A stretch of DNA of 64,000 nt from Parabacteroides sp. PF5-9 (lineage in GTDB: Bacteria > Bacteroidota > Bacteroidia > Bacteroidales > Tannerellaceae): contig NZ_JARXWG010000001.1 of the NCBI RefSeq assembly GCF_029893105.1, forward strand, positions 62,001-126,000. The letters are read 5' to 3'. The position numbers and the translations under genes are program-made. Position 1 is the first letter of the stretch; each line of letters begins with the position of its first letter. Below are positions 1 to 64,000 of this stretch, in pieces. The notes below the pieces were generated by a model. It was not told the DNA's origin and did not search any database. It was given only the letters and a program-made list of their open reading frames with translations.

Positions 1-59
1 AACGTTTTTATGAGTTATTGCAAAAGAAGATGAAAAAAGAAACATACGATTTATTATGA
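1..59 (+). CDS. 3' end of an upstream gene (possible ECF sigma factor), partial
   Basis: An open frame enters from the left edge and ends at the TGA at 57-59, encoding a Lys-rich tail ending in ETYDLL. Its stop overlaps the start codon of the next gene (ATGA-type overlap at 56-59), so the two are translationally coupled. Since the next gene is a small membrane protein of the kind that follows ECF sigma factors in Bacteroidales, the upstream gene may be a sigma factor. Only about 18 residues are visible, so the identity is inference. Confidence 0.45.
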   Translation, partial: RFYELLQKKMKKETYDLL

Positions 60-445
60 ATACGGAAAATAAAAAGATCGATCAGCTGACAACTTGTTTG
101 ATGAAGGAGTCGTTTGAAGAACCTTCTTCTTCACTGAATTCCCGGATTATGGCATTGATCAGGAAGGAAAAACAGCCCTCGCCTGTTTATGCGGTAGAGA
201 AGATGCCTTCGATCAGTACGTTGTTTATAGGAGTGGGCATATATCTGTTGGTTATTATCGGCTTGTTATCTTTATTTCAGGCGAATGAAATGGCTGGAGC
301 ACAATTTGTCTGGATAATAAAAAATAGCGTCCCGTTTATATTGACTGTCGGAAGCGGTATCTCTTTCTTTTTCTTTTACGGACAACTCGATAACTGGTTG
401 CGCCGGAAAGAGGAACTACAACAGAAAAAAGAAGCGGTATCTTAA
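56..445 (+). CDS. small two-segment membrane protein, putative anti-sigma partner
   Basis: 129 residues. The first 50 residues are hydrophilic and charged; hydrophobic segments lie at about residues 52-75 and 88-108, and the tail is very basic/acidic (RRKEELQQKKE). This layout, a soluble N-terminus followed by membrane segments, resembles single-protein anti-sigma factors of Bacteroidales, but no ZAS-type HxxxCxxC motif is seen. The start overlaps the stop of the preceding gene, and a terminator follows at 461-485, so it is the last gene of its operon. Function is unproven. Confidence 0.6.
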   Translation: MNTENKKIDQLTTCLMKESFEEPSSSLNSRIMALIRKEKQPSPVYAVEKMPSISTLFIGVGIYLLVIIGLLSLFQANEMAGAQFVWIIKNSVPFILTVGSGISFFFFYGQLDNWLRRKEELQQKKEAVS

Positions 446-460
446 TAGATCATAAAAAAA

Positions 461-485
461 CCGGGTTCAAAGGAGCCCGGCTTTT
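461..485. terminator. bidirectional intrinsic terminator
   Basis: The stem CCGGGTTC / GAGCCCGG (461-480) is flanked by an A-run on the left and TTTT on the right. It lies between convergent genes and can serve both strands. Confidence 0.75.
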
Positions 486-514
486 CTACAAAAAAATGTG
501 TGTCTATGTATAAA

Positions 515-1594
515 TCAAAGTGACTTTATAATCAAGTTGCTGTAATTATTCCCATCAAAATAGATCTCCTTATTCCGGTTTCCGCCGTTGATGGCATGTT
601 CTTCTTCGCTATTGTCTTTCTGTATTACAGACGATTTATGCCCTTTGATTGTCAGGTTTCCGTATTTCATACCTTCCACCTTTACGTTGAATTTTGCATT
701 GGAGGATATCCCCAGGGTTGCATTCCCATACCGTGCTTCGATAGATGCTTTGGAGAAACCGGCAGACAACTCTTTTACCTCTAACCCACTATAAGATAAA
801 TCTTCGACATTTAACGTATGTCTCACCTTCTCGAGTTTGGCGTTTCCGTATTTAAGATCAAGAGAGATGTTTTCAACCTCACGAAGTGTCAGACCACCGT
901 ATTTATTTTCTACCGTTACCCGGTCGACATTTTTACCCGTTATGGTCGAATATTTACTGTCGACGGCCACTTCATTGGCATTTCCGAAGGTCATATTTCC
1001 GACATAGCCTAATTCAATGGTAGCTGTTTCGAGATCTTTAATCTCAACGTTTCCATATTGTGCATCGATGGTAAGCGGAGCGGTAAAATCTCCTCCCTGT
1101 ATGTTTCCATATTTAACTGTCAGTTTAGACTTTCCTTCATTGCGTGATGGTAAAATGATATTCCCATAACGCTGGGAGAGATCAGATGCTAATTTTGAAG
1201 GCATACTGATGAAATAGTTGATTTCCAGCCTTTCATTGTTCCCATTGCCGTTCCAGTTTTTATTGGCAATGGAGGTAATGCCGGAGACGGTTTTTCCGCT
1301 TTTTTTCAGTTCGATTTGCACCCGATCCAAGTTCTCCTGTGCACGTTTTTCATTACGGGCTTTCGATTCGATAACGACGCGTATGGATACTTTATTCTGC
1401 TCCCAATGCGTGACGGTCGTATTCCCATAGCGGTTGTCTATTTGCAGTAGATCGCTCAGGCTGACATCAAACGTATTGTTGACCTCTTTGCGTTTGGTAT
1501 TTTCCCATCGTTCGGCCATTGCGGGAATTGTTCCGGTCAAAAGCAATATCGCTATAAGCAATATCGGATACCTGCTTTTCTGTTTTGTATTCAT
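515..1594 (-). CDS. secreted DUF4097-like protein with YGN repeats (beta-solenoid type)
   Basis: About 359 residues from the ATG at 1594 (an in-frame ATG at 1600 is the alternative). A signal peptide ends near AMA (residue ~27). The mature part is built of strands carrying the recurring triplet Y-G-N (RYGNTT, RYGNII, KYGNIQ, QYGNVE, KYGGLT, KYGNAK, RYGNAT, KYGNLT), a pattern typical of the putative adhesin/DUF4097 right-handed solenoids of Bacteroidetes. It lies 19 bp downstream of a sigma/anti-sigma pair on the same strand, so it is probably the target or third member of that operon. Its ligand and role are unknown. Confidence 0.7.
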   Translation of the reverse strand: MNTKQKSRYPILLIAILLLTGTIPAMAERWENTKRKEVNNTFDVSLSDLLQIDNRYGNTTVTHWEQNKVSIRVVIESKARNEKRAQENLDRVQIELKKSGKTVSGITSIANKNWNGNGNNERLEINYFISMPSKLASDLSQRYGNIILPSRNEGKSKLTVKYGNIQGGDFTAPLTIDAQYGNVEIKDLETATIELGYVGNMTFGNANEVAVDSKYSTITGKNVDRVTVENKYGGLTLREVENISLDLKYGNAKLEKVRHTLNVEDLSYSGLEVKELSAGFSKASIEARYGNATLGISSNAKFNVKVEGMKYGNLTIKGHKSSVIQKDNSEEEHAINGGNRNKEIYFDGNNYSNLIIKSL

Positions 1595-1613
1595 GATCAT
1601 TTGTGTAAATTTA

Positions 1614-2138
1614 TTAGTTGTGATCTGTTACGTGTTCCATTAACTCGAGCATGAAAGAGAGTGACTCCAGGCTGTTGTTGTAATGCTGTGTCATGGCATA
1701 TAAACCGTTGTTGGAGCAAGGTAATGTCGGAAGAATATTTTCTTCAAACATGTAATTATCGGTTAAAACCTTTTTGGTTTCCTTTAATAATTCTTCGGCT
1801 CCGGGGTTTCTGTCATTTTTGTATAATGTCTCCATTTGTGCAATTACCTCGTTGATCTGCATGTTGTAATAGAGACGTAGTTCTTCTATCTCCTGCTTGG
1901 TCTCACAGGTATAAGCCGTTGTATCCTGTTCGTCGGTGACGGTGTTGAGGGGTAAACGGAAAAATAAAAGTAAAATAATAGAAGCTGCTACGGCTACTGT
2001 TCCTATATTGATAAATAGCGGTCGGTGATTCTTTTTCACCGGTAATTTTTGTTTAAAACGTTCAAAATGACCTTCCGGAAGGAGTTCGTTTTCAAACGCT
2101 TCACGATTATTGTCAATAAAATTCTTTAACTTATCCAT
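1614..2138 (-). CDS. membrane protein, probable anti-sigma factor
   Basis: 174 residues from the ATG at 2138, which sits just after the TGA of the sigma gene (2140-2142); an earlier in-frame ATG at 2153 would overlap that gene. The N-terminal 40 residues are soluble, one transmembrane segment lies at about residues 46-64 (IGTVAVAASIILLLFF), and the rest is a helical, probably periplasmic region. Position immediately after an ECF sigma gene and the single TM support an anti-sigma role; there is no FecR domain and no zinc motif, so the assignment rests on context. Confidence 0.6.
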   Translation of the reverse strand: MDKLKNFIDNNREAFENELLPEGHFERFKQKLPVKKNHRPLFINIGTVAVAASIILLLFFRLPLNTVTDEQDTTAYTCETKQEIEELRLYYNMQINEVIAQMETLYKNDRNPGAEELLKETKKVLTDNYMFEENILPTLPCSNNGLYAMTQHYNNSLESLSFMLELMEHVTDHN

Positions 2139-2139
2139 A

Positions 2140-2670
2140 TCAATTTGCAGCAATTATATCCAACAATTTACGCTTAGCACGCAGATACTGACTGCGAACA
2201 CTTGGCGGTTTTATATCCAGAATGGAAGCGATCTCTTCCATATCATATCCCTCAAAGAGGTAGAGAGAGAGGATTATCCGGTAACCATTCGGTAGTTTCC
2301 GGGTGGCCTCCTTTCTCTTTGCAACAGAATATTGAATCTCATCTTCATCAGGTTCCTCTTCTTCTACTTCAACAAAGTTTGTGGATAGTTCTTCTATATC
2401 CGGTGTTTGCCGGCGTACATAATCGATGGCTGTATGGACAGCTACCCGATGCATCCAGGCTTCAAAGCATTGACCTTCCTGGTATTGATCCAGGCGGGTG
2501 AGAATTTTCAGAAATGAATCCTGCATAGCTTCTTCTGCCTCAGAAGAATTTCCAACAATACGTAGGCATGTCATATAAAGCCACTGCCCGTATTGTTGAT
2601 ATAATTTCAACTGCGCTGAACGATTTCCCTTTCGGCAATCTTTAATCAGATGTTCTGTTGCCTTCTCCAT
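2140..2670 (-). CDS. RNA polymerase ECF-type sigma-70 factor
   Basis: 176 residues from the ATG at 2670 (MEKATEHLIKDC); the longer frame to 2721 adds an implausible leader. Region 2 is recognisable (LYQQYGQWLYMTCLRIVGN, then AEEAMQDSFLKILTRLDQY), a Glu-rich linker follows at about residues 100-113, and region 4 carries the HTH (GYDMEEIASILDIKPPSVRS). It should direct RNA polymerase to a small regulon, probably including its own operon with the downstream membrane protein and the YGN-repeat protein. A terminator separates it from the upstream nigD-like gene. Confidence 0.9.
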   Translation of the reverse strand: MEKATEHLIKDCRKGNRSAQLKLYQQYGQWLYMTCLRIVGNSSEAEEAMQDSFLKILTRLDQYQEGQCFEAWMHRVAVHTAIDYVRRQTPDIEELSTNFVEVEEEEPDEDEIQYSVAKRKEATRKLPNGYRIILSLYLFEGYDMEEIASILDIKPPSVRSQYLRAKRKLLDIIAAN

Positions 2671-2723
2671 GTGTATATATAAACGGGAGTAATTACATGA
2701 ACGTTGCATATAAAAAAACAAAA

Positions 2724-2754
2724 ATAAAAAAAAGAGGCATCATCCCGACGCCTC
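2724..2754 (-). terminator. intrinsic terminator of the NigD-like gene
   Basis: On the minus strand the stem GAGGC/GCCTC, extended by weaker pairs, is followed by a run of nine T. It lies downstream of the gene ending at 2799. Confidence 0.75.
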
Positions 2755-2798
2755 TCTCCCTGAACTAAATGATAAAAATAAAAGTTATGTGGGAAGGT

Positions 2799-3536
2799 TT
2801 AGTTTAGTCGCTCCAACATCTCCGGATTGAAATCCGAAGGAAAAACGTAGGACTTTTCTTTTGTTTGTCTACTGGAATTGTAATCCAGTTCTATTTCTTT
2901 TTCTCCATCAAATGTGTTAACTCTGAAAACCAATTGGACTGTTTCTCCTTTTGTATCGGGTAGGGTGGAAAGGTCGAAACAGACAATACCATCCATCCCT
3001 ATTTGCGGTGAATCATTGTAAGCGTTGTGGCGGAATTCAACGGTATATGGATCCTCTTCCTCTGCCTGTAATAAATTCACAAAATGTGTTGCTTGTCCGC
3101 CATAGTTATAACCGAATACCAGATTCAAATAGCCGTTTCCAATCCAGAGATCTTTTACTTTAATCGGATCTGTGCCGTAAATCGAATCGTTTTGTAATCC
3201 TTTGTTTTCTGCAAGGGATTTGGTTAGAATGGCATCAACACGGTTGACTTTAATATAATGCGAAAATCCTTTGATGGAATCACTCAAAAGTGTATAGTTC
3301 AACAAGGTACGCTGTCCGTCATCAAAATTATGTCCAAGGTAATAACCGGCAGAGGGCCAAAGCGTTTCTCCATTATCCAACCTGAAATAGTGAGATCCTC
3401 CACCTTGTGATTCAACTGTTGCGACGCTTATTCTAAATTCGTTTAACGAATATCCGTCGTCATCTAAGCAGGAATTAAAAGTCAGTGCGATCAACATTCC
3501 GCTTATCCATACTGCAATTAATTTCAACGTTTTCAT
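2799..3536 (-). CDS. NigD-like lipoprotein
   Basis: 245 residues with a lipoprotein signal (lipobox FNSC, Cys23) followed by DDDGYS, a typical start of Bacteroidales NigD-like proteins. The order is an N-terminal OB-like beta domain (to about residue 130) and a C-terminal beta-sandwich (about 130-240) containing the GEKEIELDYN motif. It is predicted to be anchored in the outer membrane. Family members occur beside bacteriocin or transport loci, but their biochemical role is not established. It is transcribed alone and ends in a strong terminator. Confidence 0.75.
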   Translation of the reverse strand: MKTLKLIAVWISGMLIALTFNSCLDDDGYSLNEFRISVATVESQGGGSHYFRLDNGETLWPSAGYYLGHNFDDGQRTLLNYTLLSDSIKGFSHYIKVNRVDAILTKSLAENKGLQNDSIYGTDPIKVKDLWIGNGYLNLVFGYNYGGQATHFVNLLQAEEEDPYTVEFRHNAYNDSPQIGMDGIVCFDLSTLPDTKGETVQLVFRVNTFDGEKEIELDYNSSRQTKEKSYVFPSDFNPEMLERLN

Positions 3537-3773
3537 TTTTAAACCCTTTCAATCTTAATCTATAGTTTATATTTACTACTGCCTTCACATAAGAAGATGC
3601 GGTTAAAAAACGAAATGCTGCAAAATGAACACTAAAAAAAGTTAATGAACAAATTGCCCGGATAAATAGGTATAGAAAGAGTTACAGGAATGACTTTTAA
3701 AAAGTTAGGTGAGTGTTGATTTTATGCGAAAATAATTGCTTATTTTGTGGGACGCAGTTGAGAGGGAAGAAGG

Positions 3774-4364
3774 ATGCATGTATCATTTGAAATAAATATA
3801 GACAAGTTAAAACAGGGTGACGAGGAGACGTTCCGGCGTTTTTTTACTTATTTTTATCCGAAGCTGAAAGCTTTTGCTTGTCGGTTTGTGGATGAGAATA
3901 CGGCTGAAGATCTTGTACAGGAGGTATTTACATCTTATTGGGAGCAGAAGAAAAAAATAGAGGCAGATAATATCCGTTCTTTCCTTTTTAAATGGACCCA
4001 AAACAAATGTTTAAATCATCTGAAGCATAAAATGGTTGCGGAAGAGTATGAGGCACATCTGCATATTGCTCAGGCACGTATGGCTTTCCTGGATCAGATG
4101 ACCGATAAAAATGAGGTGTTTAGGCAAATCGTTGATCGTGATTTACGGGAATTAATAGAAGAAGCGGTCAATAAACTCCCTCCAAAATGTGCACAGGCTT
4201 TTCGCCTTTGTTATTATCAGGAGATGTCACATAAAGAGATTGCTCAGGAGATGGGAATCTCTCACCGCACGGTGGAAGGACATATCCGTCAGGCGACCCG
4301 TTTTTTACGGGAAGATCTGAGTGATATATTAACGCTTATTTTTATGTTCTACAACATTTTTTGA
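3774..4364 (+). CDS. ECF sigma factor of a SusC/SusD locus (Bacteroides expansion family type)
   Basis: 196 residues. Region 2 is seen at FRRFFTYFYPKLKAFACRFVD followed by AEDLVQEVFTSYWEQ; region 4 at LPPKCAQAFRLCYYQEMSHKEIAQEMGISHRTVEGHI. The hydrophobic C-terminus is usual in this family. It is followed 58 bp downstream by a FecR-type anti-sigma gene and then susC, the standard trans-envelope signalling order: the SusC transporter signals through FecR, which releases the sigma factor to activate the transport operon. Confidence 0.93.
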   Translation: MHVSFEINIDKLKQGDEETFRRFFTYFYPKLKAFACRFVDENTAEDLVQEVFTSYWEQKKKIEADNIRSFLFKWTQNKCLNHLKHKMVAEEYEAHLHIAQARMAFLDQMTDKNEVFRQIVDRDLRELIEEAVNKLPPKCAQAFRLCYYQEMSHKEIAQEMGISHRTVEGHIRQATRFLREDLSDILTLIFMFYNIF

Positions 4365-4422
4365 TTTTTGACCACGTAGTTTTGTTTCTTTCGCTTGTCT
4401 TCCATATAAACAGACGAAAAAT

Positions 4423-5394
4423 ATGGATGATCAATTACTCATACGATTTCTTACTCATCGTTGCTCTGCAGAAGAGATCAAACAGATAGATCAGTGGGTT
4501 GCCGAAGATAAGAGCAATGGGGACTGGCTGTTTGAAATGGAACAAATCTGGAGTTTAAAAGATGAGTTAAGATTCTCAGAAGAGCAGGAGATTAACCGGG
4601 CTTATAACAGATTCCTTTCCGAGAAGAAAATGCATTTAATCCATCGTCGGAAAAAACAAACGCTTACCTGGGTGAGATATGGTGCAGCTGCTGTAATCAT
4701 CTTTCTTTTGTCGCTTAATCTTTATCAATTGAACCGCTCTGAAAAATCATTGGCCATGAATATGATTGAAGTGCCCAAAGGTGAAAAAGTCACATTGACG
4801 TTGAGCGACGGAACGAAAGTCTGGTTGAATGCGGAAACACGTTTTACTTATCCTTCTCAATTCGGCTCAAAAAACAGGGAAGTGGAACTTGAAGGGGAAG
4901 CGTATTTTGAAGTAACAAAAGATCATAAAAAACCCTTTATTGTGAAAGGGGATGAGTTTGATATCAATGTGTTGGGTACACAGTTTAATGTGAGTGCTCA
5001 TCCGGGTGAAGATATCAGTATTGCCTTAAAAGAGGGTAAAATTAGTGTCGGATCGAAAGAGAACGAACATCAGATGATTCTTAATCCTAGTGACCACCTC
5101 CAACTGACCACAGACGGAAGAACCATTTTACAAAAAGCAGATATTACAACAATCGATAGCTGGACGAAAGGAGAGGTTGCTTTCACGGCACAATCGTTGG
5201 CCGCTATTGTTAGATCACTGGAACGAACATTTAATGTGCCGATCGTCCTGAAAGATGAGAGCCTCTCCGGTGAACTGTTTAATTGCCGGGCGCAAGCCGG
5301 AACCAGTTTGTTTGACATTCTCGAGTTGTTACGGGAAACCAGACGAATGAACTACAGGTTTGATAATGCCAGTATAGTAATCACAAAAAACTAA
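4423..5394 (+). CDS. FecR-family anti-sigma / sigma regulator
   Basis: 323 residues: a cytoplasmic N-terminus of about 80 residues that should bind the sigma factor, one transmembrane helix at about 84-102 (YGAAAVIIFLLSLNLYQL), the periplasmic FecR domain (about 118-215, with VPKGEKVTLTLSDGTKVWLNAET and the LEGEAYFEV and VLGTQFNV motifs), and a C-terminal DUF4974/STN-like domain (about 255-320). It relays occupancy of the SusC protein, whose own N-terminal STN domain is present, to the upstream sigma factor. Confidence 0.93.
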   Translation: MDDQLLIRFLTHRCSAEEIKQIDQWVAEDKSNGDWLFEMEQIWSLKDELRFSEEQEINRAYNRFLSEKKMHLIHRRKKQTLTWVRYGAAAVIIFLLSLNLYQLNRSEKSLAMNMIEVPKGEKVTLTLSDGTKVWLNAETRFTYPSQFGSKNREVELEGEAYFEVTKDHKKPFIVKGDEFDINVLGTQFNVSAHPGEDISIALKEGKISVGSKENEHQMILNPSDHLQLTTDGRTILQKADITTIDSWTKGEVAFTAQSLAAIVRSLERTFNVPIVLKDESLSGELFNCRAQAGTSLFDILELLRETRRMNYRFDNASIVITKN

Positions 5395-5517
5395 TTGCCT
5401 ATGAGATAGATACACAAAAAAACACCGGAAGATGTTGCAGCATCTCCCGGCCAAAGATTAGAAAGCAAATTCACATCAATAAACTTAAATTTAATACTAA
5501 CTAATCATTGCAAAGAT

Positions 5518-8500
5518 ATGAATTATAGTTTGAAAAGGGGGTTTTTCCATTGGAAAAAGTATCCGCTATTATGTAAAACGCTATTTATAATGAGATGTAT
5601 CTTTTTATTTATTATTTTAGGTACATTACAGTCCTTAGCCGCAGTGAGTTATTCACAGTTGACGTTGTTGACCTTAGAAAAGGAAAATGCCACGATTCAA
5701 GAGATTCTTTCAACGATTGAAAAGGATAGCGAATTCTACTTTACCTATAATCTGGCACAAATCAATGTGAATAGAAAGGCTTCTGTCAATGTCGCAGACA
5801 AGGAGATTTCAGAAATATTGGATATTATATTTCCTGAAGGGGATGTAAAATATACCATACATGATCGCCATGTGGTATTGTATAAAGAGGCAGCAGGACG
5901 GCCGGGGTCGTCAAAGCATATTCTGACTATACCGGGTGTCTCGATCGTCAATCAACAGGGGAAGACCATTTCGGGTACAATCACAGACGATTCGGGCGAA
6001 CCGTTGATCGGGGTCAATGTGGCTGTTAAAGGAACAACCAACGGAACAATTACCGATATCGATGGTAATTTCACCCTGCAACAAGTTGCCGAAGGGACTA
6101 CTTTAGTGGTCAGTTATGTCGGTTATGTGACGCAGGAAATCCGTGTGAATAATCAGGTTGCTTATATCATTGTGTTGAGAGAAGACACGCAAAGTCTGGA
6201 AGAAGTGGTAGTCGTAGGCTACGGTGTACAGAAGAAGCAAACATTATCGGGATCTGTTACGTCGATAGGGGCAGAAGATATCGCTTCTACTAAAACAGAG
6301 AATGTGATTAGTAATATTCAGGGGAAGATGCCGGGATTATTGATCCGTCAGCGAACAGGAGAACCGGGTGTATTTGATAACCTGATCAGTATCCGTGGAT
6401 ATGGCGACCCACTGGTTGTTATCGATGGGGTTACACGTCCGATTGATAGCGGAGGGTCTGAATTGGCTCAGCTAAACGCTGATGATATTGAAAGTATGTC
6501 TATCTTGAAAGATGCCTCTGCTGCTATTTATGGGATGAATGCGGCTAATGGAGTAATCATTGTCACAACCAAAAAGGGACAGGATGGAAAAGCACGGGTC
6601 TCGTACTCTAACCTGTTTGGGATGAAAGGCGCTACCGGTATGGAGATGACAGTAGATGCCTATACGTACCGTTTAATGGCGAACGAGATGCAGCGTAATA
6701 TTGGCGCTACTCCGACCTATAGTGATGAGATCCTGGAAAAATACAGAAATAACGAACCGGGATATACCGACCATAACTGGTTGAAAATGTTTTTGCATGA
6801 CTATGCATTCCAGCAACAGCATAATATCTCTGTCAGAGGAGGAACGGATAAGGTTAAATACTTCAATAGTTTTGCTTATACCGAAGATAACGGGTTATTG
6901 AAAGGTGGAAATCAGAAGTATAATCGTTTTAACTTCCGTTCGAATACCACTGCAACAATCACAAAAGATTTGCAGTTGAATGTGAATGTTTCGGGACGTT
7001 TGGATAACAGTGAAGCTCCTCGTGACGAGTTTCAGTGGTTATATAAAATCTTAATGATTAATGACCGTGGTAAAAACTGGCATACGATTGCGAATGAAAA
7101 TCACTTAACATCTATAGAGCCGGAAAGAAAAAATGCCTATGCTTTGGCAGATCCGGACATTGATGGCTACCGCAAGTATAAGAATTTCAATTATTCGGCC
7201 AATGTCGAATTGACTTATAAAGTTCCTTTCGTAGAGGGATTGACCATTGGTGCATTAGGAGCATATGACGGGTTTGAAAATAACGAGTCTAAGTTGCATA
7301 AAACATATAAACTTTATGATTATTATACTGACGAATATGTAGTGACTAATGGAGCAGGTACTTATAGTAATACGATTAAATTGTTTCAGAAATTCCATGC
7401 CCGCGGACAGATCAATTATATGCGTTCTTTCAATAATCATAATATCAATGTTATGGGAGTTGCCGAGTTGACATCTACACGGAGAGATGAGCTGCAAGGG
7501 ATGAGGCGTTATGCCGAATTTTATACGCATGATATTATCAATCAAGGAACAGCTTCTACGGCTTCCAACTCCGGTTATCGTCGGTTCGGACGTCTTGCCG
7601 CTTATTTGGGACGTATGAATTATGATTATGCCGGAAAATATTTAGTTGAGGTGGTGGCACGTTACGACGGATCGTATCGTTATGCTCCTTCCAAACGATG
7701 GGCATTCTTTCCATCAGCCAGTGCTGGATGGCGTTTGTCGGAAGAATCTTTTATCAAGGATAATTTTGAGTTTATCAGTAATTTAAAGTTAAGAGGTTCC
7801 TATGGTAAGAGCGGGTATGATGCCGGTAATGATTTCGAATATATTGCAGGATATACTGCGCAGTCCAATAGCAACTCTAATTATATGACCGACAGAAGTT
7901 ATGTGTTTGAAGATGGACAGGCAACTACAGGTATGGTTCCTCCCGGTGTTGTGAACGATAATCTGAGTTGGGTTACTTCTACAACATCAAATATCGGACT
8001 GGATGTGGATATGTGGCACGGTAAACTGGGTGTTGTGATTGATTTGTTCCAACGGAAAAATACCGGTTTATTAGCCACCCGTATTCAATCGGTTCCGAAT
8101 ACATTCGGTGCAACATTCTCTCAGGAAAATATTAATTCAACCATGAATAAAGGTTTTGAAATAGCCGTTACTCACCGTGGACAAATCGGAAAAGATTTTA
8201 ATTATTCGGTAAGCGGTAACTTTACCTATGCCCGTGAAAAGGAACTTCATTATGAGCGGGCTACACATACCAGTTCCTGGGATCGTTGGATCAACGGACG
8301 TGAAGATCGTTACAAAGGTAGAATGTGGTTATATGAATATAAAGGACAATATACTTCTCTGGAGCAATATGAAACCGCACCGTTACTTGGTGGCACGCAA
8401 GGTAATTCAAAAATGTTGCCGGGCAGTTATGTGATACAGGATTTGAATGGCGATGGAGTAGTTAATTCAAATGACCGGTTACCGGATAACTGGGCTCAAG

Positions 8501-9036
8501 GTAATTTGAATCCTCCGATGCAATTTGGATTTACTTTGGCCGCCTCTTATAAGTCATTTGACTTGAATGCTCTTTTCCAGGGCGCTGCTGGTTACTCTAT
8601 CAACTACAGTAATGGTGATATCTGGGGGTATGGACGTTATCCGACTTTGCATGAGAAATTTTTGGATCGCTGGCATACAGCCAATATAACAGATGATCCA
8701 TACAATCCTGCAACGCAATGGATTTCCGGTTTTTATCCGGCATTACGCAGTAATTTCAGTAATACCACCGATCAATACAGTATTGATATCTGGATTCCTA
8801 ATGCCGCTTATTTGCGATTGAAGAGTCTGGAACTCGGCTATACGATTCCGCGAAATGTCATTCAGAAGATAGGTCTTTCAAACGTAAGAGTTTTTGTAAA
8901 CGGTTTTAACCTGTTGACTTTCTGTAGAAAAGAACTAAAACAAGCGGATCCCGAGCGTGAAGAACGTAGTTGGAATGCTAATGCTGCTTATCCATTGATG
9001 AAAACATACAACATTGGATTTAATGTTAATTTTTAA
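5518..9036 (+). CDS. SusC/RagA-family TonB-dependent outer-membrane transporter with N-terminal STN signalling domain
   Basis: 1172 residues. An unusually long basic leader precedes the signal helix (RCIFLFIILGTLQSLAAVSYS, residues ~26-45). Then an STN/secretin domain (~50-105) that contacts FecR, a carboxypeptidase-regulatory-like domain (~150-225; ISGTITDDSGEPLIGVNV), the TonB box region (LEEVVVVGYG), the plug (with IRGYGDPLVVIDG) and a 22-strand-type barrel ending YNIGFNVNF. It imports an oligosaccharide together with the SusD protein encoded 6 bp downstream. The STN domain plus the upstream sigma/FecR pair mean that expression is probably induced by its own substrate. Confidence 0.95.
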   Translation: MNYSLKRGFFHWKKYPLLCKTLFIMRCIFLFIILGTLQSLAAVSYSQLTLLTLEKENATIQEILSTIEKDSEFYFTYNLAQINVNRKASVNVADKEISEILDIIFPEGDVKYTIHDRHVVLYKEAAGRPGSSKHILTIPGVSIVNQQGKTISGTITDDSGEPLIGVNVAVKGTTNGTITDIDGNFTLQQVAEGTTLVVSYVGYVTQEIRVNNQVAYIIVLREDTQSLEEVVVVGYGVQKKQTLSGSVTSIGAEDIASTKTENVISNIQGKMPGLLIRQRTGEPGVFDNLISIRGYGDPLVVIDGVTRPIDSGGSELAQLNADDIESMSILKDASAAIYGMNAANGVIIVTTKKGQDGKARVSYSNLFGMKGATGMEMTVDAYTYRLMANEMQRNIGATPTYSDEILEKYRNNEPGYTDHNWLKMFLHDYAFQQQHNISVRGGTDKVKYFNSFAYTEDNGLLKGGNQKYNRFNFRSNTTATITKDLQLNVNVSGRLDNSEAPRDEFQWLYKILMINDRGKNWHTIANENHLTSIEPERKNAYALADPDIDGYRKYKNFNYSANVELTYKVPFVEGLTIGALGAYDGFENNESKLHKTYKLYDYYTDEYVVTNGAGTYSNTIKLFQKFHARGQINYMRSFNNHNINVMGVAELTSTRRDELQGMRRYAEFYTHDIINQGTASTASNSGYRRFGRLAAYLGRMNYDYAGKYLVEVVARYDGSYRYAPSKRWAFFPSASAGWRLSEESFIKDNFEFISNLKLRGSYGKSGYDAGNDFEYIAGYTAQSNSNSNYMTDRSYVFEDGQATTGMVPPGVVNDNLSWVTSTTSNIGLDVDMWHGKLGVVIDLFQRKNTGLLATRIQSVPNTFGATFSQENINSTMNKGFEIAVTHRGQIGKDFNYSVSGNFTYAREKELHYERATHTSSWDRWINGREDRYKGRMWLYEYKGQYTSLEQYETAPLLGGTQGNSKMLPGSYVIQDLNGDGVVNSNDRLPDNWAQGNLNPPMQFGFTLAASYKSFDLNALFQGAAGYSINYSNGDIWGYGRYPTLHEKFLDRWHTANITDDPYNPATQWISGFYPALRSNFSNTTDQYSIDIWIPNAAYLRLKSLELGYTIPRNVIQKIGLSNVRVFVNGFNLLTFCRKELKQADPEREERSWNANAAYPLMKTYNIGFNVNF

Positions 9037-9042
9037 AGAGTT

Positions 9043-10998
9043 ATGAACATGAAGAAAAATATAATATCAGTATTAACCTGTTGTCTGCTGTTTACTTTTT
9101 CCGGATGTAATAAATTCCTTGAACTGGAATCACTTGAAAAAGTAAGTGCTGATCAATTATTGAGTAGTGAGGGTGGATTGAATACTTTGCTGGCAAGTAT
9201 GTATAATGCAATGCCTATCGAAGATTTTGTATACCGTCCGAATCAGGGATTTAATTTACACTCTTCGATGGGAGTGGATCGTATGATTATGTCTTCGTTC
9301 TATACGGATGAAAGTACCCGTAGTGACGGTGATCAGGGAATCGGACATTGGGATTTTGACTATTGGCCATATGAACACATCCGTGAAGTCAATAAATTTT
9401 TCGAAAACATCGAAGCAGCAAAAAATGGAGGAACGATTACCGATGCGGAATATAGTCACTTGAAAAGTGAGGCTCATTTTGTACGGGCGTATATCTATTT
9501 TGGTCTGGCGAAACGGTTTGGAGGTGTTCCTCTGATCGACAAGGTCTTGGATAATGACTATATCCCGGGAAGTGCTAATGAGGCGTTGTATATTCCGCGT
9601 AGTACGGAAAAACAAACCTGGGAGTTTGTGTTGAAAGAATGTGATTTGGCGATTGAAAATCTTCCTACAGAACCAGCAGGTTACCGGGCTTCCAAATGGG
9701 CGGCTTACGGTTTGAAATCAAGAGCTGCTCTTCATGCAGCTTCATTGGCTAAATACTGGAATCGCGCTCCATTGGCTGGTGATGCGGTTAATCAAAAGTT
9801 GGTTGGAATGGATCCTGCTGATGCCGACTTTTTTTACAACGAATGTCTGAGCGCTTCAAAAGCAATTATTGAGAACTCGGGTAAATCGTTATATATGCCG
9901 AATCCGAGCAGTCCTGAAGAGGCAGCAAAGAATTTCCAGGAACTGTTTCTTAACAAACATGATGAAATTATCTTCAGTAAGGCTTATCTGGATGGTATGG
10001 TTGTGAATTATCAGGGACATAGTTATGATGTTTATTACAGTCCGTCACAAGGTAATCCGGGATTCAATAAATTCGGACGTTTCAATCCGACATTGGATAT
10101 TGTAGATCTTTTTGAAGATTATACGGATGATGGCACAGGAAAGAGCGCTAAGATTGTTACCCGTACAGATGGGAAGGAAGATTTTACGGTTGCTGATCCA
10201 CGTGATTTAGACCTCTCTATTCCATTTAAAAAGTATGATAATCTGTATGAGCCTTTTAAAGGGAAAGATGCTCGTTTGTTGGCCAGTGTGATTGTTCCGG
10301 GTGCTCAATTCAAGACAAACACGATTGTTATTCAAGGTGGAATGATCAAGGCGGATGGTACACCTCTGGTCTATGCTGATGGGAATGATGTAGGAAAAGA
10401 CGGGAAACGTTATTATGCGTTTGGAGCTGAAGGCTCTGCCGGTTTCTCCGGTTTCTTTGGTATGGGACGTAAAGATGATGCTAACTTTACATCAACAGGT
10501 TTTACTGTAAGAAAGTATTTACAAGAAGGTAAAACATTGGTTGGTCGTGAAAACTCTTCTACCACCAGTTGGATTGATATGCGTTTGGCGGAGATCTATC
10601 TCAATTATGCCGAAGCAGCAGTAGAGAGCGGAAAAGGCGATATGGCGTTAGCAGCCAATCTGATCAATGCCTTGCGTCGTAGAGCCGGTCATACGGATAA
10701 TATTCCTGCTACATTAGCGAATATACTGAAAGAGCGTCAGGTTGAGTTAGCCTTTGAAGGCTTCCGTTATTGGGACCTTGTTCGTCGTCGTGAATACCAT
10801 ACCGTATTCAGCAGCGGTCGTCGTAAAGCTTTAGTTCCGTTGATCGACCTTCGTGAAGAGCAACCTAAATACATCTTTGTTCGTGCGAACTTCTATTACG
10901 ATGAATATGCCGGTGGGCGTACTTTCCAGACTTACCGTTATTATAAGTCTATCCCTGGTAGAAATACGAACAACTTAGTAGAAAACCCGCAGTATTAA
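9043..10998 (+). CDS. SusD/RagB-family outer-membrane glycan-binding lipoprotein
   Basis: 651 residues (or 649 from the second ATG). The lipobox TFSGC is followed by NKFLELE, the usual SusD start. The N-terminal SusD-like helical repeats include FVRAYIYFGLAKRFGGVPL; the C-terminal RagB/SusD domain includes the signature WIDMRLAEIYLNYAEAA and ELAFEGFRYWDLVRR. It is the surface lid that captures glycan for the SusC barrel. The start codon lies 6 bp after susC, so the two are co-transcribed. Longer than typical SusD (about 550) because of an insert around residues 330-500. Confidence 0.95.
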   Translation: MNMKKNIISVLTCCLLFTFSGCNKFLELESLEKVSADQLLSSEGGLNTLLASMYNAMPIEDFVYRPNQGFNLHSSMGVDRMIMSSFYTDESTRSDGDQGIGHWDFDYWPYEHIREVNKFFENIEAAKNGGTITDAEYSHLKSEAHFVRAYIYFGLAKRFGGVPLIDKVLDNDYIPGSANEALYIPRSTEKQTWEFVLKECDLAIENLPTEPAGYRASKWAAYGLKSRAALHAASLAKYWNRAPLAGDAVNQKLVGMDPADADFFYNECLSASKAIIENSGKSLYMPNPSSPEEAAKNFQELFLNKHDEIIFSKAYLDGMVVNYQGHSYDVYYSPSQGNPGFNKFGRFNPTLDIVDLFEDYTDDGTGKSAKIVTRTDGKEDFTVADPRDLDLSIPFKKYDNLYEPFKGKDARLLASVIVPGAQFKTNTIVIQGGMIKADGTPLVYADGNDVGKDGKRYYAFGAEGSAGFSGFFGMGRKDDANFTSTGFTVRKYLQEGKTLVGRENSSTTSWIDMRLAEIYLNYAEAAVESGKGDMALAANLINALRRRAGHTDNIPATLANILKERQVELAFEGFRYWDLVRRREYHTVFSSGRRKALVPLIDLREEQPKYIFVRANFYYDEYAGGRTFQTYRYYKSIPGRNTNNLVENPQY

Positions 10999-11017
10999 TC
11001 TTAAAAAAATCAAGAAC

Positions 11018-11746
11018 ATGAAAAGAGTAATCCATATATGCTGGTTAATACCATGTCTTCTTTTAGCCTTCGTCTCGTGCGAAATTGATAATTATGACGG
11101 TCCGAATGCTTCATTCTCGGGTCAGATAAAAGATGCGGCGACAGGTGAGCCTGTCGGGACAGATATTCAGAACGGCTCTGTGATGCAAGTCTATGAACTG
11201 GGTTGGGAAACCCCTACGGCACAGACTTGGGTGATAAAACAGACCGGAGAGTTCCAGAATGATATGGTTTTTGCCGCCCGGTATGATCTGGTATTTGAGA
11301 ATTGTAATTTTTATCCGTTTAAGATGGAGAATTTTGAGATCAAAAAAGGGAAGAACACCCATGATTTTGAAGTGACTCCTTATATCCGGATTAAAAATCC
11401 GAATATTATACATGATGCAACCAATAAGCGTATCATAGCCACATTCTCCCTTGAAGGAGGTAAACCGGAGGTATTGCTTAGTGCCATCCGTTTATATGCC
11501 TTTACAGATATGTATGTGGGCGAACAGGTGAAATTCAGTACAAAAGGGGAAAATTTCAGCCGGAATTTCAGTCCTGCACAGACGATCGACGGAACGACGT
11601 ATACGCTTTCGATCGATCTGGAGGAAAATGCTGATCAGTTCAAATACAGCCGGAATTATTACTTCCGTATTGGAGCCTTGTCGAGTGTGCCTAATGTAGG
11701 AACAATCCGGCATAATTATTCACCATTGGTTGTTATAGCACTTTAA
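11018..11746 (+). CDS. DUF3823-type lipoprotein of the SusC/D locus
   Basis: 242 residues with a lipobox (AFVSC). The early motif DNYDGPNASFSGQIKDAATGEP and the later IRIKNPNIIHDATNKRIIATF fit DUF3823, a carboxypeptidase-regulatory-like plus beta-sandwich family encoded just after susD in many Bacteroidales. Likely surface-exposed and glycan-binding; its exact role is unknown. It starts 19 bp after susD in the same operon. Confidence 0.85.
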   Translation: MKRVIHICWLIPCLLLAFVSCEIDNYDGPNASFSGQIKDAATGEPVGTDIQNGSVMQVYELGWETPTAQTWVIKQTGEFQNDMVFAARYDLVFENCNFYPFKMENFEIKKGKNTHDFEVTPYIRIKNPNIIHDATNKRIIATFSLEGGKPEVLLSAIRLYAFTDMYVGEQVKFSTKGENFSRNFSPAQTIDGTTYTLSIDLEENADQFKYSRNYYFRIGALSSVPNVGTIRHNYSPLVVIAL

Positions 11747-11876
11747 TACACTATCCGACAATTATAAGTTGCGTTACTGATGCGTTCATTCCTGATTCGG
11801 GGCGTGAAGGGAGATTGTATTACCTTTACGTTCCCGTATCGGGAAATGAAAAGAACTCAAACAAAATGTAAATGAC

Positions 11877-14800
11877 ATGAAGAAATTTTTATTACTATTG
11901 GCAGGATGCCTGTTTGTCCTGCAGTTTCAGGCCGTAAACCTGGAATCGATTTATACCCAACGACCCAATGACCCGGAAGCATTTTATTTCACACCGGAGA
12001 ATTACAACATCAAAGCCGATGGAAAAACGGATGTATCGGAAGCCTTACAGGCTGCTATTAATCAGGTCAAACGTGAAAAGAATTTTGGTATTCTGTTTAT
12101 TCCGGAAGGGAAATACCTGATCAGCCGGACGATCTATATCCCGAATGCCATTCGTCTAATCGGTTATGGAAAGAAAAGACCTGAGTTTATATTGGCAAAG
12201 AATTCTCCCGGCTTCCAGCAGGAAGTACCGGATGATAAAGGAAAAGCCAGTTATATGTTCTGGTTTACCGGTGGAACAGTCGAGCCGGGACAACCGATTC
12301 GCGATGCCAATGCCGGCACATTCTACAGCGCTATGTCGAATATCAACCTTCGGATAGAAGATGGTAATCCGCATGCAGTGGGGCTTCGTACTCACTTTGC
12401 GCAACATAGTTTTGTGAATCATATTGCCGTGTATATCGGCAAAGGCAAAGCCGGACTTTTTGATGTGGGAAATGAACTGGAAAACATGGCTTTCTACGGA
12501 GGAGATTATGGTATTTATACCACTAAAGCATCACCGGGATGGCCTGTTATGATGGTAGACGCCTATTTCGAAGGACAACGCAAGGCGGCTATCAAAGGGC
12601 AGGAGCCAGGATTGGCCATTGTGAATATGCATGTAAAGAAGGTTCCTACCGTATTTGAGATCGACCCCGAACATGCCGAGCGGTTGTATATTGAAAACAG
12701 CCGCTTTGAAGATGTGAGTGGCCCTGCTATTATTGTCAGCAATCACGACAACAGTAATAACCAGATCACTTTACGGAATGTAGACTGCCGCAATGTCCCG
12801 GTATTGATGAAATACAGGCGTACAGGAGAAGAATATCCTGTTTCTCATAAACTATACCATATCAATGATTTTGCACATGGACTACAACTGGATGCGTTAG
12901 ATGCCCGTCCCGAATACCGGACTGTCGGTGATATTATTCCGATCCAGAAGATGCCGGATGTATTGGCAAGAGATATCCCGGAACTTCCCGGTATGGAAAC
13001 ATGGGTAAATGTACGTGATCTGGGTGCAATAGGCGATGACAACGCCGATGATACCAAAGCGTTTCAGGATGCCATCGACCGCTATGAGGTTATTTATGTA
13101 CCTCAGGGGTGGTATCGGTTTACGGAGACACTTAAAATGAAGCCAAATACCAAACTGATCGGACTACATCCGTTTGGCACACAGTTTCGTTTGGCGGAAA
13201 GCACACCTGCATTCAGTGGGTTCGGGACTCCTAAACCGCTGCTCGAATCTTCGGAAGGGGGATTAAATATGTTTAACGGTATCGGTATTAATACCGGTGG
13301 CTACAACTACCGTGCGGTAGGTGTGAAATGGATGGCCAATGCCGACTCTTACCTGAATGATATTAAGTTTGTCGGAGGACACGGAGGGATGTCTAAACCT
13401 CGTCCGGGAGAACCGGCACAACAAGGTTACCGTCAGAATACACCTCGCATCAGTTCACCGTATAATCCGGTTAGCGCAACCGGGATGGATCTGGCTTGGG
13501 ACAACCAGTACTGGAGCTTCTGGATCACCAATAACGGTGGTGGAACTATTAAAGACGTCTGGACTGCATCAACCTATGCAACGAACGGGCTCTATATAAA
13601 CAATACAAGTACACCGGGACGGATTTATTTGATGTCGCTCGAACATCATGTGCGTAATGAAGCCCGGCTGAAGAATGTCTCCAACTGGAAAATATATGCA
13701 TTCCAGTTCGAAGAAGAGAGTCGTGAAAGCCAGTACTGTCAGCCGATCGAACTGGAAAACTGTTCCAACCTGATGATTGCCAACTTATATATGTTCCAGG
13801 TGATCAGGGTCAATACCCCCTATCCACAATCGATTCGTACCTGGAACTGTAAAGATGTTGAAATCATCAATTCTCATAACTATGCCCAAACAAAATATAC
13901 GACAGTCAATCCGCTTTATGATATTAACCGTGGGATAGATGTTCGCCCATGGGATTTTCAACGCCTGTATATCAGAGGGGATGAAAAACGTATAACCCCG
14001 TTAATCCATGCGGTCGGGAAAGTAGAAGAATTGGCAAAAGGCTTTGAGTATGCCGAAGGAATCGCCCGGGATAGCAAAGGGAATATATACTTTTGCGAGC
14101 ACCGTTTGCGCAGGATTTACAAATGGTCGGTAGAGACAAACACCCTTTCGCTTATTGCTGATTTCCCATGGAAACCGTCTAATCTTGCCGTAGACACGCA
14201 GGATAATCTCTTGGTCTCATTCCGTTATGACCCACAACCGGGATATATGATCGATGGAAAACAGGAAGCATTTGAACCGTTGCCTGACGGAAGTGGTACT
14301 TCGTATGCCGGATATGGCAACGGAACGTCTCCGATGTTGTTCTATTCCATCAATCCCGACAATCCGGAAGAGACGATGAAACCATTGGAATTAATTCCGA
14401 TGGGACAAATAAAAAATGTAACTAAAGCCCTATATCCATCTAATCGTCGTCGGGATCGCCATGATTTTAATACGGTCTCTGTATATAAACCGGAGAAATG
14501 TTTCGTGGCGCCCGACGGCAAAACGATCATCCCACAGTACTTCGATCTGGCTCGTTGTGGAGCATTGCATGAAGCCTACCCCGGACAACCGGTTTACGGT
14601 CATGATGAGTACCGTAAACGGACTGTACGCATGGATGTCGCACAGGATGGATCGACCTCCAATCTGAAATACTTTGTCGAGTGGGGCGAATACTGCTCTG
14701 CCGTGGATAAAGAAGGGAATGTTTACATTGCCGACGGACATATCCATGTCTTTGATAAAGAAGGAAACAGCAAAGGAATGATTGAAGTCCCGGAGCGTCC

Positions 14801-14885
14801 GACGGCCATTCAATTTGGAGGAAAGGATGGAAACACGCTGTTTATGACTGGACGGACAAAGTTCTACAGTCTGCGTTTAAAATAA
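11877..14885 (+). CDS. pectate-lyase-fold protein fused to a C-terminal NHL/SMP-30-like beta-propeller
   Basis: 1002 residues with a cleavable signal peptide (LLLAGCLFVLQFQA). Two pectate-lyase-3 (right-handed beta-helix) modules are visible, each opening with the classic entry motif: FTPENYNIKADGKTDVSEAL (~36) and VRDLGAIGDDNADDTKAFQD (~379). The last ~300 residues change character and contain repeated blades such as EGIARDSKGNIYFCEH, SNLAVDTQDNLLVSF and SAVDKEGNVYIADG, typical of NHL/SMP-30 propellers. It probably acts in the periplasm or on the surface on a uronate-containing polysaccharide bound by the SusC/D pair. Catalytic residues cannot be assigned from sequence alone, so it may be lyase, hydrolase or binding protein. 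Confidence 0.8.
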   Translation: MKKFLLLLAGCLFVLQFQAVNLESIYTQRPNDPEAFYFTPENYNIKADGKTDVSEALQAAINQVKREKNFGILFIPEGKYLISRTIYIPNAIRLIGYGKKRPEFILAKNSPGFQQEVPDDKGKASYMFWFTGGTVEPGQPIRDANAGTFYSAMSNINLRIEDGNPHAVGLRTHFAQHSFVNHIAVYIGKGKAGLFDVGNELENMAFYGGDYGIYTTKASPGWPVMMVDAYFEGQRKAAIKGQEPGLAIVNMHVKKVPTVFEIDPEHAERLYIENSRFEDVSGPAIIVSNHDNSNNQITLRNVDCRNVPVLMKYRRTGEEYPVSHKLYHINDFAHGLQLDALDARPEYRTVGDIIPIQKMPDVLARDIPELPGMETWVNVRDLGAIGDDNADDTKAFQDAIDRYEVIYVPQGWYRFTETLKMKPNTKLIGLHPFGTQFRLAESTPAFSGFGTPKPLLESSEGGLNMFNGIGINTGGYNYRAVGVKWMANADSYLNDIKFVGGHGGMSKPRPGEPAQQGYRQNTPRISSPYNPVSATGMDLAWDNQYWSFWITNNGGGTIKDVWTASTYATNGLYINNTSTPGRIYLMSLEHHVRNEARLKNVSNWKIYAFQFEEESRESQYCQPIELENCSNLMIANLYMFQVIRVNTPYPQSIRTWNCKDVEIINSHNYAQTKYTTVNPLYDINRGIDVRPWDFQRLYIRGDEKRITPLIHAVGKVEELAKGFEYAEGIARDSKGNIYFCEHRLRRIYKWSVETNTLSLIADFPWKPSNLAVDTQDNLLVSFRYDPQPGYMIDGKQEAFEPLPDGSGTSYAGYGNGTSPMLFYSINPDNPEETMKPLELIPMGQIKNVTKALYPSNRRRDRHDFNTVSVYKPEKCFVAPDGKTIIPQYFDLARCGALHEAYPGQPVYGHDEYRKRTVRMDVAQDGSTSNLKYFVEWGEYCSAVDKEGNVYIADGHIHVFDKEGNSKGMIEVPERPTAIQFGGKDGNTLFMTGRTKFYSLRLK

Positions 14886-14930
14886 AAGTTATATAGTTTT
14901 AGTACATAGATTAGTAGATGAAATGATCGA

Positions 14931-14958
14931 CAGGGACTGAACTATTGTTCGGTTCCTG
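14931..14958 (+). terminator. inverted repeat after the pectate-lyase-fold gene
   Basis: CAGGGACTGAAC and GTTCGGTTCCTG can pair with a TATT loop (two non-Watson-Crick positions). No clear T-run follows, so it may be a processing stem or a weak terminator. Confidence 0.4.
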
Positions 14959-15130
14959 TTGAGTCATCTGTTTGAAGATCGTCGCTCAAGACCTTGATCT
15001 AAAATGGAGAGACTGTTAAGGTATCCTTTGAAAAAACTCTTTTTCGTTTTGCTCTTTGTATGAGGTATTTGTTCTGTAGAAAAAATATTGGGAGGAGCAA
15101 AAAGAGGAATCCCTCATGGGATCTGATTTG

Positions 15131-15175
15131 AATAATCCCCGGTGAAGCAAATAAAATAAGCGGCTGGGGATTATT
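15131..15175. repeat. inverted repeat AATAATCCCC / GGGGATTATT
   Basis: A perfect 10-bp inverted repeat with a 25-nt spacer in the 600-bp gene-free stretch 14886-15486. Apart from this and the dispersed repeat next to it, I see no gene in that stretch. Confidence 0.5.
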
Positions 15176-15232
15176 TAGATTCACATAAGTCCGGAAGAAA
15201 CTGTTGTTGCAGATGGAAGAAAATAGGAAGAT

Positions 15233-15292
15233 AGTGAAGGCGAACGCCACAGGGATTTGGCCTTCGGAAAATCTTCAAAAATTACACAATCT
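15233..15292 (-). repeat. dispersed 60-bp repeat, uninterrupted copy
   Basis: Read on the minus strand, 15292-15254 matches 31047-31085 (38 of 39 bases) and 15253-15233 matches 31296-31316 (21 of 21). Here the two halves are adjacent; in the second copy they are separated by 210 bp. See the findings. Confidence 0.8.
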
Positions 15293-15486
15293 GAAGACAA
15301 ATATTTATATCGAAAATTCATGTTAATTAAACAAAGCGAGTGAAATTAGCCCAGTATAATATGTATTTTTGCTTGCACCCGTTTCTTATCGATAACCCTA
15401 AATGCAAGTCATGAAATAAATTATGTAAGATCAATTTGAATAAATAAAACTTACAGCGATTATATATATTCATTTAAATTAGTTGT

Positions 15487-17202
15487 ATGAAAAGTCAGGA
15501 ATTACGCAAATTAGCCCCCGAACTCGACTCCCTCCGTTTAGGGAGTGGATGGAAAATAGAAGAGTTGAGTCGACCTCAGATCATTGTTGAAAGCAGTTAT
15601 GGACATAGTCATCCGGGTAGTGCCCATCTTGATACATTAGTGAAAGCCGCCGGAGAAGCCATTTATGAAGGTGGAGGCCGCCCCGCGAATTATTATGTCA
15701 CAGATATTTGTGACGGCGAAGCGCAGGGGCATGATGGAATGAATTACTCGCTGGTATCCAGGGATATGATGGCTGCGATGATTGAGATTCATGTCAATGC
15801 AACTCCTTTTGATGCCGGAGTCTTTATCACCAGTTGTGATAAGTCGGTCCCGGCTCATCTGATGGCTATGGCGCGGTTGAATATGCCCGCTGTGTTTATG
15901 CCAGGAGGAATCATGAAGGCTGGGCCTAATCTACTGACTCTGGAGCAGATCGGGAAATACAGCGCCATGTACGCGCGCAAGGAGATCACCGAGGAGCAGT
16001 TTATGGCCTATAAGCGTGATGCTTGTCCTTCCTGTGGAGCCTGCTCTTTTATGGGGACGGCCTCGACGATGCAGATCATGGGAGAAGCATTGGGACTGGC
16101 CTTGCCCGGATCGGCATTGATCCCTTTCCAGACTGGTGAGTTGGAACTGGCCGCACAACGCGCAGCTATTCGCGCGCTCGAATTGGTAAAGGAGGGGATT
16201 AAGCCATTGGATATTCTGACGCAGAAGGCTTTTGAAAACGCCATCATGGTACATGCGGCCATTGCAGGGTCGAGCAACAGCCTGTTGCATATGCCGGCAA
16301 TCGCCCATGAGGCGGGGTTGGAGTTGCCACCTGAATGGTTTGATGAGATTCATCGCAAAGTTCCTTTCCTGTTGAATATTCGCCCAAGCGGGTATTGGCC
16401 GGGAGAGTATTTCTGGTATGCGGGAGGGACTCCGGCGATTATGGAAGAGATCAGAGAGTTTCTTCATCTGGATGCACTGACAGTCACCGGAAAAACAGTC
16501 GGGGAGAACCTGGAGGAATTGAAACAAAACGGTTATTATGAGAATTGTTATCGATATCTGCCGGCGCTGAATGTCACGAAGGAAGAGATCATCAAACCGA
16601 TCCATCAGCCGATACGGGCACAGGGGGCAATAGCGATACTGAAAGGTAATCTGGCTCCTGAAGGGGCAGTGGTCAAACATTCGGCGGTCTCTCCTAAGCT
16701 GATGGAAGTCACTCTAAGGGCACGTGTATTTGATAATGAAGAAAGTGCTTTACAGGCTGTACTTCAAAAGCAGATCGTTCCCGGCGAAGCTGTATTTATC
16801 CGCTATGAAGGGCCAAAGGGGAGTGGTATGCCGGAGATGTTTTATACCACGGAAGCCATTGCGTCGGATGCCGAACTGATAGAGTCTGTGGCTTTGATTA
16901 CCGACGGACGTTTCTCCGGGGCAACGCGTGGCCCGGCTATCGGACATGTCTCCCCTGAAGCGAGCGAAGGGGGCCCGATTGCATTGGTCGAAGACGGTGA
17001 TTTGATTCGGGTAGATATTCCAGCCCGAAGTTTAAATATTATTGGTATCAACGGTGAAGAGAAGAGTCCGCAGGAGATAAGCCGGATATTAGCCGAACGC
17101 CGTAAAGAATGGCTCAAACCCGAACCGATGTACAAAAAAGGAATCTTAAGAACATATACCCGGAATTGCGTATCCCCAATGAAAGGGGGGTATATGGAGT
17201 AA
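15487..17202 (+). CDS. IlvD/Edd-family dehydratase, probably a sugar-acid dehydratase
   Basis: 571 residues, the normal length for the family. Iron-sulfur ligand candidates are Cys75 (ICDGEAQGHDGM), Cys117 (SCDKS, with the Mg-binding Lys119) and Cys186 (SCGACSFMGTASTM); the C-terminal signature LITDGRFSGATRG is intact. The family removes water from dihydroxy acids: dihydroxyacid dehydratase (IlvD), phosphogluconate dehydratase (Edd) or aldonate dehydratases. No other branched-chain amino-acid genes are near, while a carbohydrate locus is, so an aldonate substrate is inferred. It has its own 600-bp upstream region and may be a single-gene unit. Confidence 0.85.
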   Translation: MKSQELRKLAPELDSLRLGSGWKIEELSRPQIIVESSYGHSHPGSAHLDTLVKAAGEAIYEGGGRPANYYVTDICDGEAQGHDGMNYSLVSRDMMAAMIEIHVNATPFDAGVFITSCDKSVPAHLMAMARLNMPAVFMPGGIMKAGPNLLTLEQIGKYSAMYARKEITEEQFMAYKRDACPSCGACSFMGTASTMQIMGEALGLALPGSALIPFQTGELELAAQRAAIRALELVKEGIKPLDILTQKAFENAIMVHAAIAGSSNSLLHMPAIAHEAGLELPPEWFDEIHRKVPFLLNIRPSGYWPGEYFWYAGGTPAIMEEIREFLHLDALTVTGKTVGENLEELKQNGYYENCYRYLPALNVTKEEIIKPIHQPIRAQGAIAILKGNLAPEGAVVKHSAVSPKLMEVTLRARVFDNEESALQAVLQKQIVPGEAVFIRYEGPKGSGMPEMFYTTEAIASDAELIESVALITDGRFSGATRGPAIGHVSPEASEGGPIALVEDGDLIRVDIPARSLNIIGINGEEKSPQEISRILAERRKEWLKPEPMYKKGILRTYTRNCVSPMKGGYME

Positions 17203-17207
17203 GTGAC

Positions 17208-17312
17208 CTCTCCTCGAACCCCTCTCCACAAGAGAGGGGCTGGTTTCTATTGGTTTTTATATTTGTTGCTATTCCTTTTCCCCTCTCTTGTGGAGAGGGG
17301 GTCAGGGGAGAG
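17208..17312. repeat. pair of inverted CCCCTCTC hairpin repeats
   Basis: 17208-17239 and 17280-17312 are near-perfect inverted copies of each other, and each contains its own stem CCCCTCTC / GAGAGGGG (17219-17239, 17280-17300). They lie between the convergent dehydratase and PQQ-propeller genes and could act as a transcription or mRNA 3'-end barrier. Simple dispersed repeats of this kind are found in other Bacteroidetes genomes. Confidence 0.7.
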
Positions 17313-17315
17313 GTG

Positions 17316-18644
17316 TTATTGCGTCACTTTTACACAAACCATTTTGGCTTGGTCGCGCACCAACAGTTTGCCGTCGGCCAACGCTATAGGAGCCCAGTTC
17401 TGTGTACCGCCTCCCATTCGTGCCATTCCATCTTGATTAACTCCTCCTTCCGACAACACATCTGCTTTTGAGATTTGTTTAAAGGCTGTCGGATCAGGTT
17501 CTATAAGATACAGGGTTTTTAGGCCGTCAGTTGCCAGAATCAAACCGTCGGCAAGGATCATACTGCCGCGGTCGAAATTAGGGTTACGTCCGGTTTTCCA
17601 CATGATTTTCCCGTTCATATCCATACATACAAGGCCATCCCGTTTTTGATTGGTGCGGAACATGGCATAAAAGTAACCGTTGTGGAACAGCGCCGGTTTT
17701 GTTTGATCGCCGAACTCCAGTGTTGTAAAGAGTTCTGTTGTATCAAACGTACCATCGTTTTTCTTATTTACCTGTATCATGGTCGCGCCACGTTCGTATC
17801 CTCCTACAATCAGTAATTTATTGTTTCCCGCGTCAGTAGGACAGGCTACGGAGATATGGCAATCCCAATCCGCATATTTCCAAAGCGTTTTTCCTGTTGC
17901 CGGATCTAATCCTACCACACTCCCTTTTGTTACGGGCGCACCGGCATGTCCGAAGGGATTGGTAGAAGAATTAACGATGACGACATGATCTTCTCCATGA
18001 ATTTTCATAATCTTCGGACTTACATAGCTTTCGTTACCAAGATTAGGGGTTTTCCAGGCAATTTCACCGGTTTGTTTTTTGTAGGCTACAACACCTGCAT
18101 CCGGAGCCATTGAAGCGATGATCAATAGATCACCGTAAATGACCGGACTTTGTGATACACCCCATATCGGTGGGTTCTCTCCGCCGAAATCTTTCCATAC
18201 ATTTTTATTCCAGACGGGTTTTTGTGTCTGGATATCGAAACAATAAAGGTCTCCATATGCTCCGCAGGCGTACACATGTTTATCATCAACAATCGGTACG
18301 CTTCGTGATCCGGGAAATGGAATTTCTCCCGGTGAATCGTAACTGAATTTCCAGAGTTCCCGACCTGTATTCAGGTCGAAGCACCGCATAATATCCCCGG
18401 TCTCATCATCTCTGTCGAGCAGGTATACTTTACCGTTTTTAACTACAGGGCCTCCATATCCGATACCCACATTAACCGACCATAATACTTCCGGTCCGCT
18501 CTCCGGCCAGCTTTTCAGTAATCCTTTTTGGGGAGATTTACTGTCTCTGTCGGGACCCAGGAACTGTGGCCAGTCCTGTGCATTTGCTATCGGTGAGATA
18601 GCTAAAAATGCCATGATTACTACAAGAAAATGTTTTGTTTTCAT
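17316..18644 (-). CDS. periplasmic PQQ-like beta-propeller protein (copy 1)
   Basis: 442 residues from the ATG at 18644 (MKTKHFLVVIMAF), giving a clean signal peptide ending NAQ; upstream in-frame codons to 18743 add an unlikely leader. Mature protein opens with DWPQFLGPDRDSKS and has repeated propeller blades (GKVYLLDRDDETGDIMRCFD, GLDPATGKTLWKYADW, GKIMWKTGRNPNFDRG). BamB/PQQ-dehydrogenase-like fold, but no clear PQQ or metal ligands are identified. Very similar to the gene upstream at 18722-20011: a tandem duplication. Confidence 0.8.
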   Translation of the reverse strand: MKTKHFLVVIMAFLAISPIANAQDWPQFLGPDRDSKSPQKGLLKSWPESGPEVLWSVNVGIGYGGPVVKNGKVYLLDRDDETGDIMRCFDLNTGRELWKFSYDSPGEIPFPGSRSVPIVDDKHVYACGAYGDLYCFDIQTQKPVWNKNVWKDFGGENPPIWGVSQSPVIYGDLLIIASMAPDAGVVAYKKQTGEIAWKTPNLGNESYVSPKIMKIHGEDHVVIVNSSTNPFGHAGAPVTKGSVVGLDPATGKTLWKYADWDCHISVACPTDAGNNKLLIVGGYERGATMIQVNKKNDGTFDTTELFTTLEFGDQTKPALFHNGYFYAMFRTNQKRDGLVCMDMNGKIMWKTGRNPNFDRGSMILADGLILATDGLKTLYLIEPDPTAFKQISKADVLSEGGVNQDGMARMGGGTQNWAPIALADGKLLVRDQAKMVCVKVTQ

Positions 18645-18721
18645 CTGTCGTTTTTTTAGTTTGTATGAAGTGATTAACATAAACTGAAATGAAGGATTAC
18701 AGAAGCCGTGTAGGCGCAATA

Positions 18722-20011
18722 TTATTGCGCCACTTTCAGGCAAAGCATTTTTTCCTGGTCGCGAACCAATAGTTTGCCGTCGGCCAAAGCGATCGGCGCC
18801 CAGTTCTGGCCATTTCCAAGTATTTCTGCTGAAGAGATCGCTTTAAATGCAGTTGGATCAGGTTGTATCAGGTAAACCCCTTTTAATCCGTTGGTGGCTA
18901 AGATTAACCCGTCGGCAAGGATCATGCTTCCACGGTCGAAATCAGGATTGCGGTTGGTTTTCCACATGATTTTCCCATTCATATCCATACATACCATACC
19001 GTCGCGTTTCTGATTGGTGCGGAACATGGCATAGAAGTAGCCGTTGTGGAAGAGAGGCGGTTTAGTCTGGTCGCCGAACTCCAGTGTGGTAAACAATTCG
19101 GAGGTATTGAATGTCCCATCACCGTTTTTATTCACCTGAATCATGGTCGCTCCACGGTCATATCCACCGGCGATCAATAGTTTGTTATCTCCGGCTTCAA
19201 CAGGGCAAGGAACGGAAATGATACATTCCCAATCGGCAAACGTCCACAAGGTTTTTCCTGTGCGGGGGTCTAAGCCAACGACTTTCCCTTTGGTTTTCGG
19301 AGCGTCCGGATCTGTATAAGCATTGGTAGACGAAGCGACCCATACCACATGGTCTTCACCATGGATTTTCAAGACTTTCGGACTGACGTAACTAACATTC
19401 CCCAGATTAGGCGTTTTCCAAACTACATCACCCGTCAGTTTATTATAAGCGACTACACCGGCATCCGGTGCTTGTGAAGCAACGATAAGCAGATCATTAT
19501 AAATAACCGGACATTGTGAGATGGCCCACATAGGGATATTACCTCCGCCATAGTCTTTCCATATATTTTTCTTCCAAACGACTTTCTGTGTATTGATATC
19601 AAAACAATACAAATCGCCGTAAGGACCGCTTGAGTAAACGTGTTTGTCGTCGACCACCGGTACGCTTCTCGATCCGGGGAACGGGATATCTCCGGGGGCA
19701 TCGTAACTGAACTTCCAGAGTTCTTTCCCATTTTGTAGGTCGAAACACCGCATGATATCACCTGTTTCGTCTCTGTCTAATAGGTAGACTTTGTTGTTCT
19801 TAACAACAGGTCCGCCATATCCGATACCGACATTGACCGACCATAATACTTCGGGACCTCCTTCGGGCCAACTTTTCAATATCCCTTTCTGAGCCGATTT
19901 ACTGTTTCTGTCGGGTCCAAGAAACTGAGGCCAGTCCTGTGCATTAACAATCGGACAGGCCGAAAAAATAAAGAGAGTCGCAATTGCTACTAAGAAGTAA
20001 TTTGTTTTCAT
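18722..20011 (-). CDS. periplasmic PQQ-like beta-propeller protein (copy 2)
   Basis: 429 residues, signal peptide ending NAQ, mature start DWPQFLGPDRNSKS. Blade motifs are nearly identical to those of the downstream copy (GIGYGGPVVKNNKVYLLDRDETG, GLDPRTGKTLWTFADW, LFTTLEFGDQTKPPLFHNG). The C-terminal part is 11-13 residues shorter than in copy 1, lacking the Gly-rich GGVNQDGMARMGGG stretch. Proteins of this class (WPQFLGP...) often accompany sugar or alcohol oxidation genes; enzymatic activity is not shown by the sequence. Confidence 0.8.
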   Translation of the reverse strand: MKTNYFLVAIATLFIFSACPIVNAQDWPQFLGPDRNSKSAQKGILKSWPEGGPEVLWSVNVGIGYGGPVVKNNKVYLLDRDETGDIMRCFDLQNGKELWKFSYDAPGDIPFPGSRSVPVVDDKHVYSSGPYGDLYCFDINTQKVVWKKNIWKDYGGGNIPMWAISQCPVIYNDLLIVASQAPDAGVVAYNKLTGDVVWKTPNLGNVSYVSPKVLKIHGEDHVVWVASSTNAYTDPDAPKTKGKVVGLDPRTGKTLWTFADWECIISVPCPVEAGDNKLLIAGGYDRGATMIQVNKNGDGTFNTSELFTTLEFGDQTKPPLFHNGYFYAMFRTNQKRDGMVCMDMNGKIMWKTNRNPDFDRGSMILADGLILATNGLKGVYLIQPDPTAFKAISSAEILGNGQNWAPIALADGKLLVRDQEKMLCLKVAQ

Positions 20012-20275
20012 CTGTTTTTTATCTATAAGATAATGTTATGTTTAGTCTGATCAGAGCCGGTCAATATGTGCAATGATGGTTTCTTCAAACCGGATTTTTA
20101 ACCATACAAATATGAAAGGATTTATCTCTCATCGATTTAAACTTTTCGCTAAAACGAAGAATTTTGGCTTAAACACGAAAAAAGGTTATTAGGGGATGAA
20201 TGTTGTATAAGGGCTAATGGATTGAATATTGGGTGATTTTAAGAGTTATTCTGCGTTTTTCCTGTGAACTTCCAT

Positions 20276-20283
20276 TATATTTG
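20276..20283 (+). promoter_or_regulatory. Bacteroidetes -7 promoter box TATATTTG
   Basis: Matches the TAnnTTTG consensus 29 bp upstream of the ATG at 20312. This is inside the 300-bp divergent gap 20012-20311, which otherwise shows no gene. Confidence 0.5.
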
Positions 20284-20311
20284 TCAATATAAACTTAATC
20301 ACTATAACATT

Positions 20312-21196
20312 ATGAAAAACATTTCAAGAAGAACAGCGATCAAAACCGCATTGGCAGGAGGTGCTGTTGCGGCCGTATCCGGCCTTTCTTCCGTCGCTGC
20401 TGCCACATCTGTGAATCTCCCGGCTTATCCCCCGTTAAAAGGGAATGTGCGTCATTCGGTCAGCAAATGGTGTTTTGGCGACATCGAGTTGAACGAATTT
20501 TGTGAAATATGTAAACGGATCGGTATCCAGTCTATTGAGTTATTGGATCCGCCCGAATGGGAGATTGTTCAGAAGCACGGATTGACGGTCGCTATGGCGC
20601 AAGGTGCAGAACTTGGGATAGACGATGGGTTTAATGACCCACGTCGTCATGATGAGTTGGTGGCCAGTTATGAAAAGATGATTCCCCGGGTGGCTGAGGC
20701 GGGACTGACTAACCTGATCTGTTTTTCGGGGAAACGGAATGGTGTAACCGATTTGCAGGGGTGGGAGAATTGTGAGAAAGGCCTTAAGCGCATTACGCCG
20801 ATTGCGGAAAAATATAATGTGGTACTGACCATGGAACTGTTAAACAGTATAGGACATAAGGATTACCTCTGCGATCATACGGTATGGGGCGTTGAATTGT
20901 GCCGCCGGGTGGGCTCGCCTAACTTTAAGTTGTTGTATGATATCTACCATATGCAGATTATGGAAGGGAATATTATTGAGAATATCCGCCGCTATCATGA
21001 ATTTTTCTCCCATGTGCATACGGGGGGTAATCCGGGTCGCGCGGAGATTGACGAGACGCAGGAACTCTATTATCCGGCGATTATCAAAGCGTTAATGGAT
21101 ACGGGTTATAAAGGGTTCGTGGGGCAGGAGTTTGTTCCTAAGGAAAAAGATAAAGTCGCATCCTTGGAAAAATGTATCCGTATTTGCGACGTTTAA
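20312..21196 (+). CDS. Tat-exported TIM-barrel protein, hydroxypyruvate isomerase-like
   Basis: 294 residues from the ATG at 20312 (MKNISRRTAIKTALAGGA), giving a twin-arginine signal (SRRTAIK) followed by a hydrophobic Ala-rich core; the ORF upstream of this ATG is unlikely. The AP-endonuclease-2/xylose-isomerase-like barrel shows metal-ligand candidates in LTMELLNS (Glu), YDIYHMQ (Asp, His), HVHTGG (His) and GQEFVP (Glu). Family members interconvert hydroxypyruvate and tartronate semialdehyde or epimerise ketoses. Export by Tat would place it in the periplasm. Adjacent to glycan genes but transcribed from its own promoter. Confidence 0.8.
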   Translation: MKNISRRTAIKTALAGGAVAAVSGLSSVAAATSVNLPAYPPLKGNVRHSVSKWCFGDIELNEFCEICKRIGIQSIELLDPPEWEIVQKHGLTVAMAQGAELGIDDGFNDPRRHDELVASYEKMIPRVAEAGLTNLICFSGKRNGVTDLQGWENCEKGLKRITPIAEKYNVVLTMELLNSIGHKDYLCDHTVWGVELCRRVGSPNFKLLYDIYHMQIMEGNIIENIRRYHEFFSHVHTGGNPGRAEIDETQELYYPAIIKALMDTGYKGFVGQEFVPKEKDKVASLEKCIRICDV

Positions 21197-21211
21197 TCGA
21201 TTGATAACTAT

Positions 21212-21291
21212 CAAACGATCGTTTGACAATTGTCGAACGATCGTTTGACGATTATGGAATGATCATTTGACAATTGTCAAATGATTTTTTT
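21212..21291. repeat. array of 22-bp-period palindromes (GATC-centred), ending in a terminator hairpin
   Basis: Four palindromic half-units, centred at 21218/19, 21240/41, 21262/63 and 21284/85, exactly 22 bp apart: AAACGATCGTTT, AACGATCGTTT, AATGATCATTT and a half unit CAAATGAT. They are separated by ACAATTGT-like palindromes. The last part, ATCATTTGACAA/TTGTCAAATGAT, is a perfect 24-bp palindrome followed by seven T, so it also works as a terminator between the convergent isomerase and rubrerythrin genes. Confidence 0.85.
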
Positions 21292-21293
21292 GT

Positions 21294-21872
21294 TCAATAG
21301 TTCTCTTTCATTGGTTCAAAATAGGATTGCGGATGTTCGCAAGCCGGACATTTCTGTGGGGCATCTTTCCCTTCATGCACGTATCCGCAATTGCGGCATT
21401 GCCATTTAATCGGCTCTTCTTTATTGAATGCTTCGCCTTTTTCGATATTTGCGAGCAGTTTACGGTAACGTCTTTCGTGTTCGGCCTCTACCTTGGCGAT
21501 CATACGAAAAGCGATAGCGACAGCCTTAAAGCCTTCTTCTTCGGCAATATCGGCCCAGGCAGGGTATAATTCCGCCCATTCTTCATTCTCTCCGGCAGCG
21601 GCAGCGGCCAGATTTTCCATCGTATTGCCGATGATTCCTGCGGGGAAAGTGCCGGTGATTTCCAACATACCGCCTTCCAGGAATTTGAAGAATCGTTTGG
21701 CATGTTCTTTCTCTTGTTCGGCAGTCTCCAAAAAGACGCCTGCAATTTGTTCATAACCTTCTTTTTTGGCGACACTTGCAAAAAAGGTGTAACGGGTTCT
21801 TGCTTGTGATTCTCCTGCAAATGCTTTTAACAGGTTCTGCTCTGTACGAGTCCCTTTAATACTTTTTTCCAT
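21294..21872 (-). CDS. rubrerythrin
   Basis: 192 residues. The N-terminal ferritin-like four-helix diiron domain shows the ligands in GESQARTRYTFF (Glu), ETAEQEKEHAKRFF (ExxH) and AEVEHERRYRKLL (ExxH); the C-terminal rubredoxin domain has the two Cys pairs CRNCGY and CPACEH. It reduces hydrogen peroxide to water in the cytoplasm of anaerobes. Single-gene unit with a -7 box upstream at 21926-21933. Confidence 0.96.
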   Translation of the reverse strand: MEKSIKGTRTEQNLLKAFAGESQARTRYTFFASVAKKEGYEQIAGVFLETAEQEKEHAKRFFKFLEGGMLEITGTFPAGIIGNTMENLAAAAAGENEEWAELYPAWADIAEEEGFKAVAIAFRMIAKVEAEHERRYRKLLANIEKGEAFNKEEPIKWQCRNCGYVHEGKDAPQKCPACEHPQSYFEPMKENY

Positions 21873-21925
21873 ATTGTTATTTTTTAAAATGTGTGAAGAA
21901 TAATCGCTGTATATTTATTTCTGTT

Positions 21926-21933
21926 CAAATGTA
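21926..21933 (-). promoter_or_regulatory. -7 promoter box of the rubrerythrin gene
   Basis: On the minus strand TACATTTG matches TAnnTTTG, about 54 bp upstream of the start codon. No clear -33 box was seen. Confidence 0.4.
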
Positions 21934-22121
21934 AAGATTCGGTTCGAGAATCTCTCTCATCGGAAGTGAAATTCTATTTATGCGTTGATAAATATAATCT
22001 ATAATGAGTGAATCTTTTCGTTCAATGGGTTATTATAAAATGTGATCCATCCTATTGAATAACTCTTGAAAGCGCTGAATTGTTCGCTGTTTGTCTTCAT
22101 TTTTTACGTTTTTGAAGCGAC

Positions 22122-22149
22122 AAAAAAAGGCCTCCCTCGGGGAGACCTT
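22122..22149 (-). terminator. intrinsic terminator of rny
   Basis: Minus strand: AAGGTCTCCC and GGGAGGCCTT pair around a short loop and are followed by a T-run. It lies 29 bp past the rny stop. Confidence 0.8.
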
Positions 22150-22177
22150 CTCTTGAGATATCTGATTAATCTATTTT

Positions 22178-23713
22178 TTATTTGGCGTAACTTACCGAGC
22201 GTGTCTCACGGATAACCGTGATCTTTACCTGTCCCGGATAAGTCATTTCGTCCTGAATCTTCTTCGCGATCTCATTAGAGAGACTTTCGGTATCTTTATC
22301 ATCGATCTTATCGGCACCGACGATCACGCGTAGTTCACGTCCGGCTTGAATCGCATATGTTTTAACCACTCCCGGATACGATAAGGCTAATTGTTCCAGG
22401 TCGTTCAGACGTTTGATATACGCTTCTACAATCTCACGACGTGCACCCGGGCGAGCGCCTGAGATGGCATCACATACCTGAACGATGGGGGCTAATAATG
22501 ATTGCATCTCGACTTCGTCATGGTGGGAGCCAACCGCATTGCAGATATCGGGTTTTTCTTTGTATTTTTCACAAAGTTTCATCCCCAGTATGGCGTGTGG
22601 CAATTCCGGCTCGTCATCGGGTACCTTACCGATGTCATGTAATAATCCGGCGCGTTTGGCTTTTTTGGGATTCAAGCCAAGTTCTGAGGCCATAACAGCA
22701 CATAAATTGGCTGTTTCACGGGCATGCTGAAGCAGGTTCTGTCCGTAGGAAGAGCGGTATTTCATCTTTCCGATTAAACGGATCAATTCGGGATGTAATC
22801 CGTGAATACCCAAGTCGATAACTGTTCGTTTTCCTGTTTCAACCACTTCTTCTTCGACTTGTTTACGCACTTTGGTAACGACCTCTTCAATACGAGCCGG
22901 ATGGATACGTCCGTCTTGTACCAGTTGATGTAAAGCCAACCGTGCGATCTCGCGGCGAATCGGGTCAAATCCTGAAAGGACAATCGCTTCAGGGGTGTCG
23001 TCGACAACGATTTCAATACCTGTTGCGGCTTCTAAGGCGCGTATATTCCGTCCTTCGCGGCCGATAATACGTCCTTTTATTTCGTCTGAATCGATATGGA
23101 ATACGGTAATGGAATTCTCTATGGCTGTCTCGGTAGCCACGCGTTGAATCGACTGAACGACTATTTTCTTCGCTTCTTTATTGGCGGTCATTTTAGACTC
23201 TTCAACAATTTCGTTGATGTAATAGGCCGCCTGCGTTTTTGCTTCTTCTTTCAGCGATTCAATCAGACGTTCTTTCGCTTCACTGGCGGATAATCCGGAG
23301 AGTGTTTCGAGTTGTTCGACTTCGCGCTGATGGATTTTATCCAACTCTTGTTTCTTTTTCTCGATGACTTCCAGTTGGGCGTTAAGATTCTCTTTCACAG
23401 CCTCTACTTCGTTGTTCTTGCGTTGAAGCTCATCCTGACGTTGGTTCATTGTCATCTCGCGCTGTTTCAACTTGGCTTCAACCGATTGGATCTTTGCATT
23501 CCGTTGTGAGACCTGTTTCTCCAGATCAGCTTTTAAGTGTAGGAATTTCTCTTTGACTTCCAGCAACTTATTCTTTTTAATAACTTCGGCTTCCTTTTCT
23601 GCTTCACGAAGGAGTGAATTGTACTTCGATTTGAAAAGGAAACGCATCGCTATCCACATAAGGAGACCTCCGAGGATAAAGGTCACCAATGATATAATTA
23701 GATACATTTCCAT
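22178..23713 (-). CDS. rny: ribonuclease Y
   Basis: 511 residues. An N-terminal membrane helix ([22 protein letters not shown]) is followed by a long coiled coil (~30-200), a KH domain ([16 protein letters not shown], ~215) and an HD phosphohydrolase domain with [11 protein letters not shown] (~345) and GSHHDE. This endoribonuclease sits on the inner face of the cytoplasmic membrane and starts mRNA decay. It is preceded by zapA and a coiled-coil gene on the same strand. Confidence 0.96.
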
Positions 23714-23752
23714 TTGACTAATAATTAATTATAAATTTATATAAACATAAAA

Positions 23753-23790
23753 GCACTACTAGTGCACGGCAAAACCGTGTCAAGCAGTGC
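23753..23790 (-). ncRNA. structured element between zapA and rny
   Basis: Two nested stems, GCACT/AGTGC (outer) and CACGG/CCGTG (inner), with a further palindrome GCACTACTAGTGC at one end. On the minus strand it follows zapA and precedes rny by 40 bp, ending in CTTTTAT. It could be a leaky terminator, a processing site or an rny leader element. Confidence 0.35.
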
Positions 23791-23818
23791 GGAAAAATAG
23801 TTTCTAATAAGTGGATAA

Positions 23819-24115
23819 TTACTTCTCCTCCAAGAACATCTCCAACTCTTTTGTGAGTTGAATGATTTTCTCTGCATAAGGGCTCGTATCATTCTTTTGT
23901 TCCAATTGTAGATTATTCATAGACAATTGGAAAGCAACCATCGCCAGTAAATCTTTTACATCCAGATCAGATTTATCAAACTTTTGCCGGTATTGTATAA
24001 TCTTGTTACGGATTTGCTTCGCAGCATCCCTTGCTAATTCTTCATCGCCTCTATTGATCCAAAGACCATAATTCTTTTCAGCAATCTCTAAATGTATCAG
24101 AAATTTATCGTCCAT
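23819..24115 (-). CDS. zapA: cell division protein ZapA
   Basis: 98 residues, the usual length. The N-terminal beta-strand domain (FLIHLEIAEKNYGLWINRGDEELARDAAKQI) and a C-terminal coiled coil match the FtsZ-associated ZapA family, which bundles FtsZ filaments at midcell. Five base pairs after the preceding coiled-coil gene; same operon. Confidence 0.88.
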   Translation of the reverse strand: MDDKFLIHLEIAEKNYGLWINRGDEELARDAAKQIRNKIIQYRQKFDKSDLDVKDLLAMVAFQLSMNNLQLEQKNDTSPYAEKIIQLTKELEMFLEEK

Positions 24116-24120
24116 CGCGC

Positions 24121-24414
24121 CTATTCATTTAACAATGCAATGCACTTATCTACTTCCCGCACTAATTTCGATAACTGCGTCCGTGCCTTTTTTATTGCTT
24201 TTTCATCTGTTGAAAAGACTCTGGCCGTAAGCATATTATCGCATTTGGCGTGCAACTCTTCAATCAACTGTTGTGCTTGCTGTAACTCATTCTCTTTTTT
24301 TTTCAGAATATCGGAAAGTTCGTCAATCTTAAGCTTTTGTTTATCACAAAAGGCTATCAAATCACGAACCCTTACCTCAAATACAGCTAACAATCTTTCT
24401 TGATCTTCGGTCAT
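24121..24414 (-). CDS. small coiled-coil protein upstream of zapA
   Basis: 97 residues from the ATG at 24414 (MTEDQERLLAVFE). Almost entirely heptad-rich helix (about residues 15-60). Short coiled-coil proteins directly upstream of zapA are common in Bacteroidetes and may be functional counterparts of ZapB, but sequence similarity cannot be shown here. Five base pairs from zapA implies co-translation. Confidence 0.7.
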   Translation of the reverse strand: MTEDQERLLAVFEVRVRDLIAFCDKQKLKIDELSDILKKKENELQQAQQLIEELHAKCDNMLTARVFSTDEKAIKKARTQLSKLVREVDKCIALLNE

Positions 24415-24499
24415 TTCACACCAAATTCTATACAAAAGTAGATTTAATCATTGAATTAACCAACTCTCACTTTAATTATTTTGATACGAAGCGTTTAAA

Positions 24500-24533
24500 C
24501 AAACAAAAGGCCGTTCAACAAATTGAACAGCCT
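24500..24533 (-). terminator. intrinsic terminator of the DUF2582-like gene
   Basis: Minus strand AGGCTGTTCAA and TTGAACGGCCT pair; a T-rich tail follows (TTTTGTTTG). Confidence 0.75.
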
Positions 24534-24561
24534 CCTTCATGCTTTCAATCGTTTGGACTGA

Positions 24562-24762
24562 TTAAATCAGCGCAACGAATAATTCACCTTCAACCTCTTC
24601 AAAAGACAATTTACCCTCTTTTGCTAACCAGCCGATTGCGGCATATAAGTCTTTGTCGGCTTTGATTTTGGTTGCTTTCTTAACATCTTTAACACTTGTT
24701 TTGCCTCGTTCATTTAATGTATTCCATACGAGGCCGGCATTGGTTCCAATTAATTCAATCAT
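24562..24762 (-). CDS. winged-helix protein of the DUF2582 type
   Basis: 66 residues; helix-turn-helix and wing in KTSVKDVKKATKIKADKDL and AAIGWLAKEGKLSFEEVEG. Matches the small stand-alone DUF2582 winged-helix proteins conserved in Bacteroidetes; DNA target unknown. Single-gene unit with its own terminator. Confidence 0.8.
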   Translation of the reverse strand: MIELIGTNAGLVWNTLNERGKTSVKDVKKATKIKADKDLYAAIGWLAKEGKLSFEEVEGELFVALI

Positions 24763-24884
24763 CTTTGGGTTTACATTTTGTTTAACAGTCGCAAATTTAG
24801 AGATTTATCTATTACAACAAAAAAAAAGATATGTTTTTTAGCATAAAACCGTTGTTTTTTAACAAAGCAACTTTTATTAACAGA

Positions 24885-25574
24885 TCACAGGATGATCTCT
24901 TGTTGCCGGGAGGAGGTGATTAGAATAGTCCGGACATCCGACACGGAAGCATATTGTTTGAGCAGTGTCAAGGCATATTGTCCGGCTTCAACGAGCCCGT
25001 TATAACCCGAATAACCGTTGATGATCATTAATAAAGAGGAGGTATTTAAGTCGATTTTGGTGCGTTCTTCATCGCTTGTCGGTGTACCGACTCCCCCTTT
25101 ATGGTCTCGATATACGGGCAATCCTTCGATATTCAGTATCCCCCGGCCGATCGCTTGATAAGGTTCCCCTTCCTGCCCAACTCCTAAAACAAGTTCCCCT
25201 TCTATTTTATCCGCATCAAAACCGCCAATGGAGTATCCTGTTTTTAGCGAAACAAGGTTGATGATATCAACGAGTGTATCTATCTGATAAAGGGGGAGTT
25301 CTCTGAAAATTCGTCTTCTTAATGCCTCTGCCGAAGGACGATAGCGATTGGGATCTTTGCCCAGTTTTTTATAGGCTTGGCGGGTGGCCCGAATAGGTTC
25401 CCATTTATTCAACTCTTCCAATTTCCCTGTTTGACGGATATACTTTTCCATTTCAGTGATTTCTTGCCACAGTGTGGTGTCGGAAGGTGTATTTTTCACC
25501 ATACAAGAGAGGGTTAACACATGCAAATCGGGGCATACCTTTTTTATTTCTTCAGCGATTGAAACTTGTATCAT
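24885..25574 (-). CDS. B3/B4 (phenylalanyl-tRNA synthetase beta-like) domain protein
   Basis: 229 residues. The B3/B4 fold is recognised by YKKLGKDPNRYRPSAEAL, the LVDIINLVSLKTGYSIGGFD region and GGVGTPTSDEERTKI. Stand-alone members of this family are probably editing or trans-acting tRNA-related proteins, but function is unknown. It starts 18 bp after pgeF and ends the hpt-adk-obg-pgeF operon. Confidence 0.8.
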   Translation of the reverse strand: MIQVSIAEEIKKVCPDLHVLTLSCMVKNTPSDTTLWQEITEMEKYIRQTGKLEELNKWEPIRATRQAYKKLGKDPNRYRPSAEALRRRIFRELPLYQIDTLVDIINLVSLKTGYSIGGFDADKIEGELVLGVGQEGEPYQAIGRGILNIEGLPVYRDHKGGVGTPTSDEERTKIDLNTSSLLMIINGYSGYNGLVEAGQYALTLLKQYASVSDVRTILITSSRQQEIIL

Positions 25575-25592
25575 AATAGCTTATACGCGGTT

Positions 25593-26405
25593 TTATTTCA
25601 TCCATATACCGGAAAGCATCCGTCCGCTTAATAGACCGGATCGCCGGGCAGAAAAGAAATCCTCCTGCTGACAGACTGTACAAAGACAGGCCATTTCTAT
25701 CTGCTTGAAAGGTACTCCTGCCTCTTCTAATTGCAACCGGTTCGCTTTCCATAAATCGATATGTGCTTTTTGGGTTTTCGGATGGCGGGAGAGTATCGAT
25801 TGCATATCCTGTCGGGCAGCAACAAAGGCATCGACGACCTCTTCGCCCACTTCAAAATGGTGCTGGCAGATCGAAGGGCCTATCCCGGCAAAAAGTGTTT
25901 GAGGGTCGCAGCCGAATTGCTTTTTCAGTTGCAATACGACTTTTTGGGCGATCTGTCCGACTGTCCCACGCCAACCGGCATGAACAGCGGCTACGACTTG
26001 TTTTTCGGGCGAATAGAGTAGGAGAGGGACACAATCGGCTGTCGATACGGCGATGCAAATCTCCGGTTGATTGGTGATCAGTGCATCCACTCCATATAAC
26101 TGTCTGTTTTGTTCTTCGGCAGATAAAGAGAGAAAAGAGGAATCGATTTTCAGCATATTGACACCGTGTACCTGATAAGGGACAACTAGTTTTTCGACAT
26201 CAATGGATAAGCCATTGGCCAGTCGTTGACGATTTGTTCGTACAGCTACCGGGTCATCCTCACAATACGCTCCTAAATTAAGGCTTTTGTAACTCCCTTG
26301 ACTGACTCCCCCATGAATGGTTGAGACAAAATGGGAAATGGAATTTTCCCTACTCAGTTGTGTAAACTGATAGAGCCTGAGACCATCAACTGTTACCGTT
26401 TTCAT
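25593..26405 (-). CDS. pgeF: purine nucleoside phosphorylase/adenosine deaminase of the YfiH/LACC1 family (polyphenol oxidase family)
   Basis: 270 residues from the ATG at 26405, which overlaps the end of obg by 20 bp. Zinc-ligand and catalytic motifs are present: [18 protein letters not shown] and [11 protein letters not shown] (Cys and His), and [14 protein letters not shown]. Family members were long annotated as laccases; characterised bacterial members cleave or deaminate purine nucleosides, and the E. coli member was also linked to peptidoglycan editing. Cytoplasmic. Part of the hpt-adk-obg operon, which fits purine metabolism. Confidence 0.88.
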
Positions 26406-27540
26406 CTTCCCAATCCTCCTCCCAGTCGTCGTATTCTTCATAATCGTCATCGTCATCCTCTACAGCTACCGGCATGATGAAATCGTCATCGGGAAGCGAC
26501 TTCACATCAATCTGTTTATGAACAATCCGTTCGACTTCATGGAATGTCTCTTTATTCAGTTCTTTCCATAACAGATCTTTCAACTCCATTAATCCTATAT
26601 TGGCTATGGACGAGATGAAGACATACGGAATGTTTTCAGGTAATTCTTGCGAAAGGGCTTCGATCAACTCCTCATCCAGCATATCACTTTTGGTAATTGC
26701 CAGTACGCGGCGTTTATCGAGCAGATCGGGGTTGTATTTCACCAACTCATTATGTAAGATCTCATACTCTTTCCGGATATCGTCGGCATCGGCCGGAACC
26801 ATAAAGAGCAATAATGAATTGCGTTCGATATGGCGTAAAAAGCGTAATCCCAATCCTTTCCCTTCGCTGGCGCCTTCGATGATGCCGGGAATATCAGCCA
26901 TCACAAATGAGCGGTTATCCCGGTAGCTGACGATTCCCAGATTGGGCTCTAAGGTGGTAAACGGATAGTTGGCAATCTTGGGTTTGGCAGCAGAAACTAC
27001 AGACAAAAGGGTCGACTTTCCGGCATTAGGAAACCCGACAAGGCCAACGTCGGCCAGTAGTTTGAGTTGCATGATCACCATCCGTTCCTGTGCAGGTTCA
27101 CCGGGTTGCGAGTACCGTGGGGCCTGATTGGTGGATGATTTGAAATGCCAGTTTCCTAAACCTCCTCGGCCGCCTTGCAACAACATGACCTGCTGTCCGT
27201 CTTCCGTCACATCGCAAATAAATTCGCCTGTTTCGGCATCATAGACAACTGTTCCGCAGGGAACTTCAATGATACGGTCTTCCCCGTCTTTTCCGGAACT
27301 GCGTTTGGCTGTTCCTCCATTCCCATTGGTGGCCATAATATGCCGTTCATATTTCAGGTGGAGTAGGGTCCAGTAATTCCGGTTTCCCCGAAGATAAACA
27401 TGACCTCCTCTCCCTCCGTCTCCTCCGTCGGGTCCACCTTTGGGAATATATTTCTCCCTACGGAAATGCGAAGAGCCTCTGCCTCCCTTTCCTGAGCGAC
27501 AATATATTTTTACGTAATCTACAAAGTTTGATTCAGCCAT
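26386..27540 (-). CDS. obg: Obg/CgtA GTPase
   Basis: 384 residues. The Gly-rich Obg fold spans ~1-158 ([28 protein letters not shown]), the G domain has the P-loop GFPNAGKS at 169-176, the switch [11 protein letters not shown] and DIPGIIEGA (G3), and AITKSD for G4. The C-terminus is a long Asp/Glu-rich acidic tail. Acts in late 50S ribosome assembly and stress signalling. Lies between adk and pgeF in a minus-strand operon. Confidence 0.97.
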
Positions 27541-27564
27541 TTTGTTTTATCTTAGATAATGAGG

Positions 27565-27602
27565 AACGATTGGCCATGATTTATCCTCATGAGCCAATCG
27601 TT
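27565..27602 (-). other. 10-bp stem-loop between adk and obg
   Basis: AACGATTGGC and GCCAATCGTT pair perfectly around an 18-nt loop. No T-run follows, so it is more likely an mRNA processing or stability element inside the operon than a full terminator. Confidence 0.6.
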
Positions 27603-27615
27603 GAATTTGTATTTT

Positions 27616-28191
27616 TTAGGCGTTGATCTCTTCCAACGCTTTTTTGATGCGGTCGAAAATTTCGTCAATTGAACCGACTCCCTGTATAGCGACGTGTTTG
27701 CCTTCTTTGATGTAATAATCGGCTAAAGGCGCTGTCTGGCTATGGTAAACTTCCAATCTGGATTTGATGGTTTCCAGGTTGTCATCCGAACGACCTGATA
27801 CTTTTCCACGTTCAAGTAAACGGTTGATCAACTCTTCTTCTTCAACTTGCAGATTCAGCATCACGCTGACGTCTGTTCCACGTTCGTTCAACATATTCTT
27901 TAATGCAATCGCTTGTGGAATTGTGCGGGGAAATCCGTCAAAAATCACACCGTTTGATCCCTTTTTCTCATCCAATACTTTCGCAAGCATATCTACAATT
28001 AATTCGTCAGGAACCAACTGTCCTTTTTCAATATAATCTTTTGCGATTTTACCCAGTTCGGTATCGTTTTTCATCTCTGCACGTAAGACATCTCCTGTTG
28101 AGATATGTGCCAGACCAAACTGCTCGATGATTCTTTCACTCTGCGTTCCCTTGCCGGAACCCGGTGCACCAAAAATAACTACATTCAACAT
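27616..28191 (-). CDS. adk: adenylate kinase
   Basis: 191 residues, the short form without the zinc LID. P-loop GAPGSGKGTQ (8-17), AMP-binding HISTGDVLRAE, the FDGFPRTIPQA motif and GRSDDN in the LID. Converts ATP and AMP to two ADP in the cytoplasm. Encoded 48 bp after hpt. Confidence 0.97.
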   Translation of the reverse strand: MLNVVIFGAPGSGKGTQSERIIEQFGLAHISTGDVLRAEMKNDTELGKIAKDYIEKGQLVPDELIVDMLAKVLDEKKGSNGVIFDGFPRTIPQAIALKNMLNERGTDVSVMLNLQVEEEELINRLLERGKVSGRSDDNLETIKSRLEVYHSQTAPLADYYIKEGKHVAIQGVGSIDEIFDRIKKALEEINA

Positions 28192-28239
28192 AATTCGTTT
28201 CTCTTTTTTTTAATTACAACTATGATTTTGTGTTTTTCC

Positions 28240-28776
28240 TTATTCGTTCAATTTATAGATGTCTTTGTAGGAACGCCCCATCTCGTCGTAGTCGAGACCA
28301 TGCCCAACAATGAAATCGGTAGGGATCTCAAAGCCTACATAATCGGGCTTTAATAACGCTTTAAGTGCTTCCGGCTTAAACAGCATGGTCGCCACACGTA
28401 CTTCTGCCGCTCCTTCGTCTAATAACTTTTTCATCACAAACTCCATGGTCAGCCCGGTGTCGATAATATCTTCGAGCAAAATAACCATACGCCCACGTAT
28501 ATCTGTCTGAAGCGGAACGATCTCTTTGACTTCTCCCGAGGTAGAGGTCCCTTTGTATGAAGAATAACGGGCAAAAGTCAACTCGTAGGGGCCATCCAGT
28601 TCGCGCATTAACTCTGCGGTAAACATAAACGCACCGTTAAGCACACTGACAAATAAGGGATTGGACTCTTTGATATCAGCTTTTATGCGCGTAGCCATTT
28701 TAGTGATAGCCTCCCGAATTTCCTGCTCGGTAATAAATAGGCTAAATTCTTTATCTCTCAGACGAATAGTGTCCAT
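28240..28776 (-). CDS. hpt: hypoxanthine phosphoribosyltransferase
   Basis: 178 residues. PRPP-binding motif VILLEDIIDTGLTM, the flexible-loop region ARYSSYKGTSTSGEV and the VGFEIPTDFIVGHGLDYDEMGR end are all as expected. Salvages hypoxanthine (and guanine) to nucleotides. First gene of the hpt-adk-obg-pgeF-B3/B4 operon, with a good promoter at 28800-28833. Confidence 0.95.
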   Translation of the reverse strand: MDTIRLRDKEFSLFITEQEIREAITKMATRIKADIKESNPLFVSVLNGAFMFTAELMRELDGPYELTFARYSSYKGTSTSGEVKEIVPLQTDIRGRMVILLEDIIDTGLTMEFVMKKLLDEGAAEVRVATMLFKPEALKALLKPDYVGFEIPTDFIVGHGLDYDEMGRSYKDIYKLNE

Positions 28777-28799
28777 AATATGTGTTAAGTTTCGGATGT

Positions 28800-28833
28800 C
28801 AAAGGTACTACTTTTTCAGGGATACACCAAAAA
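28800..28833 (-). promoter_or_regulatory. Bacteroidetes promoter of the hpt operon
   Basis: Minus strand: -33 box TTTTTG and -7 box TACCTTTG separated by about 20 bp, fitting the TTTG-N19-21-TAnnTTTG consensus; about 24 bp upstream of the start codon. The rest of 28834-29459 shows no convincing gene; it holds a hairpin at 29083-29120. Confidence 0.65.
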
Positions 28834-29082
28834 GAGTGGCAATATAGGCATGATAAACGGATCAAAACGGGTGTATGATGTGTGATGATAATGTCGTTTT
28901 GATGTTAAAAACGAGTAATTTATGACATTAATCAATAAAAATGCGTTTTTAAATAACGCGCATATCGGTGTTTTTGAGTGAAAAAAGTATACAATTGCAG
29001 CTTTTTTGTGCAAAATACGGGTTATTGTTGGCGATTTGTCTGCATCACTTACCCAATTCACCCAAGAGATTTTAAAAATCGT

Positions 29083-29120
29083 TTGGATGGTTTTGTAAAA
29101 CCATTTAGAAAACCGTCCAA
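29083..29120. other. 12-bp inverted repeat in the hpt-nnr gap
   Basis: TTGGATGGTTTT and AAAACCGTCCAA pair at 11 of 12 positions around a 14-nt loop that itself begins with GTAAAACCA. Purpose unknown; lies between divergent genes. Confidence 0.45.
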
Positions 29121-29417
29121 GGTTATGCAGATGATTTTTTGAAGGGCTGCAACGAGCGATAAAAGTGGGCTTTAAACCGCTTGTTTTTCTCTGGAATAGC
29201 TATTTTTTCAGACCCTCAAAAATGGGCGTGTGAGGATAATAATCAACGTGTGAGATAAAAATAAACCCCAAATCCTTGCGTTTTTTTCGACCAGTCCTGC
29301 AGTATGCTGCAAATAGGGCAGTCTGGGCTGGGGTAAACTGACATATTGATAAAATTGACACATTGTAACCGTATAAATTTTGATCTGCTCGCTCTGGAAA
29401 TATCGCAAAGATTATTA

Positions 29418-29425
29418 TACATTTG
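29418..29425 (+). promoter_or_regulatory. -7 promoter box of nnr
   Basis: TACATTTG matches TAnnTTTG, 35 bp upstream of the ATG at 29460; no clear -33 box. Confidence 0.4.
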
Positions 29426-29459
29426 CCTATTATTAAATCATTCAATAACCGATACCGTT

Positions 29460-30974
29460 ATGATAAAGATTTTTACCAATGAGCAAGCGAAAGAACTTGA
29501 TAAGTATACGATCCAGAATGAGCCTATCAGCTCGGTCGACTTGATAGAGCGTGCCGCTACGCTGTTTATGCATGAATTTTGCCGGCGCTACTCCAAGCAA
29601 TCCCGTATTTTTATTTTTGCCGGCCAGGGGAATAATGGCGCTGATGCATTGGCCATTGCCCGTCTGTTGACAGACGAGTCGTATAAGGTGGAGACTTATT
29701 TGTTTAATCCGACTGAAAATCTTTCACCGGAATGTCAAACTAATAAAGCGTATTTATTGGAAGAGTTTCCCGATATTCCTTTTCATGAAATTATTGATGA
29801 TTTCGAACCTCCTCAATTAACCGAAAGAGATATTATTATTGACGGATTATTCGGAACGGGGCTGAACCGCCCACTGACCGGTGGATTTGCGGCGATGGTC
29901 GATTATATCAACCAATCCGGCTCTACGATTGTGTCGATCGATATCCCTTCCGGGTTGTTTGGAGAAGACAATAGTGAAAACAATCCGGATGCGATCATTC
30001 GAGCGAACCTGACATTGACATTCGGTTCGCCTAAACTGGCTTTTTTCCTGCCTGAGAATGCTCCGTATACAGGGGATTGGAAGGTGTTGGATATCGGTCT
30101 GCTCCCCGAGATCGTCGCACGTACTCAGACACCCTATCATTTGATGATGGAAGATGATATTGCCAATCTGATCGAACCACGTAATAAATTTGCCCATAAA
30201 GGAATGTTTGGTCATGCATTGTTGGTGGCTGGTAGCCGTGGTAAAACAGGAGCGGCACTTCTTGCTGCGCAGTCTTGTCTTAGAAGCGGGACAGGTTTGC
30301 TGACGGTTCATCTTCCGCAATGTGGAGAAACGGTTCTCCAGACAGCGATCCCTGAGGCGATGTTGAGTATCGATCCGCATAAAGATCATTTTACGATGAT
30401 ACCGGAGATACAATCGTATAGTGCAGTGGGTATCGGTCCTGGCCTTGGACAACATACAGACAGTGTGATCGGAATGGAGGATCTATTGAAATCAAGCAGT
30501 AAGCCGTTGGTGATTGATGCGGATGGGATTAATATTTTAGCGGCGAATAAACCGTTATTGAGTTATGTTCCTCCACGGAGCATCCTGACTCCTCATCCCA
30601 AAGAATTCGACCGGATCGCCGGAGGGAGTACCAATACATTCGAACGGTTACAAAAAGCGACCTCCTTTGCTACTGAATATAAAGTCATACTTGTACTGAA
30701 AGGGGCGTATACGGCCATATGTTTGCCCGAAGGTGGGATCTATTTCAATCCGACCGGTAATCCCGGAATGGCTACGGCTGGAAGTGGAGATGTGTTGACC
30801 GGTATTATTTTAGGACTGCTGGCGCAAGGCTTTGATTCCAATACGGCTGCCATTTTGGGCGTATTCCTGCATGGAACTGCCGGTGACCTGGCTGCTGCGA
30901 TGGACTCAGAAGAGAGTTTGTTGGCAAGTGATATTACGGCAATGCTGGGCAAAGCGTATAAACAATTAAGATAA
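29460..30974 (+). CDS. nnr: bifunctional NAD(P)H-hydrate epimerase / ADP-dependent dehydratase
   Basis: 504 residues from the ATG at 29460; the 38 codons upstream in frame lie over the promoter and are discarded. The N-terminal YjeF epimerase domain (~1-215) has FAGQGNNGADALAIARLL and DGLFGTGLNRPL; the C-terminal carbohydrate-kinase-like dehydratase domain (~225-504) has GHALLVAGSRGKTGAALLAA, the LTPHPKEFDRI motif and GNPGMATAGSGDVLTGII. Repairs hydrated NADH and NADPH in the cytoplasm. Confidence 0.95.
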   Translation: MIKIFTNEQAKELDKYTIQNEPISSVDLIERAATLFMHEFCRRYSKQSRIFIFAGQGNNGADALAIARLLTDESYKVETYLFNPTENLSPECQTNKAYLLEEFPDIPFHEIIDDFEPPQLTERDIIIDGLFGTGLNRPLTGGFAAMVDYINQSGSTIVSIDIPSGLFGEDNSENNPDAIIRANLTLTFGSPKLAFFLPENAPYTGDWKVLDIGLLPEIVARTQTPYHLMMEDDIANLIEPRNKFAHKGMFGHALLVAGSRGKTGAALLAAQSCLRSGTGLLTVHLPQCGETVLQTAIPEAMLSIDPHKDHFTMIPEIQSYSAVGIGPGLGQHTDSVIGMEDLLKSSSKPLVIDADGINILAANKPLLSYVPPRSILTPHPKEFDRIAGGSTNTFERLQKATSFATEYKVILVLKGAYTAICLPEGGIYFNPTGNPGMATAGSGDVLTGIILGLLAQGFDSNTAAILGVFLHGTAGDLAAAMDSEESLLASDITAMLGKAYKQLR

Positions 30975-31046
30975 CGCGAGTTTCAATATAAAGAGTTATT
31001 CCAATTCGTGTAAGATTGGAAGATGGGAACAGTTTGTGTGATCTTT

Positions 31047-31316
31047 AGATTGTGTAATGTTTGAAGATTTTCCGAAGGCCAAATCTCGCAGGGATTTAAT
31101 GTGCATAACCCCGGGTGAAGAGGAGCGTAGCGGATCGACCCGGGGTATATAATGAGTGTAACAAACGAACGCCGAAGGTGTTCAATCATCTGCGGTTCAA
31201 CACCTATCGGCGTTGATTGGAGAATAGTATCTATTCACCGCCCCCCGGGTCGATCCGCTACGCTCCTCTTCACCCGGGGTTATGTACATTTAACGCCTGT
31301 GGCGTTCGCCTTCACT
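31047..31316 (+). repeat. dispersed repeat copy interrupted by a 210-bp insert
   Basis: 31047-31085 and 31296-31316 are the two halves of the 60-bp repeat that is continuous at 15233-15292. The intervening 210 bp contain the inverted-repeat element annotated separately. Confidence 0.8.
31098..31290. mobile_element. miniature inverted-repeat element (MITE-like) with 48-bp terminal inverted repeats
   Basis: 31098-31145 and 31243-31290 are inverted copies matching at 47 of 48 positions; each contains the inner palindrome CCCCGGGT...ACCCGGGG. The centre (97 bp) encodes nothing convincing. TTTAA occurs at both borders (31095-31099, 31289-31293), a possible target duplication. No transposase is present in the window. 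Confidence 0.65.
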
Positions 31317-31637
31317 CTTTTCACATTTCCTTCCATTTGAAACTTATAACTCACGATAAGATAATAGATCTTTCCATTATAATAGAAGAATCTGTTTTTT
31401 ACGAAATTAGATAACCGCTTTTCTTTTCTCCGGAAAATGAAAGCGGTTTTTTCTATAGCCCCTGAAAAGGGGCGATTTACTTGCAAATTGTAATCAATTG
31501 TTGAAAATATTAGAATATACAACTTGAAGGAGTTGTAATAACTGTTCATTTCAGGCCGTTTTTGAGGGAAACAGAAATAGTTACGATTTGTAAGATGTTT
31601 TTTTGTCTGAATTTTTTCGTGCCCCGGAAACCAGCCA

Positions 31638-31645
31638 TATCTTTG
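31638..31645 (+). promoter_or_regulatory. -7 promoter box of a putative small RNA
   Basis: TATCTTTG followed by C fits the strong TAnnTTTGC form; no ORF begins within a plausible distance. Confidence 0.5.
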
Positions 31646-31651
31646 CATCAG

Positions 31652-31896
31652 AAATAAAGATAGACACATAATTGAGAGTAATAAGGTTAACAAATTTAAG
31701 AGTAAAAACCCAACCACAAACCCAACCACAACAGAAAACAAATTTAAGAGTAAAAACGACAAAGAAAACCAAAAGAGTAAGAGATTAAAAATGTTTGGAG
31801 CTAAGAGTAAAAACCAGATTTAACCAAAAAGAAAAAGACCAAAACAATAAAAATAGCTATATGAGGCTGTCCCTAAATTGGGGCAGCCTTATTTTT
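31652..31896 (+). ncRNA. putative small RNA with repeated AAGAGTAAAAAC motifs
   Basis: Predicted to start just after the -7 box at 31638-31645 and to end at the terminator at 31864-31896, giving about 245 nt. It is A-rich and contains a perfect 21-bp direct repeat (31689-31709 and 31737-31757) whose core AAGAGTAAAAAC recurs at 31803-31813, with a shorter variant near 31773. Possible short peptides (a 10-codon ATG frame at 31791) are not convincing. Confidence 0.45.
31864..31896 (+). terminator. intrinsic terminator upstream of mnmE
   Basis: AGGCTGtCCC and GGGgCAGCCT pair and are followed by TTATTTTT. There is no coding gene directly upstream, which supports the small-RNA call. Confidence 0.8.
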
Positions 31897-31954
31897 GTCT
31901 AAAAGGTTCTGCAACTTTTGTGTACTTTTGTATGCGTTAGAACAATTAAAAAAA

Positions 31955-33346
31955 ATGACAGAAGATTCTATTATTTGTGCCGTCTCGACTCCTCCCGGAT
32001 GTGGAGGGATTGCTGTGATACGTTTATCCGGAAAAGGATCAATCGAACTGGTCGATCAACTGTTCAGAACTCCTTCGGGAACAACCCTGACAGAGAGCCG
32101 CCCGAATACGGTTCATTTTGGTGAAATTCTCAAAGACGATAGAACACTGGATGATGTCTTGATCTCCATCTTTCGGGCGCCCCATTCGTTTACCGGTGAA
32201 GAGACTGTCGAAATCTCCTGTCATGGTTCCGTCTACATTCAGCAACAGATCCTGCAACTATTGATTGAAACAGGTGCACGTTCGGCTTTACCCGGCGAAT
32301 TTACCCAGCGCGCTTTTCTGAATGGAAAAATGGATCTAAGCCAGGCTGAAGCGGTAGCCGATCTGATCGCCTCCACCTCTGCCGGGCAACATAAACTTGC
32401 TCTGAACCAAATGCGGGGAGGATTCAGTAATGAACTGGTTAAATTACGTAGCCAATTACTCGATTTTACTTCTTTAATTGAGCTCGAACTCGATTTCAGT
32501 GAAGAAGATGTGGAGTTTGCCGACCGGAGCAATCTTCGTCAGTTGGCTGTTACGATCGAACAACTGATCCGCAAACTGGCCGATTCGTTCAGCGTAGGGA
32601 ACGCCATCAAAAACGGTATCCCTGTGGCTATCATCGGCGAAACCAATGCCGGCAAATCCACTTTACTAAACCTATTGGTCGGTGAAGAACGAGCCATTGT
32701 CTCCGATATTCACGGAACAACCCGGGATGTTATTGAAGACACGATCAGCCTTTCAGGAATCACCTTCCGCTTTATTGATACGGCTGGGATTAGAGAGACA
32801 AGCGATTCCATCGAAAATATGGGGATCGAACGCACATTTAAAAAGCTGGAGCAGGCGGCTATTGTCCTTTGGGTGATCGACCTGACTACTCCCGCTTTAC
32901 AGATCGAAACGTTGGCTAAAACCATTCTGCCGAAAGCCGAAGGCAAACACCTCTTGTTGGTATTCAATAAATCCGATTTGCTTACTGCCGAAGAACTGTC
33001 CGAGCGTCAGCAAATGTTGAATCATATACCTGCCGAACGACTTTATATTTCGGCTAAGCACGAAACATCGCCTACCTTTATACAAGAAAAACTTCTTCAA
33101 GCCGCCGCTTTACCGGAACTGACGCAGAACGACGTGATCGTCACCAACATCCGCCATTACGAAGCATTATCCAAAGCCCATCAGGCCATTCTACGTGTAA
33201 TAGAAGGAATGCAGACCGGTATCTCCAGTGATTTCCTAAGCCAGGATATCCGAGAGTGCATGCATTACCTGGGCGAAATTACCGGACAGATCAGCAATGA
33301 TGAGATACTGGGGAATATTTTTGCGAATTTTTGTATCGGGAAGTAA
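31955..33346 (+). CDS. mnmE: tRNA uridine-5-carboxymethylaminomethyl modification GTPase MnmE
   Basis: 463 residues from the ATG at 31955. N-terminal THF-binding domain (IICAVSTPPGCGGIAVIRLSG), helical domain, inserted Ras-like G domain ([29 protein letters not shown]) and the essential C-terminal CIGK. Works with MnmG to modify U34 of tRNAs. The last four codons and the stop are the attachment core of an integrative element, so insertion leaves the protein intact. Confidence 0.97.
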   Translation: MTEDSIICAVSTPPGCGGIAVIRLSGKGSIELVDQLFRTPSGTTLTESRPNTVHFGEILKDDRTLDDVLISIFRAPHSFTGEETVEISCHGSVYIQQQILQLLIETGARSALPGEFTQRAFLNGKMDLSQAEAVADLIASTSAGQHKLALNQMRGGFSNELVKLRSQLLDFTSLIELELDFSEEDVEFADRSNLRQLAVTIEQLIRKLADSFSVGNAIKNGIPVAIIGETNAGKSTLLNLLVGEERAIVSDIHGTTRDVIEDTISLSGITFRFIDTAGIRETSDSIENMGIERTFKKLEQAAIVLWVIDLTTPALQIETLAKTILPKAEGKHLLLVFNKSDLLTAEELSERQQMLNHIPAERLYISAKHETSPTFIQEKLLQAAALPELTQNDVIVTNIRHYEALSKAHQAILRVIEGMQTGISSDFLSQDIRECMHYLGEITGQISNDEILGNIFANFCIGK

Positions 33347-33347
33347 G
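33332..33347 (+). other. attL core
   Basis: TGTATCGGGAAGTAAG; includes the last four codons and stop of mnmE. Confidence 0.85.
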
Positions 33348-33477
33348 CATAGAAATCAAAGGAAAATATCATCCCATCAAAAGAAAGTAACTATTTGATT
33401 ATCTGTGTAATTTCAAATTTAATTATTCTTTTCCTTGTTGTTGTTTAGATAATTATTTCTATTTTTGTCCATCGAAA

Positions 33478-33526
33478 GTACACCTTTTGTTTCAGCATTC
33501 GATTTGAGGTGTACCAATTTACACCT
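33478..33526. repeat. left-end TACACC motifs, candidate integrase arm sites
   Basis: GTACACCTT at 33478, then an inverted pair AGGTGTA/TTACACCT at 33507-33526, between attL and the integrase. Similar GTACACC/ATACACC motifs occur at the right end (44463-44480). Confidence 0.5.
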
Positions 33527-33545
33527 TGCATAAATAGAAACGAAT

Positions 33546-34688
33546 ATGAAGATCACACTAAAGAAGAAAAAGCTAACGACTGGAAAGCTCTCCTTGTATA
33601 TTGAGTATTACAAAGGAAAAATTGTAGATGCCGAAGGAAAGGTCAAGCATAATCGAGATTTCGAGTATCTAAAACTGTATCTACACGAGAATCCACAAAA
33701 CCCAAAGGAAAAACAAGAAAACAAAGATACTCAAAAACTAGCAGAAGATATACTGGCTATTCGTCAAGCTGAATATGTGCAAGGTAAGTATAGCATCCGA
33801 GATCACAATAAACCTAAAGAGTTATTCTTGGATTACTATGAAAAGAAAAAACAAGAACGCTATCAGTCTGATCAAAACTATGACAACTGGCATGCTGCAC
33901 AAAAGCACCTACTTAAATACTGCCCGAAAAACTTAACCATAGAAGAAGTTACGCCAGACTTCATAAGAGGATTCAAAAAGTATTTAGATACAGAGGCAAC
34001 CACAAGCGCAGGAATAGGATTAAGTCAAAACTCCAAATACACTTATTACAATAAGTTCAAGGCTTGTATAAATGCAGCTTTTGATGAAGGATACTTTTCT
34101 TCTAACCCATTAAGAGGTATCAAGGGTTTTGAGATGGGAGAAAGTCAAAGGGAATACTTGACTTTTAACGAATTACAATCGCTGTATAGAGCAGAATGCA
34201 AATATCCAATGCTAAAAACAGCTTTTCTATTTTCCTGCCTAACAGGATTGCGTTGGAGTGATGTCAATAAGCTAATCTGGGGCGAAATCCGAGAAGAAAC
34301 GGATAATGAAGGTAAACCCTATTGCAAAATCATATTTCGACAGGAGAAAACAGACGGATTAGAGTATTTATATATATCCGACCAAGCACGTTCTTTACTT
34401 GGGGACAGGAAAAATGAAAGCGACAGAGTTTTCCGAGGGTTGAAGTATAGTTCTACGAATAATGCAGAAATCGTTAATTGGAGCAATCGAGCCGGCATAA
34501 CTAAGCACATTACGTTTCATTGCTCGCGCCACACTTGCGCAGTTCTTATGCTTGAAAATGGAGCGGATCTATATACCGTTTCCAAATTTTTAGGGCATAG
34601 AGAATTGAGAACTACACAGATTTATGCCAAGATCGTTGATAGCAAGATGAAAGAAGCGGCTAATATTATTCCCGAATTAAAATTATAA
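33546..34688 (+). CDS. tyrosine site-specific recombinase (integrase)
   Basis: 380 residues: arm-binding domain (~1-80), SAM-like core-binding domain (~88-190) and catalytic domain (~200-375). Catalytic residues are visible: Arg236 (CLTGLRWSD), His325 and Arg328 (FHCSRH), His351 (FLGHREL) and Tyr360 (TTQIYAKI). Typical of Bacteroidetes integrative elements. It lies 200 bp inside attL and should catalyse integration at mnmE. The next gene begins 3 bp downstream. Confidence 0.95.
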   Translation: MKITLKKKKLTTGKLSLYIEYYKGKIVDAEGKVKHNRDFEYLKLYLHENPQNPKEKQENKDTQKLAEDILAIRQAEYVQGKYSIRDHNKPKELFLDYYEKKKQERYQSDQNYDNWHAAQKHLLKYCPKNLTIEEVTPDFIRGFKKYLDTEATTSAGIGLSQNSKYTYYNKFKACINAAFDEGYFSSNPLRGIKGFEMGESQREYLTFNELQSLYRAECKYPMLKTAFLFSCLTGLRWSDVNKLIWGEIREETDNEGKPYCKIIFRQEKTDGLEYLYISDQARSLLGDRKNESDRVFRGLKYSSTNNAEIVNWSNRAGITKHITFHCSRHTCAVLMLENGADLYTVSKFLGHRELRTTQIYAKIVDSKMKEAANIIPELKL

Positions 34689-34691
34689 GAC

Positions 34692-35708
34692 ATGTCTATC
34701 TCTACAAATAGTTTATCAAAGTTCTATGATGCGCTTCAATATGTAAGTATTGAATATTACGCACGAGAAGAGAGTCTTTCAATAGAAGGTGTTTCTGGTG
34801 AAGGGGCTTGTTTTAAAGGATGCCGACAAAAAGGTAATGTCACTCCAGGTACTTTATCAGCAATCCTTTCCCTATCTATAAGTTCCGACGATATTTTGGA
34901 AATAGAAAAATTAAATCCCTCTCGATTTCACGAACTATTAAATGACGCTAAGAGTGAACTAACTTCAAACCTGTATCAAATAGAGCCATCAGATAGGAGT
35001 ACATTTATAGAGTCGCTTAAAAAAGACTTTTACGGCATCTGCTTGAATGTACATCAATTCTATTGGGCATACTATATTCAGAATAAGATACAATTCAAAA
35101 CAGGAGATGGAGAAGTATTAACATCTCCAATAGTTTTGTATGACAAATATATTCTTGCTCTATCGTACACCGCTTCCCAATGGGCGTACACATTAAAAGC
35201 GGACGGTTTGTCTATTACAAATACAAGAGGGGGTATTTGGAAAAAACCATTAAGATCAACTACTATTCATAAAATATTGTTTGATACAGAAGAGGACGAT
35301 GTAAATTTACTATTGGAAAGCCCAGAAAGGGATAATGTTAATATTGAAGCGTATTTCAAAGAAAAACATTACATCACCTTTTCGGATGGAGCTCTAAACA
35401 AGTTTGTAAACGGAGATACACTTAAAAATGATGAGTTTATTGACTGGAAGTACAGGGGATATAAAAAAGCAAACAAAACACCATCACAAAAAGATCTTGC
35501 GTTATTTTGTCTGGTCACTATATCTGCCAGAAAGCTAAAGGATCTATCTAAAGATCAAAACATATTAGAGTATATTACTTCAAGCATAACTCTGGATGGT
35601 AATTTCATATCTCCAAGCGATAAATCTACAATATCCAAAGCAAGAGGCATAAAAAACGCATACAAAATAACTACTATAGAGGACTTGATTAAGCATTTAG
35701 AGCATTGA
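34692..35708 (+). CDS. hypothetical protein co-transcribed with the integrase
   Basis: 338 residues, soluble, no signal peptide or recognisable catalytic motif. The middle part is mixed alpha/beta; the C-terminal ~90 residues are Lys-rich (FIDWKYRGYKKANKTPSQKDLALFCL) and look like a DNA-binding or replication accessory region. It begins 3 bp after the integrase stop, so it may be an integration or excision cofactor. I do not recognise the family. Confidence 0.6.
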   Translation: MSISTNSLSKFYDALQYVSIEYYAREESLSIEGVSGEGACFKGCRQKGNVTPGTLSAILSLSISSDDILEIEKLNPSRFHELLNDAKSELTSNLYQIEPSDRSTFIESLKKDFYGICLNVHQFYWAYYIQNKIQFKTGDGEVLTSPIVLYDKYILALSYTASQWAYTLKADGLSITNTRGGIWKKPLRSTTIHKILFDTEEDDVNLLLESPERDNVNIEAYFKEKHYITFSDGALNKFVNGDTLKNDEFIDWKYRGYKKANKTPSQKDLALFCLVTISARKLKDLSKDQNILEYITSSITLDGNFISPSDKSTISKARGIKNAYKITTIEDLIKHLEH

Positions 35709-35814
35709 CCGATGCCTTATTGTGTTGCTTATTGCCTTTGTTTTCCTTTGTATCATCAATTGAAACAAAAGGCAAATGCATTTGCTCATTTATTAATTTC
35801 AAAACGTAATAAAA

Positions 35815-36102
35815 ATGAGCACTATTGAACTTGACAATCGCTTAGAGCGTATTGAGAAGCTGTTGTTAGGCAGCAAAAAAGTCCTAACATTCGATGAAGC
35901 ATGTGATTATACGGGTATTTCACGAAGCTACATGTACAAATTAACTTCTTCTGCAAACATTCCGTTCAGCAAGCCTAATGGGAAAATAATCTTCTTTAGT
36001 CGAGAAAAATTAGATAACTGGATGCTCGAAAATGAGCATAAAACAAACCGAGAGATAGAAGAAAGAGCATCTCGCTATACAAGCAAAAAAGCATGGAGAT
36101 GA
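35815..36102 (+). CDS. excisionase-type helix-turn-helix protein
   Basis: 95 residues. MerR/HTH_17-type motif: VLTFDEACDYTGISRSYMYKLTSSANIPFSKPNGKIIFFSREKL, the standard small recombination-directionality or copy-control protein of Bacteroidetes elements. An N-terminal helix precedes it and the tail is basic. It probably assists excision or regulates the following replication genes. Confidence 0.82.
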   Translation: MSTIELDNRLERIEKLLLGSKKVLTFDEACDYTGISRSYMYKLTSSANIPFSKPNGKIIFFSREKLDNWMLENEHKTNREIEERASRYTSKKAWR

Positions 36103-36184
36103 CCGCTTCCATGCTTCCTGCCATTATTCACTAAAATGTACAATCTGTATATTTCATAGCAAATATACGCAAACTGTTTGATAT

Positions 36185-37387
36185 ATGAAAGAAGAGATCC
36201 CATATATAAGGGTTGCCGTATCCTATTACAAAATAGTTAAACGACCTCTCACCTCTGGCGATTCAACAATAATTCTTGTGCCTTGGAACAAAGAGACAAT
36301 AATAGCTGATCATGGAAAAGATTACTTGGCTCAGATTCCGCAATATGATGGTTTTTGCTGTATTCCATCTCACTTGGAGTATCAATTGAAGGTCGGGACG
36401 TTTTACAACCAATATCATGAATTGGAACATCATCCAAAACAAGGAGATTGCAGTACTATTTTATATTTTCTGCAACATATATTCCGAGAACAATATGAGT
36501 TAGGATTGGATTACATTAAAATCTTATACGAAAAGCCACTACAGATCCTCCCGATCCTCTGCTTAGTCAGCACCGAAAGAGGTACTGGAAAAACAACCTT
36601 TCTGAATCTTTTAAAATTGATTTTTGACAAAAATATGACTCTGAATACGAATGATGATTTCCGATCACAGTTTAATTCCGACTGGTCTAACAAAATTATT
36701 ATTGCAGTAGATGAAGTATTACTGGATAAACGAGAGGATTCCGAAAGAATTAAAAATCTCTCAACAGCACGACTTTTTAAATCCGAAGCTAAGGGCAAAG
36801 ATCGACAAGAGATAGAGTTCTTTGGTAAATTTATACTTTGCTCTAATAACGAAACAAGTTTCATTCATATAGACAAGGAGGAAATTCGATATTGGGTCAT
36901 TAAGGTATTCCCTTTTTCCAATACTCTAAATTGCTCTTCGGAACAATTTTTCGAAAGGCTCAGATTGGAAGTACCTGCATTTCTTTATTTTTTGCTTAAC
37001 AGATCCTTTCATACAAAAAATGACTCAAGAATGTGGTTTACCCCTAAACAGATTGAAACGGAAGCACTTATTAAGTTAAAGAGGAATTATAAATCTACGC
37101 TCGAAAAAGAAATGTTGGATATTTTGCAGACTATTTTTGAAGATCAAGATCTGGAACAACTCTGTTTCCAAATAAATGATGTTATATGCTCATTGAGTAA
37201 TCTGAATAGAAAAGCATATTCATTGCACAAAATTCGGGATATTTTAGTCTCTTCATGGGGACTTTCTGCCACCAACTCTTCCTACGTACGATACATCATT
37301 TTTGCAGATGGAACAATCTCTAAAAATCAACACAAAGGGCGGTATTATGAGCTGACGAAAAAACGGTTTGATGAAATTTACTGTTGA
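36185..37387 (+). CDS. P4-type/superfamily 3 replicative helicase (DUF5906-like)
   Basis: 400 residues. Walker A at STERGTGKTTFLNLLKLIF (~128-146), Walker B at KIIIAVDEVLL (~176), and the sensor-like KFILCSNNET (~212) followed by WVIKVFPF; a C-terminal winged-helix-like domain completes the protein. This pattern is that of phage/plasmid SF3 helicases that load at an origin. It directly precedes an iteron-like array and a primase, so the three together look like a replication module. Confidence 0.82.
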   Translation: MKEEIPYIRVAVSYYKIVKRPLTSGDSTIILVPWNKETIIADHGKDYLAQIPQYDGFCCIPSHLEYQLKVGTFYNQYHELEHHPKQGDCSTILYFLQHIFREQYELGLDYIKILYEKPLQILPILCLVSTERGTGKTTFLNLLKLIFDKNMTLNTNDDFRSQFNSDWSNKIIIAVDEVLLDKREDSERIKNLSTARLFKSEAKGKDRQEIEFFGKFILCSNNETSFIHIDKEEIRYWVIKVFPFSNTLNCSSEQFFERLRLEVPAFLYFLLNRSFHTKNDSRMWFTPKQIETEALIKLKRNYKSTLEKEMLDILQTIFEDQDLEQLCFQINDVICSLSNLNRKAYSLHKIRDILVSSWGLSATNSSYVRYIIFADGTISKNQHKGRYYELTKKRFDEIYC

Positions 37388-37572
37388 TTTGTTGACTTTA
37401 CTATATATTTATATGACATTCAATAAATTACAAGTCAACAGTAGTGTCAACACTAGTCAACAGTTCAACAGCCAGAAAAAAAACCACTGTTGAATTTCTC
37501 CAACTGTTGACACTGCTGTTGACGGTAACTATCTGACTGATAGAGTCTGTCAACAAATCAACAGTATCAACA
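37382..37572. repeat. iteron-like array of TCAACA / TGTTGA: candidate replication origin
   Basis: Twelve copies of the hexamer in 191 bp: TGTTGA at 37382, 37390, 37488, 37505 and 37517; TCAACA at 37435, 37447, 37457, 37465, 37550, 37558 and 37567. Most extend to GTCAACAG. They form direct and inverted arrangements around an A-rich core between the helicase and primase genes. Confidence 0.7.
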
Positions 37573-37623
37573 GTGTTTTTGCTACCTCCAGCGAAGACAC
37601 TCCAATTAAAAGAAAAAAAAGCA

Positions 37624-38502
37624 ATGAATTTAGATAAAATAAAGACAATAAGTATACATGAGTATTTGGCAAAAAAAGAATTCCATCCACAAAGAAGAAA
37701 TGAAGTACGAGGCATTTATATTTCTCCAATACGCAAAGACAATAATGCTAGTTTTAGCGTAGATTTCCAGAAGAATTTATGGTATGATCATGGCATAGGG
37801 AAAGGTGGAAGTATAATAGATCTTGTGTCAGAAATGGAAAATTGTAGTATTTCAGATGCAATAAAGAAACTAGAATCCGATTCTTTTTCTTTTCATCGGG
37901 AAGCAGTCATTTATAATGGAAAGCAAGAACGTCCCGAACAATTATTCTCAATTTTGAAGGTGAAAAAACTTGGAAATTTTGCATTGATTGACTACCTGAA
38001 TGAACGTTGTGTAGATATAGATACTGCAGAAAAACATTGTTGTGAAGTTTATTACTCTATCAACAACAATCGATATTTTGCAATAGGATTCGCGAACAAT
38101 TCTCCAAATAGTTATGAACTACGAAATAAATATTTCAAATCTTGCATTGGCAAAAAGGATTTTACTTACATAAACAATGGGACAAAAAGAACCGTTTTGT
38201 TTGAAGGATTCATGGACTATCTCTCGTTTCTATCAATGCAAGAAGATCGCCATCTTTCTAGTGATGCCATCATTCTGAACAGTACTGCAAATACAAAAAG
38301 AGTATTAGATCTTTTATGTAAATACGATGAAATTCATTCATACTTGGATAACGACCAGGCGGGGAGTGAATGTTCTCTTTTTATTCAAACTCATTGTCCA
38401 GATTCTTTTGTGGATTGTCGGAAGGAATATTCAAATTTCAAAGATTTGAATGAATTTTTATGTTGGAAAAACAATGAAGAAAAACTGGGCTATTTGCGAT
38501 GA
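37624..38502 (+). CDS. DNA primase with TOPRIM domain (CHC2-like N-terminus)
   Basis: 292 residues from the ATG at 37624; upstream in-frame codons overlap the iteron array. The N-terminus resembles a degenerate DnaG zinc-binding domain (ISPIRKDNNASFSVDFQKNLWYDHGIGKGGSIIDL) although the usual CHC2 cysteines are absent. The TOPRIM domain shows TVLFEGFMDYLS (Glu) and SYLDNDQAGS (DxD). It makes primers for element replication, together with the helicase upstream. Confidence 0.82.
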   Translation: MNLDKIKTISIHEYLAKKEFHPQRRNEVRGIYISPIRKDNNASFSVDFQKNLWYDHGIGKGGSIIDLVSEMENCSISDAIKKLESDSFSFHREAVIYNGKQERPEQLFSILKVKKLGNFALIDYLNERCVDIDTAEKHCCEVYYSINNNRYFAIGFANNSPNSYELRNKYFKSCIGKKDFTYINNGTKRTVLFEGFMDYLSFLSMQEDRHLSSDAIILNSTANTKRVLDLLCKYDEIHSYLDNDQAGSECSLFIQTHCPDSFVDCRKEYSNFKDLNEFLCWKNNEEKLGYLR

Positions 38503-38537
38503 AAAAGACAATAAAAAACCCTTGTTTTTTTTGTAGG

Positions 38538-38573
38538 GCAAGATGTGTCTTTGTACGCACAAAAACCTCTTGC
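38538..38573. other. inverted repeat upstream of mobC, candidate oriT
   Basis: GCAAGA/TCTTGC enclosing TGTG/CACA, about 46 bp before the MobC-like gene. MobC-type proteins commonly bind such repeats next to their own gene; nicking activity is inference. Confidence 0.35.
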
Positions 38574-38618
38574 ATTTTCAGCCGAAAATGAGCTTGAAAA
38601 AGTTCGGAACTCACTTTT

Positions 38619-39008
38619 ATGATTACAAACAATATCATGATGAAAAATAACAAAACAAGACGATTGTATATACGACTTACAGAACAACAATTTGAAATTG
38701 TCAGAAAAAAATCTGATGATGCAAACATGAGCATGACAAATTTCTTTCTTGATCTTTTGGGGATTGAAAAAGCGATATACCAACATAAGGAGTTAATTGA
38801 TATCATCTATAAATTGGTGTCTAACGATAAGCGGGTTGAGAATAACATTAACCAAGTAGCTAAACACCTGAATCAAAATTCGGAAAGGATTTCAGATCAA
38901 GTTATTTGTGATTATATTGATATGATCGAAAAATATATGAATAAAAGGGATAAAATCAAAAGAGTATTGGGAAGATTGATTAGTTTAATGGCAGATTATA
39001 GGTTGTAA
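38619..39008 (+). CDS. MobC-like relaxosome accessory protein (orphan)
   Basis: 129 residues; alternative ATGs at 38637 and 38640. The ribbon-helix-helix start (KTRRLYIRLTEQQFEIVRKKSDDANMSMTNFFLDLLG) and the tail INQVAKHLNQNSERIS match MobC/BmgB proteins that bind oriT and help a relaxase. Normally the relaxase gene follows at once; here none is present and the next genes are on the other strand, so the mobilisation module appears truncated or works with a relaxase supplied in trans. Confidence 0.8.
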   Translation: MITNNIMMKNNKTRRLYIRLTEQQFEIVRKKSDDANMSMTNFFLDLLGIEKAIYQHKELIDIIYKLVSNDKRVENNINQVAKHLNQNSERISDQVICDYIDMIEKYMNKRDKIKRVLGRLISLMADYRL

Positions 39009-39016
39009 TATTATTT

Positions 39017-39065
39017 GCTCGTCGGGGCGGGTGCTCCCGCCCTTGCCGTTTGGCGATCCCCGAGC
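39017..39065. other. GC-rich nested hairpin after mobC
   Basis: Outer stem GCTCG/CGAGC with GGGG/CCCC and an inner perfect stem GGGCGGG-TGCT-CCCGCCC (39025-39042). Striking GC-rich island in AT-rich DNA; could be a terminator-like barrier, part of an oriT or a deletion junction. Confidence 0.6.
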
Positions 39066-39079
39066 GATGAGAATTTGGG

Positions 39080-39643
39080 TTATTTTCCCCTTATGAATTC
39101 ATGAATACTTTGTCCATCAGGCGAAAAGATAAAAGTAGCATCCAACTCTTGTCGGGTTGTTAGCTTGGGATTCTGAAAAGACAATTTGCATTTTACGCTT
39201 TTGGCTAGAACTTCATTTTTATCTTTATCCGTATAACGATCTAAGTAGTCAGGTCGCCATGATTTGATTTCCTCCAAAGTTGATTTGGCGTTATCAAGCT
39301 TTTCTGTAGATTCAGCCAGAAGCATTTTGTGAACAAGATCACTTTTCTTCTCTTCGTGTTTATCAACAGATTGTTGCCAATGATCAATGCTCTTTTGTGC
39401 AGATTCCAGTTTTTTCTCGTATTCCGTCTGGTACTGTTTTTCAAGAATGGCAATGCTGTCAGAAACCAGAATGTCAGAAACGTCTATTTCAATAAATTTG
39501 ATTTGAAGATCTGTTCGAATTCCTGTCTGATCGTTCGTCTCCAGATAGTCAATTATCACTTTTTGATAGTTTGAGTTTTGAGAACTACATCCAGAAGCAG
39601 TAAATGCCAAAATGGCGAATAGATAAAATGAGATTCTTTTCAT
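39080..39643 (-). CDS. lipoprotein with a coiled-coil region
   Basis: 187 residues; lipobox ASGC at 18-21, then SSQNSNYQKV. Residues ~65-120 form a predicted coiled coil (ILEKQYQTEYEKKLESAQKSIDHWQQS). The end is beta-rich (ATFIFSPDGQSIHEFIRGK). Family not recognised; probably cargo of the element. It follows the next minus-strand gene by 12 bp, so the two form an operon. Confidence 0.65.
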   Translation of the reverse strand: MKRISFYLFAILAFTASGCSSQNSNYQKVIIDYLETNDQTGIRTDLQIKFIEIDVSDILVSDSIAILEKQYQTEYEKKLESAQKSIDHWQQSVDKHEEKKSDLVHKMLLAESTEKLDNAKSTLEEIKSWRPDYLDRYTDKDKNEVLAKSVKCKLSFQNPKLTTRQELDATFIFSPDGQSIHEFIRGK

Positions 39644-39655
39644 TTGTGATTTTAT

Positions 39656-40045
39656 TTAAATTGTTTGTAATTGACTTGATAGCTGTATGATTTCTTTTGC
39701 CAATGCGATTTTCTTTTTATCGTAATTTGCAAAATCGAATATCTTAATTTCTTCCTTTTGCACATCAATCGCATATTCTCTGATGAGAGATTCTAATTGC
39801 ATAAAGATTTGAAAGTTATAGAATTGTTCATTTAATTGCTTTACTCCAATTTCTAAAGCCAGATTCGACTTTTCCTTTCGGGCTAAATGCATAATCATAA
39901 ATAGCTGATAAGGATGATCTGTAGCTTTGTCATCTTTTACAGTCCAGAGATCCAATAAATGATTGGGGATCGATTCTAATACAGCATTTGGGTTTTGCTG
40001 AACGAAATCGAATGTTTCTTGATAGGAAGGGTTGTCAAATTTCAT
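39656..40045 (-). CDS. hypothetical helical protein
   Basis: 129 residues from the ATG at 40045 (MKFDNPSYQETFDFV); the upstream in-frame extension to 40186 is not protein-like. Mostly helical (FDFVQQNPNAVLESIPNHLLDLW, HLARKEKSNLALEIGVKQLNEQF), soluble, no known domain seen. First gene of a two-gene minus-strand operon with the lipoprotein. The 360 bp between it and the ATPase at 40407 hold only regulatory sequence. Confidence 0.6.
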   Translation of the reverse strand: MKFDNPSYQETFDFVQQNPNAVLESIPNHLLDLWTVKDDKATDHPYQLFMIMHLARKEKSNLALEIGVKQLNEQFYNFQIFMQLESLIREYAIDVQKEEIKIFDFANYDKKKIALAKEIIQLSSQLQTI

Positions 40046-40344
40046 CTTTCTGTTGGTTTGTTGTACATCCACAAAGTACCAACAAAAAGAATGGTACGGA
40101 ACCCACCTATAACGTAACAGAGGTACTGCCATACCCGACAAACGAAATAAGCAAGCCCGTACCAAAGCGATACGAGCATTGCACATCTCATCTTGTTTGT
40201 CATTGAAAATTGGCAGTTTTCTGTTACAAGATGCGTTGTGAACGCAAGTTAATATGTCTTTGCGGAATAACCCGCATATTTTCTGAAGACAAATATACGA
40301 ATAATTTTAGACTTGGACTGATAAATGCCCCTTGAAAGTGCGAA

Positions 40345-40390
40345 AAATAAAATAAAATGCACTATTGAAGTGCGAAAATGATTATCTTTG
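40345..40390 (+). promoter_or_regulatory. promoter region of the AAA/DUF4143 ATPase
   Basis: A -7 box TATCTTTG (40383-40390) lies 17 bp before the start codon. Two copies of AGTGCGAAAA (about 40337 and 40369) precede it and may be operator half-sites. Confidence 0.5.
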
Positions 40391-40406
40391 CAAAAAAGGA
40401 AGAAAT

Positions 40407-41573
40407 ATGGATAAGTTATTTGAATATTCCAATAGGCTAATAAAAGAAACTGACACCAAGTTTTTTCGATATATGTACGATGAAATAAATTGGAAAAACA
40501 GGATGATAGGGCTTATTGGTCCGAGAGGTGTTGGGAAAACTACATTAGTGCTTCAATATATCAAGCAAAATCTCAATCCTGCCGAAACGCTTTATGTAAC
40601 GGCAGAAGATTTTTATTTTGTTGATAACAGATTTGTCGATTTGGCTGATACTTTTGTTAAGCATGGCGGTAAGTATCTGTTTATAGACGAAATCCATAAA
40701 TATAAAGATTGGGCAAAGGAATTAAAGTTGATTTATGACTATCACAAAGATTTGAATGTGGTATTTACAGGTTCTTCGGTTCTGGATATAAAAAAAGGAG
40801 CTTCGGATTTAAGCCGTAGGGCTGTTATATACAACATGCAAGGGTTGTCTTTCCGAGAGTATTTGCAATTGTTTCATGATATTTCAGCAAGAACCTACTC
40901 GCTAGAGGAAATATTGCAGCACAAAGTTGAATTGCCTGTACAACACCCACTACCTCTTTTCTCTGACTATTTAAAAACAGGCTATTATCCGTTTGCTTTA
41001 GAAGAAGATTTCGGATTACGTTTAGGGCAAATTATCAACCAAACTTTAGAAAATGATATTCCGATGTACGCCGATATGAATGTGGCAACAGGAAGAAAAC
41101 TAAAGCAATTACTTGCCATTATATCTAAGAGCGCACCATTTAAGCCCAATATGAGTAAGATCGCAGAAATGTTATCTGCAAGTCGGAACAATATAGCAGA
41201 CTATTGCTTATATATTGAAGAAGCGGGCATGATAGCCCAGTTAAGAGATAATACTGGCGGTGTTCGAGGCTTAGGTAAAGTCGATAAAATATATTTGGAC
41301 AATACTAATCTTATTTACAATCTTGCCGAAGATACATCCAATATCGGAAATATTAGGGAAACTTTTTTTATCAATCAAATGCGAGTAAAACATGACGTAT
41401 TCGCATCGCCTGTTGCTGACTTCTTGATAGATGATAAAACCTTTGAAGTTGGAGGTAAGAACAAGGGACAGAAGCAAATTAAGGAGGTTGAAAATGGATA
41501 TATTGTAAAAGACGATATTGAGAGTGGGTATTTGAATGTTGTGCCGTTATGGCAATTGGGTATGAGTTATTGA
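40407..41573 (+). CDS. AAA-family ATPase with DUF4143-type C-terminus
   Basis: 388 residues from the ATG at 40407, just after the -7 box and a purine-rich AAAAAAGGAAG. Walker A GLIGPRGVGKTTLVLQYI (~35-52), Walker B KYLFIDEIHKYKDW (~88-101), sensor VVFTGSSVL. The C-terminal part has the nuclease-like VADFLIDDKTFEVGGKNKG (Asp...Glu-x-Gly-x-Lys) typical of AAA_14/DUF4143 proteins. These are frequent accessory genes of Bacteroidetes and may act in stress or defence; function unknown. A truncated second copy lies outside attR at 44545-44814. Confidence 0.85.
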   Translation: MDKLFEYSNRLIKETDTKFFRYMYDEINWKNRMIGLIGPRGVGKTTLVLQYIKQNLNPAETLYVTAEDFYFVDNRFVDLADTFVKHGGKYLFIDEIHKYKDWAKELKLIYDYHKDLNVVFTGSSVLDIKKGASDLSRRAVIYNMQGLSFREYLQLFHDISARTYSLEEILQHKVELPVQHPLPLFSDYLKTGYYPFALEEDFGLRLGQIINQTLENDIPMYADMNVATGRKLKQLLAIISKSAPFKPNMSKIAEMLSASRNNIADYCLYIEEAGMIAQLRDNTGGVRGLGKVDKIYLDNTNLIYNLAEDTSNIGNIRETFFINQMRVKHDVFASPVADFLIDDKTFEVGGKNKGQKQIKEVENGYIVKDDIESGYLNVVPLWQLGMSY

Positions 41574-41650
41574 GGATATTTCATAAGTTTCATTTTAATC
41601 CCCAATTAATTTAATATTTTTGTATTTCAGGATAATAAGTATAGTTTGAG

Positions 41651-41860
41651 GTGGAGTTTAAAATTATTAAAATCGAGATAGACAGCCTGTTGCGAAGCAA
41701 TCCTTCTTTTGAGGGGGGGAGTTTAAGTGAAAAAGGAGTGGAGTTGTTTGATAAGAGGACAATACCCCTATTTAAGATTCTATTACTCTGTTTAACTCCA
41801 AAAAATATCGAAGGGATACAAGAATTTATTGAGTTCAATTCCAGAAATAAGTTAAGATAA
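41651..41860 (+). CDS. possible small protein with GTG start
   Basis: 69 codons starting with GTG at 41651 (EFKIIKIEIDSLLRSNPSF). Composition is protein-like, but there is no ribosome-binding site or recognisable domain, and the neighbouring DNA is AT-rich. It lies between two cargo genes. It may be a fragment of a larger lost gene. Confidence 0.3.
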   Translation: MEFKIIKIEIDSLLRSNPSFEGGSLSEKGVELFDKRTIPLFKILLLCLTPKNIEGIQEFIEFNSRNKLR

Positions 41861-42086
41861 ATATATGTCAATCCTTTTCGAGAAACAGGGTTGTTAGAAT
41901 ACACGATAAAAGATAAGCCTAACTCTTCTAACCAGCAGTATGTTATAACAGAAAAATGGGAAAGTTTTTTTAGGTAGATCTGAAGTCTAAAAAAACTGTA
42001 TAATATAAGTAAAAGCGTTACATATTTTGCTGCATAAAACCTAAATCGTAAACTTGTGAGTATTAATGTGTTGAAATAAAAAAAAT

Positions 42087-44036
42087 ATGAAGATCACGAA
42101 AGTAAATATACCAACAGTTTCACTAGAAAATGGTATCCCAAATGATGGCCTATCCCCAATAGTAATGAACAAATTAGGCGATATTGTATTATTAGTAGGG
42201 AAAAATGGATCAGGAAAATCTCGAATTTTAAAAAAAATATCATCTACTATCCAGAAAAAGCCAATAAAAAAAGAGGTTGAGAGTTCTGAGCTGAATATAG
42301 AGCAGCTAAAGAATAATATTTCTTTATATCATAATTCGATAAACAATAATTTCAAACCCTCTTTAGAAAAAGCCACAAAAGCCACCGATAAACAACGGAT
42401 TAAACAACAAATTGAACAGTCTAAACAATCCATCAAGGAATCAGAAGACAAAATCAAGAGATGGCAATTAAAACAACATTGGAACTTTATAGAAACAGAT
42501 ATATTGCAAGATTCTTATAAGATAGTATATTTTGTTCCTAAAAAATTAGATTTGAAGGATTGCAATGCTTTAACACCAACTCAACTGAAGACGAGTTCTG
42601 AAAATGTAAAAGAGATAGGTGTTGAAAAATTATCTGATTGTTCTTTGGCGAAAATAAAAAAAGTTGTTGATAATCATTTCAATGCAACTCATCAAAATTA
42701 TCAGGGGGATGCTGGACTAAAACAAAACGCAATTGAAGAATATACACTGTTAGACGATCTAATATATGCATTTCTAGGAACTAGGTTAGATCGAAATATT
42801 GATGGAGATACAACCCTTTTTAACTTCCCTATAGGTTCTGCAAAATTATCTGATGGACAAAAAATTCTACTTCAATTATGTGTTGCGATACATGCGCAAG
42901 GAGCATCATTAGATAATATGATTCTATTTCTCGACGAGCCTGAAAATCATATGCATCCCTCTGTTACGATCGAATTTCTTGATGCATTAATAAAAAAAGT
43001 TCCTAATGGACAAATTTGGATAGCAACACACTCTATCCCATTGATTTCTCATTTTGGGACAGGAAATATTTGGTATGTTGATAATGGCAATGTTAGTTAT
43101 GCTGGCAGAGAGCAAGAAAAAGTGTTAGAGAGCCTCTTAGGAAATGAAGACGAAATAGAGAAACTGAATGATCTGATAAATTTATCAGCAGTTTCAGCCA
43201 TCAACAATTTTGCATATGAATGTCTTTCTCCGCCTAACGCAGTAATGACTACAGGTAATGATCCGCAATCAAAGCAAATCGGCTTTATATTGATGGAAGA
43301 ATTAAGAAAAGGGAAAGTTAAATTGTTAGATTATGGTGCAGGAAAAGGTCGTTTTGTCAATAATTTTTTTGATCGTTTAAATGAAAGTGAAAGACTAATT
43401 GTACAAACTCAATTTGAATATGTGGCATTTGATAAATACAATAATGATAAAGATGACTGCCTAAAAAACATAGAACGAGTGTATGGGGATTCAGAGAAAA
43501 AATACTATAATGACTTTACTAGTTTACTGTCAGATCACGATAAGGGTTCTTTCGATATAGTAGTTTTATGTAATGTTCTTCATGAAATAGATCCCAAAGA
43601 ATGGCTTGAATTATTCAAAGCAGAAGGGGATATTACACCCTTATTGAAAGATAATTCTGGTGTTCTTTTGCATGTTGAAGATATGCTATTGCCAGTTGGG
43701 GAAAAAGCTTATAGAAATGGATTTATTGTTTTAGATACGCCGCATATTAAAGAATTATTTCAATTGCGAAGCTCCGATTTGAGGTATTTTACAAGCAATG
43801 AAGCTAAATTTAAAGATCGATTAAAGGCGCATCTAGTTCCTAAAAATAATCTTGCATCAATAACAGAAGAAACACGAAGAAAAGCATTAGAGGGAATACT
43901 AAAAACAGCAAAAGATGAAATAAGAACTATTAGAGATGCAACCCCCGATTACAAGAGTGGGAAAAAGCATGCTTTTTGGGTACAACAATTTGCTAATTCA
44001 AGTCTGGCGTTAAGTGAATTATCAAATGGGAAGTAA
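42087..44036 (+). CDS. ABC-type ATPase fused to a class I SAM-dependent methyltransferase-like domain
   Basis: 649 residues. The N-terminal ATPase has Walker A GKNGSGKS (38-45), a ~80-residue helical insert (Lys/Gln-rich, ~60-130), the ABC signature LSDGQK (254-259), Walker B MILFLDEPENH (278-288) and the switch His in ATHS (315): an OLD/RecF-like AAA_21 architecture. From ~390 a class I methyltransferase fold follows: motif I LLDYGAGKGRF (413-423), acidic loop AFDKY (447-451), FDIVVLCNVLHEID (489-502) and VLLHVEDMLLP (526-536). It is the last gene before attR, a common cargo position. I know no named system with this fusion; a nucleic-acid-triggered defence role is inference. Confidence 0.85.
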   Translation: MKITKVNIPTVSLENGIPNDGLSPIVMNKLGDIVLLVGKNGSGKSRILKKISSTIQKKPIKKEVESSELNIEQLKNNISLYHNSINNNFKPSLEKATKATDKQRIKQQIEQSKQSIKESEDKIKRWQLKQHWNFIETDILQDSYKIVYFVPKKLDLKDCNALTPTQLKTSSENVKEIGVEKLSDCSLAKIKKVVDNHFNATHQNYQGDAGLKQNAIEEYTLLDDLIYAFLGTRLDRNIDGDTTLFNFPIGSAKLSDGQKILLQLCVAIHAQGASLDNMILFLDEPENHMHPSVTIEFLDALIKKVPNGQIWIATHSIPLISHFGTGNIWYVDNGNVSYAGREQEKVLESLLGNEDEIEKLNDLINLSAVSAINNFAYECLSPPNAVMTTGNDPQSKQIGFILMEELRKGKVKLLDYGAGKGRFVNNFFDRLNESERLIVQTQFEYVAFDKYNNDKDDCLKNIERVYGDSEKKYYNDFTSLLSDHDKGSFDIVVLCNVLHEIDPKEWLELFKAEGDITPLLKDNSGVLLHVEDMLLPVGEKAYRNGFIVLDTPHIKELFQLRSSDLRYFTSNEAKFKDRLKAHLVPKNNLASITEETRRKALEGILKTAKDEIRTIRDATPDYKSGKKHAFWVQQFANSSLALSELSNGK

Positions 44037-44462
44037 TTTCCTTTAATTTAGATATAATTAATGTACTTCATTTTTTACTAAATTCATATTGAGTATTTTA
44101 AAGGAAGTGCAGCGTAGAACACAGGAATAAACACAATTATAAAGTCGTTACCTTCCTCGTTGGTAAATCATCGTTATCCCAACTTACTCAAAGGGTTTCA
44201 TTTGAAAGTCAATATAGAGTATCTATAAAAGGAGTATGATATTGAGATAAAAATGAGGATGATTTATCAAGATGAGAATAGGAAAAGTATGATCTAAGGG
44301 CAAAATGGGGGGATGGAAGTTTATAGATTCTTTTTTTCATAAATCAACCCCAATTTAGTTTAAGCAATATAAAAATAACTTTTCATCATTTTGGTGAATT
44401 AACAGGCGAAATTACCACGTGTATCAACAATGGTATTTCCTCTTCTGATTACAAAACAAATA

Positions 44463-44480
44463 GTACACCCATAATACACC
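44463..44480. repeat. right-end TACACC motifs, candidate integrase arm sites
   Basis: GTACACC and ATACACC near-tandem, 44 bp inside attR; counterparts of the left-end motifs at 33478-33526. The 490-bp gap 44037-44523 otherwise holds no gene I can support. Confidence 0.45.
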
Positions 44481-44523
44481 TAATAAAATGCAAATACTTG
44501 ATAATCACAAATATTTCACATAA

Positions 44524-44539
44524 TGTATCGGGAAGTAAG
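44524..44539 (+). other. attR core
   Basis: TGTATCGGGAAGTAAG, identical to attL at 33332-33347. Confidence 0.85.
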
Positions 44540-44544
44540 GATTG

Positions 44545-44814
44545 ATGGACAATACTAATCTTATTTACAATCTTGCCGAAGAGATCTCTAATATCAGATA
44601 TATTCGCGAAACATTCTTCTTAAATCAAATGCGAGTAAAACATGACGTATTCGCATCGCCTGTTGCTGACTTCTTGATAGATGATAAAGCCTTTGAAGTT
44701 GGAGGGAAGAACAAGGGACAGAAGCAAATTAAGGAGGTTGAGAATGGATATATCGTAAAATACGATATTGAGAGTGGATATTTGAATGTTGTTCCATTGT
44801 GGCATTGGGGTTAA
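44545..44814 (+). pseudogene. 3' fragment of an AAA/DUF4143 ATPase gene
   Basis: Encodes the C-terminal ~90 residues (MDNTNLIYNLAEE ... YLNVVPLWHWG) of a protein nearly identical to the ATPase at 40407-41573 (region 41296-41570). Upstream codons are missing because the fragment begins six bases after the attR core. It lacks the ATPase domain and is most likely a remnant of an earlier insertion at this site. Confidence 0.8.
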
Positions 44815-44843
44815 CGTATTAAATTTATTTATTGCAAACCATT

Positions 44844-45242
44844 ATGAGTAAACGAGATTACATACAAGCCAATAGAGACTGGCTGGAGATAAAATCAAAG
44901 GAAGAGGATGTCAAGCCTCTCCCGAAAGGAATATATTACAAGGTGATAAACGAAGGGAAAAATGACGGAAACCATCCGACTCCGAGAAGTATTATTACCG
45001 CCCACTATACAGGATGGACTATCAATGGCAAAAAGTTCGACAGCAGCCGTGGAGGTACGCCAATTGCATTCAGATTGAACGAACTGATTGAAGGATGGGT
45101 TATAGCGATGCAACAAATGTGTGTCGGGGATAAATGGGAGTTATACCTTCCTGCCGAAATGGGATACGGAAAATTCTCACAACCCGGTATACCTGGAGGG
45201 TCAACACTTATATTCGAGATTGAGCTGCTTGGAATAGCTTAG
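44844..45242 (+). CDS. FKBP-type peptidyl-prolyl cis-trans isomerase
   Basis: 132 residues from the ATG at 44844 (MSKRDYIQANRDW). A short helical lead is followed by one FKBP domain with AHYTGWTINGKKFDSS, the LIEGWVIAMQQMCVGDKWELYLPAEMGYG core and IPGGSTLIFEIELLGI. No signal peptide, so it is cytoplasmic. It catalyses proline isomerisation in folding proteins. It sits just outside the mnmE-integrated element. Confidence 0.92.
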   Translation: MSKRDYIQANRDWLEIKSKEEDVKPLPKGIYYKVINEGKNDGNHPTPRSIITAHYTGWTINGKKFDSSRGGTPIAFRLNELIEGWVIAMQQMCVGDKWELYLPAEMGYGKFSQPGIPGGSTLIFEIELLGIA

Positions 45243-45318
45243 AAGCCTATAAAAAGTCAGATGAATACTTCTCCTGTATCGTATCGGCAAATAATCTCAA
45301 ATTTATGACCTGAACCCT

Positions 45319-45350
45319 AAAAAAATCTCTCCCTTTTTGTTAGGGAGAGA
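45319..45350 (-). terminator. intrinsic terminator of the GH88/105-like gene
   Basis: TCTCTCCC and GGGAGAGA pair; the minus-strand stem is followed by seven T. Weak function on the plus strand is also possible. Confidence 0.78.
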
Positions 45351-45356
45351 CCTCTC

Positions 45357-46460
45357 TTATTTCAATTTAATCACTTCACTACCAGCCAACAGGAAAGCGC
45401 CTGTACCATAGACTTCCCAGCTATCTTCATTGAAGTTTTTGCGCGGATCGGCACCGATCGGTTGTACCCAGCCAATACGGCCTTCTTCATTGACGCAATT
45501 ATTCAAGGCGATCCAACATTTTTCGATGGCTGGTTTGAAGGTGGCACGATCCAATAATCCGTTATTTACGCCCCAGGCAAAAGCGTAACAGAAGAAACCA
45601 GAACCGCTGACTTCTCCTCCCGGATAAGATGCCGGATCAAGGAGACTGGCTCTCCAGAGGCCATCTTCCTGTTGGAGGGTGATGATACGGCCGGCCATCT
45701 CTTTGAATAGTTGTTCATAGAAAGGGCGTTGGGGATAATCAGCGGGTAATTCCTGTAAAATACGTGCCAGTCCACCCATCACCCAACCGTTGCCGCGTGA
45801 CCAGAAAATACGTTCTCCATTGGCTTCCCAACGATCAAGGCTGTCACCTTTGATCACATAATTCAGATCGCGGGCAAAAAGTTTTTCTTCTTTATTGTAT
45901 AACAGATCGTAACTCTCCTTGAAATAAAGGTCGCTTGCTTCGGCATATTTTTGGTCTCCGGTGATACGGCTCATTTTGGCAAAGACCGGAGGTCCCATAA
46001 ACAGTGCATCACACCACCACCATTTAATCACCTCAATCCCTCTGAATGGATAAGGTTTGCTCAAGAAAATGTCCAATGTATCGATAGTTGGTTGAATCAT
46101 TTTCTGTTGTTTTTCGATCCGGTATAAATCGAGGTATGTCTGGCATATGACAATGTCGTCGGCGTGATACCAACGCTCTTTGGGTTGCCATTGTGTCGAA
46201 TCATTACCCATAGCCATCATCGCATCGTAAATGGTCTGCGACTGGGTCGTTTGCCAAGCGGCGAACATACCGGCATAGAATGCTCCGTTGGTCCAGTCGT
46301 TTTGTTTATGTTTGGGGTGTCTGATCTGCCATTCGGCCACCTTATTCATGGTTGTTTTTATGACTTCGGGATTAAAAGCAGGGTTGTTGTTTTTCTCACT
46401 GCACGATTGGGTCATTAATAGTAGAAATAGACCCATTAAGGATAAAATTGTCTTTTTCAT
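45357..46460 (-). CDS. GH88/GH105-family unsaturated glucuronyl/rhamnogalacturonyl hydrolase lipoprotein
   Basis: 367 residues; lipobox MTQSC (Cys20). The (alpha/alpha)6 barrel shows WTNGAFYAGMFAAWQTT, YHADDIVICQTYLDLYRIEK (catalytic Asp candidate), WWWCDALFMGPPVFAKMS, FWSRGNGWVMGGLARIL and EVSGSGFFCYAFAWGVNNG, all typical of YteR-like GH105 proteins. It removes unsaturated uronic acid left by polysaccharide lyases. This fits the pectate-lyase-fold protein of the 4-15 kb locus, though the two are 30 kb apart. Single gene with its own terminator. Confidence 0.9.
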   Translation of the reverse strand: MKKTILSLMGLFLLLMTQSCSEKNNNPAFNPEVIKTTMNKVAEWQIRHPKHKQNDWTNGAFYAGMFAAWQTTQSQTIYDAMMAMGNDSTQWQPKERWYHADDIVICQTYLDLYRIEKQQKMIQPTIDTLDIFLSKPYPFRGIEVIKWWWCDALFMGPPVFAKMSRITGDQKYAEASDLYFKESYDLLYNKEEKLFARDLNYVIKGDSLDRWEANGERIFWSRGNGWVMGGLARILQELPADYPQRPFYEQLFKEMAGRIITLQQEDGLWRASLLDPASYPGGEVSGSGFFCYAFAWGVNNGLLDRATFKPAIEKCWIALNNCVNEEGRIGWVQPIGADPRKNFNEDSWEVYGTGAFLLAGSEVIKLK

Positions 46461-46595
46461 GGAATAATAGTTTTCAATTAGATGTATGGATTAACATTGT
46501 TTTTCATCAGTTCGAGAAATGAAATCAAGGCAAAGATAATCATTTCAATGAGTTGACCTAATACTTTATAGGCAGATAACTTATCGTTTTTACTC

Positions 46596-46603
46596 TATCT
46601 TTG
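46596..46603 (+). promoter_or_regulatory. -7 promoter box TATCTTTG
   Basis: Fits TAnnTTTGC, 20 bp before the ATG at 46623; supports that start over the upstream TTG. Confidence 0.5.
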
Positions 46604-46622
46604 CAGCTTATTGACAGCACGA

Positions 46623-47162
46623 ATGATGAACCTTGAAAATAGACTTTCCGAACGTATACATATGCAAGATATCCAAGAGATTCTTTTATTTGTTGAGGGT
46701 GATAACGACCGAAAACAGACGTTGTATGAGTTGATATTCCATACAGACGAGATGATCGGTTATCAGACGTTATGGGTCTGCTGCCATTTTAATTCTTCCG
46801 AGAACAGATGGTTGTATGAGAAGCAGAACGAATTGATTGATGAGGTGCTTCAATGTACTCATCCGGGGAAGCGCCGTCTTCTTTTAAACCTACTTTATCG
46901 TCAACCTCTCATACAGCCTCCCCGAACCGATTTTCTGGATTTTTGCCTGGAGCGGATGATTTCCAAAGAAGAACTTTCCGGGGTACAATCTCTTTGTATC
47001 AAGCTAGCCTATGAGCTATGTCGTCCAATCCCTGAATTACTCCAGGAGTTTCGTTCGATATTGGACATCATGGAGCCGAATTTGTTACCTCCATCTTTAC
47101 GTGCCGTACACAGAAACGTACTTAAAGCCATGAAAAAGGGGAGAAGTTTACAGCGTTATTGA
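46623..47162 (+). CDS. conserved hypothetical helical protein (HEAT-like)
   Basis: 179 residues from the ATG at 46623. All-helical, with repeats such as DRKQTLYELIFHTDEMIGYQTLWVC and GKRRLLLNLLYRQPLI suggesting HEAT-like helix pairs. No known catalytic site. It is close to the TIGR02757 gene, whose frame extends into its stop region, and the two probably form an operon. Confidence 0.7.
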   Translation: MMNLENRLSERIHMQDIQEILLFVEGDNDRKQTLYELIFHTDEMIGYQTLWVCCHFNSSENRWLYEKQNELIDEVLQCTHPGKRRLLLNLLYRQPLIQPPRTDFLDFCLERMISKEELSGVQSLCIKLAYELCRPIPELLQEFRSILDIMEPNLLPPSLRAVHRNVLKAMKKGRSLQRY

Positions 47163-47173
47163 AGCCGTGTTTT

Positions 47174-47956
47174 ATGCCAGTTAATTATTCAACAGAAGCA
47201 TTAAAAGAGTTACTCGATCTGACGGCTATGCGTTACAATGCGGTGGCGTTTATCGAAAAGGATCCGATCTTGTTTCCACACAGATATAAACGCAAACAGG
47301 ATATAGAGATTTCTGCTTTCTTAACGGCTACCATCGCATGGGGAAAGCGAAGTATAATCCTAAAGTCGGCTGCTAAAATGCACGATTTAATGGGCAATTC
47401 TCCGTATGATTATATTATGGGGAAGGGGTATGAACGGCTGGAACAACAAAATATCCATCGTACTTTTTTCAGTGATGATATGGCTTATTTGTGTCGTGGA
47501 CTACATGCCATTTATCAACAATACGATAGTTGCGAGTCGTTGTTCTCATCATTGCCTGGTGATGAGGACCGGATCTGGAAAGGAATCTCTCTTTTTCGTA
47601 CATCCATTTACAAGGCCAATGAAGCGGAGAACCACAAAAGCCTGAAACATATCTCCAACCCCGCAAAATCGGCCTGTAAACGCATGCATCTTGCTTTGCG
47701 ATGGCTGGTACGGAATGATGGAATTGTGGATCTCGGATTATGGAAAGCGTTGTCACCGGCCGAACTGTTTATCCCCCTGGATACACATGTGATATCAACT
47801 GCACGGTCGCTTGGATTGTTATTACGGACACAAAATGACCGTAAGGCTGTGGAGGAACTGACCACCCAGCTGCGTCGGTTTAACGCCACCGATCCGATCC
47901 TGTATGATTTTGCCCTGTTTGGCTTGGGAGAGAGCAAATCCTTAGGTATGGCATAG
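47174..47956 (+). CDS. TIGR02757 family protein
   Basis: 260 residues from the ATG at 47174. Shows the conserved family pattern: AMRYNAVAFIEKDPILFPHRY, DIEISAFLTATIAWGKRSIILK, SACKRMHLALRWLVRNDGIVDLGLW and ELFIPLDTHVISTARSLGL, with an end (YDFALFGLG) reminiscent of helix-hairpin-helix DNA glycosylases. The function is not established; DNA repair is a structural inference. Twelve base pairs after the upstream helical-protein gene. Confidence 0.85.
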   Translation: MPVNYSTEALKELLDLTAMRYNAVAFIEKDPILFPHRYKRKQDIEISAFLTATIAWGKRSIILKSAAKMHDLMGNSPYDYIMGKGYERLEQQNIHRTFFSDDMAYLCRGLHAIYQQYDSCESLFSSLPGDEDRIWKGISLFRTSIYKANEAENHKSLKHISNPAKSACKRMHLALRWLVRNDGIVDLGLWKALSPAELFIPLDTHVISTARSLGLLLRTQNDRKAVEELTTQLRRFNATDPILYDFALFGLGESKSLGMA

Positions 47957-47970
47957 AATCGGTTTTGCGA

Positions 47971-48945
47971 TTAATTCGCTATTTCATCAACAATCCGGTG
48001 CTGCTCTTCAAAGAAAAGTCGCCGCTCTTTTCCTCCACTTCCGGAGATTAATGTAGAGACTTTTGTCATCGCATGCACCCACTCCCGCAATTTTTCACAT
48101 GTTGTACGGTCGTAATTGAAAGGCGCCTGAAGCATATCTCTTTTAAAAAAGCAGAAACAGTCGGTTTTTGAAAAATGGTAGGAATAATACATCCCGATAT
48201 TTGTACTGGCCACATAGAGCGTAAACTCCCCTTCGCATAAACTGATATTCGCATCATACGATCCTCTGCTCAACGCTTCCAGATTGTTTAATACATTGTG
48301 AATATCTTGTTTGATCTGTTTTATCTCTTCTGCTGTCAATAAATAGAGTTTTTGGAAATAGAGAATGTCGCTCATCAGATTCCTGATCACCGATGTATCC
48401 CAGATATAGAGTATGGATTCATACCTGTGGTATACCTCTTTTAATTTTCTGTGATAATTCAGGATAGCCGGGGGGAGGTGCCAGGATGAATAATGGTAGA
48501 ACTCTTCCGATCCGATGAAAAAATGACCCCATTTAAAATATAAGAATTTGCATAACTCCGGAAAACCAATACAGAATTCAAGCGGTAAGGAGTCAAAAAC
48601 TGTGCCCATTTCAACCTCTGTTTCATACAATTTCCAATTGTATTGCATAAAATCAGTAGTCTGATTGATAAGCGTATCAAAAGATTTTACAACGGTAGGG
48701 GGCATCAAAGAAAAAGAAGAGAGATTCTCTTCTTCTTTTAATAGTCCATCCAATGAGATCCCATAAACAGCAGCTAATTTATACACTTCTTCAACAGTAA
48801 ACAACACTCTGCCGCTGAGTCTTCTGGATGCAGACTCCCGTTCTATTTTTAAGATATCGGCTATTTCTGTAACCAATAAACTCCTTTTCGGAATTTTCTG
48901 AAGAAGTAACTCTACAAATCGTTCTATTATGTTTGTCTTTTTCAT
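47971..48945 (-). CDS. XRE-type transcription regulator with a long helical sensor region
   Basis: 324 residues. N-terminal HTH at ~24-70 (LVTEIADILKIERESASRRLSGRVLFTVEEVYKLAAVYGISLDGLL), then ~250 residues of unrecognised mostly helical sequence rich in aromatics (LCKFLYFKWGHFFIGSEEFYHYSSW). This layout is frequent among Bacteroidales orphan regulators. The target genes are unknown. The 500-bp region upstream (48946-49382) shows no gene. Confidence 0.75.
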   Translation of the reverse strand: MKKTNIIERFVELLLQKIPKRSLLVTEIADILKIERESASRRLSGRVLFTVEEVYKLAAVYGISLDGLLKEEENLSSFSLMPPTVVKSFDTLINQTTDFMQYNWKLYETEVEMGTVFDSLPLEFCIGFPELCKFLYFKWGHFFIGSEEFYHYSSWHLPPAILNYHRKLKEVYHRYESILYIWDTSVIRNLMSDILYFQKLYLLTAEEIKQIKQDIHNVLNNLEALSRGSYDANISLCEGEFTLYVASTNIGMYYSYHFSKTDCFCFFKRDMLQAPFNYDRTTCEKLREWVHAMTKVSTLISGSGGKERRLFFEEQHRIVDEIAN

Positions 48946-49382
48946 AGTTAATACAGAATTGGCATTGGTCGTAGAACTCGTTGTAAAGATAATAAAAAGA
49001 ATGAGACGACAATGTTAATTTTCATATTTATAGGCTGATTTTCAACTACTAAACAAGCTGTTTTTAATTGTTTGTTTGTTGTGATCGACATTTAGTTTTT
49101 ATGAAATGCGTATTTTCAAGGCATGCATTTCTTTTTTGTTTCAGCTACAAAAGTGGAAAATTTGTATTCGGCCACAAAGACATGTTATGATTGACGAGGA
49201 AGAAATCAGATATTTTTGTGCTGATTATGGTTGATCCAGACAAAATATGACTGAGTTGTTTGTATTTTGATTAAAATTCGTCATTTTGAGCGTATAATAT
49301 AAAAAAACAGGATCATGGTTAGAGATATGGGAATTAGCGGGATTAATTTGTGATAATCCGGCTAACACTCTGAAAATAAAGA

Positions 49383-49430
49383 GAGGGTCTGAAAACGTCT
49401 TTTCAGCGTTTTTCAGACCCTCCTGTTTTT
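49383..49430. terminator. strong terminator hairpin
   Basis: GAGGGTCTGAAAA and TTTTCAGACCCTC form a 13-bp stem with T-rich ends on both sides. It lies downstream of the Gly-rich gene (minus strand). Confidence 0.8.
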
Positions 49431-49451
49431 CCTTTTTAGAAAGAAAGCGAT

Positions 49452-49994
49452 TTAATTCCGTTGTGGGCGACCTCCTCCTGGAGCTCCACCGCCTTGTGGC
49501 TGACGGGAAAGTCTCTCTTTGTTTTGTTGATTCAATTCACTTTCAATGGGTGCCCATTTCGCATACTGCTCTTCGGTCAGGAGTTTTTTCATTTTTTTCT
49601 CCCTGTTGGCAATATCTTTATCGGTTTCGCCTGGAGTCACTTTTCTTTGTGACGGGCCAAAGTTTACGGATGCCGCACCGGCACCTCCGCCTCCGCCCAT
49701 TTCACCGCCCATTCCTCCGCCGGGTGCTCCACCGCCTCCGCGGCCTCCACGGCCTCCGCCTTCACCACCGCCCGACTGAGTGGGGAAAAGTTTGTTGGCC
49801 TGTGTCAAATAAATTTTGTACACCTCCTTGCGTTGCTTCTCGTCTAAAGCGAGTTCTTTTTCGAGTTGTTCTGCTTTTTGCTCTGCAAACTCTTTTGGAG
49901 TCACCCGTTGTGGCCTCTCGCCTTGTGCATAAACTGATAAACTGATCAGCGCCATTATCACAGCCAAAGAAAATTTTAAAAACACTGTTTTCAT
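49452..49994 (-). CDS. secreted Spy/DUF4890-like protein with a Gly-rich insert
   Basis: 180 residues; signal peptide ending YAQ. Helical segments KEFAEQKAEQLEKELALDEKQRKEVYKIYL and DIANREKKMKKLLTEEQYAKW flank a Gly-rich low-complexity stretch (~73-110, GGRGGRGGGGAPGGG) and the C-terminus is also Gly/Pro-rich. Matches periplasmic stress-type proteins (Spy or DUF4890-like) of Bacteroidetes. The Gly stretch is coded by GC-rich repeats and may vary in length between strains. Confidence 0.75.
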   Translation of the reverse strand: MKTVFLKFSLAVIMALISLSVYAQGERPQRVTPKEFAEQKAEQLEKELALDEKQRKEVYKIYLTQANKLFPTQSGGGEGGGRGGRGGGGAPGGGMGGEMGGGGGAGAASVNFGPSQRKVTPGETDKDIANREKKMKKLLTEEQYAKWAPIESELNQQNKERLSRQPQGGGAPGGGRPQRN

Positions 49995-50330
49995 ACTCGA
50001 GATAGTTAAACTGTTTGTAATGTGATTTTATCGTAACAAATATAAAATTATTTATAATAAATAAAACATAAAAATAGAATCGACGTAAAAATAGTTTTAA
50101 TCGACAAAAACGGTTTATTTCCTGACATACAGTAAGTGTAACTCCGCATCATTTCAGAAAAACACAATGGAGCGGTTACCGGTAAGTAGAAAACAGAACG
50201 GGGTGCGCTTAAACATATTTTAACGAAGAAATTGTTTGTTTCAATTAAAGTGTGAGGAATAGATTCTGATCTAAAGTCTTTTTCTACATCTGCCTGTAGG
50301 TAAAATTGCACCATCAAAACCCTTTTTCTG

Positions 50331-50434
50331 TTAGAGGTACGTCTAAAACAATTTAGAGGTACCTCTAAACGGATTTACACCTACCTCTAAATGAATTTAG
50401 ACGTACCTCTAACAGAAAACAGAGCTACGTCTGA
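50331..50434. repeat. array of five 22-bp-period palindromes (GTAC-centred)
   Basis: Palindrome centres at 50338/39, 50360/61, 50382/83, 50404/05 and 50426/27, exactly 22 bp apart; the clearest unit is TTTAGAGGTACCTCTAAA. Other units have one to four mismatches that often keep dyad symmetry. It lies 150 bp upstream of tRNA-Asn in the otherwise gene-free 49995-50585. Confidence 0.85.
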
Positions 50435-50585
50435 TAAATTTATCTTTCAGATGTAACAGAAAACAGTACCTGTTGCTTCTCAAAAATGGAGCAGGGGAAC
50501 AAAGAAAAAGAACCGATCATTTGCAAATTGGGAAATAAGTCTTAACTTTGCACTGCTTTTTGAGAAAAGTGCTTTTGAAACAAAT

Positions 50586-50659
50586 TCTTCCTTAGCTCAG
50601 TTGGTTAGAGCATCTGACTGTTAATCAGAGGGTCCTTGGTTCAAGTCCAAGAGGAAGAG
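50586..50659 (+). tRNA. tRNA-Asn (anticodon GTT)
   Basis: 74 nt cloverleaf: acceptor TCTTCCT/AGGAAGA, anticodon stem TCTGA/TCAGA with loop CTGTTAA, T arm CTTGG-TTCAAGT-CCAAG. The CCA end is not encoded. The 328 bp after it, up to the MFS gene, contain a -7 box (TATATTTG at 50735-50742) but no gene. Confidence 0.96.
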
Positions 50660-50987
50660 CAAAAGAAGAGGGATTCGATGAATCCTTTTTTTGTCGATTA
50701 TAGTTGAGAAATTAGTTATTCTTCCGAAATGTTATATATTTGCAGCATAGAGTAGTTCGCCGTTAGTATTTTCAAGTAGGCTTGATTCTGCTCAAATTTC
50801 ATTACTTTTATATTAAATGACTCTTTGTATGTGGTCTATCAAAAAATGGTAATCAGACAGGTACTCTAAACCTGTAACAATTTCTGCTTTATTCGTTTGG
50901 ATGTGTCTTCCTCTCTACATCCACCTCTATTTTTATATTCATTACTCATTTTATTCAGGTGCGTATAACGGCGTACTATTTATCATT

Positions 50988-52217
50988 ATGGAAAATTGGA
51001 AAAAAGTCTTTGCTATAATTTGGACAGGGCAGTTCCTGTCTATATTAACCAGTACAATTGTCAACTTTGCAGTTATTCTGTGGATCAGTCTGGAGACAGG
51101 CTCTGCTGAAATGTTGGCTTGGGCAGCCATTGCGGCCTTATTGCCTCAAGCGATACTGGGACCCCTCGCTGGGGTATTTATTGACCGTTGGAATCGTAAA
51201 TTAGTGATGATTCTGGCGGATGGTTTTATTGCGTTATGTACGTTCTTGATGGCTTTGCTCTTTTATGTTGAGGTGGCTGAGATGTGGCATATTTTCGTAC
51301 TGCTTGGACTGCGCTCGGTCGGCTCTGCTTTTCATATGCCGGCTATGCAGGCCTCCGTTCCGCTTCTGGCTCCCCAAGAGCAGTTGGCACGGGTGGCAGG
51401 GATCGAACAGATTATTTTCTCGGCAGGGAATATTGCCGGTCCGGCTCTGGGAGCCTTGTTTATCTCGATCTGGGAGATGGAATATGTATTGCTGTTGGAT
51501 ATTGCGGGGGCTATTGTGGCATGCCTTTCATTGTTGTGTATTCATATTCCTAATCCCGCGAAGAAGGAGGAGCAGATCAGGAATGTATTTCGTGAGATGA
51601 AAGAGGGTGTTGGTGTTGTATGGAAAAACCGGGGATTAAGCTGGATCTTTCTGTTCTCGATTCTTACCACTTTCTTTCTTATGCCGGTCAGTGTCATGTT
51701 TCCGTTGATGACTTTAAACCATTTTGAAGGGAATACTTTCCAGGTGAGTTTGGTTGAAGTGATTTGGAGTGTCGGAGCACTGTTGGGCGGAGCGATTATG
51801 GGTCTGAAGGTCTATCGGGTAAATAAAGTGGTGTTGGTTAATTCCATGTATATCGTTTTAGGCTTGTCTTTCTTGTTTTCGGGGCTTCTTCCTTCCGGTG
51901 GTTTCGTACTGTTTGTGCTATTAACGGCTGTCGGAGGGATCTCCGGTGCGGTTTATAACTCTTCGTTTACAGCCATTGTACAGACGAATATTTCTCCGGA
52001 AGCTTTAGGGCGGGTATTCTCTATGTTTTATACAGTAAGTCTGATTCCTTCGATGATTGGCTTGATCGGTATCGGTTTTTTTGCAGATCATCTCGGACTG
52101 ACCACCTCTTTTCTGGTGTGCGGAAGTATTATTGTCGGCATCGGCATAATTGCCTTCTCTACGCCATCGGCGATTCGGGTAGATCAAAGGGGGGGAATAA
52201 ATAAAAAAGGCCTCTGA
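50988..52217 (+). CDS. MFS transporter (MefA/enterobactin-exporter-like)
   Basis: 409 residues from the ATG at 50988 (MENWKKVFAIIWTGQFLS); the 29 upstream codons are not protein-like. Twelve predicted helices; the loop FIDRWNRKLVMILADG is the MFS motif A variant of the DHA3/MefA type, and motif-like GRVFSMFYTVSLIPSM is in the second half. Likely proton-driven drug or metabolite exporter in the inner membrane. Followed by a strong terminator. Confidence 0.88.
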   Translation: MENWKKVFAIIWTGQFLSILTSTIVNFAVILWISLETGSAEMLAWAAIAALLPQAILGPLAGVFIDRWNRKLVMILADGFIALCTFLMALLFYVEVAEMWHIFVLLGLRSVGSAFHMPAMQASVPLLAPQEQLARVAGIEQIIFSAGNIAGPALGALFISIWEMEYVLLLDIAGAIVACLSLLCIHIPNPAKKEEQIRNVFREMKEGVGVVWKNRGLSWIFLFSILTTFFLMPVSVMFPLMTLNHFEGNTFQVSLVEVIWSVGALLGGAIMGLKVYRVNKVVLVNSMYIVLGLSFLFSGLLPSGGFVLFVLLTAVGGISGAVYNSSFTAIVQTNISPEALGRVFSMFYTVSLIPSMIGLIGIGFFADHLGLTTSFLVCGSIIVGIGIIAFSTPSAIRVDQRGGINKKGL

Positions 52218-52242
52218 TACATAAACGTATCAGAGGCCTTTT
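52205..52242 (+). terminator. intrinsic terminator of the MFS gene
   Basis: AAAAGGCCTCTGATAC and GTATCAGAGGCCTTTT form a perfect 16-bp stem. Confidence 0.88.
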
Positions 52243-52248
52243 CAGGTG

Positions 52249-52263
52249 GTACTCGAAGGGGGA
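52249..52263. other. left attachment repeat
   Basis: GTACTCGAAGGGGGA, identical to the 3' end of tRNA-Leu at 62545-62559. Confidence 0.8.
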
Positions 52264-52395
52264 GTAAGATAAATGCAATATTTCGATACCTTAAAACGCC
52301 TGAAACATAGATGTATTCACGGATAAATGCAATTTTATCAGCCACTTACAAAACAGCAAAAAGATTGCGTTAAATTGCAGATAATTGCGTTTTGT

Positions 52396-52439
52396 GGTGC
52401 AAGTGTGGTGCAAGATTATTATATTTGCACCACCGACAT
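52396..52439. repeat. left-end TGTGGTGCAA repeats, candidate integrase arm sites
   Basis: TGTGGTGCAAG occurs twice in near tandem, followed by the inverted TTGCACCACC at 52426-52435. The same near-tandem pair occurs at the right end (62470-62490). Confidence 0.65.
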
Positions 52440-52454
52440 CTAAAAGTGGATAAT

Positions 52455-53789
52455 ATGGCAACTGTTACGGCATTTATACGAACAAGTAAAAAAGACAAAA
52501 ATGTAAACGTTCGCTTCCGGCTTCGGGATGGGCGAGAGAGACAGTTGTTTCATACAAGCGACATAGAACTTCTCCCCTCTGTATGGGATAATACAAAACA
52601 ACAGATCAAAGCTAAAGTTGTATTTGACGAAAAAGAAAGGTTAAGGATAAATAAGGAAATTTCGGATCGGAAAAATTTGATACTTGAACTATACACCGGA
52701 ACGCCAAACAAAGAAATTACTACATCTGAATGGTTGGATAACGAAATAGATAAACATTTACACCCGGAAAAGTACCAATCAAAAGAAAGTGTATTCTTTA
52801 TTCTGTTTGATGAGTTCCTGCTAAAAAGAAAGCTGTCCGATGTCCGGGAAAAGAATTTTATGGTATTGAGAAGGGCACTACAAAGATATGAGTTGTTTAT
52901 CTCTATCGAGGAAAAGAAAGATTTCAAACTGGATATTGAGACGATAACAAGTGACACAATAGAGAGCTTTGAAAGTTTTCTGCGCAATGAGCATTCCTTA
53001 TATGAAGAGTATAAAGAACTCTATAAGAAGTTCCCGGCTATCGTTGGCAGTAACAGAAAAACGCAAAAACCTCAACCAAGAGGTGTGAATACTATCAATG
53101 CCTTGTTTAACAAACTTCGTGCTTTCTTTAACTGGTGTTTGGATAATGAAAAGACCACCAACAGACCATTCAAAGGATATGAAGGCAAACAGGATGTTTA
53201 TGGAACACCTTACTACATAACGATAGAGGAACGCAATCAGATATACAATACTGATATGTCCGGCCGGCCACAGCTGGCGATACAAAGAGATATTTTCGTA
53301 TTCCAATGCCTGATCGGTTGCAGAGTTGGCGACCTCCTTAAAATGACAAAAGAGAGTGTCATAGGTGGAGCGGTTGAATACATTCCCCGCAAGACAAAAG
53401 ACGGAAGACCTATAACGGTAAGAGTTCCGCTGAATGACATAGCCAAAGAGATCATAGCACGATATGAGGATACACCTATAAAACTATTGCCATTCATAAG
53501 CGATCAGAAATACAACGAAGCGATAAAGGAGGTATTCAAGTTGGCAGGCATTACAAGATTGGTGACTGTGATAAATCCCGTGACCGGCAAAGAGAAAAAG
53601 CGACCTATCAACGAGATAGCCTCTTCGCATTTAGCACGCCGATCATTTATCGGGAACTTGTATAAAAAAGTAAAAGACCCGAACCTTGTAGGCTCTTTAT
53701 CCGGGCATAAGGAAGGAAGCCGGGCTTTTGCTCGCTATCGGGATATAGATGAGGAGATGAAAACGGAACTGGTTAAAATGTTGGAATAA
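52455..53789 (+). CDS. tyrosine site-specific recombinase (integrase)
   Basis: 444 residues from the ATG at 52455. N-terminal arm-binding part (MATVTAFIRTSKKDKNVNVRFRL), SAM-like domain (~105-235), catalytic domain (~255-444) with Arg290 (CLIGCRVGD), His392 and Arg395 (SSHLARRSF), His418 (LSGHKEG) and Tyr428 (FARYRD). Adjacent to the left attachment site with possible arm-site repeats in between; predicted to integrate the element at tRNA-Leu. Confidence 0.95.
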   Translation: MATVTAFIRTSKKDKNVNVRFRLRDGRERQLFHTSDIELLPSVWDNTKQQIKAKVVFDEKERLRINKEISDRKNLILELYTGTPNKEITTSEWLDNEIDKHLHPEKYQSKESVFFILFDEFLLKRKLSDVREKNFMVLRRALQRYELFISIEEKKDFKLDIETITSDTIESFESFLRNEHSLYEEYKELYKKFPAIVGSNRKTQKPQPRGVNTINALFNKLRAFFNWCLDNEKTTNRPFKGYEGKQDVYGTPYYITIEERNQIYNTDMSGRPQLAIQRDIFVFQCLIGCRVGDLLKMTKESVIGGAVEYIPRKTKDGRPITVRVPLNDIAKEIIARYEDTPIKLLPFISDQKYNEAIKEVFKLAGITRLVTVINPVTGKEKKRPINEIASSHLARRSFIGNLYKKVKDPNLVGSLSGHKEGSRAFARYRDIDEEMKTELVKMLE

Positions 53790-53799
53790 TAAAGCACAT

Positions 53800-55002
53800 A
53801 TGAATACCGAAAAAATAAAAGAATTAAGTTGGTTTCTTACAAATGCCATAGAGCGGTTTCGTGATCTTGTTGATTATAGTCGACAAATCGATAATGAGGA
53901 AGATTACCTGCCTTGGGATAAAGAATATACAGAAGCACATAGTTTATTTGCGAAAACATCTGAATGGGTCAGGAGTAAATTTAGGCAAGAAGACTTCGAC
54001 CGAGTTTATCAAGAATTCATTGATGAACTACGAGACAATATGTACGAGTATACAGATGACAAACTAATACTTGCTTACATAAATTCCGAATTTGGGGCAA
54101 CATCAGAATATCAACAACACAACAACTTTGCTGAAAGCGAACTTTGGTTTTATGTTGCTTACAATGAGTATGAAGACGAGGCTATCATTAACCAAGGTAA
54201 AGAAGTTGGATTGATCTTAAAACTCAAACAGTCAGTTAAAGAAATACTATCCAAACTTGAAAGTATGTTATTCAACGATGGTGTAAGCCTTTGGCGTTTG
54301 CGGCTTACCCCTTCTTCTTTAGATGCAAAGCTAAATGATCTTTACAAATTTGACAAAGAGGATATTCTCAAAAGACATAAGACAGCCATTCAACTATTAT
54401 CAAGCGACAAGAAAGCCACTCCAAAAGGAATAAGCGACAAGGAAAAAGGCATAATAATTACAGCCCAACTGTATGGTGAAATCAAAGCAGCCGAAGAAGA
54501 AATCAAGAACGAAATCACTAAGTTAGGGAAAGCAGAAAAAGAAACGCTTTATAGCACAGATTGTTTATTATCCGTGCTGGCAAAAGTGGTAGATCTTTAC
54601 AACAAAGAAATCAAACCATATTTCGAGGAGCGTCCGACTGTTTCAGCAATACAAAACCAACCATTCAACCACAAATGGAACGAGAAGCAAATAGCAACAA
54701 TAGCAAAAGAATTAAAAGGATTGGGCAAGATAGACAAAGAAGATGATTTTGCCAAAGTGATGCAAGGCAGACAAGGATGTATCGACTGGAAAACAACGAA
54801 AACGGATCTGAAAATATTCCTATCTTACTTCTGTAAGCAGATTCAATATAGTAATACTGGCATTCCCGAAGTCATCCCAAATAGCAAGTTTCCACAAAAA
54901 GAAGCGGAGTTGTTATTTACCGTAAAAGGTGAAAGGCTTACAAAAGGGACGTTTAGTATATCCAACAATAACGAATACGATGCACTATTTAGCACGATTT
55001 AA
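53800..55002 (+). CDS. hypothetical protein next to the integrase
   Basis: 400 residues, soluble, highly charged and mostly helical. A central region (~215-260; EKGIIITAQLYGEIKAAEEEIKNEITKLGKAEKE) looks coiled-coil. The C-terminal ~100 residues (HKWNEKQIATIAKELKGLGKIDKEDDFAKVM) resemble the short conserved tails of Bacteroidetes element proteins such as RteC-like regulators, but this is weak. It begins 10 bp after the integrase. Confidence 0.6.
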   Translation: MNTEKIKELSWFLTNAIERFRDLVDYSRQIDNEEDYLPWDKEYTEAHSLFAKTSEWVRSKFRQEDFDRVYQEFIDELRDNMYEYTDDKLILAYINSEFGATSEYQQHNNFAESELWFYVAYNEYEDEAIINQGKEVGLILKLKQSVKEILSKLESMLFNDGVSLWRLRLTPSSLDAKLNDLYKFDKEDILKRHKTAIQLLSSDKKATPKGISDKEKGIIITAQLYGEIKAAEEEIKNEITKLGKAEKETLYSTDCLLSVLAKVVDLYNKEIKPYFEERPTVSAIQNQPFNHKWNEKQIATIAKELKGLGKIDKEDDFAKVMQGRQGCIDWKTTKTDLKIFLSYFCKQIQYSNTGIPEVIPNSKFPQKEAELLFTVKGERLTKGTFSISNNNEYDALFSTI

Positions 55003-55013
55003 GCAAAACTATT

Positions 55014-55121
55014 TTTACACCTCACACCAAATTGCCGGAAGTTAGCTGCTTTCGGCAATTTGCGTTTTTATGGCAATATATTTACACCTTTTACACCATT
55101 TTACACCATTTAGAGTGTAAA
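55014..55121. repeat. TTTACACC repeat cluster
   Basis: TTTACACC at 55014, 55081, 55090 and 55100, with the inverted AGTGTAAA at 55114-55121. The last three are spaced 9-10 bp. Embedded hairpin AATTGCCGGAA/TTTCGGCAATT (55030-55060) with a following T-run is the terminator of the upstream gene. The cluster may be an origin, operator or transcription-control site. Confidence 0.6.
55030..55069 (+). terminator. terminator of the 53800-55002 gene
   Basis: AATTGCCGGAA and TTTCGGCAATT pair; GCGTTTTT follows. Confidence 0.7.
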
Positions 55122-55235
55122 TTTTCACTCTTTTGGGTGATTGCAATCGTTTGAATATCATGTAATTTCGTGCATTGTCAAAGAGCGGGAGAAGTCGACT
55201 ATTCCGCAGACAGACAAATATAAATTGATAATAAA

Positions 55236-55541
55236 ATGAGTATAAACGAAATTATTCAAAGCGGTGCCAAAGTAACATTAGCAGTATCTCTTACGGATCT
55301 GCAAACATGGCATAAAGATGTTATTAGGCAGACCAAAGAAGAGCTTGAGCAAACGATAAAGGAAAGCCAAGCCGAAACGTACCTATCCCCCAAAGCAACA
55401 GCGGAGAAGTTAGAAGTCGATCCGTCTACCCTCCACAGATGGAAGGTTAAAGGATATTTAATTCCGGTAGAGGTCGGTGGAAAACGTCGCTATCGCATGA
55501 GTGATATTAATCGTATTCTTGAGGGAGGAAAGAGGGCATGA
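55236..55541 (+). CDS. excisionase-like HTH (MerR/HTH_17) protein
   Basis: 101 residues. N-terminal helical part, then the HTH: YLSPKATAEKLEVDPSTLHRWKVKGYLIPVEVGGKRRYRMSDINRIL, including the wing-like GGKRRYR. Standard small DNA-binding protein of integrative elements, either excision factor or regulator. The stop overlaps the next gene by 4 bp. Confidence 0.8.
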   Translation: MSINEIIQSGAKVTLAVSLTDLQTWHKDVIRQTKEELEQTIKESQAETYLSPKATAEKLEVDPSTLHRWKVKGYLIPVEVGGKRRYRMSDINRILEGGKRA

Positions 55542-55819
55542 GCAGAAAAAAAGAAAGCCCCGCCGGGCAGCAAGGGCAAGAAGATCACCACAAAGATAAA
55601 AGAATCCGCTTGCAAAAGCAAGCCTTATTTGCCTTTTTCCTGGATCACCATTCCACAACTTACCACGCAGCAGAGGCGACAGGCATAACACGGCCTAATT
55701 GCACGAGGCTTATTCGGCAGTTGGAAGATGACGGACTAATCGAACGGACGCATCAGGGAATTTGCCCGATAAGTAAAGAAAGTAAAGTGTGGTACTTTAA
55801 GGTTAAAGGAGGACGATAA
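55538..55819 (+). CDS. winged-helix DNA-binding protein
   Basis: 93 residues. Basic N-terminus and a winged helix (FAFFLDHHSTTYHAAEATGITRPNCTRLIRQLEDDGLIERTHQGI). Possibly an accessory regulator or replication helper. Translationally coupled with both neighbours. Confidence 0.72.
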   Translation: MSRKKESPAGQQGQEDHHKDKRIRLQKQALFAFFLDHHSTTYHAAEATGITRPNCTRLIRQLEDDGLIERTHQGICPISKESKVWYFKVKGGR

Positions 55820-55820
55820 G

Positions 55821-56099
55821 ATGGCAAATAAACCTAAACAACCACCCTTACTCGTTCGTGAGCAATTTGAGACAATTCTCTCCATACTAACAGATTCCGA
55901 ACGTGGCAAGATATTTATGGCTATTATGGCCTACCAATGGCGCAGTGAACTCCCTTCTGATTTCACGGAGAAACTTTCGGTGGTTTTTCACTTGCTCCAA
56001 GCGTTTATCGATGAAGACAACAAGAAGTATGAAGAGAAACGAGAGGACAATAGGAAGAAAATACAAGAGTATTGGGATGGGAGGAACAGCAATAAATAA
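55821..56099 (+). CDS. DUF6291 family protein
   Basis: 92 residues: LLVREQFETILSILTDSERGKIFMAIMAYQWRSELPSDF followed by a charged helix ending EYWDGRNSNK. This is the DUF6291 pattern found next to phage and element replication genes; role unknown. Confidence 0.75.
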   Translation: MANKPKQPPLLVREQFETILSILTDSERGKIFMAIMAYQWRSELPSDFTEKLSVVFHLLQAFIDEDNKKYEEKREDNRKKIQEYWDGRNSNK

Positions 56100-56188
56100 T
56101 ACTACGGTATACATTGGTATTCAACAGTATTCAAATGAATACAACGGCTACCCTATACATATACATTATCATTATCATAAGCATTATC

Positions 56189-57115
56189 ATGAGCATAATC
56201 AATTTAGATAGAACATGGAGGCTCGACCTTTTGACAAAGTTCGAGACCGTTCCTATCTCTTTTTTTAGGAATTATTTTGATGTCACTCCTACAAAGACCG
56301 TCAGCTTATTCGATTGGCTATTGTCAGGAGAATACAGAAGACAGGTTGAAGTGGTAAGAGGCTGCACCGATAAAGATGAGCGTAGGCGAATAAAGGCATC
56401 CCTACCCTGCATTACTGTTTCAGGCGTATTTTCTAAACGAAGTAATAAAGGCCTAACCAACCATTCCGGCTTTATCTGCATCGACCTGGACGCACAGGAT
56501 AACCCAAGTGTAAAGAATTGGGATCGCCTTAAGCATAACCTTCCTAATATCCCAGGTTATTGCTTTGGCGCTTTATCTGCATCGGGGAAAGGAATGTATA
56601 TGATTATACAGATAGCTAACCCGGAGAAGCATAAAGAACATTTTCAAGCAATAGCTGAGGTGTTGAGAGTGCGTGGTTTGGTTGTCGATAAACAATGTAG
56701 AGATGTTGCCCGTCTACGTGGGGCTTCCTTTGATGAAGACCCTTATATGGATGAAGAGGCAGGTGTATTTACCGATATGATCGAGCCGAAGGAATATAAG
56801 ACAAGAGAGGTGAATCCGGACAACGATGTAGAGTATTGGGTAGACAAGCTGATATCTGACATTTCAGTCCGAGGCATAGACATGACAGATCGGTATGATG
56901 ATTGGTACGCTATTGGTCAATCGCTGGCCAATGAGTTTGGCGAGAGTGGAAGAGCTTACTTTCATATTGTTAGTAGGCAGTCTGATAAGTATGAGGACTG
57001 GCAGTGCGATGAGCAATATGACCGATGCCTGAAGCATTGCGCTCGTAAATCCATTAGAACATTCTTTTGGTATTGCAAACAGTATGGACTCACCTGTAAA
57101 CGACAAGCTATATGA
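56189..57115 (+). CDS. BT4734/BF3469-type (VirE N-terminal) primase-like protein
   Basis: 308 residues from the ATG at 56189; upstream in-frame codons run through an Ile-rich tract of ATTATC repeats and are unlikely to be coding. The family pattern is clear: VSGVFSKRSNKGLTNHSGFICIDLDAQDNP (acidic Asp pair), GYCFGALSASGKGMYMII and RDVARLRGASFDEDP, an archaeo-eukaryotic-primase-like core, followed by a C-terminal helical domain (DDWYAIGQSLANEFGESG). It probably primes element replication. Overlaps the VRR-NUC gene by 4 bp. Confidence 0.82.
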   Translation: MSIINLDRTWRLDLLTKFETVPISFFRNYFDVTPTKTVSLFDWLLSGEYRRQVEVVRGCTDKDERRRIKASLPCITVSGVFSKRSNKGLTNHSGFICIDLDAQDNPSVKNWDRLKHNLPNIPGYCFGALSASGKGMYMIIQIANPEKHKEHFQAIAEVLRVRGLVVDKQCRDVARLRGASFDEDPYMDEEAGVFTDMIEPKEYKTREVNPDNDVEYWVDKLISDISVRGIDMTDRYDDWYAIGQSLANEFGESGRAYFHIVSRQSDKYEDWQCDEQYDRCLKHCARKSIRTFFWYCKQYGLTCKRQAI

Positions 57116-57612
57116 ATATGCAAGACTTTATCCCAAGAGAAGAAAAGAAGCCTCGTAAAGTAGTGGCCCGGTATCAGAAGCCGGAATCAGTTAAGCGACT
57201 GGAGAAGGACTATTTCGAGTTCAAATACCGCAATAGCTCTATCCCAGAGAATTGCCGGTTTGTAAAGAAATTCCGGGACGATACAGCGAACGGACTAACC
57301 GAATGCCTGTCTATATGGTCGAAGATTAACGGAGCTTTTTACCAACGGCAGAACTCACAAGGTCAATATGATGCCCGCCTAAAGATGTGGCGTAAATCAG
57401 GCAGCACTAAAGGGATTGCCGATGTACAAGTAACCCACAATGGCAAAGTTTACAATTTCGAGATCAAGATAGGGCGAGATAAACAAAGCGACATTCAGAA
57501 GCAAGTACAGGCACAAATCATAGCTGCCGGAGGGCATTACGCTGTGGTGAAATGCTATGATGATTTCTTGAAAGAATTGCACAGTTTGCACACTATAAAA
57601 AAGAGTATATGA
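57112..57612 (+). CDS. VRR-NUC (PD-(D/E)XK) nuclease
   Basis: 166 residues. A basic N-terminal part (KKPRKVVARYQKPESVKRLEKDYFEFKYR), then the VRR-NUC motif GIADVQVTHNGKVYNFEIKIGRDKQSDIQKQVQ with Asp, E-x-K and Gln. Such nucleases are common in phage and element replication regions and cut branched or ds DNA. Overlaps the previous gene by 4 bp and the next by 4 bp. Confidence 0.82.
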   Translation: MNMQDFIPREEKKPRKVVARYQKPESVKRLEKDYFEFKYRNSSIPENCRFVKKFRDDTANGLTECLSIWSKINGAFYQRQNSQGQYDARLKMWRKSGSTKGIADVQVTHNGKVYNFEIKIGRDKQSDIQKQVQAQIIAAGGHYAVVKCYDDFLKELHSLHTIKKSI

Positions 57613-57887
57613 CAAATACAGAGATAGTCGAACAGACACAAGAATACACGATCTATGCGACACAGTTTCGCGGTATCCCGCAACGGTTTAGGCAGTGGCA
57701 TACGCAAGATTTAATTGAGATTGAGTTTAGCGATAATTTCGCCTTTGCCAATGGATATATTAATCGGGCAGATATGCTACGAAAAGAACCGGGAGTGAGA
57801 AAGAGTTGCGCCCTTGCTGGGGGTGTACCGGATTGGATCGCAATTATAGACAAGGATTTTTATGTAAAGATTGGATGTATGAATTAA
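57609..57887 (+). CDS. hypothetical protein
   Basis: 92 residues, soluble mixed alpha/beta (FRGIPQRFRQWHTQDLIEIEFSDNFAFANGYI). No known family recognised. Coupled to the nuclease gene, so it may act in the same replication or repair step. Confidence 0.6.
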   Translation: MTNTEIVEQTQEYTIYATQFRGIPQRFRQWHTQDLIEIEFSDNFAFANGYINRADMLRKEPGVRKSCALAGGVPDWIAIIDKDFYVKIGCMN

Positions 57888-57949
57888 TAGATCAGCCTCC
57901 GGGCGGTTAAGTCTTCCCGGAGAGCTTTCTAAAGTAGAATTAAGTAGAT

Positions 57950-58282
57950 ATGGCACGTACTAAAGGAACACCAAAGACAGGCGGAAGAGCTAAAGGGCAG
58001 CCTAACAAGGTAACAGGCGACATCAAAGCACGTTTACAGGCAATTATTAACGGCTATGACATAGAGGCTGACCTCAACGAGTTAGAGCCGCAACAGCGTA
58101 TTTCTGTTATGGAGCGATTGATGCAGTATATTATCCCTAAACAGCAGTCTGTGAGCGTTGATGCACAGATCCAAGCCGAATATAAAGAGTTGGAGAAGCT
58201 GCTTTTATCTGCCCCTGATGAGGCGGTAGATCGATTAGCAGAGCGAATACAAACACTAAATAATTTGAATCATGAAGATTAA
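57950..58282 (+). CDS. small basic protein with a DUF5681-like start
   Basis: 110 residues. TPKTGGRAKGQPNKVTGDIKARLQAIINGYD resembles the N-terminal motif of DUF5681/terminase-small-like phage proteins; the second half is acidic-helical (EYKELEKLLLSAPDEAVDRLAERI). It could be a DNA-packaging-like or regulatory protein. Overlaps the next small gene by 11 bp. Confidence 0.6.
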   Translation: MARTKGTPKTGGRAKGQPNKVTGDIKARLQAIINGYDIEADLNELEPQQRISVMERLMQYIIPKQQSVSVDAQIQAEYKELEKLLLSAPDEAVDRLAERIQTLNNLNHED

Positions 58283-58430
58283 ATTGACAAAAGAACAGAA
58301 AGCAAAATTGTTGTCATCTGTGGCAACTGGAGTTTTGGACACGAGCGAATTTCCGGAATGGTATGAAGCATTTACCGGCTTAAAGCCAATGCCAAGAGGA
58401 ATAGCTAAGAAAATCATAGAGGGGTTGTGA
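58272..58430 (+). CDS. 52-residue hypothetical protein
   Basis: Begins inside the 3' end of the preceding gene and ends 1 bp before the next ATG; MKIKLTKEQKAKLLSS and EFPEWYEAFTGLKPMPRGIAK are protein-like. The tight coupling supports translation. Function unknown. Confidence 0.6.
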   Translation: MKIKLTKEQKAKLLSSVATGVLDTSEFPEWYEAFTGLKPMPRGIAKKIIEGL

Positions 58431-58431
58431 T

Positions 58432-58653
58432 ATGGCAGATGAGAACAAAGTAAGGGATGTTATCCGTATGATACAGGGCAAAGATCGCAAGTATGTCATA
58501 TTCTACTCTATCAATGAAGAAAACGAGATCGTTATCTTTTCAGGGGTAGATAGTTATCAGATCGATAAGAATGACATTCGATTAATGTTCAACAGTGGAA
58601 CAAGACCTACGCCAACGGATGAGGAGGTTATTAAGGCATATCATTTGCGATGA
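58432..58653 (+). CDS. hypothetical protein
   Basis: 73 residues: MADENKVRDVIRMIQGKDRKYVIFYSINEENEIVIFSG. One base after the preceding stop. Soluble, no known domain; last gene of the plus-strand block before a 670-bp non-coding stretch. Confidence 0.6.
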   Translation: MADENKVRDVIRMIQGKDRKYVIFYSINEENEIVIFSGVDSYQIDKNDIRLMFNSGTRPTPTDEEVIKAYHLR

Positions 58654-59324
58654 TATACACTTTGACTCAGCATGAAGGGGCGTTCTGTAATGGGATGCCC
58701 TTTCTTTTTGAGAAAACGGTATAAAAACGGTATAAATCAACGGCAAAACGGCGGGAAGGGATAAGTAACGCCTCAGTAATTATGGCGGAATTTGGCGGAA
58801 TTTGGCAAAGAATGGCAGATGTCTGTAAGAACGTGCAATAGATTCTTTTGTCAATTTTTGTCATAAAATGTCATTTTTTGGACTGCGGAATTTTCCGCAA
58901 TCTCCTTACCCAGTTTTGGGCAGACCCTTCTTTTTTCACTAATTAATGAAAAATAAAGAGGCAGTGCTGTGTTAGTGCTGTCTTTTTTTAATAGGCGGGA
59001 TTCCGCCCATTTAGAGGGGTCTCCCCAAAATTGTGGACACCCTTTCTTTTTGATAGGGGAAATTACCACGATGTAAATATCTGACAATGTGCTTTTAGCG
59101 GGATTCCGATGTTTAGATTTAGCACCTTGGTTAAATCCGTAGATATTACGGAATAAGAGGACAATCCAAAATTGGCGTCTCTACATCGCTTTCACAAGTT
59201 TATGAAAACGGCATTATTCAGCAAGGGGCTTACAAGGGGCTCTTTAGAGGTTTCGTTGGGGTTTCGTTGGGGTTTTCTTGGGGTTGAGCGAGAGGTACAG
59301 CCGAATTTTCGGCACTACCCAATC
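58654..59324. repeat. non-coding stretch with several direct repeats
   Basis: AAAACGGTATAAA twice (58713, 58724), GGCGGAATTT twice in tandem (58784, 58794), CAAGGGGCT twice (59222, 59233) and three near-copies of GTTTCGTTGGGG (59250-59284); palindrome GCGGAATTTTCCGC near 58886. No gene is supported on either strand. It could be an origin, packaging or transfer site. Confidence 0.45.
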
Positions 59325-59627
59325 TTATAAAGCTGGAGAAAGCTCTACTGTTAATCCCAAAGCACTAACTATCCGGTAAAAGGTCGCAACACTCGGAACA
59401 GTGATACCTTTCTCAATGCGGGAAATATAGGATTTGTCGACTCCGATGCGAGAGGCAAGCTCCTGTTGGGTCAAATGAGCATTCTTCCGGGCATCCAATA
59501 ATATCTGACTGGTATAAAAAGCATACGCTTCCTCATCAAACTGAGCACGTTCTCTTGATCCATGCGCACCATATCTCTGATTCAATACTGAGCTATAATC
59601 TCTTGTCTTATGATCGTTTGTCTGCAT
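59325..59627 (-). CDS. HigA-like XRE antitoxin
   Basis: 100 residues. A linker N-terminus (RYGAHGSRERAQFDEEAYAFYTSQILLDARKNAHL) precedes the HTH (TQQELASRIGVDKSYISRIEKGITVPSVATFYRIVSALG). Its start overlaps the end of the toxin gene by 20 bp. Together they form a type II toxin-antitoxin pair with the toxin gene first. Confidence 0.85.
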   Translation of the reverse strand: MQTNDHKTRDYSSVLNQRYGAHGSRERAQFDEEAYAFYTSQILLDARKNAHLTQQELASRIGVDKSYISRIEKGITVPSVATFYRIVSALGLTVELSPAL

Positions 59628-59940
59628 AGTAAGCCTCCTTTATTTTAAATGCCTTTTCTATTTCTCCTGTTGGTGTCTTTTGGGTCTTTTTCTGAAAGCC
59701 ATTGAATAGAACAACTATTTGCCCCTCATCAAAAATAAAAAAGACACGATAAATATTACTACTATATTCCATACGGAGTTCATACAAGCCATCCCGAATG
59801 AATCGGATAAACTTAATGGGCATTCTTTCCTCTGTTTCCAATAAAGAGATGATATAGTCTAATTTGTTCAGCTCTTTATCTGTGAGAGTGGCGATAAATC
59901 GCTCAAAGTAGCCACCGTATGTAATGATCTTTCGTTTCAC
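59608..59940 (-). CDS. RelE/HigB-type (phage Gp49-like) toxin
   Basis: 110 residues. ParE/RelE fold motifs: GLYELRMEYSSNIYRVFFIFDEGQIVVLFNGFQKKTQKTPTGEIEKA. Members cleave mRNA at the ribosome; the Arg/Tyr residues expected for activity are present. First gene of a minus-strand toxin-antitoxin operon that may stabilise the element. Confidence 0.87.
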   Translation of the reverse strand: MKRKIITYGGYFERFIATLTDKELNKLDYIISLLETEERMPIKFIRFIRDGLYELRMEYSSNIYRVFFIFDEGQIVVLFNGFQKKTQKTPTGEIEKAFKIKEAYYADKRS

Positions 59941-59992
59941 ACTACAAAGATAAATAAAATTGTATAATTGTGCAACTTTTAGGATGTTTATT

Positions 59993-60238
59993 TTACTCCT
60001 TCTCCTTTATCTCTAGCATAGTGCCACACTTGGGGCATTTGAATACAGATTTATCTGGTTGTTCGAAGAGATCCGTTACCGGGACTTCCAAAGCAGAGGC
60101 GATCTTACCGAGGGTTTCAATGGTGGGGTTGCCGTTGATACTTGATGACAAATTCACTCTGTTTATTCCCATTTTATCAGCTAACGACTGAATGGTCATC
60201 CCCCTGTCTTTAATAACTTCTTTTATTCTCAAATCCAT
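59993..60238 (-). CDS. XRE repressor with C-terminal zinc ribbon-like tail
   Basis: 81 residues from the ATG at 60238. HTH at ~10-60 (IQSLADKMGINRVNLSSSINGNPTIETLGKIASAL) and a short tail FKCPKCGTMLEI with one CxxC. Divergent from the plus-strand gene block starting at 60374; it overlaps an operator-like repeat, so it is probably the element's repressor. The ORF upstream to 60337 is rejected because it passes through the promoter. Confidence 0.8.
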   Translation of the reverse strand: MDLRIKEVIKDRGMTIQSLADKMGINRVNLSSSINGNPTIETLGKIASALEVPVTDLFEQPDKSVFKCPKCGTMLEIKEKE

Positions 60239-60239
60239 A

Positions 60240-60289
60240 TCGTAATATTTTAGTTTACGATGCAAATATACACATTTTGCACAAATGTA
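60240..60289 (-). promoter_or_regulatory. promoter and operator of the XRE repressor
   Basis: Minus-strand -7 boxes TATATTTG (60263-60270) and TACATTTG (60282-60289). The inverted repeat TCGTAA-N9-TTACGA (60240-60260) overlaps the likely transcription start, suggesting autorepression. Confidence 0.5.
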
Positions 60290-60373
60290 ATGGTATAATT
60301 TACGAATAAATGTTAAATGTAATGTTAAAATACACATAAAGTATTGCGTAACGAAAATTAAAACATTACAATC

Positions 60374-60670
60374 ATGACAACAACATCAAAAATAAGCAAA
60401 AGAGACGTAATGAACCGGGCTTGGAGAATCTACAAAGGTAAGTACAAATATTCTGACAGTTTCGCTGAATGTCTTCGTAGAGCCTGGGAAGTAGAAAAGG
60501 AATACGTTGTCTACCGGGCAGAACAAGCAGCTATCGAAGCAGAGAAAGAAAGATTAGCTAAGTGGCACGCATCTGACGAATATAAAGCGTTATGCGCCCA
60601 ACCAAGAAAGGTCGATCTATACGACTACTATCACGGTGAAAGATCACGGTATCGTTACTTCGGGGATTAA
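60374..60670 (+). CDS. hypothetical protein with MNRAWRIY / FAECLRRAW motif
   Basis: 98 residues. The first half VMNRAWRIYKGKYKYSDSFAECLRRAWEVEK matches the start of the next gene's product; the second half is charged and ends with an aromatic tail (DYYHGERSRYRYFGD). Family not recognised. First gene of the late plus-strand block. Confidence 0.6.
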   Translation: MTTTSKISKRDVMNRAWRIYKGKYKYSDSFAECLRRAWEVEKEYVVYRAEQAAIEAEKERLAKWHASDEYKALCAQPRKVDLYDYYHGERSRYRYFGD

Positions 60671-60713
60671 TCACTAATTAGTGAAAAATACAAACACTTT
60701 AATATACACGATT

Positions 60714-61037
60714 ATGAGTACATCAAAAAGAAACGAGTTAAAAGGAATCATGGCAATGGCATGGCGACTATTCCGGGTAACAGGTGAAGCCTTCGCAGAG
60801 TGCCTACGTAAAGCATGGGCGAACTTTAAGTTGGCGGCAGCTATGAGAACCGGCATTGTAAAGTTCTATTATCAGAAGGTAAACGGTGAGGTTAGACAGG
60901 CGTTCGGCACGCTATCCGACAAGTATATCAACGTTGAGGTGAAAGGCTCACAAAGGGCAAAGAATGAGCTTTTGTTCACTTATTGGGATACAGAGAAACA
61001 GTCTTTCAGATCATTCAAACGCTTTAATCTGATATAA
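60714..61037 (+). CDS. SH3-like beta-barrel protein with AWRLF / FAECLRKAW motif
   Basis: 107 residues from the ATG at 60714. The N-terminal helical motif GIMAMAWRLFRVTGEAFAECLRKAW parallels the preceding protein; the C-terminal ~60 residues (GIVKFYYQKVNGEVRQAFGTLSDKYINVE) are of the small SH3-barrel type common in Bacteroidetes elements. Function unknown. Confidence 0.65.
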   Translation: MSTSKRNELKGIMAMAWRLFRVTGEAFAECLRKAWANFKLAAAMRTGIVKFYYQKVNGEVRQAFGTLSDKYINVEVKGSQRAKNELLFTYWDTEKQSFRSFKRFNLI

Positions 61038-61039
61038 TC

Positions 61040-61306
61040 ATGAAAAAAGTATTCTTTTTTGAAGGTAGAGGCTATGTAGCCCAGAAGATGAACGATCTGT
61101 ACTTTGATGATATTGCCGTTATCAACGGTATTGTAGGATACATAGACTTTGTCGGTATGGATAGTTTGGCAATAGTAGACGAAATAGGCACTTCGCATCT
61201 TATCAAGTTTGAAGAGGTAAGAACCGGCTATACATTGAAATCTGTATGGAATAATCCATGCGGTGGAAGAACAAGTATTCAAGAACTCAAAATAAACATG
61301 GCATAA
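61040..61306 (+). CDS. hypothetical protein
   Basis: 88 residues, beta-rich (FFEGRGYVAQKMNDLYFDDIAVINGIVGYIDFVGMDSLAIV). Starts 2 bp after the previous stop and overlaps the next ATG. No family recognised. Confidence 0.6.
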   Translation: MKKVFFFEGRGYVAQKMNDLYFDDIAVINGIVGYIDFVGMDSLAIVDEIGTSHLIKFEEVRTGYTLKSVWNNPCGGRTSIQELKINMA

Positions 61307-61482
61307 TGGAAACACAAGAGTTAGTATTCAAATCAACCGTTCACCTAAGTAGTGACGAACTGTTAGAGGCTGTCGGATTAAGCAAGGAAACTGTAAAAGA
61401 GATCATCACTACTGACTACTACAATTATTCCCTTGATGAAGGGAAAGTTTACGAATGCACTCATTATGAAGTGAAGCTATGA
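61306..61482 (+). CDS. 58-residue hypothetical protein
   Basis: From the ATG at 61306 (METQELVFKSTVHLSSDELLEAVGL); an upstream in-frame ATG at 61258 lies inside the previous gene and is not used. The overlapping ATAATGG start and the overlapping stop with the next gene indicate a compact operon. Function unknown. Confidence 0.6.
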   Translation: METQELVFKSTVHLSSDELLEAVGLSKETVKEIITTDYYNYSLDEGKVYECTHYEVKL

Positions 61483-61673
61483 AAACGCAACTATTCACGC
61501 TGGAGCCGGGCGACCGGTTCCGGTTCATCAATGAAAGAATCGTTTACAAAGTCAAGGATAGAGATTTCAGCGACTTTCACGGCACAGAGGTAGTCTTTGT
61601 CCACCTTGTCACAGAAAAGGCTTATTTAGCCACAGGCAACGCAATAAACAACGAAGTAATAATAATCAACTAA
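61479..61673 (+). CDS. 64-residue hypothetical protein
   Basis: Small beta-rich protein (LEPGDRFRFINERIVYKVKDRDFSDFHGTEVVFVHL). Overlaps the upstream stop by 4 bp; the next gene begins 10 bp downstream. Function unknown. Confidence 0.6.
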   Translation: MKTQLFTLEPGDRFRFINERIVYKVKDRDFSDFHGTEVVFVHLVTEKAYLATGNAINNEVIIIN

Positions 61674-61683
61674 TTAAAACAGC

Positions 61684-62079
61684 ATGGAAACAATACTAAT
61701 AGACGAAAAAGAGGTGAAAAACAAGTTGGTCTCTAAGATCAAAAACAAGAACAAAGAACTACGTTCTCTAATGAGGCAAAAATCAATTGATATGGGCATA
61801 ACCCCTGATATCTATTTAGGTGGTTTGTCTTACGCCATAAGTAGCGAAGAGTTAAGCCTTGAATCCAATATCAACAATCTGTTAGCGATGTATAATAACA
61901 ACTTTGTAGAAAGTGTATTCTTTCAACTTGACAATATAAAGAAAGATAGAACGCTCGGCATAGTGCTTGCTTATTTACAAAGCCGTGGACTTGAAAGCGA
62001 TTTCTCCCAATTCAAAGATAATATGATGAAAGAAACGTCTACTAAAACTCCAATCAAAACAAAAAGTATAGAAGCATGA
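61684..62079 (+). CDS. hypothetical protein
   Basis: 131 residues, helical, Lys-rich (KNKNKELRSLMRQKSIDMGITPDIYLGGLSYAISSEELS). The last codons overlap the next ATG by 4 bp. No family recognised. Confidence 0.6.
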   Translation: METILIDEKEVKNKLVSKIKNKNKELRSLMRQKSIDMGITPDIYLGGLSYAISSEELSLESNINNLLAMYNNNFVESVFFQLDNIKKDRTLGIVLAYLQSRGLESDFSQFKDNMMKETSTKTPIKTKSIEA

Positions 62080-62339
62080 AAACAATAGACATAGACAAAG
62101 TAAAGATCGAAGGTGTACATACAGGGTTACTCGAAGTGATTATAGCATTAAAAGAAGCACGTTGTAAAGTGAACGCTCTTATGGACACAGAAGAATTAGA
62201 GCCTTATATTAAGCGAACCGAGAAGCTCGGCAATATAAGCGACACCTTATGCGAGTTCGGGACTGATATAGCGGAACTGATAGGTATTTTCTTCTTTGAT
62301 AGGGCAGAAGAGGAGATCAGCAAGCAGATTGAGAACTGA
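62076..62339 (+). CDS. hypothetical protein at the right end of the element
   Basis: 87 residues, helical acidic (LEVIIALKEARCKVNALMDTEELEPYIKRTEKLGNI). Last gene of the block; the remaining ~200 bp to the attachment site hold the arm-like repeats at 62470-62490. Function unknown. Confidence 0.6.
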   Translation: MKTIDIDKVKIEGVHTGLLEVIIALKEARCKVNALMDTEELEPYIKRTEKLGNISDTLCEFGTDIAELIGIFFFDRAEEEISKQIEN

Positions 62340-62469
62340 CAGATGCCGACACTACTGTACGAGTACCTTGTATTGCATAGTACCGCTTTGGTAGTGTTGG
62401 AGAGTTGCCCCCGGATTGCTTATGTGGTTCGGGGGATTATTTGTAAAAAGTAGTCGTACAAGTGGGATG

Positions 62470-62490
62470 TGGTGCAAATGTGGTGCAAGT
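62470..62490. repeat. right-end TGTGGTGCAA repeats, candidate integrase arm sites
   Basis: TGTGGTGCAAATGTGGTGCA near-tandem pair, the counterpart of the left-end pair at 52396-52415. Confidence 0.65.
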
Positions 62491-62544
62491 AGTAAAAAGA
62501 AAAACGATAACCGATTGATAATCAGCTACCGTTTGAAATCTCCT

Positions 62545-62559
62545 GTACTCGAAGGGGGA
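62545..62559. other. right attachment repeat inside tRNA-Leu 3' end
   Basis: GTACTCGAAGGGGGA, identical to 52249-52263; it covers the T-stem/acceptor end of the tRNA, which stays intact. Confidence 0.8.
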
Positions 62560-62630
62560 CTTGAACCCCCACGACTGCAATAGTCAAAGGATTTTAAGTC
62601 CTTCGTGTCTACCAATTCCACCATTCGAGC
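62546..62630 (-). tRNA. tRNA-Leu (anticodon TAA)
   Basis: 85 nt with a long variable arm. Acceptor GCTCGAA/TTCGAGT, anticodon loop CTTAAAA, T arm GGGGG-TTCAAGT-CCCCC. It is the integration target of the element to its left. Confidence 0.95.
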
Positions 62631-62649
62631 ATCCCTTCTCTTAGAGATG

Positions 62650-62722
62650 AGCGAAAGACGGGATTCGAACCCGCGACCCTAACCTTGGCAAGGTTATGCT
62701 CTACCAACTGAGCTACTTTCGC
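62650..62722 (-). tRNA. tRNA-Gly (anticodon GCC)
   Basis: 73 nt. Acceptor GCGAAAG/CTTTCGC, anticodon stem TAACC/GGTTA with loop TTGCCAA, T arm GCGGG-TTCGAAT-CCCGT. Twenty base pairs upstream of tRNA-Leu, likely one transcript. Confidence 0.95.
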
Positions 62723-62788
62723 AGTTTTATAATTGCGTGTGCAAAGGTAAATAAATCTTTGATCTGTGCAAATTCTTTAAAAAGGAAA

Positions 62789-63238
62789 TTAGTTCCGGAT
62801 GATTAATTTTTGAGCAACTCCGGTGTTTACTTGCTGTACGTTGTATGAACGAAGGCGCTTTTTGTGTGTGTTTTTTGGGTTTCCGTTGCCATTCAAAGAG
62901 AGCTCATAACTACTGTTGCATTTGGGGCAGACAGCATTTAATTCGGACTCATTGACAGACAACAAGGTTGTCGCTTCTTCTTCATAAGGACAAGCCAGGT
63001 CATAGGCATGGTAAGCCCCATAGCCATTGTCTATTCCATGAAATAGAATGACTCCTCCCAGTCCTATTGTCAGATCTTTATATTTGGTGAATATCTTGTG
63101 TGTAAAAGGGATTAACAACTCTTTATCTTCATACGTCAAATTGACTTCCAGATAGACCGGCCGATAGGGGAAAGTTATTTTTTCCTCCTCACATCCGACA
63201 ACAAAAAACACAATCAAAAGAATCAACCATTTTTTCAT
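62789..63238 (-). CDS. lipoprotein with Rieske-like fold and altered ligands
   Basis: 149 residues; lipobox VVGC (Cys16). The arrangement GGVILFHGIDNGYGAYHAYDLACPYE followed by CPKCNSSYELSLNGNGNP and the tail resembles a Rieske [2Fe-2S] domain, but the expected CxH and CxxH are replaced by CPYE and CPKC, so cluster binding is unlikely or changed. Single minus-strand gene between tRNA-Gly and argH. Function unknown. Confidence 0.6.
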   Translation of the reverse strand: MKKWLILLIVFFVVGCEEEKITFPYRPVYLEVNLTYEDKELLIPFTHKIFTKYKDLTIGLGGVILFHGIDNGYGAYHAYDLACPYEEEATTLLSVNESELNAVCPKCNSSYELSLNGNGNPKNTHKKRLRSYNVQQVNTGVAQKLIIRN

Positions 63239-63383
63239 ACGTCGTTATTTATTTTTTATATTTCGGTCGCATGGAATTAACTCGCCTACGTTCGTTGAAC
63301 GTTGTTTCGCAGGAATGTTCTCGCCTTTGACTAAGATCGATTGCTTTGCAATTGGCGAAACAGTGTTAATGGCTCGTTTCATA

Positions 63384-64000
63384 TCATCTTCCTATTAATT
63401 GTTTTTCAGCGTCATTCGCTTTCTCAAAAGAAAATCCGTCTATTACATGTTGCATCAGTACGGAAATATGATCATTGCATAAATTCCCGATACTTCCTTC
63501 ATGCTGGTGGTTTACCTTTTTGTCGGGAGTAAATGCTCCGGCCTCGATTTCCAATCCGACCTGTTTATAGGCATCCCGGAAAGGGACACCTTCCAATACC
63601 CGACGATTGACCTCTTCTACGCTAAACAGTAGGGCGTATTTCTCGTCGTCCAGGATATGTTCGTTTACTTGCACTTCCTGCATCATCAGTGTGACCATTC
63701 GCAGACAATCTTTCAATTCATCAAAAGCAGATAGAAAGACTTCTTTAATAATCTGAAGATCCCGGAAATAACCCGAAGGTAGATTATTGGCAATCAACGT
63801 AATTTGTTGGGGAAGTCCCTGAATTTTATTGCATTTGGCACGGGTCAATTCAAACACATCCGGGTTTTTCTTATGCGGCATAATGCTGGAGCCGGTGGTA
63901 AACTGATCAGGGAGTTTGATGAATCCAAAATTCTGGCTGTTATATAAACAGGCGTCATAGGCCAATTTGGACAATGTCGCAGCGATACCGGCAAGGGCAA
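63384..64000 (-). CDS. argH: argininosuccinate lyase, C-terminal part (truncated by the window edge)
   Basis: The frame stays open to the right edge of the window, so the true start is outside; about 205 residues are visible. The fumarase/aspartase-superfamily signature GSSIMPHKKNPDVFELTRAK is present, and the region continues IQGLPQQITLIANNLPSGYFRDLQIIKE, typical of ArgH. It cleaves argininosuccinate to arginine and fumarate in arginine synthesis. Minus strand; no frameshift seen in the visible part. Confidence 0.93.
   Translation of the reverse strand, partial: ALAGIAATLSKLAYDACLYNSQNFGFIKLPDQFTTGSSIMPHKKNPDVFELTRAKCNKIQGLPQQITLIANNLPSGYFRDLQIIKEVFLSAFDELKDCLRMVTLMMQEVQVNEHILDDEKYALLFSVEEVNRRVLEGVPFRDAYKQVGLEIEAGAFTPDKKVNHQHEGSIGNLCNDHISVLMQHVIDGFSFEKANDAEKQLIGR

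What the first reader, a model, noticed from the sequence alone, without database searches (positions are those of the whole stretch)
42087..44036. ABC-type ATPase fused to a class I methyltransferase as the terminal cargo gene of an integrative element
One 649-residue protein has a complete OLD/RecF-like ATPase core (GKNGSGKS 38-45, LSDGQK 254-259, LDEPENH 282-288, ATHS 313-316) followed by a methyltransferase-like domain (LLDYGAGKGRF 413-423, FDIVVLCNVLHEID 489-502). I know of ATPase-nuclease and ATPase-TOPRIM defence proteins (Septu, Gabija, PARIS, OLD), but not of a named system with an ATPase-methyltransferase fusion in one chain. The position next to attR is the usual place for defence cargo. 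The Lys/Gln-rich helical insert between Walker A and the signature could bind a trigger. The defence role is inference.
Basis: partly seen in the sequence, partly recalled or inferred. Interest (0 to 1): 0.8.

Follow-up and report, generated by a model that had tools for sequence, protein, structure and literature searches.

The report
Single-gene ATPase–methyltransferase, probable phage-defence family
A gene on a mobile island joins a phage-sensor type of ATPase to a methyltransferase in one protein; some two dozen relatives in other bacteria share this build, and in two related species the same spot on the island holds other candidate defence genes, so it is probably a new kind of one-gene antiviral system that may work by methylation instead of cutting.

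Summary
Window 42087-44036 encodes one 649-aa protein: an ABC ATPase (closest solved relatives: PtuA of Septu/retrons) followed by a complete class I SAM-methyltransferase (MTase) domain, both confidently modelled. It is a real family: 27 members, 23-47% identical to the window protein (Bacteroidota, some proteobacteria), keep the ATPase motifs and the MTase residues GxGxGR, NVL-E and a downstream Glu. In 395 genomes of its class the family's MTase domain was seen only in long fused frames; 87 other ATPase loci lack it. No PADLOC (2023) or NCBIfam (2026) model names it.

The gene is the last cargo of an 11.2-kb integrase-bearing island in the 3' end of mnmE (exact 16-nt att repeats). In two related genomes the same slot, between the same AAA/DUF4143 gene and the same right end, holds a candidate defence pair (PDC-M37AB, Dodola-like) or a caspase-family protease. 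Five of 20 homologous loci lie near Gabija, restriction-modification or similar genes; most others look solitary.

Best reading: a self-contained defence protein whose PtuA-type ATPase senses infection and unleashes a non-nuclease effector, a small-molecule/tRNA-type MTase. Defence role: supported by context, untested. MTase as toxic effector, and its target: inference.

The parts
42087..44036 (+). ABC ATPase-methyltransferase fusion protein, 649 aa (P0001)
42087..43139 (+). PtuA-type ABC ATPase domain, residues 1-351 (Walker A 38-45, signature 254-259, Walker B/DEPE 282-286, H-loop H315)
42267..42476 (+). helical (coiled-coil-like) insert, residues 61-130, no invariant column in the family
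43263..43856 (+). class I SAM-methyltransferase domain, residues 393-590 (motif I 413-422, acidic residue D449, NVLHE 496-500, E531)
43866..44027 (+). C-terminal two-helix hairpin, residues 594-647
33332..33347 (.). attL: last bases of mnmE, exact 16-nt repeat
44524..44539 (.). attR: exact 16-nt repeat
44385..44538 (.). conserved right end of the island; matches G1123 at 78.7% over 155 nt and (44394-44528) G1122 at 87.5% over 136 nt
33546..34688 (+). tyrosine recombinase (integrase) of the island
35815..36102 (+). small HTH protein (excisionase-like by eye)
   Evidence: by eye
36185..37387 (+). P4-type primase C-terminal-like protein (weak, 3.3e-6)
37573..38502 (+). DnaG-like primase
38619..39008 (+). 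NikA/MobC-like mobilisation protein (weak); no relaxase gene recognised after it by eye
40404..41573 (+). AAA_14/DUF4143 ATPase, left neighbour of the cargo slot (PADLOC PDC-S01-like)
41574..44384 (.). exchangeable cargo slot (here the ATPase-MTase gene; PDC-M37AB in G1122; caspase-family protease in G1123)
44546..44811 (+). truncated second copy of the 3' end of the DUF4143 gene, 91% identical, just outside attR
31955..33346 (+). mnmE, integration target (named by eye; kin in 18 of 20 family genomes)
44832..45242 (+). FKBP-type peptidyl-prolyl isomerase, right chromosomal flank (named by eye)

Best explanation
It is a self-contained, one-gene anti-phage (abortive-infection type) protein. A PtuA-type ABC ATPase with a helical insert acts as sensor and switch; a trigger from infection changes its state and activates the fused C-terminal methyltransferase. 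That enzyme, whose fold and motifs match small-molecule and tRNA methyltransferases and not DNA methyltransferases, then methylates an essential cell component (tRNA or a metabolite are the likeliest targets) and stops phage and host growth. It would be to Septu/PARIS what a methyltransferase effector is to their HNH/TOPRIM nucleases. Shown: fusion, intact motifs, PtuA-like and class I MTase folds (predicted), family conservation, a mobile cargo slot shared with other candidate defence modules. Inferred: dimerisation, sensing, activation, the toxic role of methylation and its target.
For: ATPase: PDB profile hits led by retron Ec83 PtuA (9.4e-19), then PtuA of other retrons/Septu and AriA; all 50 listed Foldseek rows are chains of Septu or retron PtuA complexes; VIA-align Z 16.5, rmsd 5.6 over 266 residues to 9nnb_D, model residues 1-359. 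MTase: Z 15.5, rmsd 3.3 over 187 residues to CurJ C-MT; as a single domain Z 14.1 PsoF C-MT, 14.0 CurJ, 13.2 METTL6 (tRNA m3C enzyme, recalled), all near-tied. 27 of 27 members keep G38, N40, G43, K44, S255, G257, D283, E284, E286, H290, H315, and G417, G419, G421, R422, N496, V497, L498, E500, W506, E531; H499 in 26, an acid at 449 in 26; no [DNSH]PP[YFWH] or PCQ motif after residue 330 in any of 27. MTase profile: 6 of 395 class genomes score 271-309 bits, all in 645-692-aa frames; the next match is 43 bits (at most 6 candidates a genome scored). 0 of 87 other ATPase loci carry the MTase domain, while the same search finds it in 27 of 27 family loci. Found in 1 of 123 genomes of its own family (at most 9 candidates a genome scored); 32.5% GC against 46.9% for mnmE. 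Slot exchange with PDC-M37A/B (6e-111, 1.2e-147; DolB 9.6e-25) in G1122 and a caspase-family protease (Pfam 3.3e-20; PADLOC caspase 5.2e-12) in G1123. Neighbours in 5 of 20 loci: Gabija, type I, II and IIG RM, SIR2-like.
Against: No experiment. 15 of 20 genome-contig loci (L006-L025) gave no clear defence gene in the three ORFs either side, mostly judged by eye; several sit beside core genes. Neighbours were picked by eye (16 proteins scanned) and no random-gene control was run. PDC-M37 and PDC-S01 are themselves only candidates, and the slot argument rests on three genomes. In the passages I saw, no toxic MTase effector is reported with an OLD/PtuA ATPase. The helical insert has no invariant column. 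Whole-chain pTM is 0.54, so the coupling of the two domains is not modelled with confidence.
Confidence: 0.5

Rival explanations
1. Defence protein, but the MTase is not the killer: it is a SAM-level or ligand sensor, or a self-marking activity that keeps the ATPase silent in a healthy cell (for example by methylating the host factor it guards).
For: Phages can destroy SAM or inhibit MTases (recalled). The protein contains no recognised nuclease domain. The MTase part is about as conserved as the whole chain (mean column identity 31% in A4 against 33% in A2), which fits either role.
Against: Catalytic-type residues are kept (26-27 of 27); a pure sensor need not keep them. No second effector gene is conserved nearby: apart from the protein itself no gene cluster covers more than 3 of the 20 loci.
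Confidence: 0.2
2. Restriction-modification-like system: the MTase marks host DNA and the ATPase or a partner attacks unmarked DNA, as in BREX, MADS or PglX systems.
For: Weak ATPase similarity to MADS MAD3 (NCBIfam 3.6e-11, far below its cut-off). Some homologues neighbour RM genes.
Against: No [DNSH]PP[YFWH] or PCQ motif in 27 of 27; among the 50 listed nearest MTase structures none is named a DNA MTase; those that I recognise are small-molecule, lipid, tRNA, rRNA, small-RNA or cap MTases (some names recalled); no nuclease in the chain and no conserved partner.
Confidence: 0.07
3. Not defence: an ATP-driven RNA, ribosome or antibiotic-related modification enzyme (ABC-F-like module with an rRNA or tRNA methylase) carried as island cargo.
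For: Weak profile hits to ABC-F and EF3 proteins; MTase fold near METTL6 and Bud23, weak sequence match to a 16S rRNA methylase.
Against: Only one ABC domain with a long insert, not a tandem ABC-F pair; PtuA/AriA hits are stronger; patchy presence (1 of 123 family genomes) and slot exchange with candidate defence genes.
Confidence: 0.13
4. An ordinary generalist MTase fused by chance to a degenerate ATPase; cargo without selected function.
For: Each domain alone is common.
Against: Same architecture in 27 members as distant as 23% identity, motifs kept; the MTase domain has its own sharply bounded profile, seen only in the fused form.
Confidence: 0.02

Closest known systems
PtuA of Septu (PtuAB) and of retrons Ec83, Ec78/Eco7 (type I-A)
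   Same: ABC ATPase fold and motifs over residues 1-359; defence context
   Different: PtuA acts with a separate HNH nuclease PtuB (and RT-DNA in retrons); here no HNH or RT gene adjoins in the window (the genome's only reverse-transcriptase match is on another contig), and an MTase is fused at the C-terminus
PARIS (AriA/AriB, AriAB fusion)
   Same: AriA is the best PADLOC match of the ATPase (6.9e-19, residues 33-320); ATPase sensor plus toxic effector, sometimes fused (PMC10568477 passages)
   Different: effector is a TOPRIM tRNA nuclease (PMC12409363 abstract); here a class I MTase
OLD / GajA / retron Eco8 proteins
   Same: N-terminal ABC ATPase with C-terminal effector in one chain
   Different: C-terminal TOPRIM nuclease replaced by a SAM-methyltransferase
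C-methyltransferase domains of polyketide synthases (CurJ, PsoF, AprA MT2) and METTL6
   Same: among the best structural neighbours of the C-terminal domain; NVLH and the Glu after strand 5 align with AprA MT2
   Different: no PKS context; about 11-19% identity; substrate unknown; the C-terminal helical hairpin (594-647) lies outside nearly all the alignments
Dodola-like PDC-M37 pair and caspase-family protease
   Same: occupy the same island slot in relatives G1122 and G1123
   Different: unrelated proteins; they are evidence about the slot, not about the mechanism

Membership tests
Septu / PtuAB | PtuA-type ABC ATPase | tested here: met
   profile E 9.4e-19 to Ec83 PtuA; VIA-align best PtuA rows Z 13.6-16.5; but far below NCBIfam's PtuA equivalog cut-off (25.2 of 500 bits)
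Septu / PtuAB | adjacent PtuB HNH nuclease | tested here: not met
   no HNH gene recognised by eye in the window neighbourhood; the only HNH-like neighbour seen by eye among homologous loci is in L024; no neighbour cluster covers more than 3 of 20 loci
Retron (type I-A / I-B) | reverse transcriptase and ncRNA beside the ATPase | tested here: not met
   single RVT_1 match in the genome lies on another contig, C6; ncRNA not searched
OLD / Gabija GajA / PARIS AriAB | TOPRIM nuclease domain after the ATPase, or AriB gene next door | tested here: not met
   C-terminal part folds and scores as class I MTase; 0 PADLOC hits for that part
RloC / PrrC | HEPN anticodon-nuclease domain | tested here: inconclusive
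   no HEPN match among 22 Pfam families at E<=1, but whether Pfam covers this domain was not checked; AAA_13 hits 1 of 23 members at 0.001
BREX PglX / MADS / DNA RM methyltransferase | DNA-MTase motif IV (N/D/S-P-P-Y/F/W) or PCQ | tested here: not met
   0 of 27 members (motifs recalled)
MADS MAD3 (NF047739) | score above the curated cut-off | tested here: not met
   42.9 bits against 420
ABC-F proteins | two tandem ABC domains | tested here: not met
   one ABC domain
Class I SAM-methyltransferase | Rossmann-like fold with GxGxG motif I and acidic residue after strand 2 | tested here: met
   GxGxGR 27 of 27, D/E at 449 in 26 of 27
PKS-type C-methyltransferase | catalytic His-Glu dyad | tested here: inconclusive
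   H499 (26 of 27) and E531 (27 of 27) are conserved and align with NVLH and LLE of AprA MT2; PMC9821293 places the dyad of AmxMT1 at H304-E308, so equivalence is not shown
Anti-phage defence system | reduces phage growth when expressed | not testable with these tools
   needs the bench

The most novel reading that the evidence does not exclude
First nuclease-free member of the OLD/PtuA ATPase defence class: a one-protein abortive-infection system in which infection switches on a methyltransferase that poisons the cell by methylating tRNA or a core metabolite.
Probability: 0.35. Interest if true: 0.82.

Novelty: new variant of a known kind. Interest (0 to 1): 0.64.

Why it matters
In the passages I could see, OLD/PtuA-class ATPase sensors are coupled to nucleases (TOPRIM, HNH, PD-(D/E)XK, PIN: PMC12839542) or stand in operons with nuclease and RNase-fold toxin genes (PMC11980606). 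A conserved fusion to a small-molecule/tRNA-type methyltransferase would add methylation to the effector chemistries of this sensor class and gives a compact one-gene system for asking how sensor and effector communicate: Walker A and MTase-pocket mutants can be compared in a single chain. The slot beside the DUF4143 gene is also a place to look for further unknown defence genes in related bacteria.

Tried and rejected
Single-protein search of genome contigs, viral contigs, plasmids and phages with P0001: no relative found; the family was reached through a whole-genome search and then an alignment-based scan. The viral scan gave only ATPase-part matches (27 loci), none with the MTase domain.

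Retron idea: rejected, no reverse transcriptase near the gene. ABC-F idea: not the main reading (single ABC domain). DNA-MTase/RM idea: set aside on motifs. Conserved operon partner: none found among 20 loci (the loci added later were only read by eye), so the single-gene reading stands. The His-Glu dyad equivalence with PKS C-methyltransferases could not be shown.

DUF4143 relatives in ten more genomes were read (G205, nine): the nine showed no att pattern and none of the ten looked like this slot, so the slot argument rests on three genomes (window, G1122, G1123). In G1123 the gene right of the right end is not FKBP.

Literature: searches (each lists only part of its hits where they are many) showed no title or abstract that describes such a fusion. 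Legends of the DefensePredictor paper (PMC13092281, passages only) name 'MTase' among domains of predicted and validated systems; their architecture was not visible, so an overlap cannot be excluded. The ABC-ATPase classification of Krishnan et al. 2020 (10.1093/nar/gkaa726) is not held, and supplementary files could not be opened, so a mention there cannot be excluded either. The search for mnmE as an island hotspot failed on a malformed term and was not repeated.
Full report
What is there. Pfam sees AAA_21 (1e-13) and Methyltransf_23 (6.5e-6, 26.4 bits against a cut-off of 27). The AlphaFold2 model (21-sequence alignment) has mean pLDDT 85.5; the MTase part folded alone reaches 89.4 with pTM 0.88. 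The order is ABC head with a two-helix insert (61-95, 99-130), a connecting helix (354-380), a class I MTase fold (about 393-590) and a C-terminal helical hairpin (594-647). The whole-chain pTM of 0.54 means that the relative placement of the domains is not settled.

The ATPase half. The family profile finds retron Ec83 PtuA first in the PDB (9.4e-19), then PtuA of other systems and AriA. All 50 listed Foldseek rows are chains of Septu or retron PtuA complexes. VIA-align gives Z 16.5, rmsd 5.6 over 266 residues for 9nnb_D and Z 16.2, rmsd 5.0 over 259 for 9e90_C; rows differing by under 1 are tied. PADLOC's best hit is AriA, 6.9e-19, residues 33-320. So the ATPase is of the PtuA/AriA sort rather than RecF.

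The methyltransferase half. Among its best structural neighbours are C-methyltransferase domains of polyketide synthases (CurJ Z 15.5, rmsd 3.3 over 187 residues; PsoF Z 15.2) and other small-molecule MTases, with METTL6 at Z 14.2; as a single domain: PsoF 14.1, CurJ 14.0, METTL6 13.2. These are near-tied values and show fold, not substrate. Sequence profiles agree (3i9f 3e-8, AprA MT2 1.6e-5). No [DNSH]PP[YFWH] or PCQ motif appears after residue 330 in any of 27 members, so this is not a usual DNA base MTase.

A family with a sharp edge. A plain protein search of the large collections found nothing. A phylum sample of 395 added one (L114; 2 of 395 with the window's own). With L004, L114, L146-L149 (L145 is the L024 record) and the window protein there are 27 distinct members, 23-47% identical to the window protein. 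The named records are Bacteroidota, three proteobacterial ones, one bin labelled Patescibacteria and one unclassified bacterium. In the tree one fully supported branch splits them into 10 rows (with the window) and 17 rows; L012 and L019 are long branches. Across 27 of 27, Walker A G/N/G/K, signature S255/G257, D283-E284-E286, H290, H315 and MTase G417/G419/G421/R422, N496-V497-L498, E500, W506, E531, G538 and E539 are unchanged; H499 in 26 and an acid at 449 in 26. Invariant columns number 19 in residues 1-60 plus 241-351, 16 in 393-590 and none in 61-240. With the MTase profile alone, 6 of 395 genomes of the class score 271-309 bits, always in frames of 645-692 aa, and the next match falls to 43 bits (at most 6 candidates a genome were scored; E<=1e-5 is reached in 105 of 395 genomes, the rest being such weak matches, mostly in frames of 200-360 aa). 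Conversely 0 of 87 other loci brought in by the ATPase part (L026-L112; 85 of them match the full-length profile) contain the MTase domain; the same search finds it in all of 27 positive-control loci. The MTase has thus been seen only in the fused form.

Known names. No NCBIfam (June 2026) model comes near its cut-off for P0001 (listed best 25 of 59) or for five other members (MAD3 42.9 and 43.0 of 420 bits, PtuA at most 45.9 of 500). PADLOC 2023 matches shown are all in the ATPase (best 25 of 98 listed); the MTase part alone gives 0 families at E<=0.1, in the window protein and in L018.

The island. mnmE ends at 33346 and an exact 16-nt repeat of its end lies at 44524-44539 (with up to 3 mismatches allowed, 8 of 100 shuffles gave two or more matches, but both copies here are exact and one is the mnmE end). 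Between them lie an integrase, a gene without family match, a small HTH protein, two primase-like genes, a weakly NikA/MobC-like gene, two small genes on the other strand, an AAA_14/DUF4143 ATPase and, last, the fusion gene. GC is 34.0% for the island and 32.5% for the gene, against 46.9% for mnmE. In G205, of the same family, mnmE and the FKBP gene adjoin with under 200 bp between them. The fusion gene was found in 1 of 123 genomes of the family, its own (at most 9 candidates a genome scored).

The slot. In G1122 the same DUF4143 gene (92.6% identical over 1251 nt) and the same right end (87.5% over 136 nt) before FKBP enclose two other genes: PDC-M37A (6e-111) and PDC-M37B (1.2e-147; DolB of Dodola 9.6e-25); the att core itself is degenerate there. 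In G1123 the DUF4143 gene (89.8%) and right end (78.7% over 155 nt) enclose a caspase-family protease (Pfam Peptidase_C14 3.3e-20, PADLOC caspase 5.2e-12), and att-like sites flank the DUF4143-caspase cassette; right of it lies another gene, not FKBP; the same mnmE site there also carries a type IIG restriction enzyme-methyltransferase, a type II MTase and a GmrSD-type protein. In G1122, mnmE on another contig is followed by an integrase element with a type I RM specificity gene (PADLOC 5.5e-113) and, by eye, an HsdM gene. PDC families are candidates, not proven systems.

Neighbours of homologues. Of the 20 loci L006-L025, five have clear defence genes within three ORFs: L010 (GajA 1.8e-126, GajB 8.1e-71, and an HsdS fragment by eye), L017 (type II/I MTase, PDC-S26), L019 (type IIG), L022 (HsdM, HsdS), L024 (SIR2-like 1.4e-16, type III-like 1.1e-16). 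I scanned 16 neighbour proteins chosen by eye; hits in L009 (kinase) and L023 (weak) are not counted. The other loci, and the six read, looked solitary or stand by core or unknown genes; L007, L010, L011, L017 and L149 are cut by contig ends. No control for enrichment was run. Apart from the protein itself, no neighbour cluster covers more than 3 of the 20 loci.

How it most likely works. By analogy with PtuA, AriA and OLD proteins, the ATPase is taken as sensor and switch, and the C-terminal enzyme as effector. What I saw of the literature describes such ATPases with TOPRIM, HNH, PD-(D/E)XK and PIN nucleases (PMC12839542, passages), as OLD ABC-TOPRIM chains and AriAB fusions (PMC10568477, passages), in a PtuA-like/GmrSD-like/RelE-fold operon (PMC11980606, passages), and in tRNA-cleaving PARIS and Septu (PMC12409363, abstract; PMC13096335, start of abstract). 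Here the effector position holds a methyltransferase of small-molecule/tRNA type. I therefore propose activated methylation of tRNA or a metabolite leading to growth arrest. That step is inference; the sensor and self-marking rival (about 0.2) is not excluded.

Novelty. A new variant of a known kind: known sensor class, unnamed family, new effector chemistry. Literature searches showed no description; the 2020 ABC-ATPase classification could not be read, and the MTase-bearing systems named in legends of the DefensePredictor paper could not be compared.

Noticed in passing
window 44546-44811: Truncated second copy (91% identical) of the 3' end of the DUF4143 gene just outside attR, as if left by an earlier related island at the same site.
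   Followed up: partly
window 44385-44538: The island's right end carries a decayed echo of the mnmE 3' end (75% over 28 nt with 33272-33299) and is conserved in G1122 and G1123, so it may be an integrase-recognised end.
   Followed up: partly
L188, L189 (G1123 C8): mnmE site in a relative holds an integrase element with a type IIG restriction enzyme-methyltransferase and a GmrSD-like gene, then an att-flanked DUF4143-caspase cassette: the cassette looks like a passive unit that could use another element's integrase.
   Followed up: partly
window 44832-45242 and L163: The FKBP gene region is 97.6% identical to G205 at DNA level (416 nt) while the adjacent mnmE is only about 73% identical, which suggests recent transfer of the right flank as well.
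   Followed up: no
window 38619-39008: A weakly NikA/MobC-like mobilisation gene without a relaxase gene recognised after it, while the G1122 and G1123 elements have one by eye: this island may have lost self-mobilisation.
   Followed up: no
L010 767-6262: In an alphaproteobacterial bin the fusion gene lies directly between a type I HsdS fragment (by eye) and a Gabija pair (GajA, GajB).
   Followed up: yes
window 40404-41573: AAA_14/DUF4143 ATPase of PADLOC candidate family PDC-S01; matches at E<=1e-120 in 29 of 123 genomes of the family, its own included, some with several copies; function unknown.
   Followed up: partly
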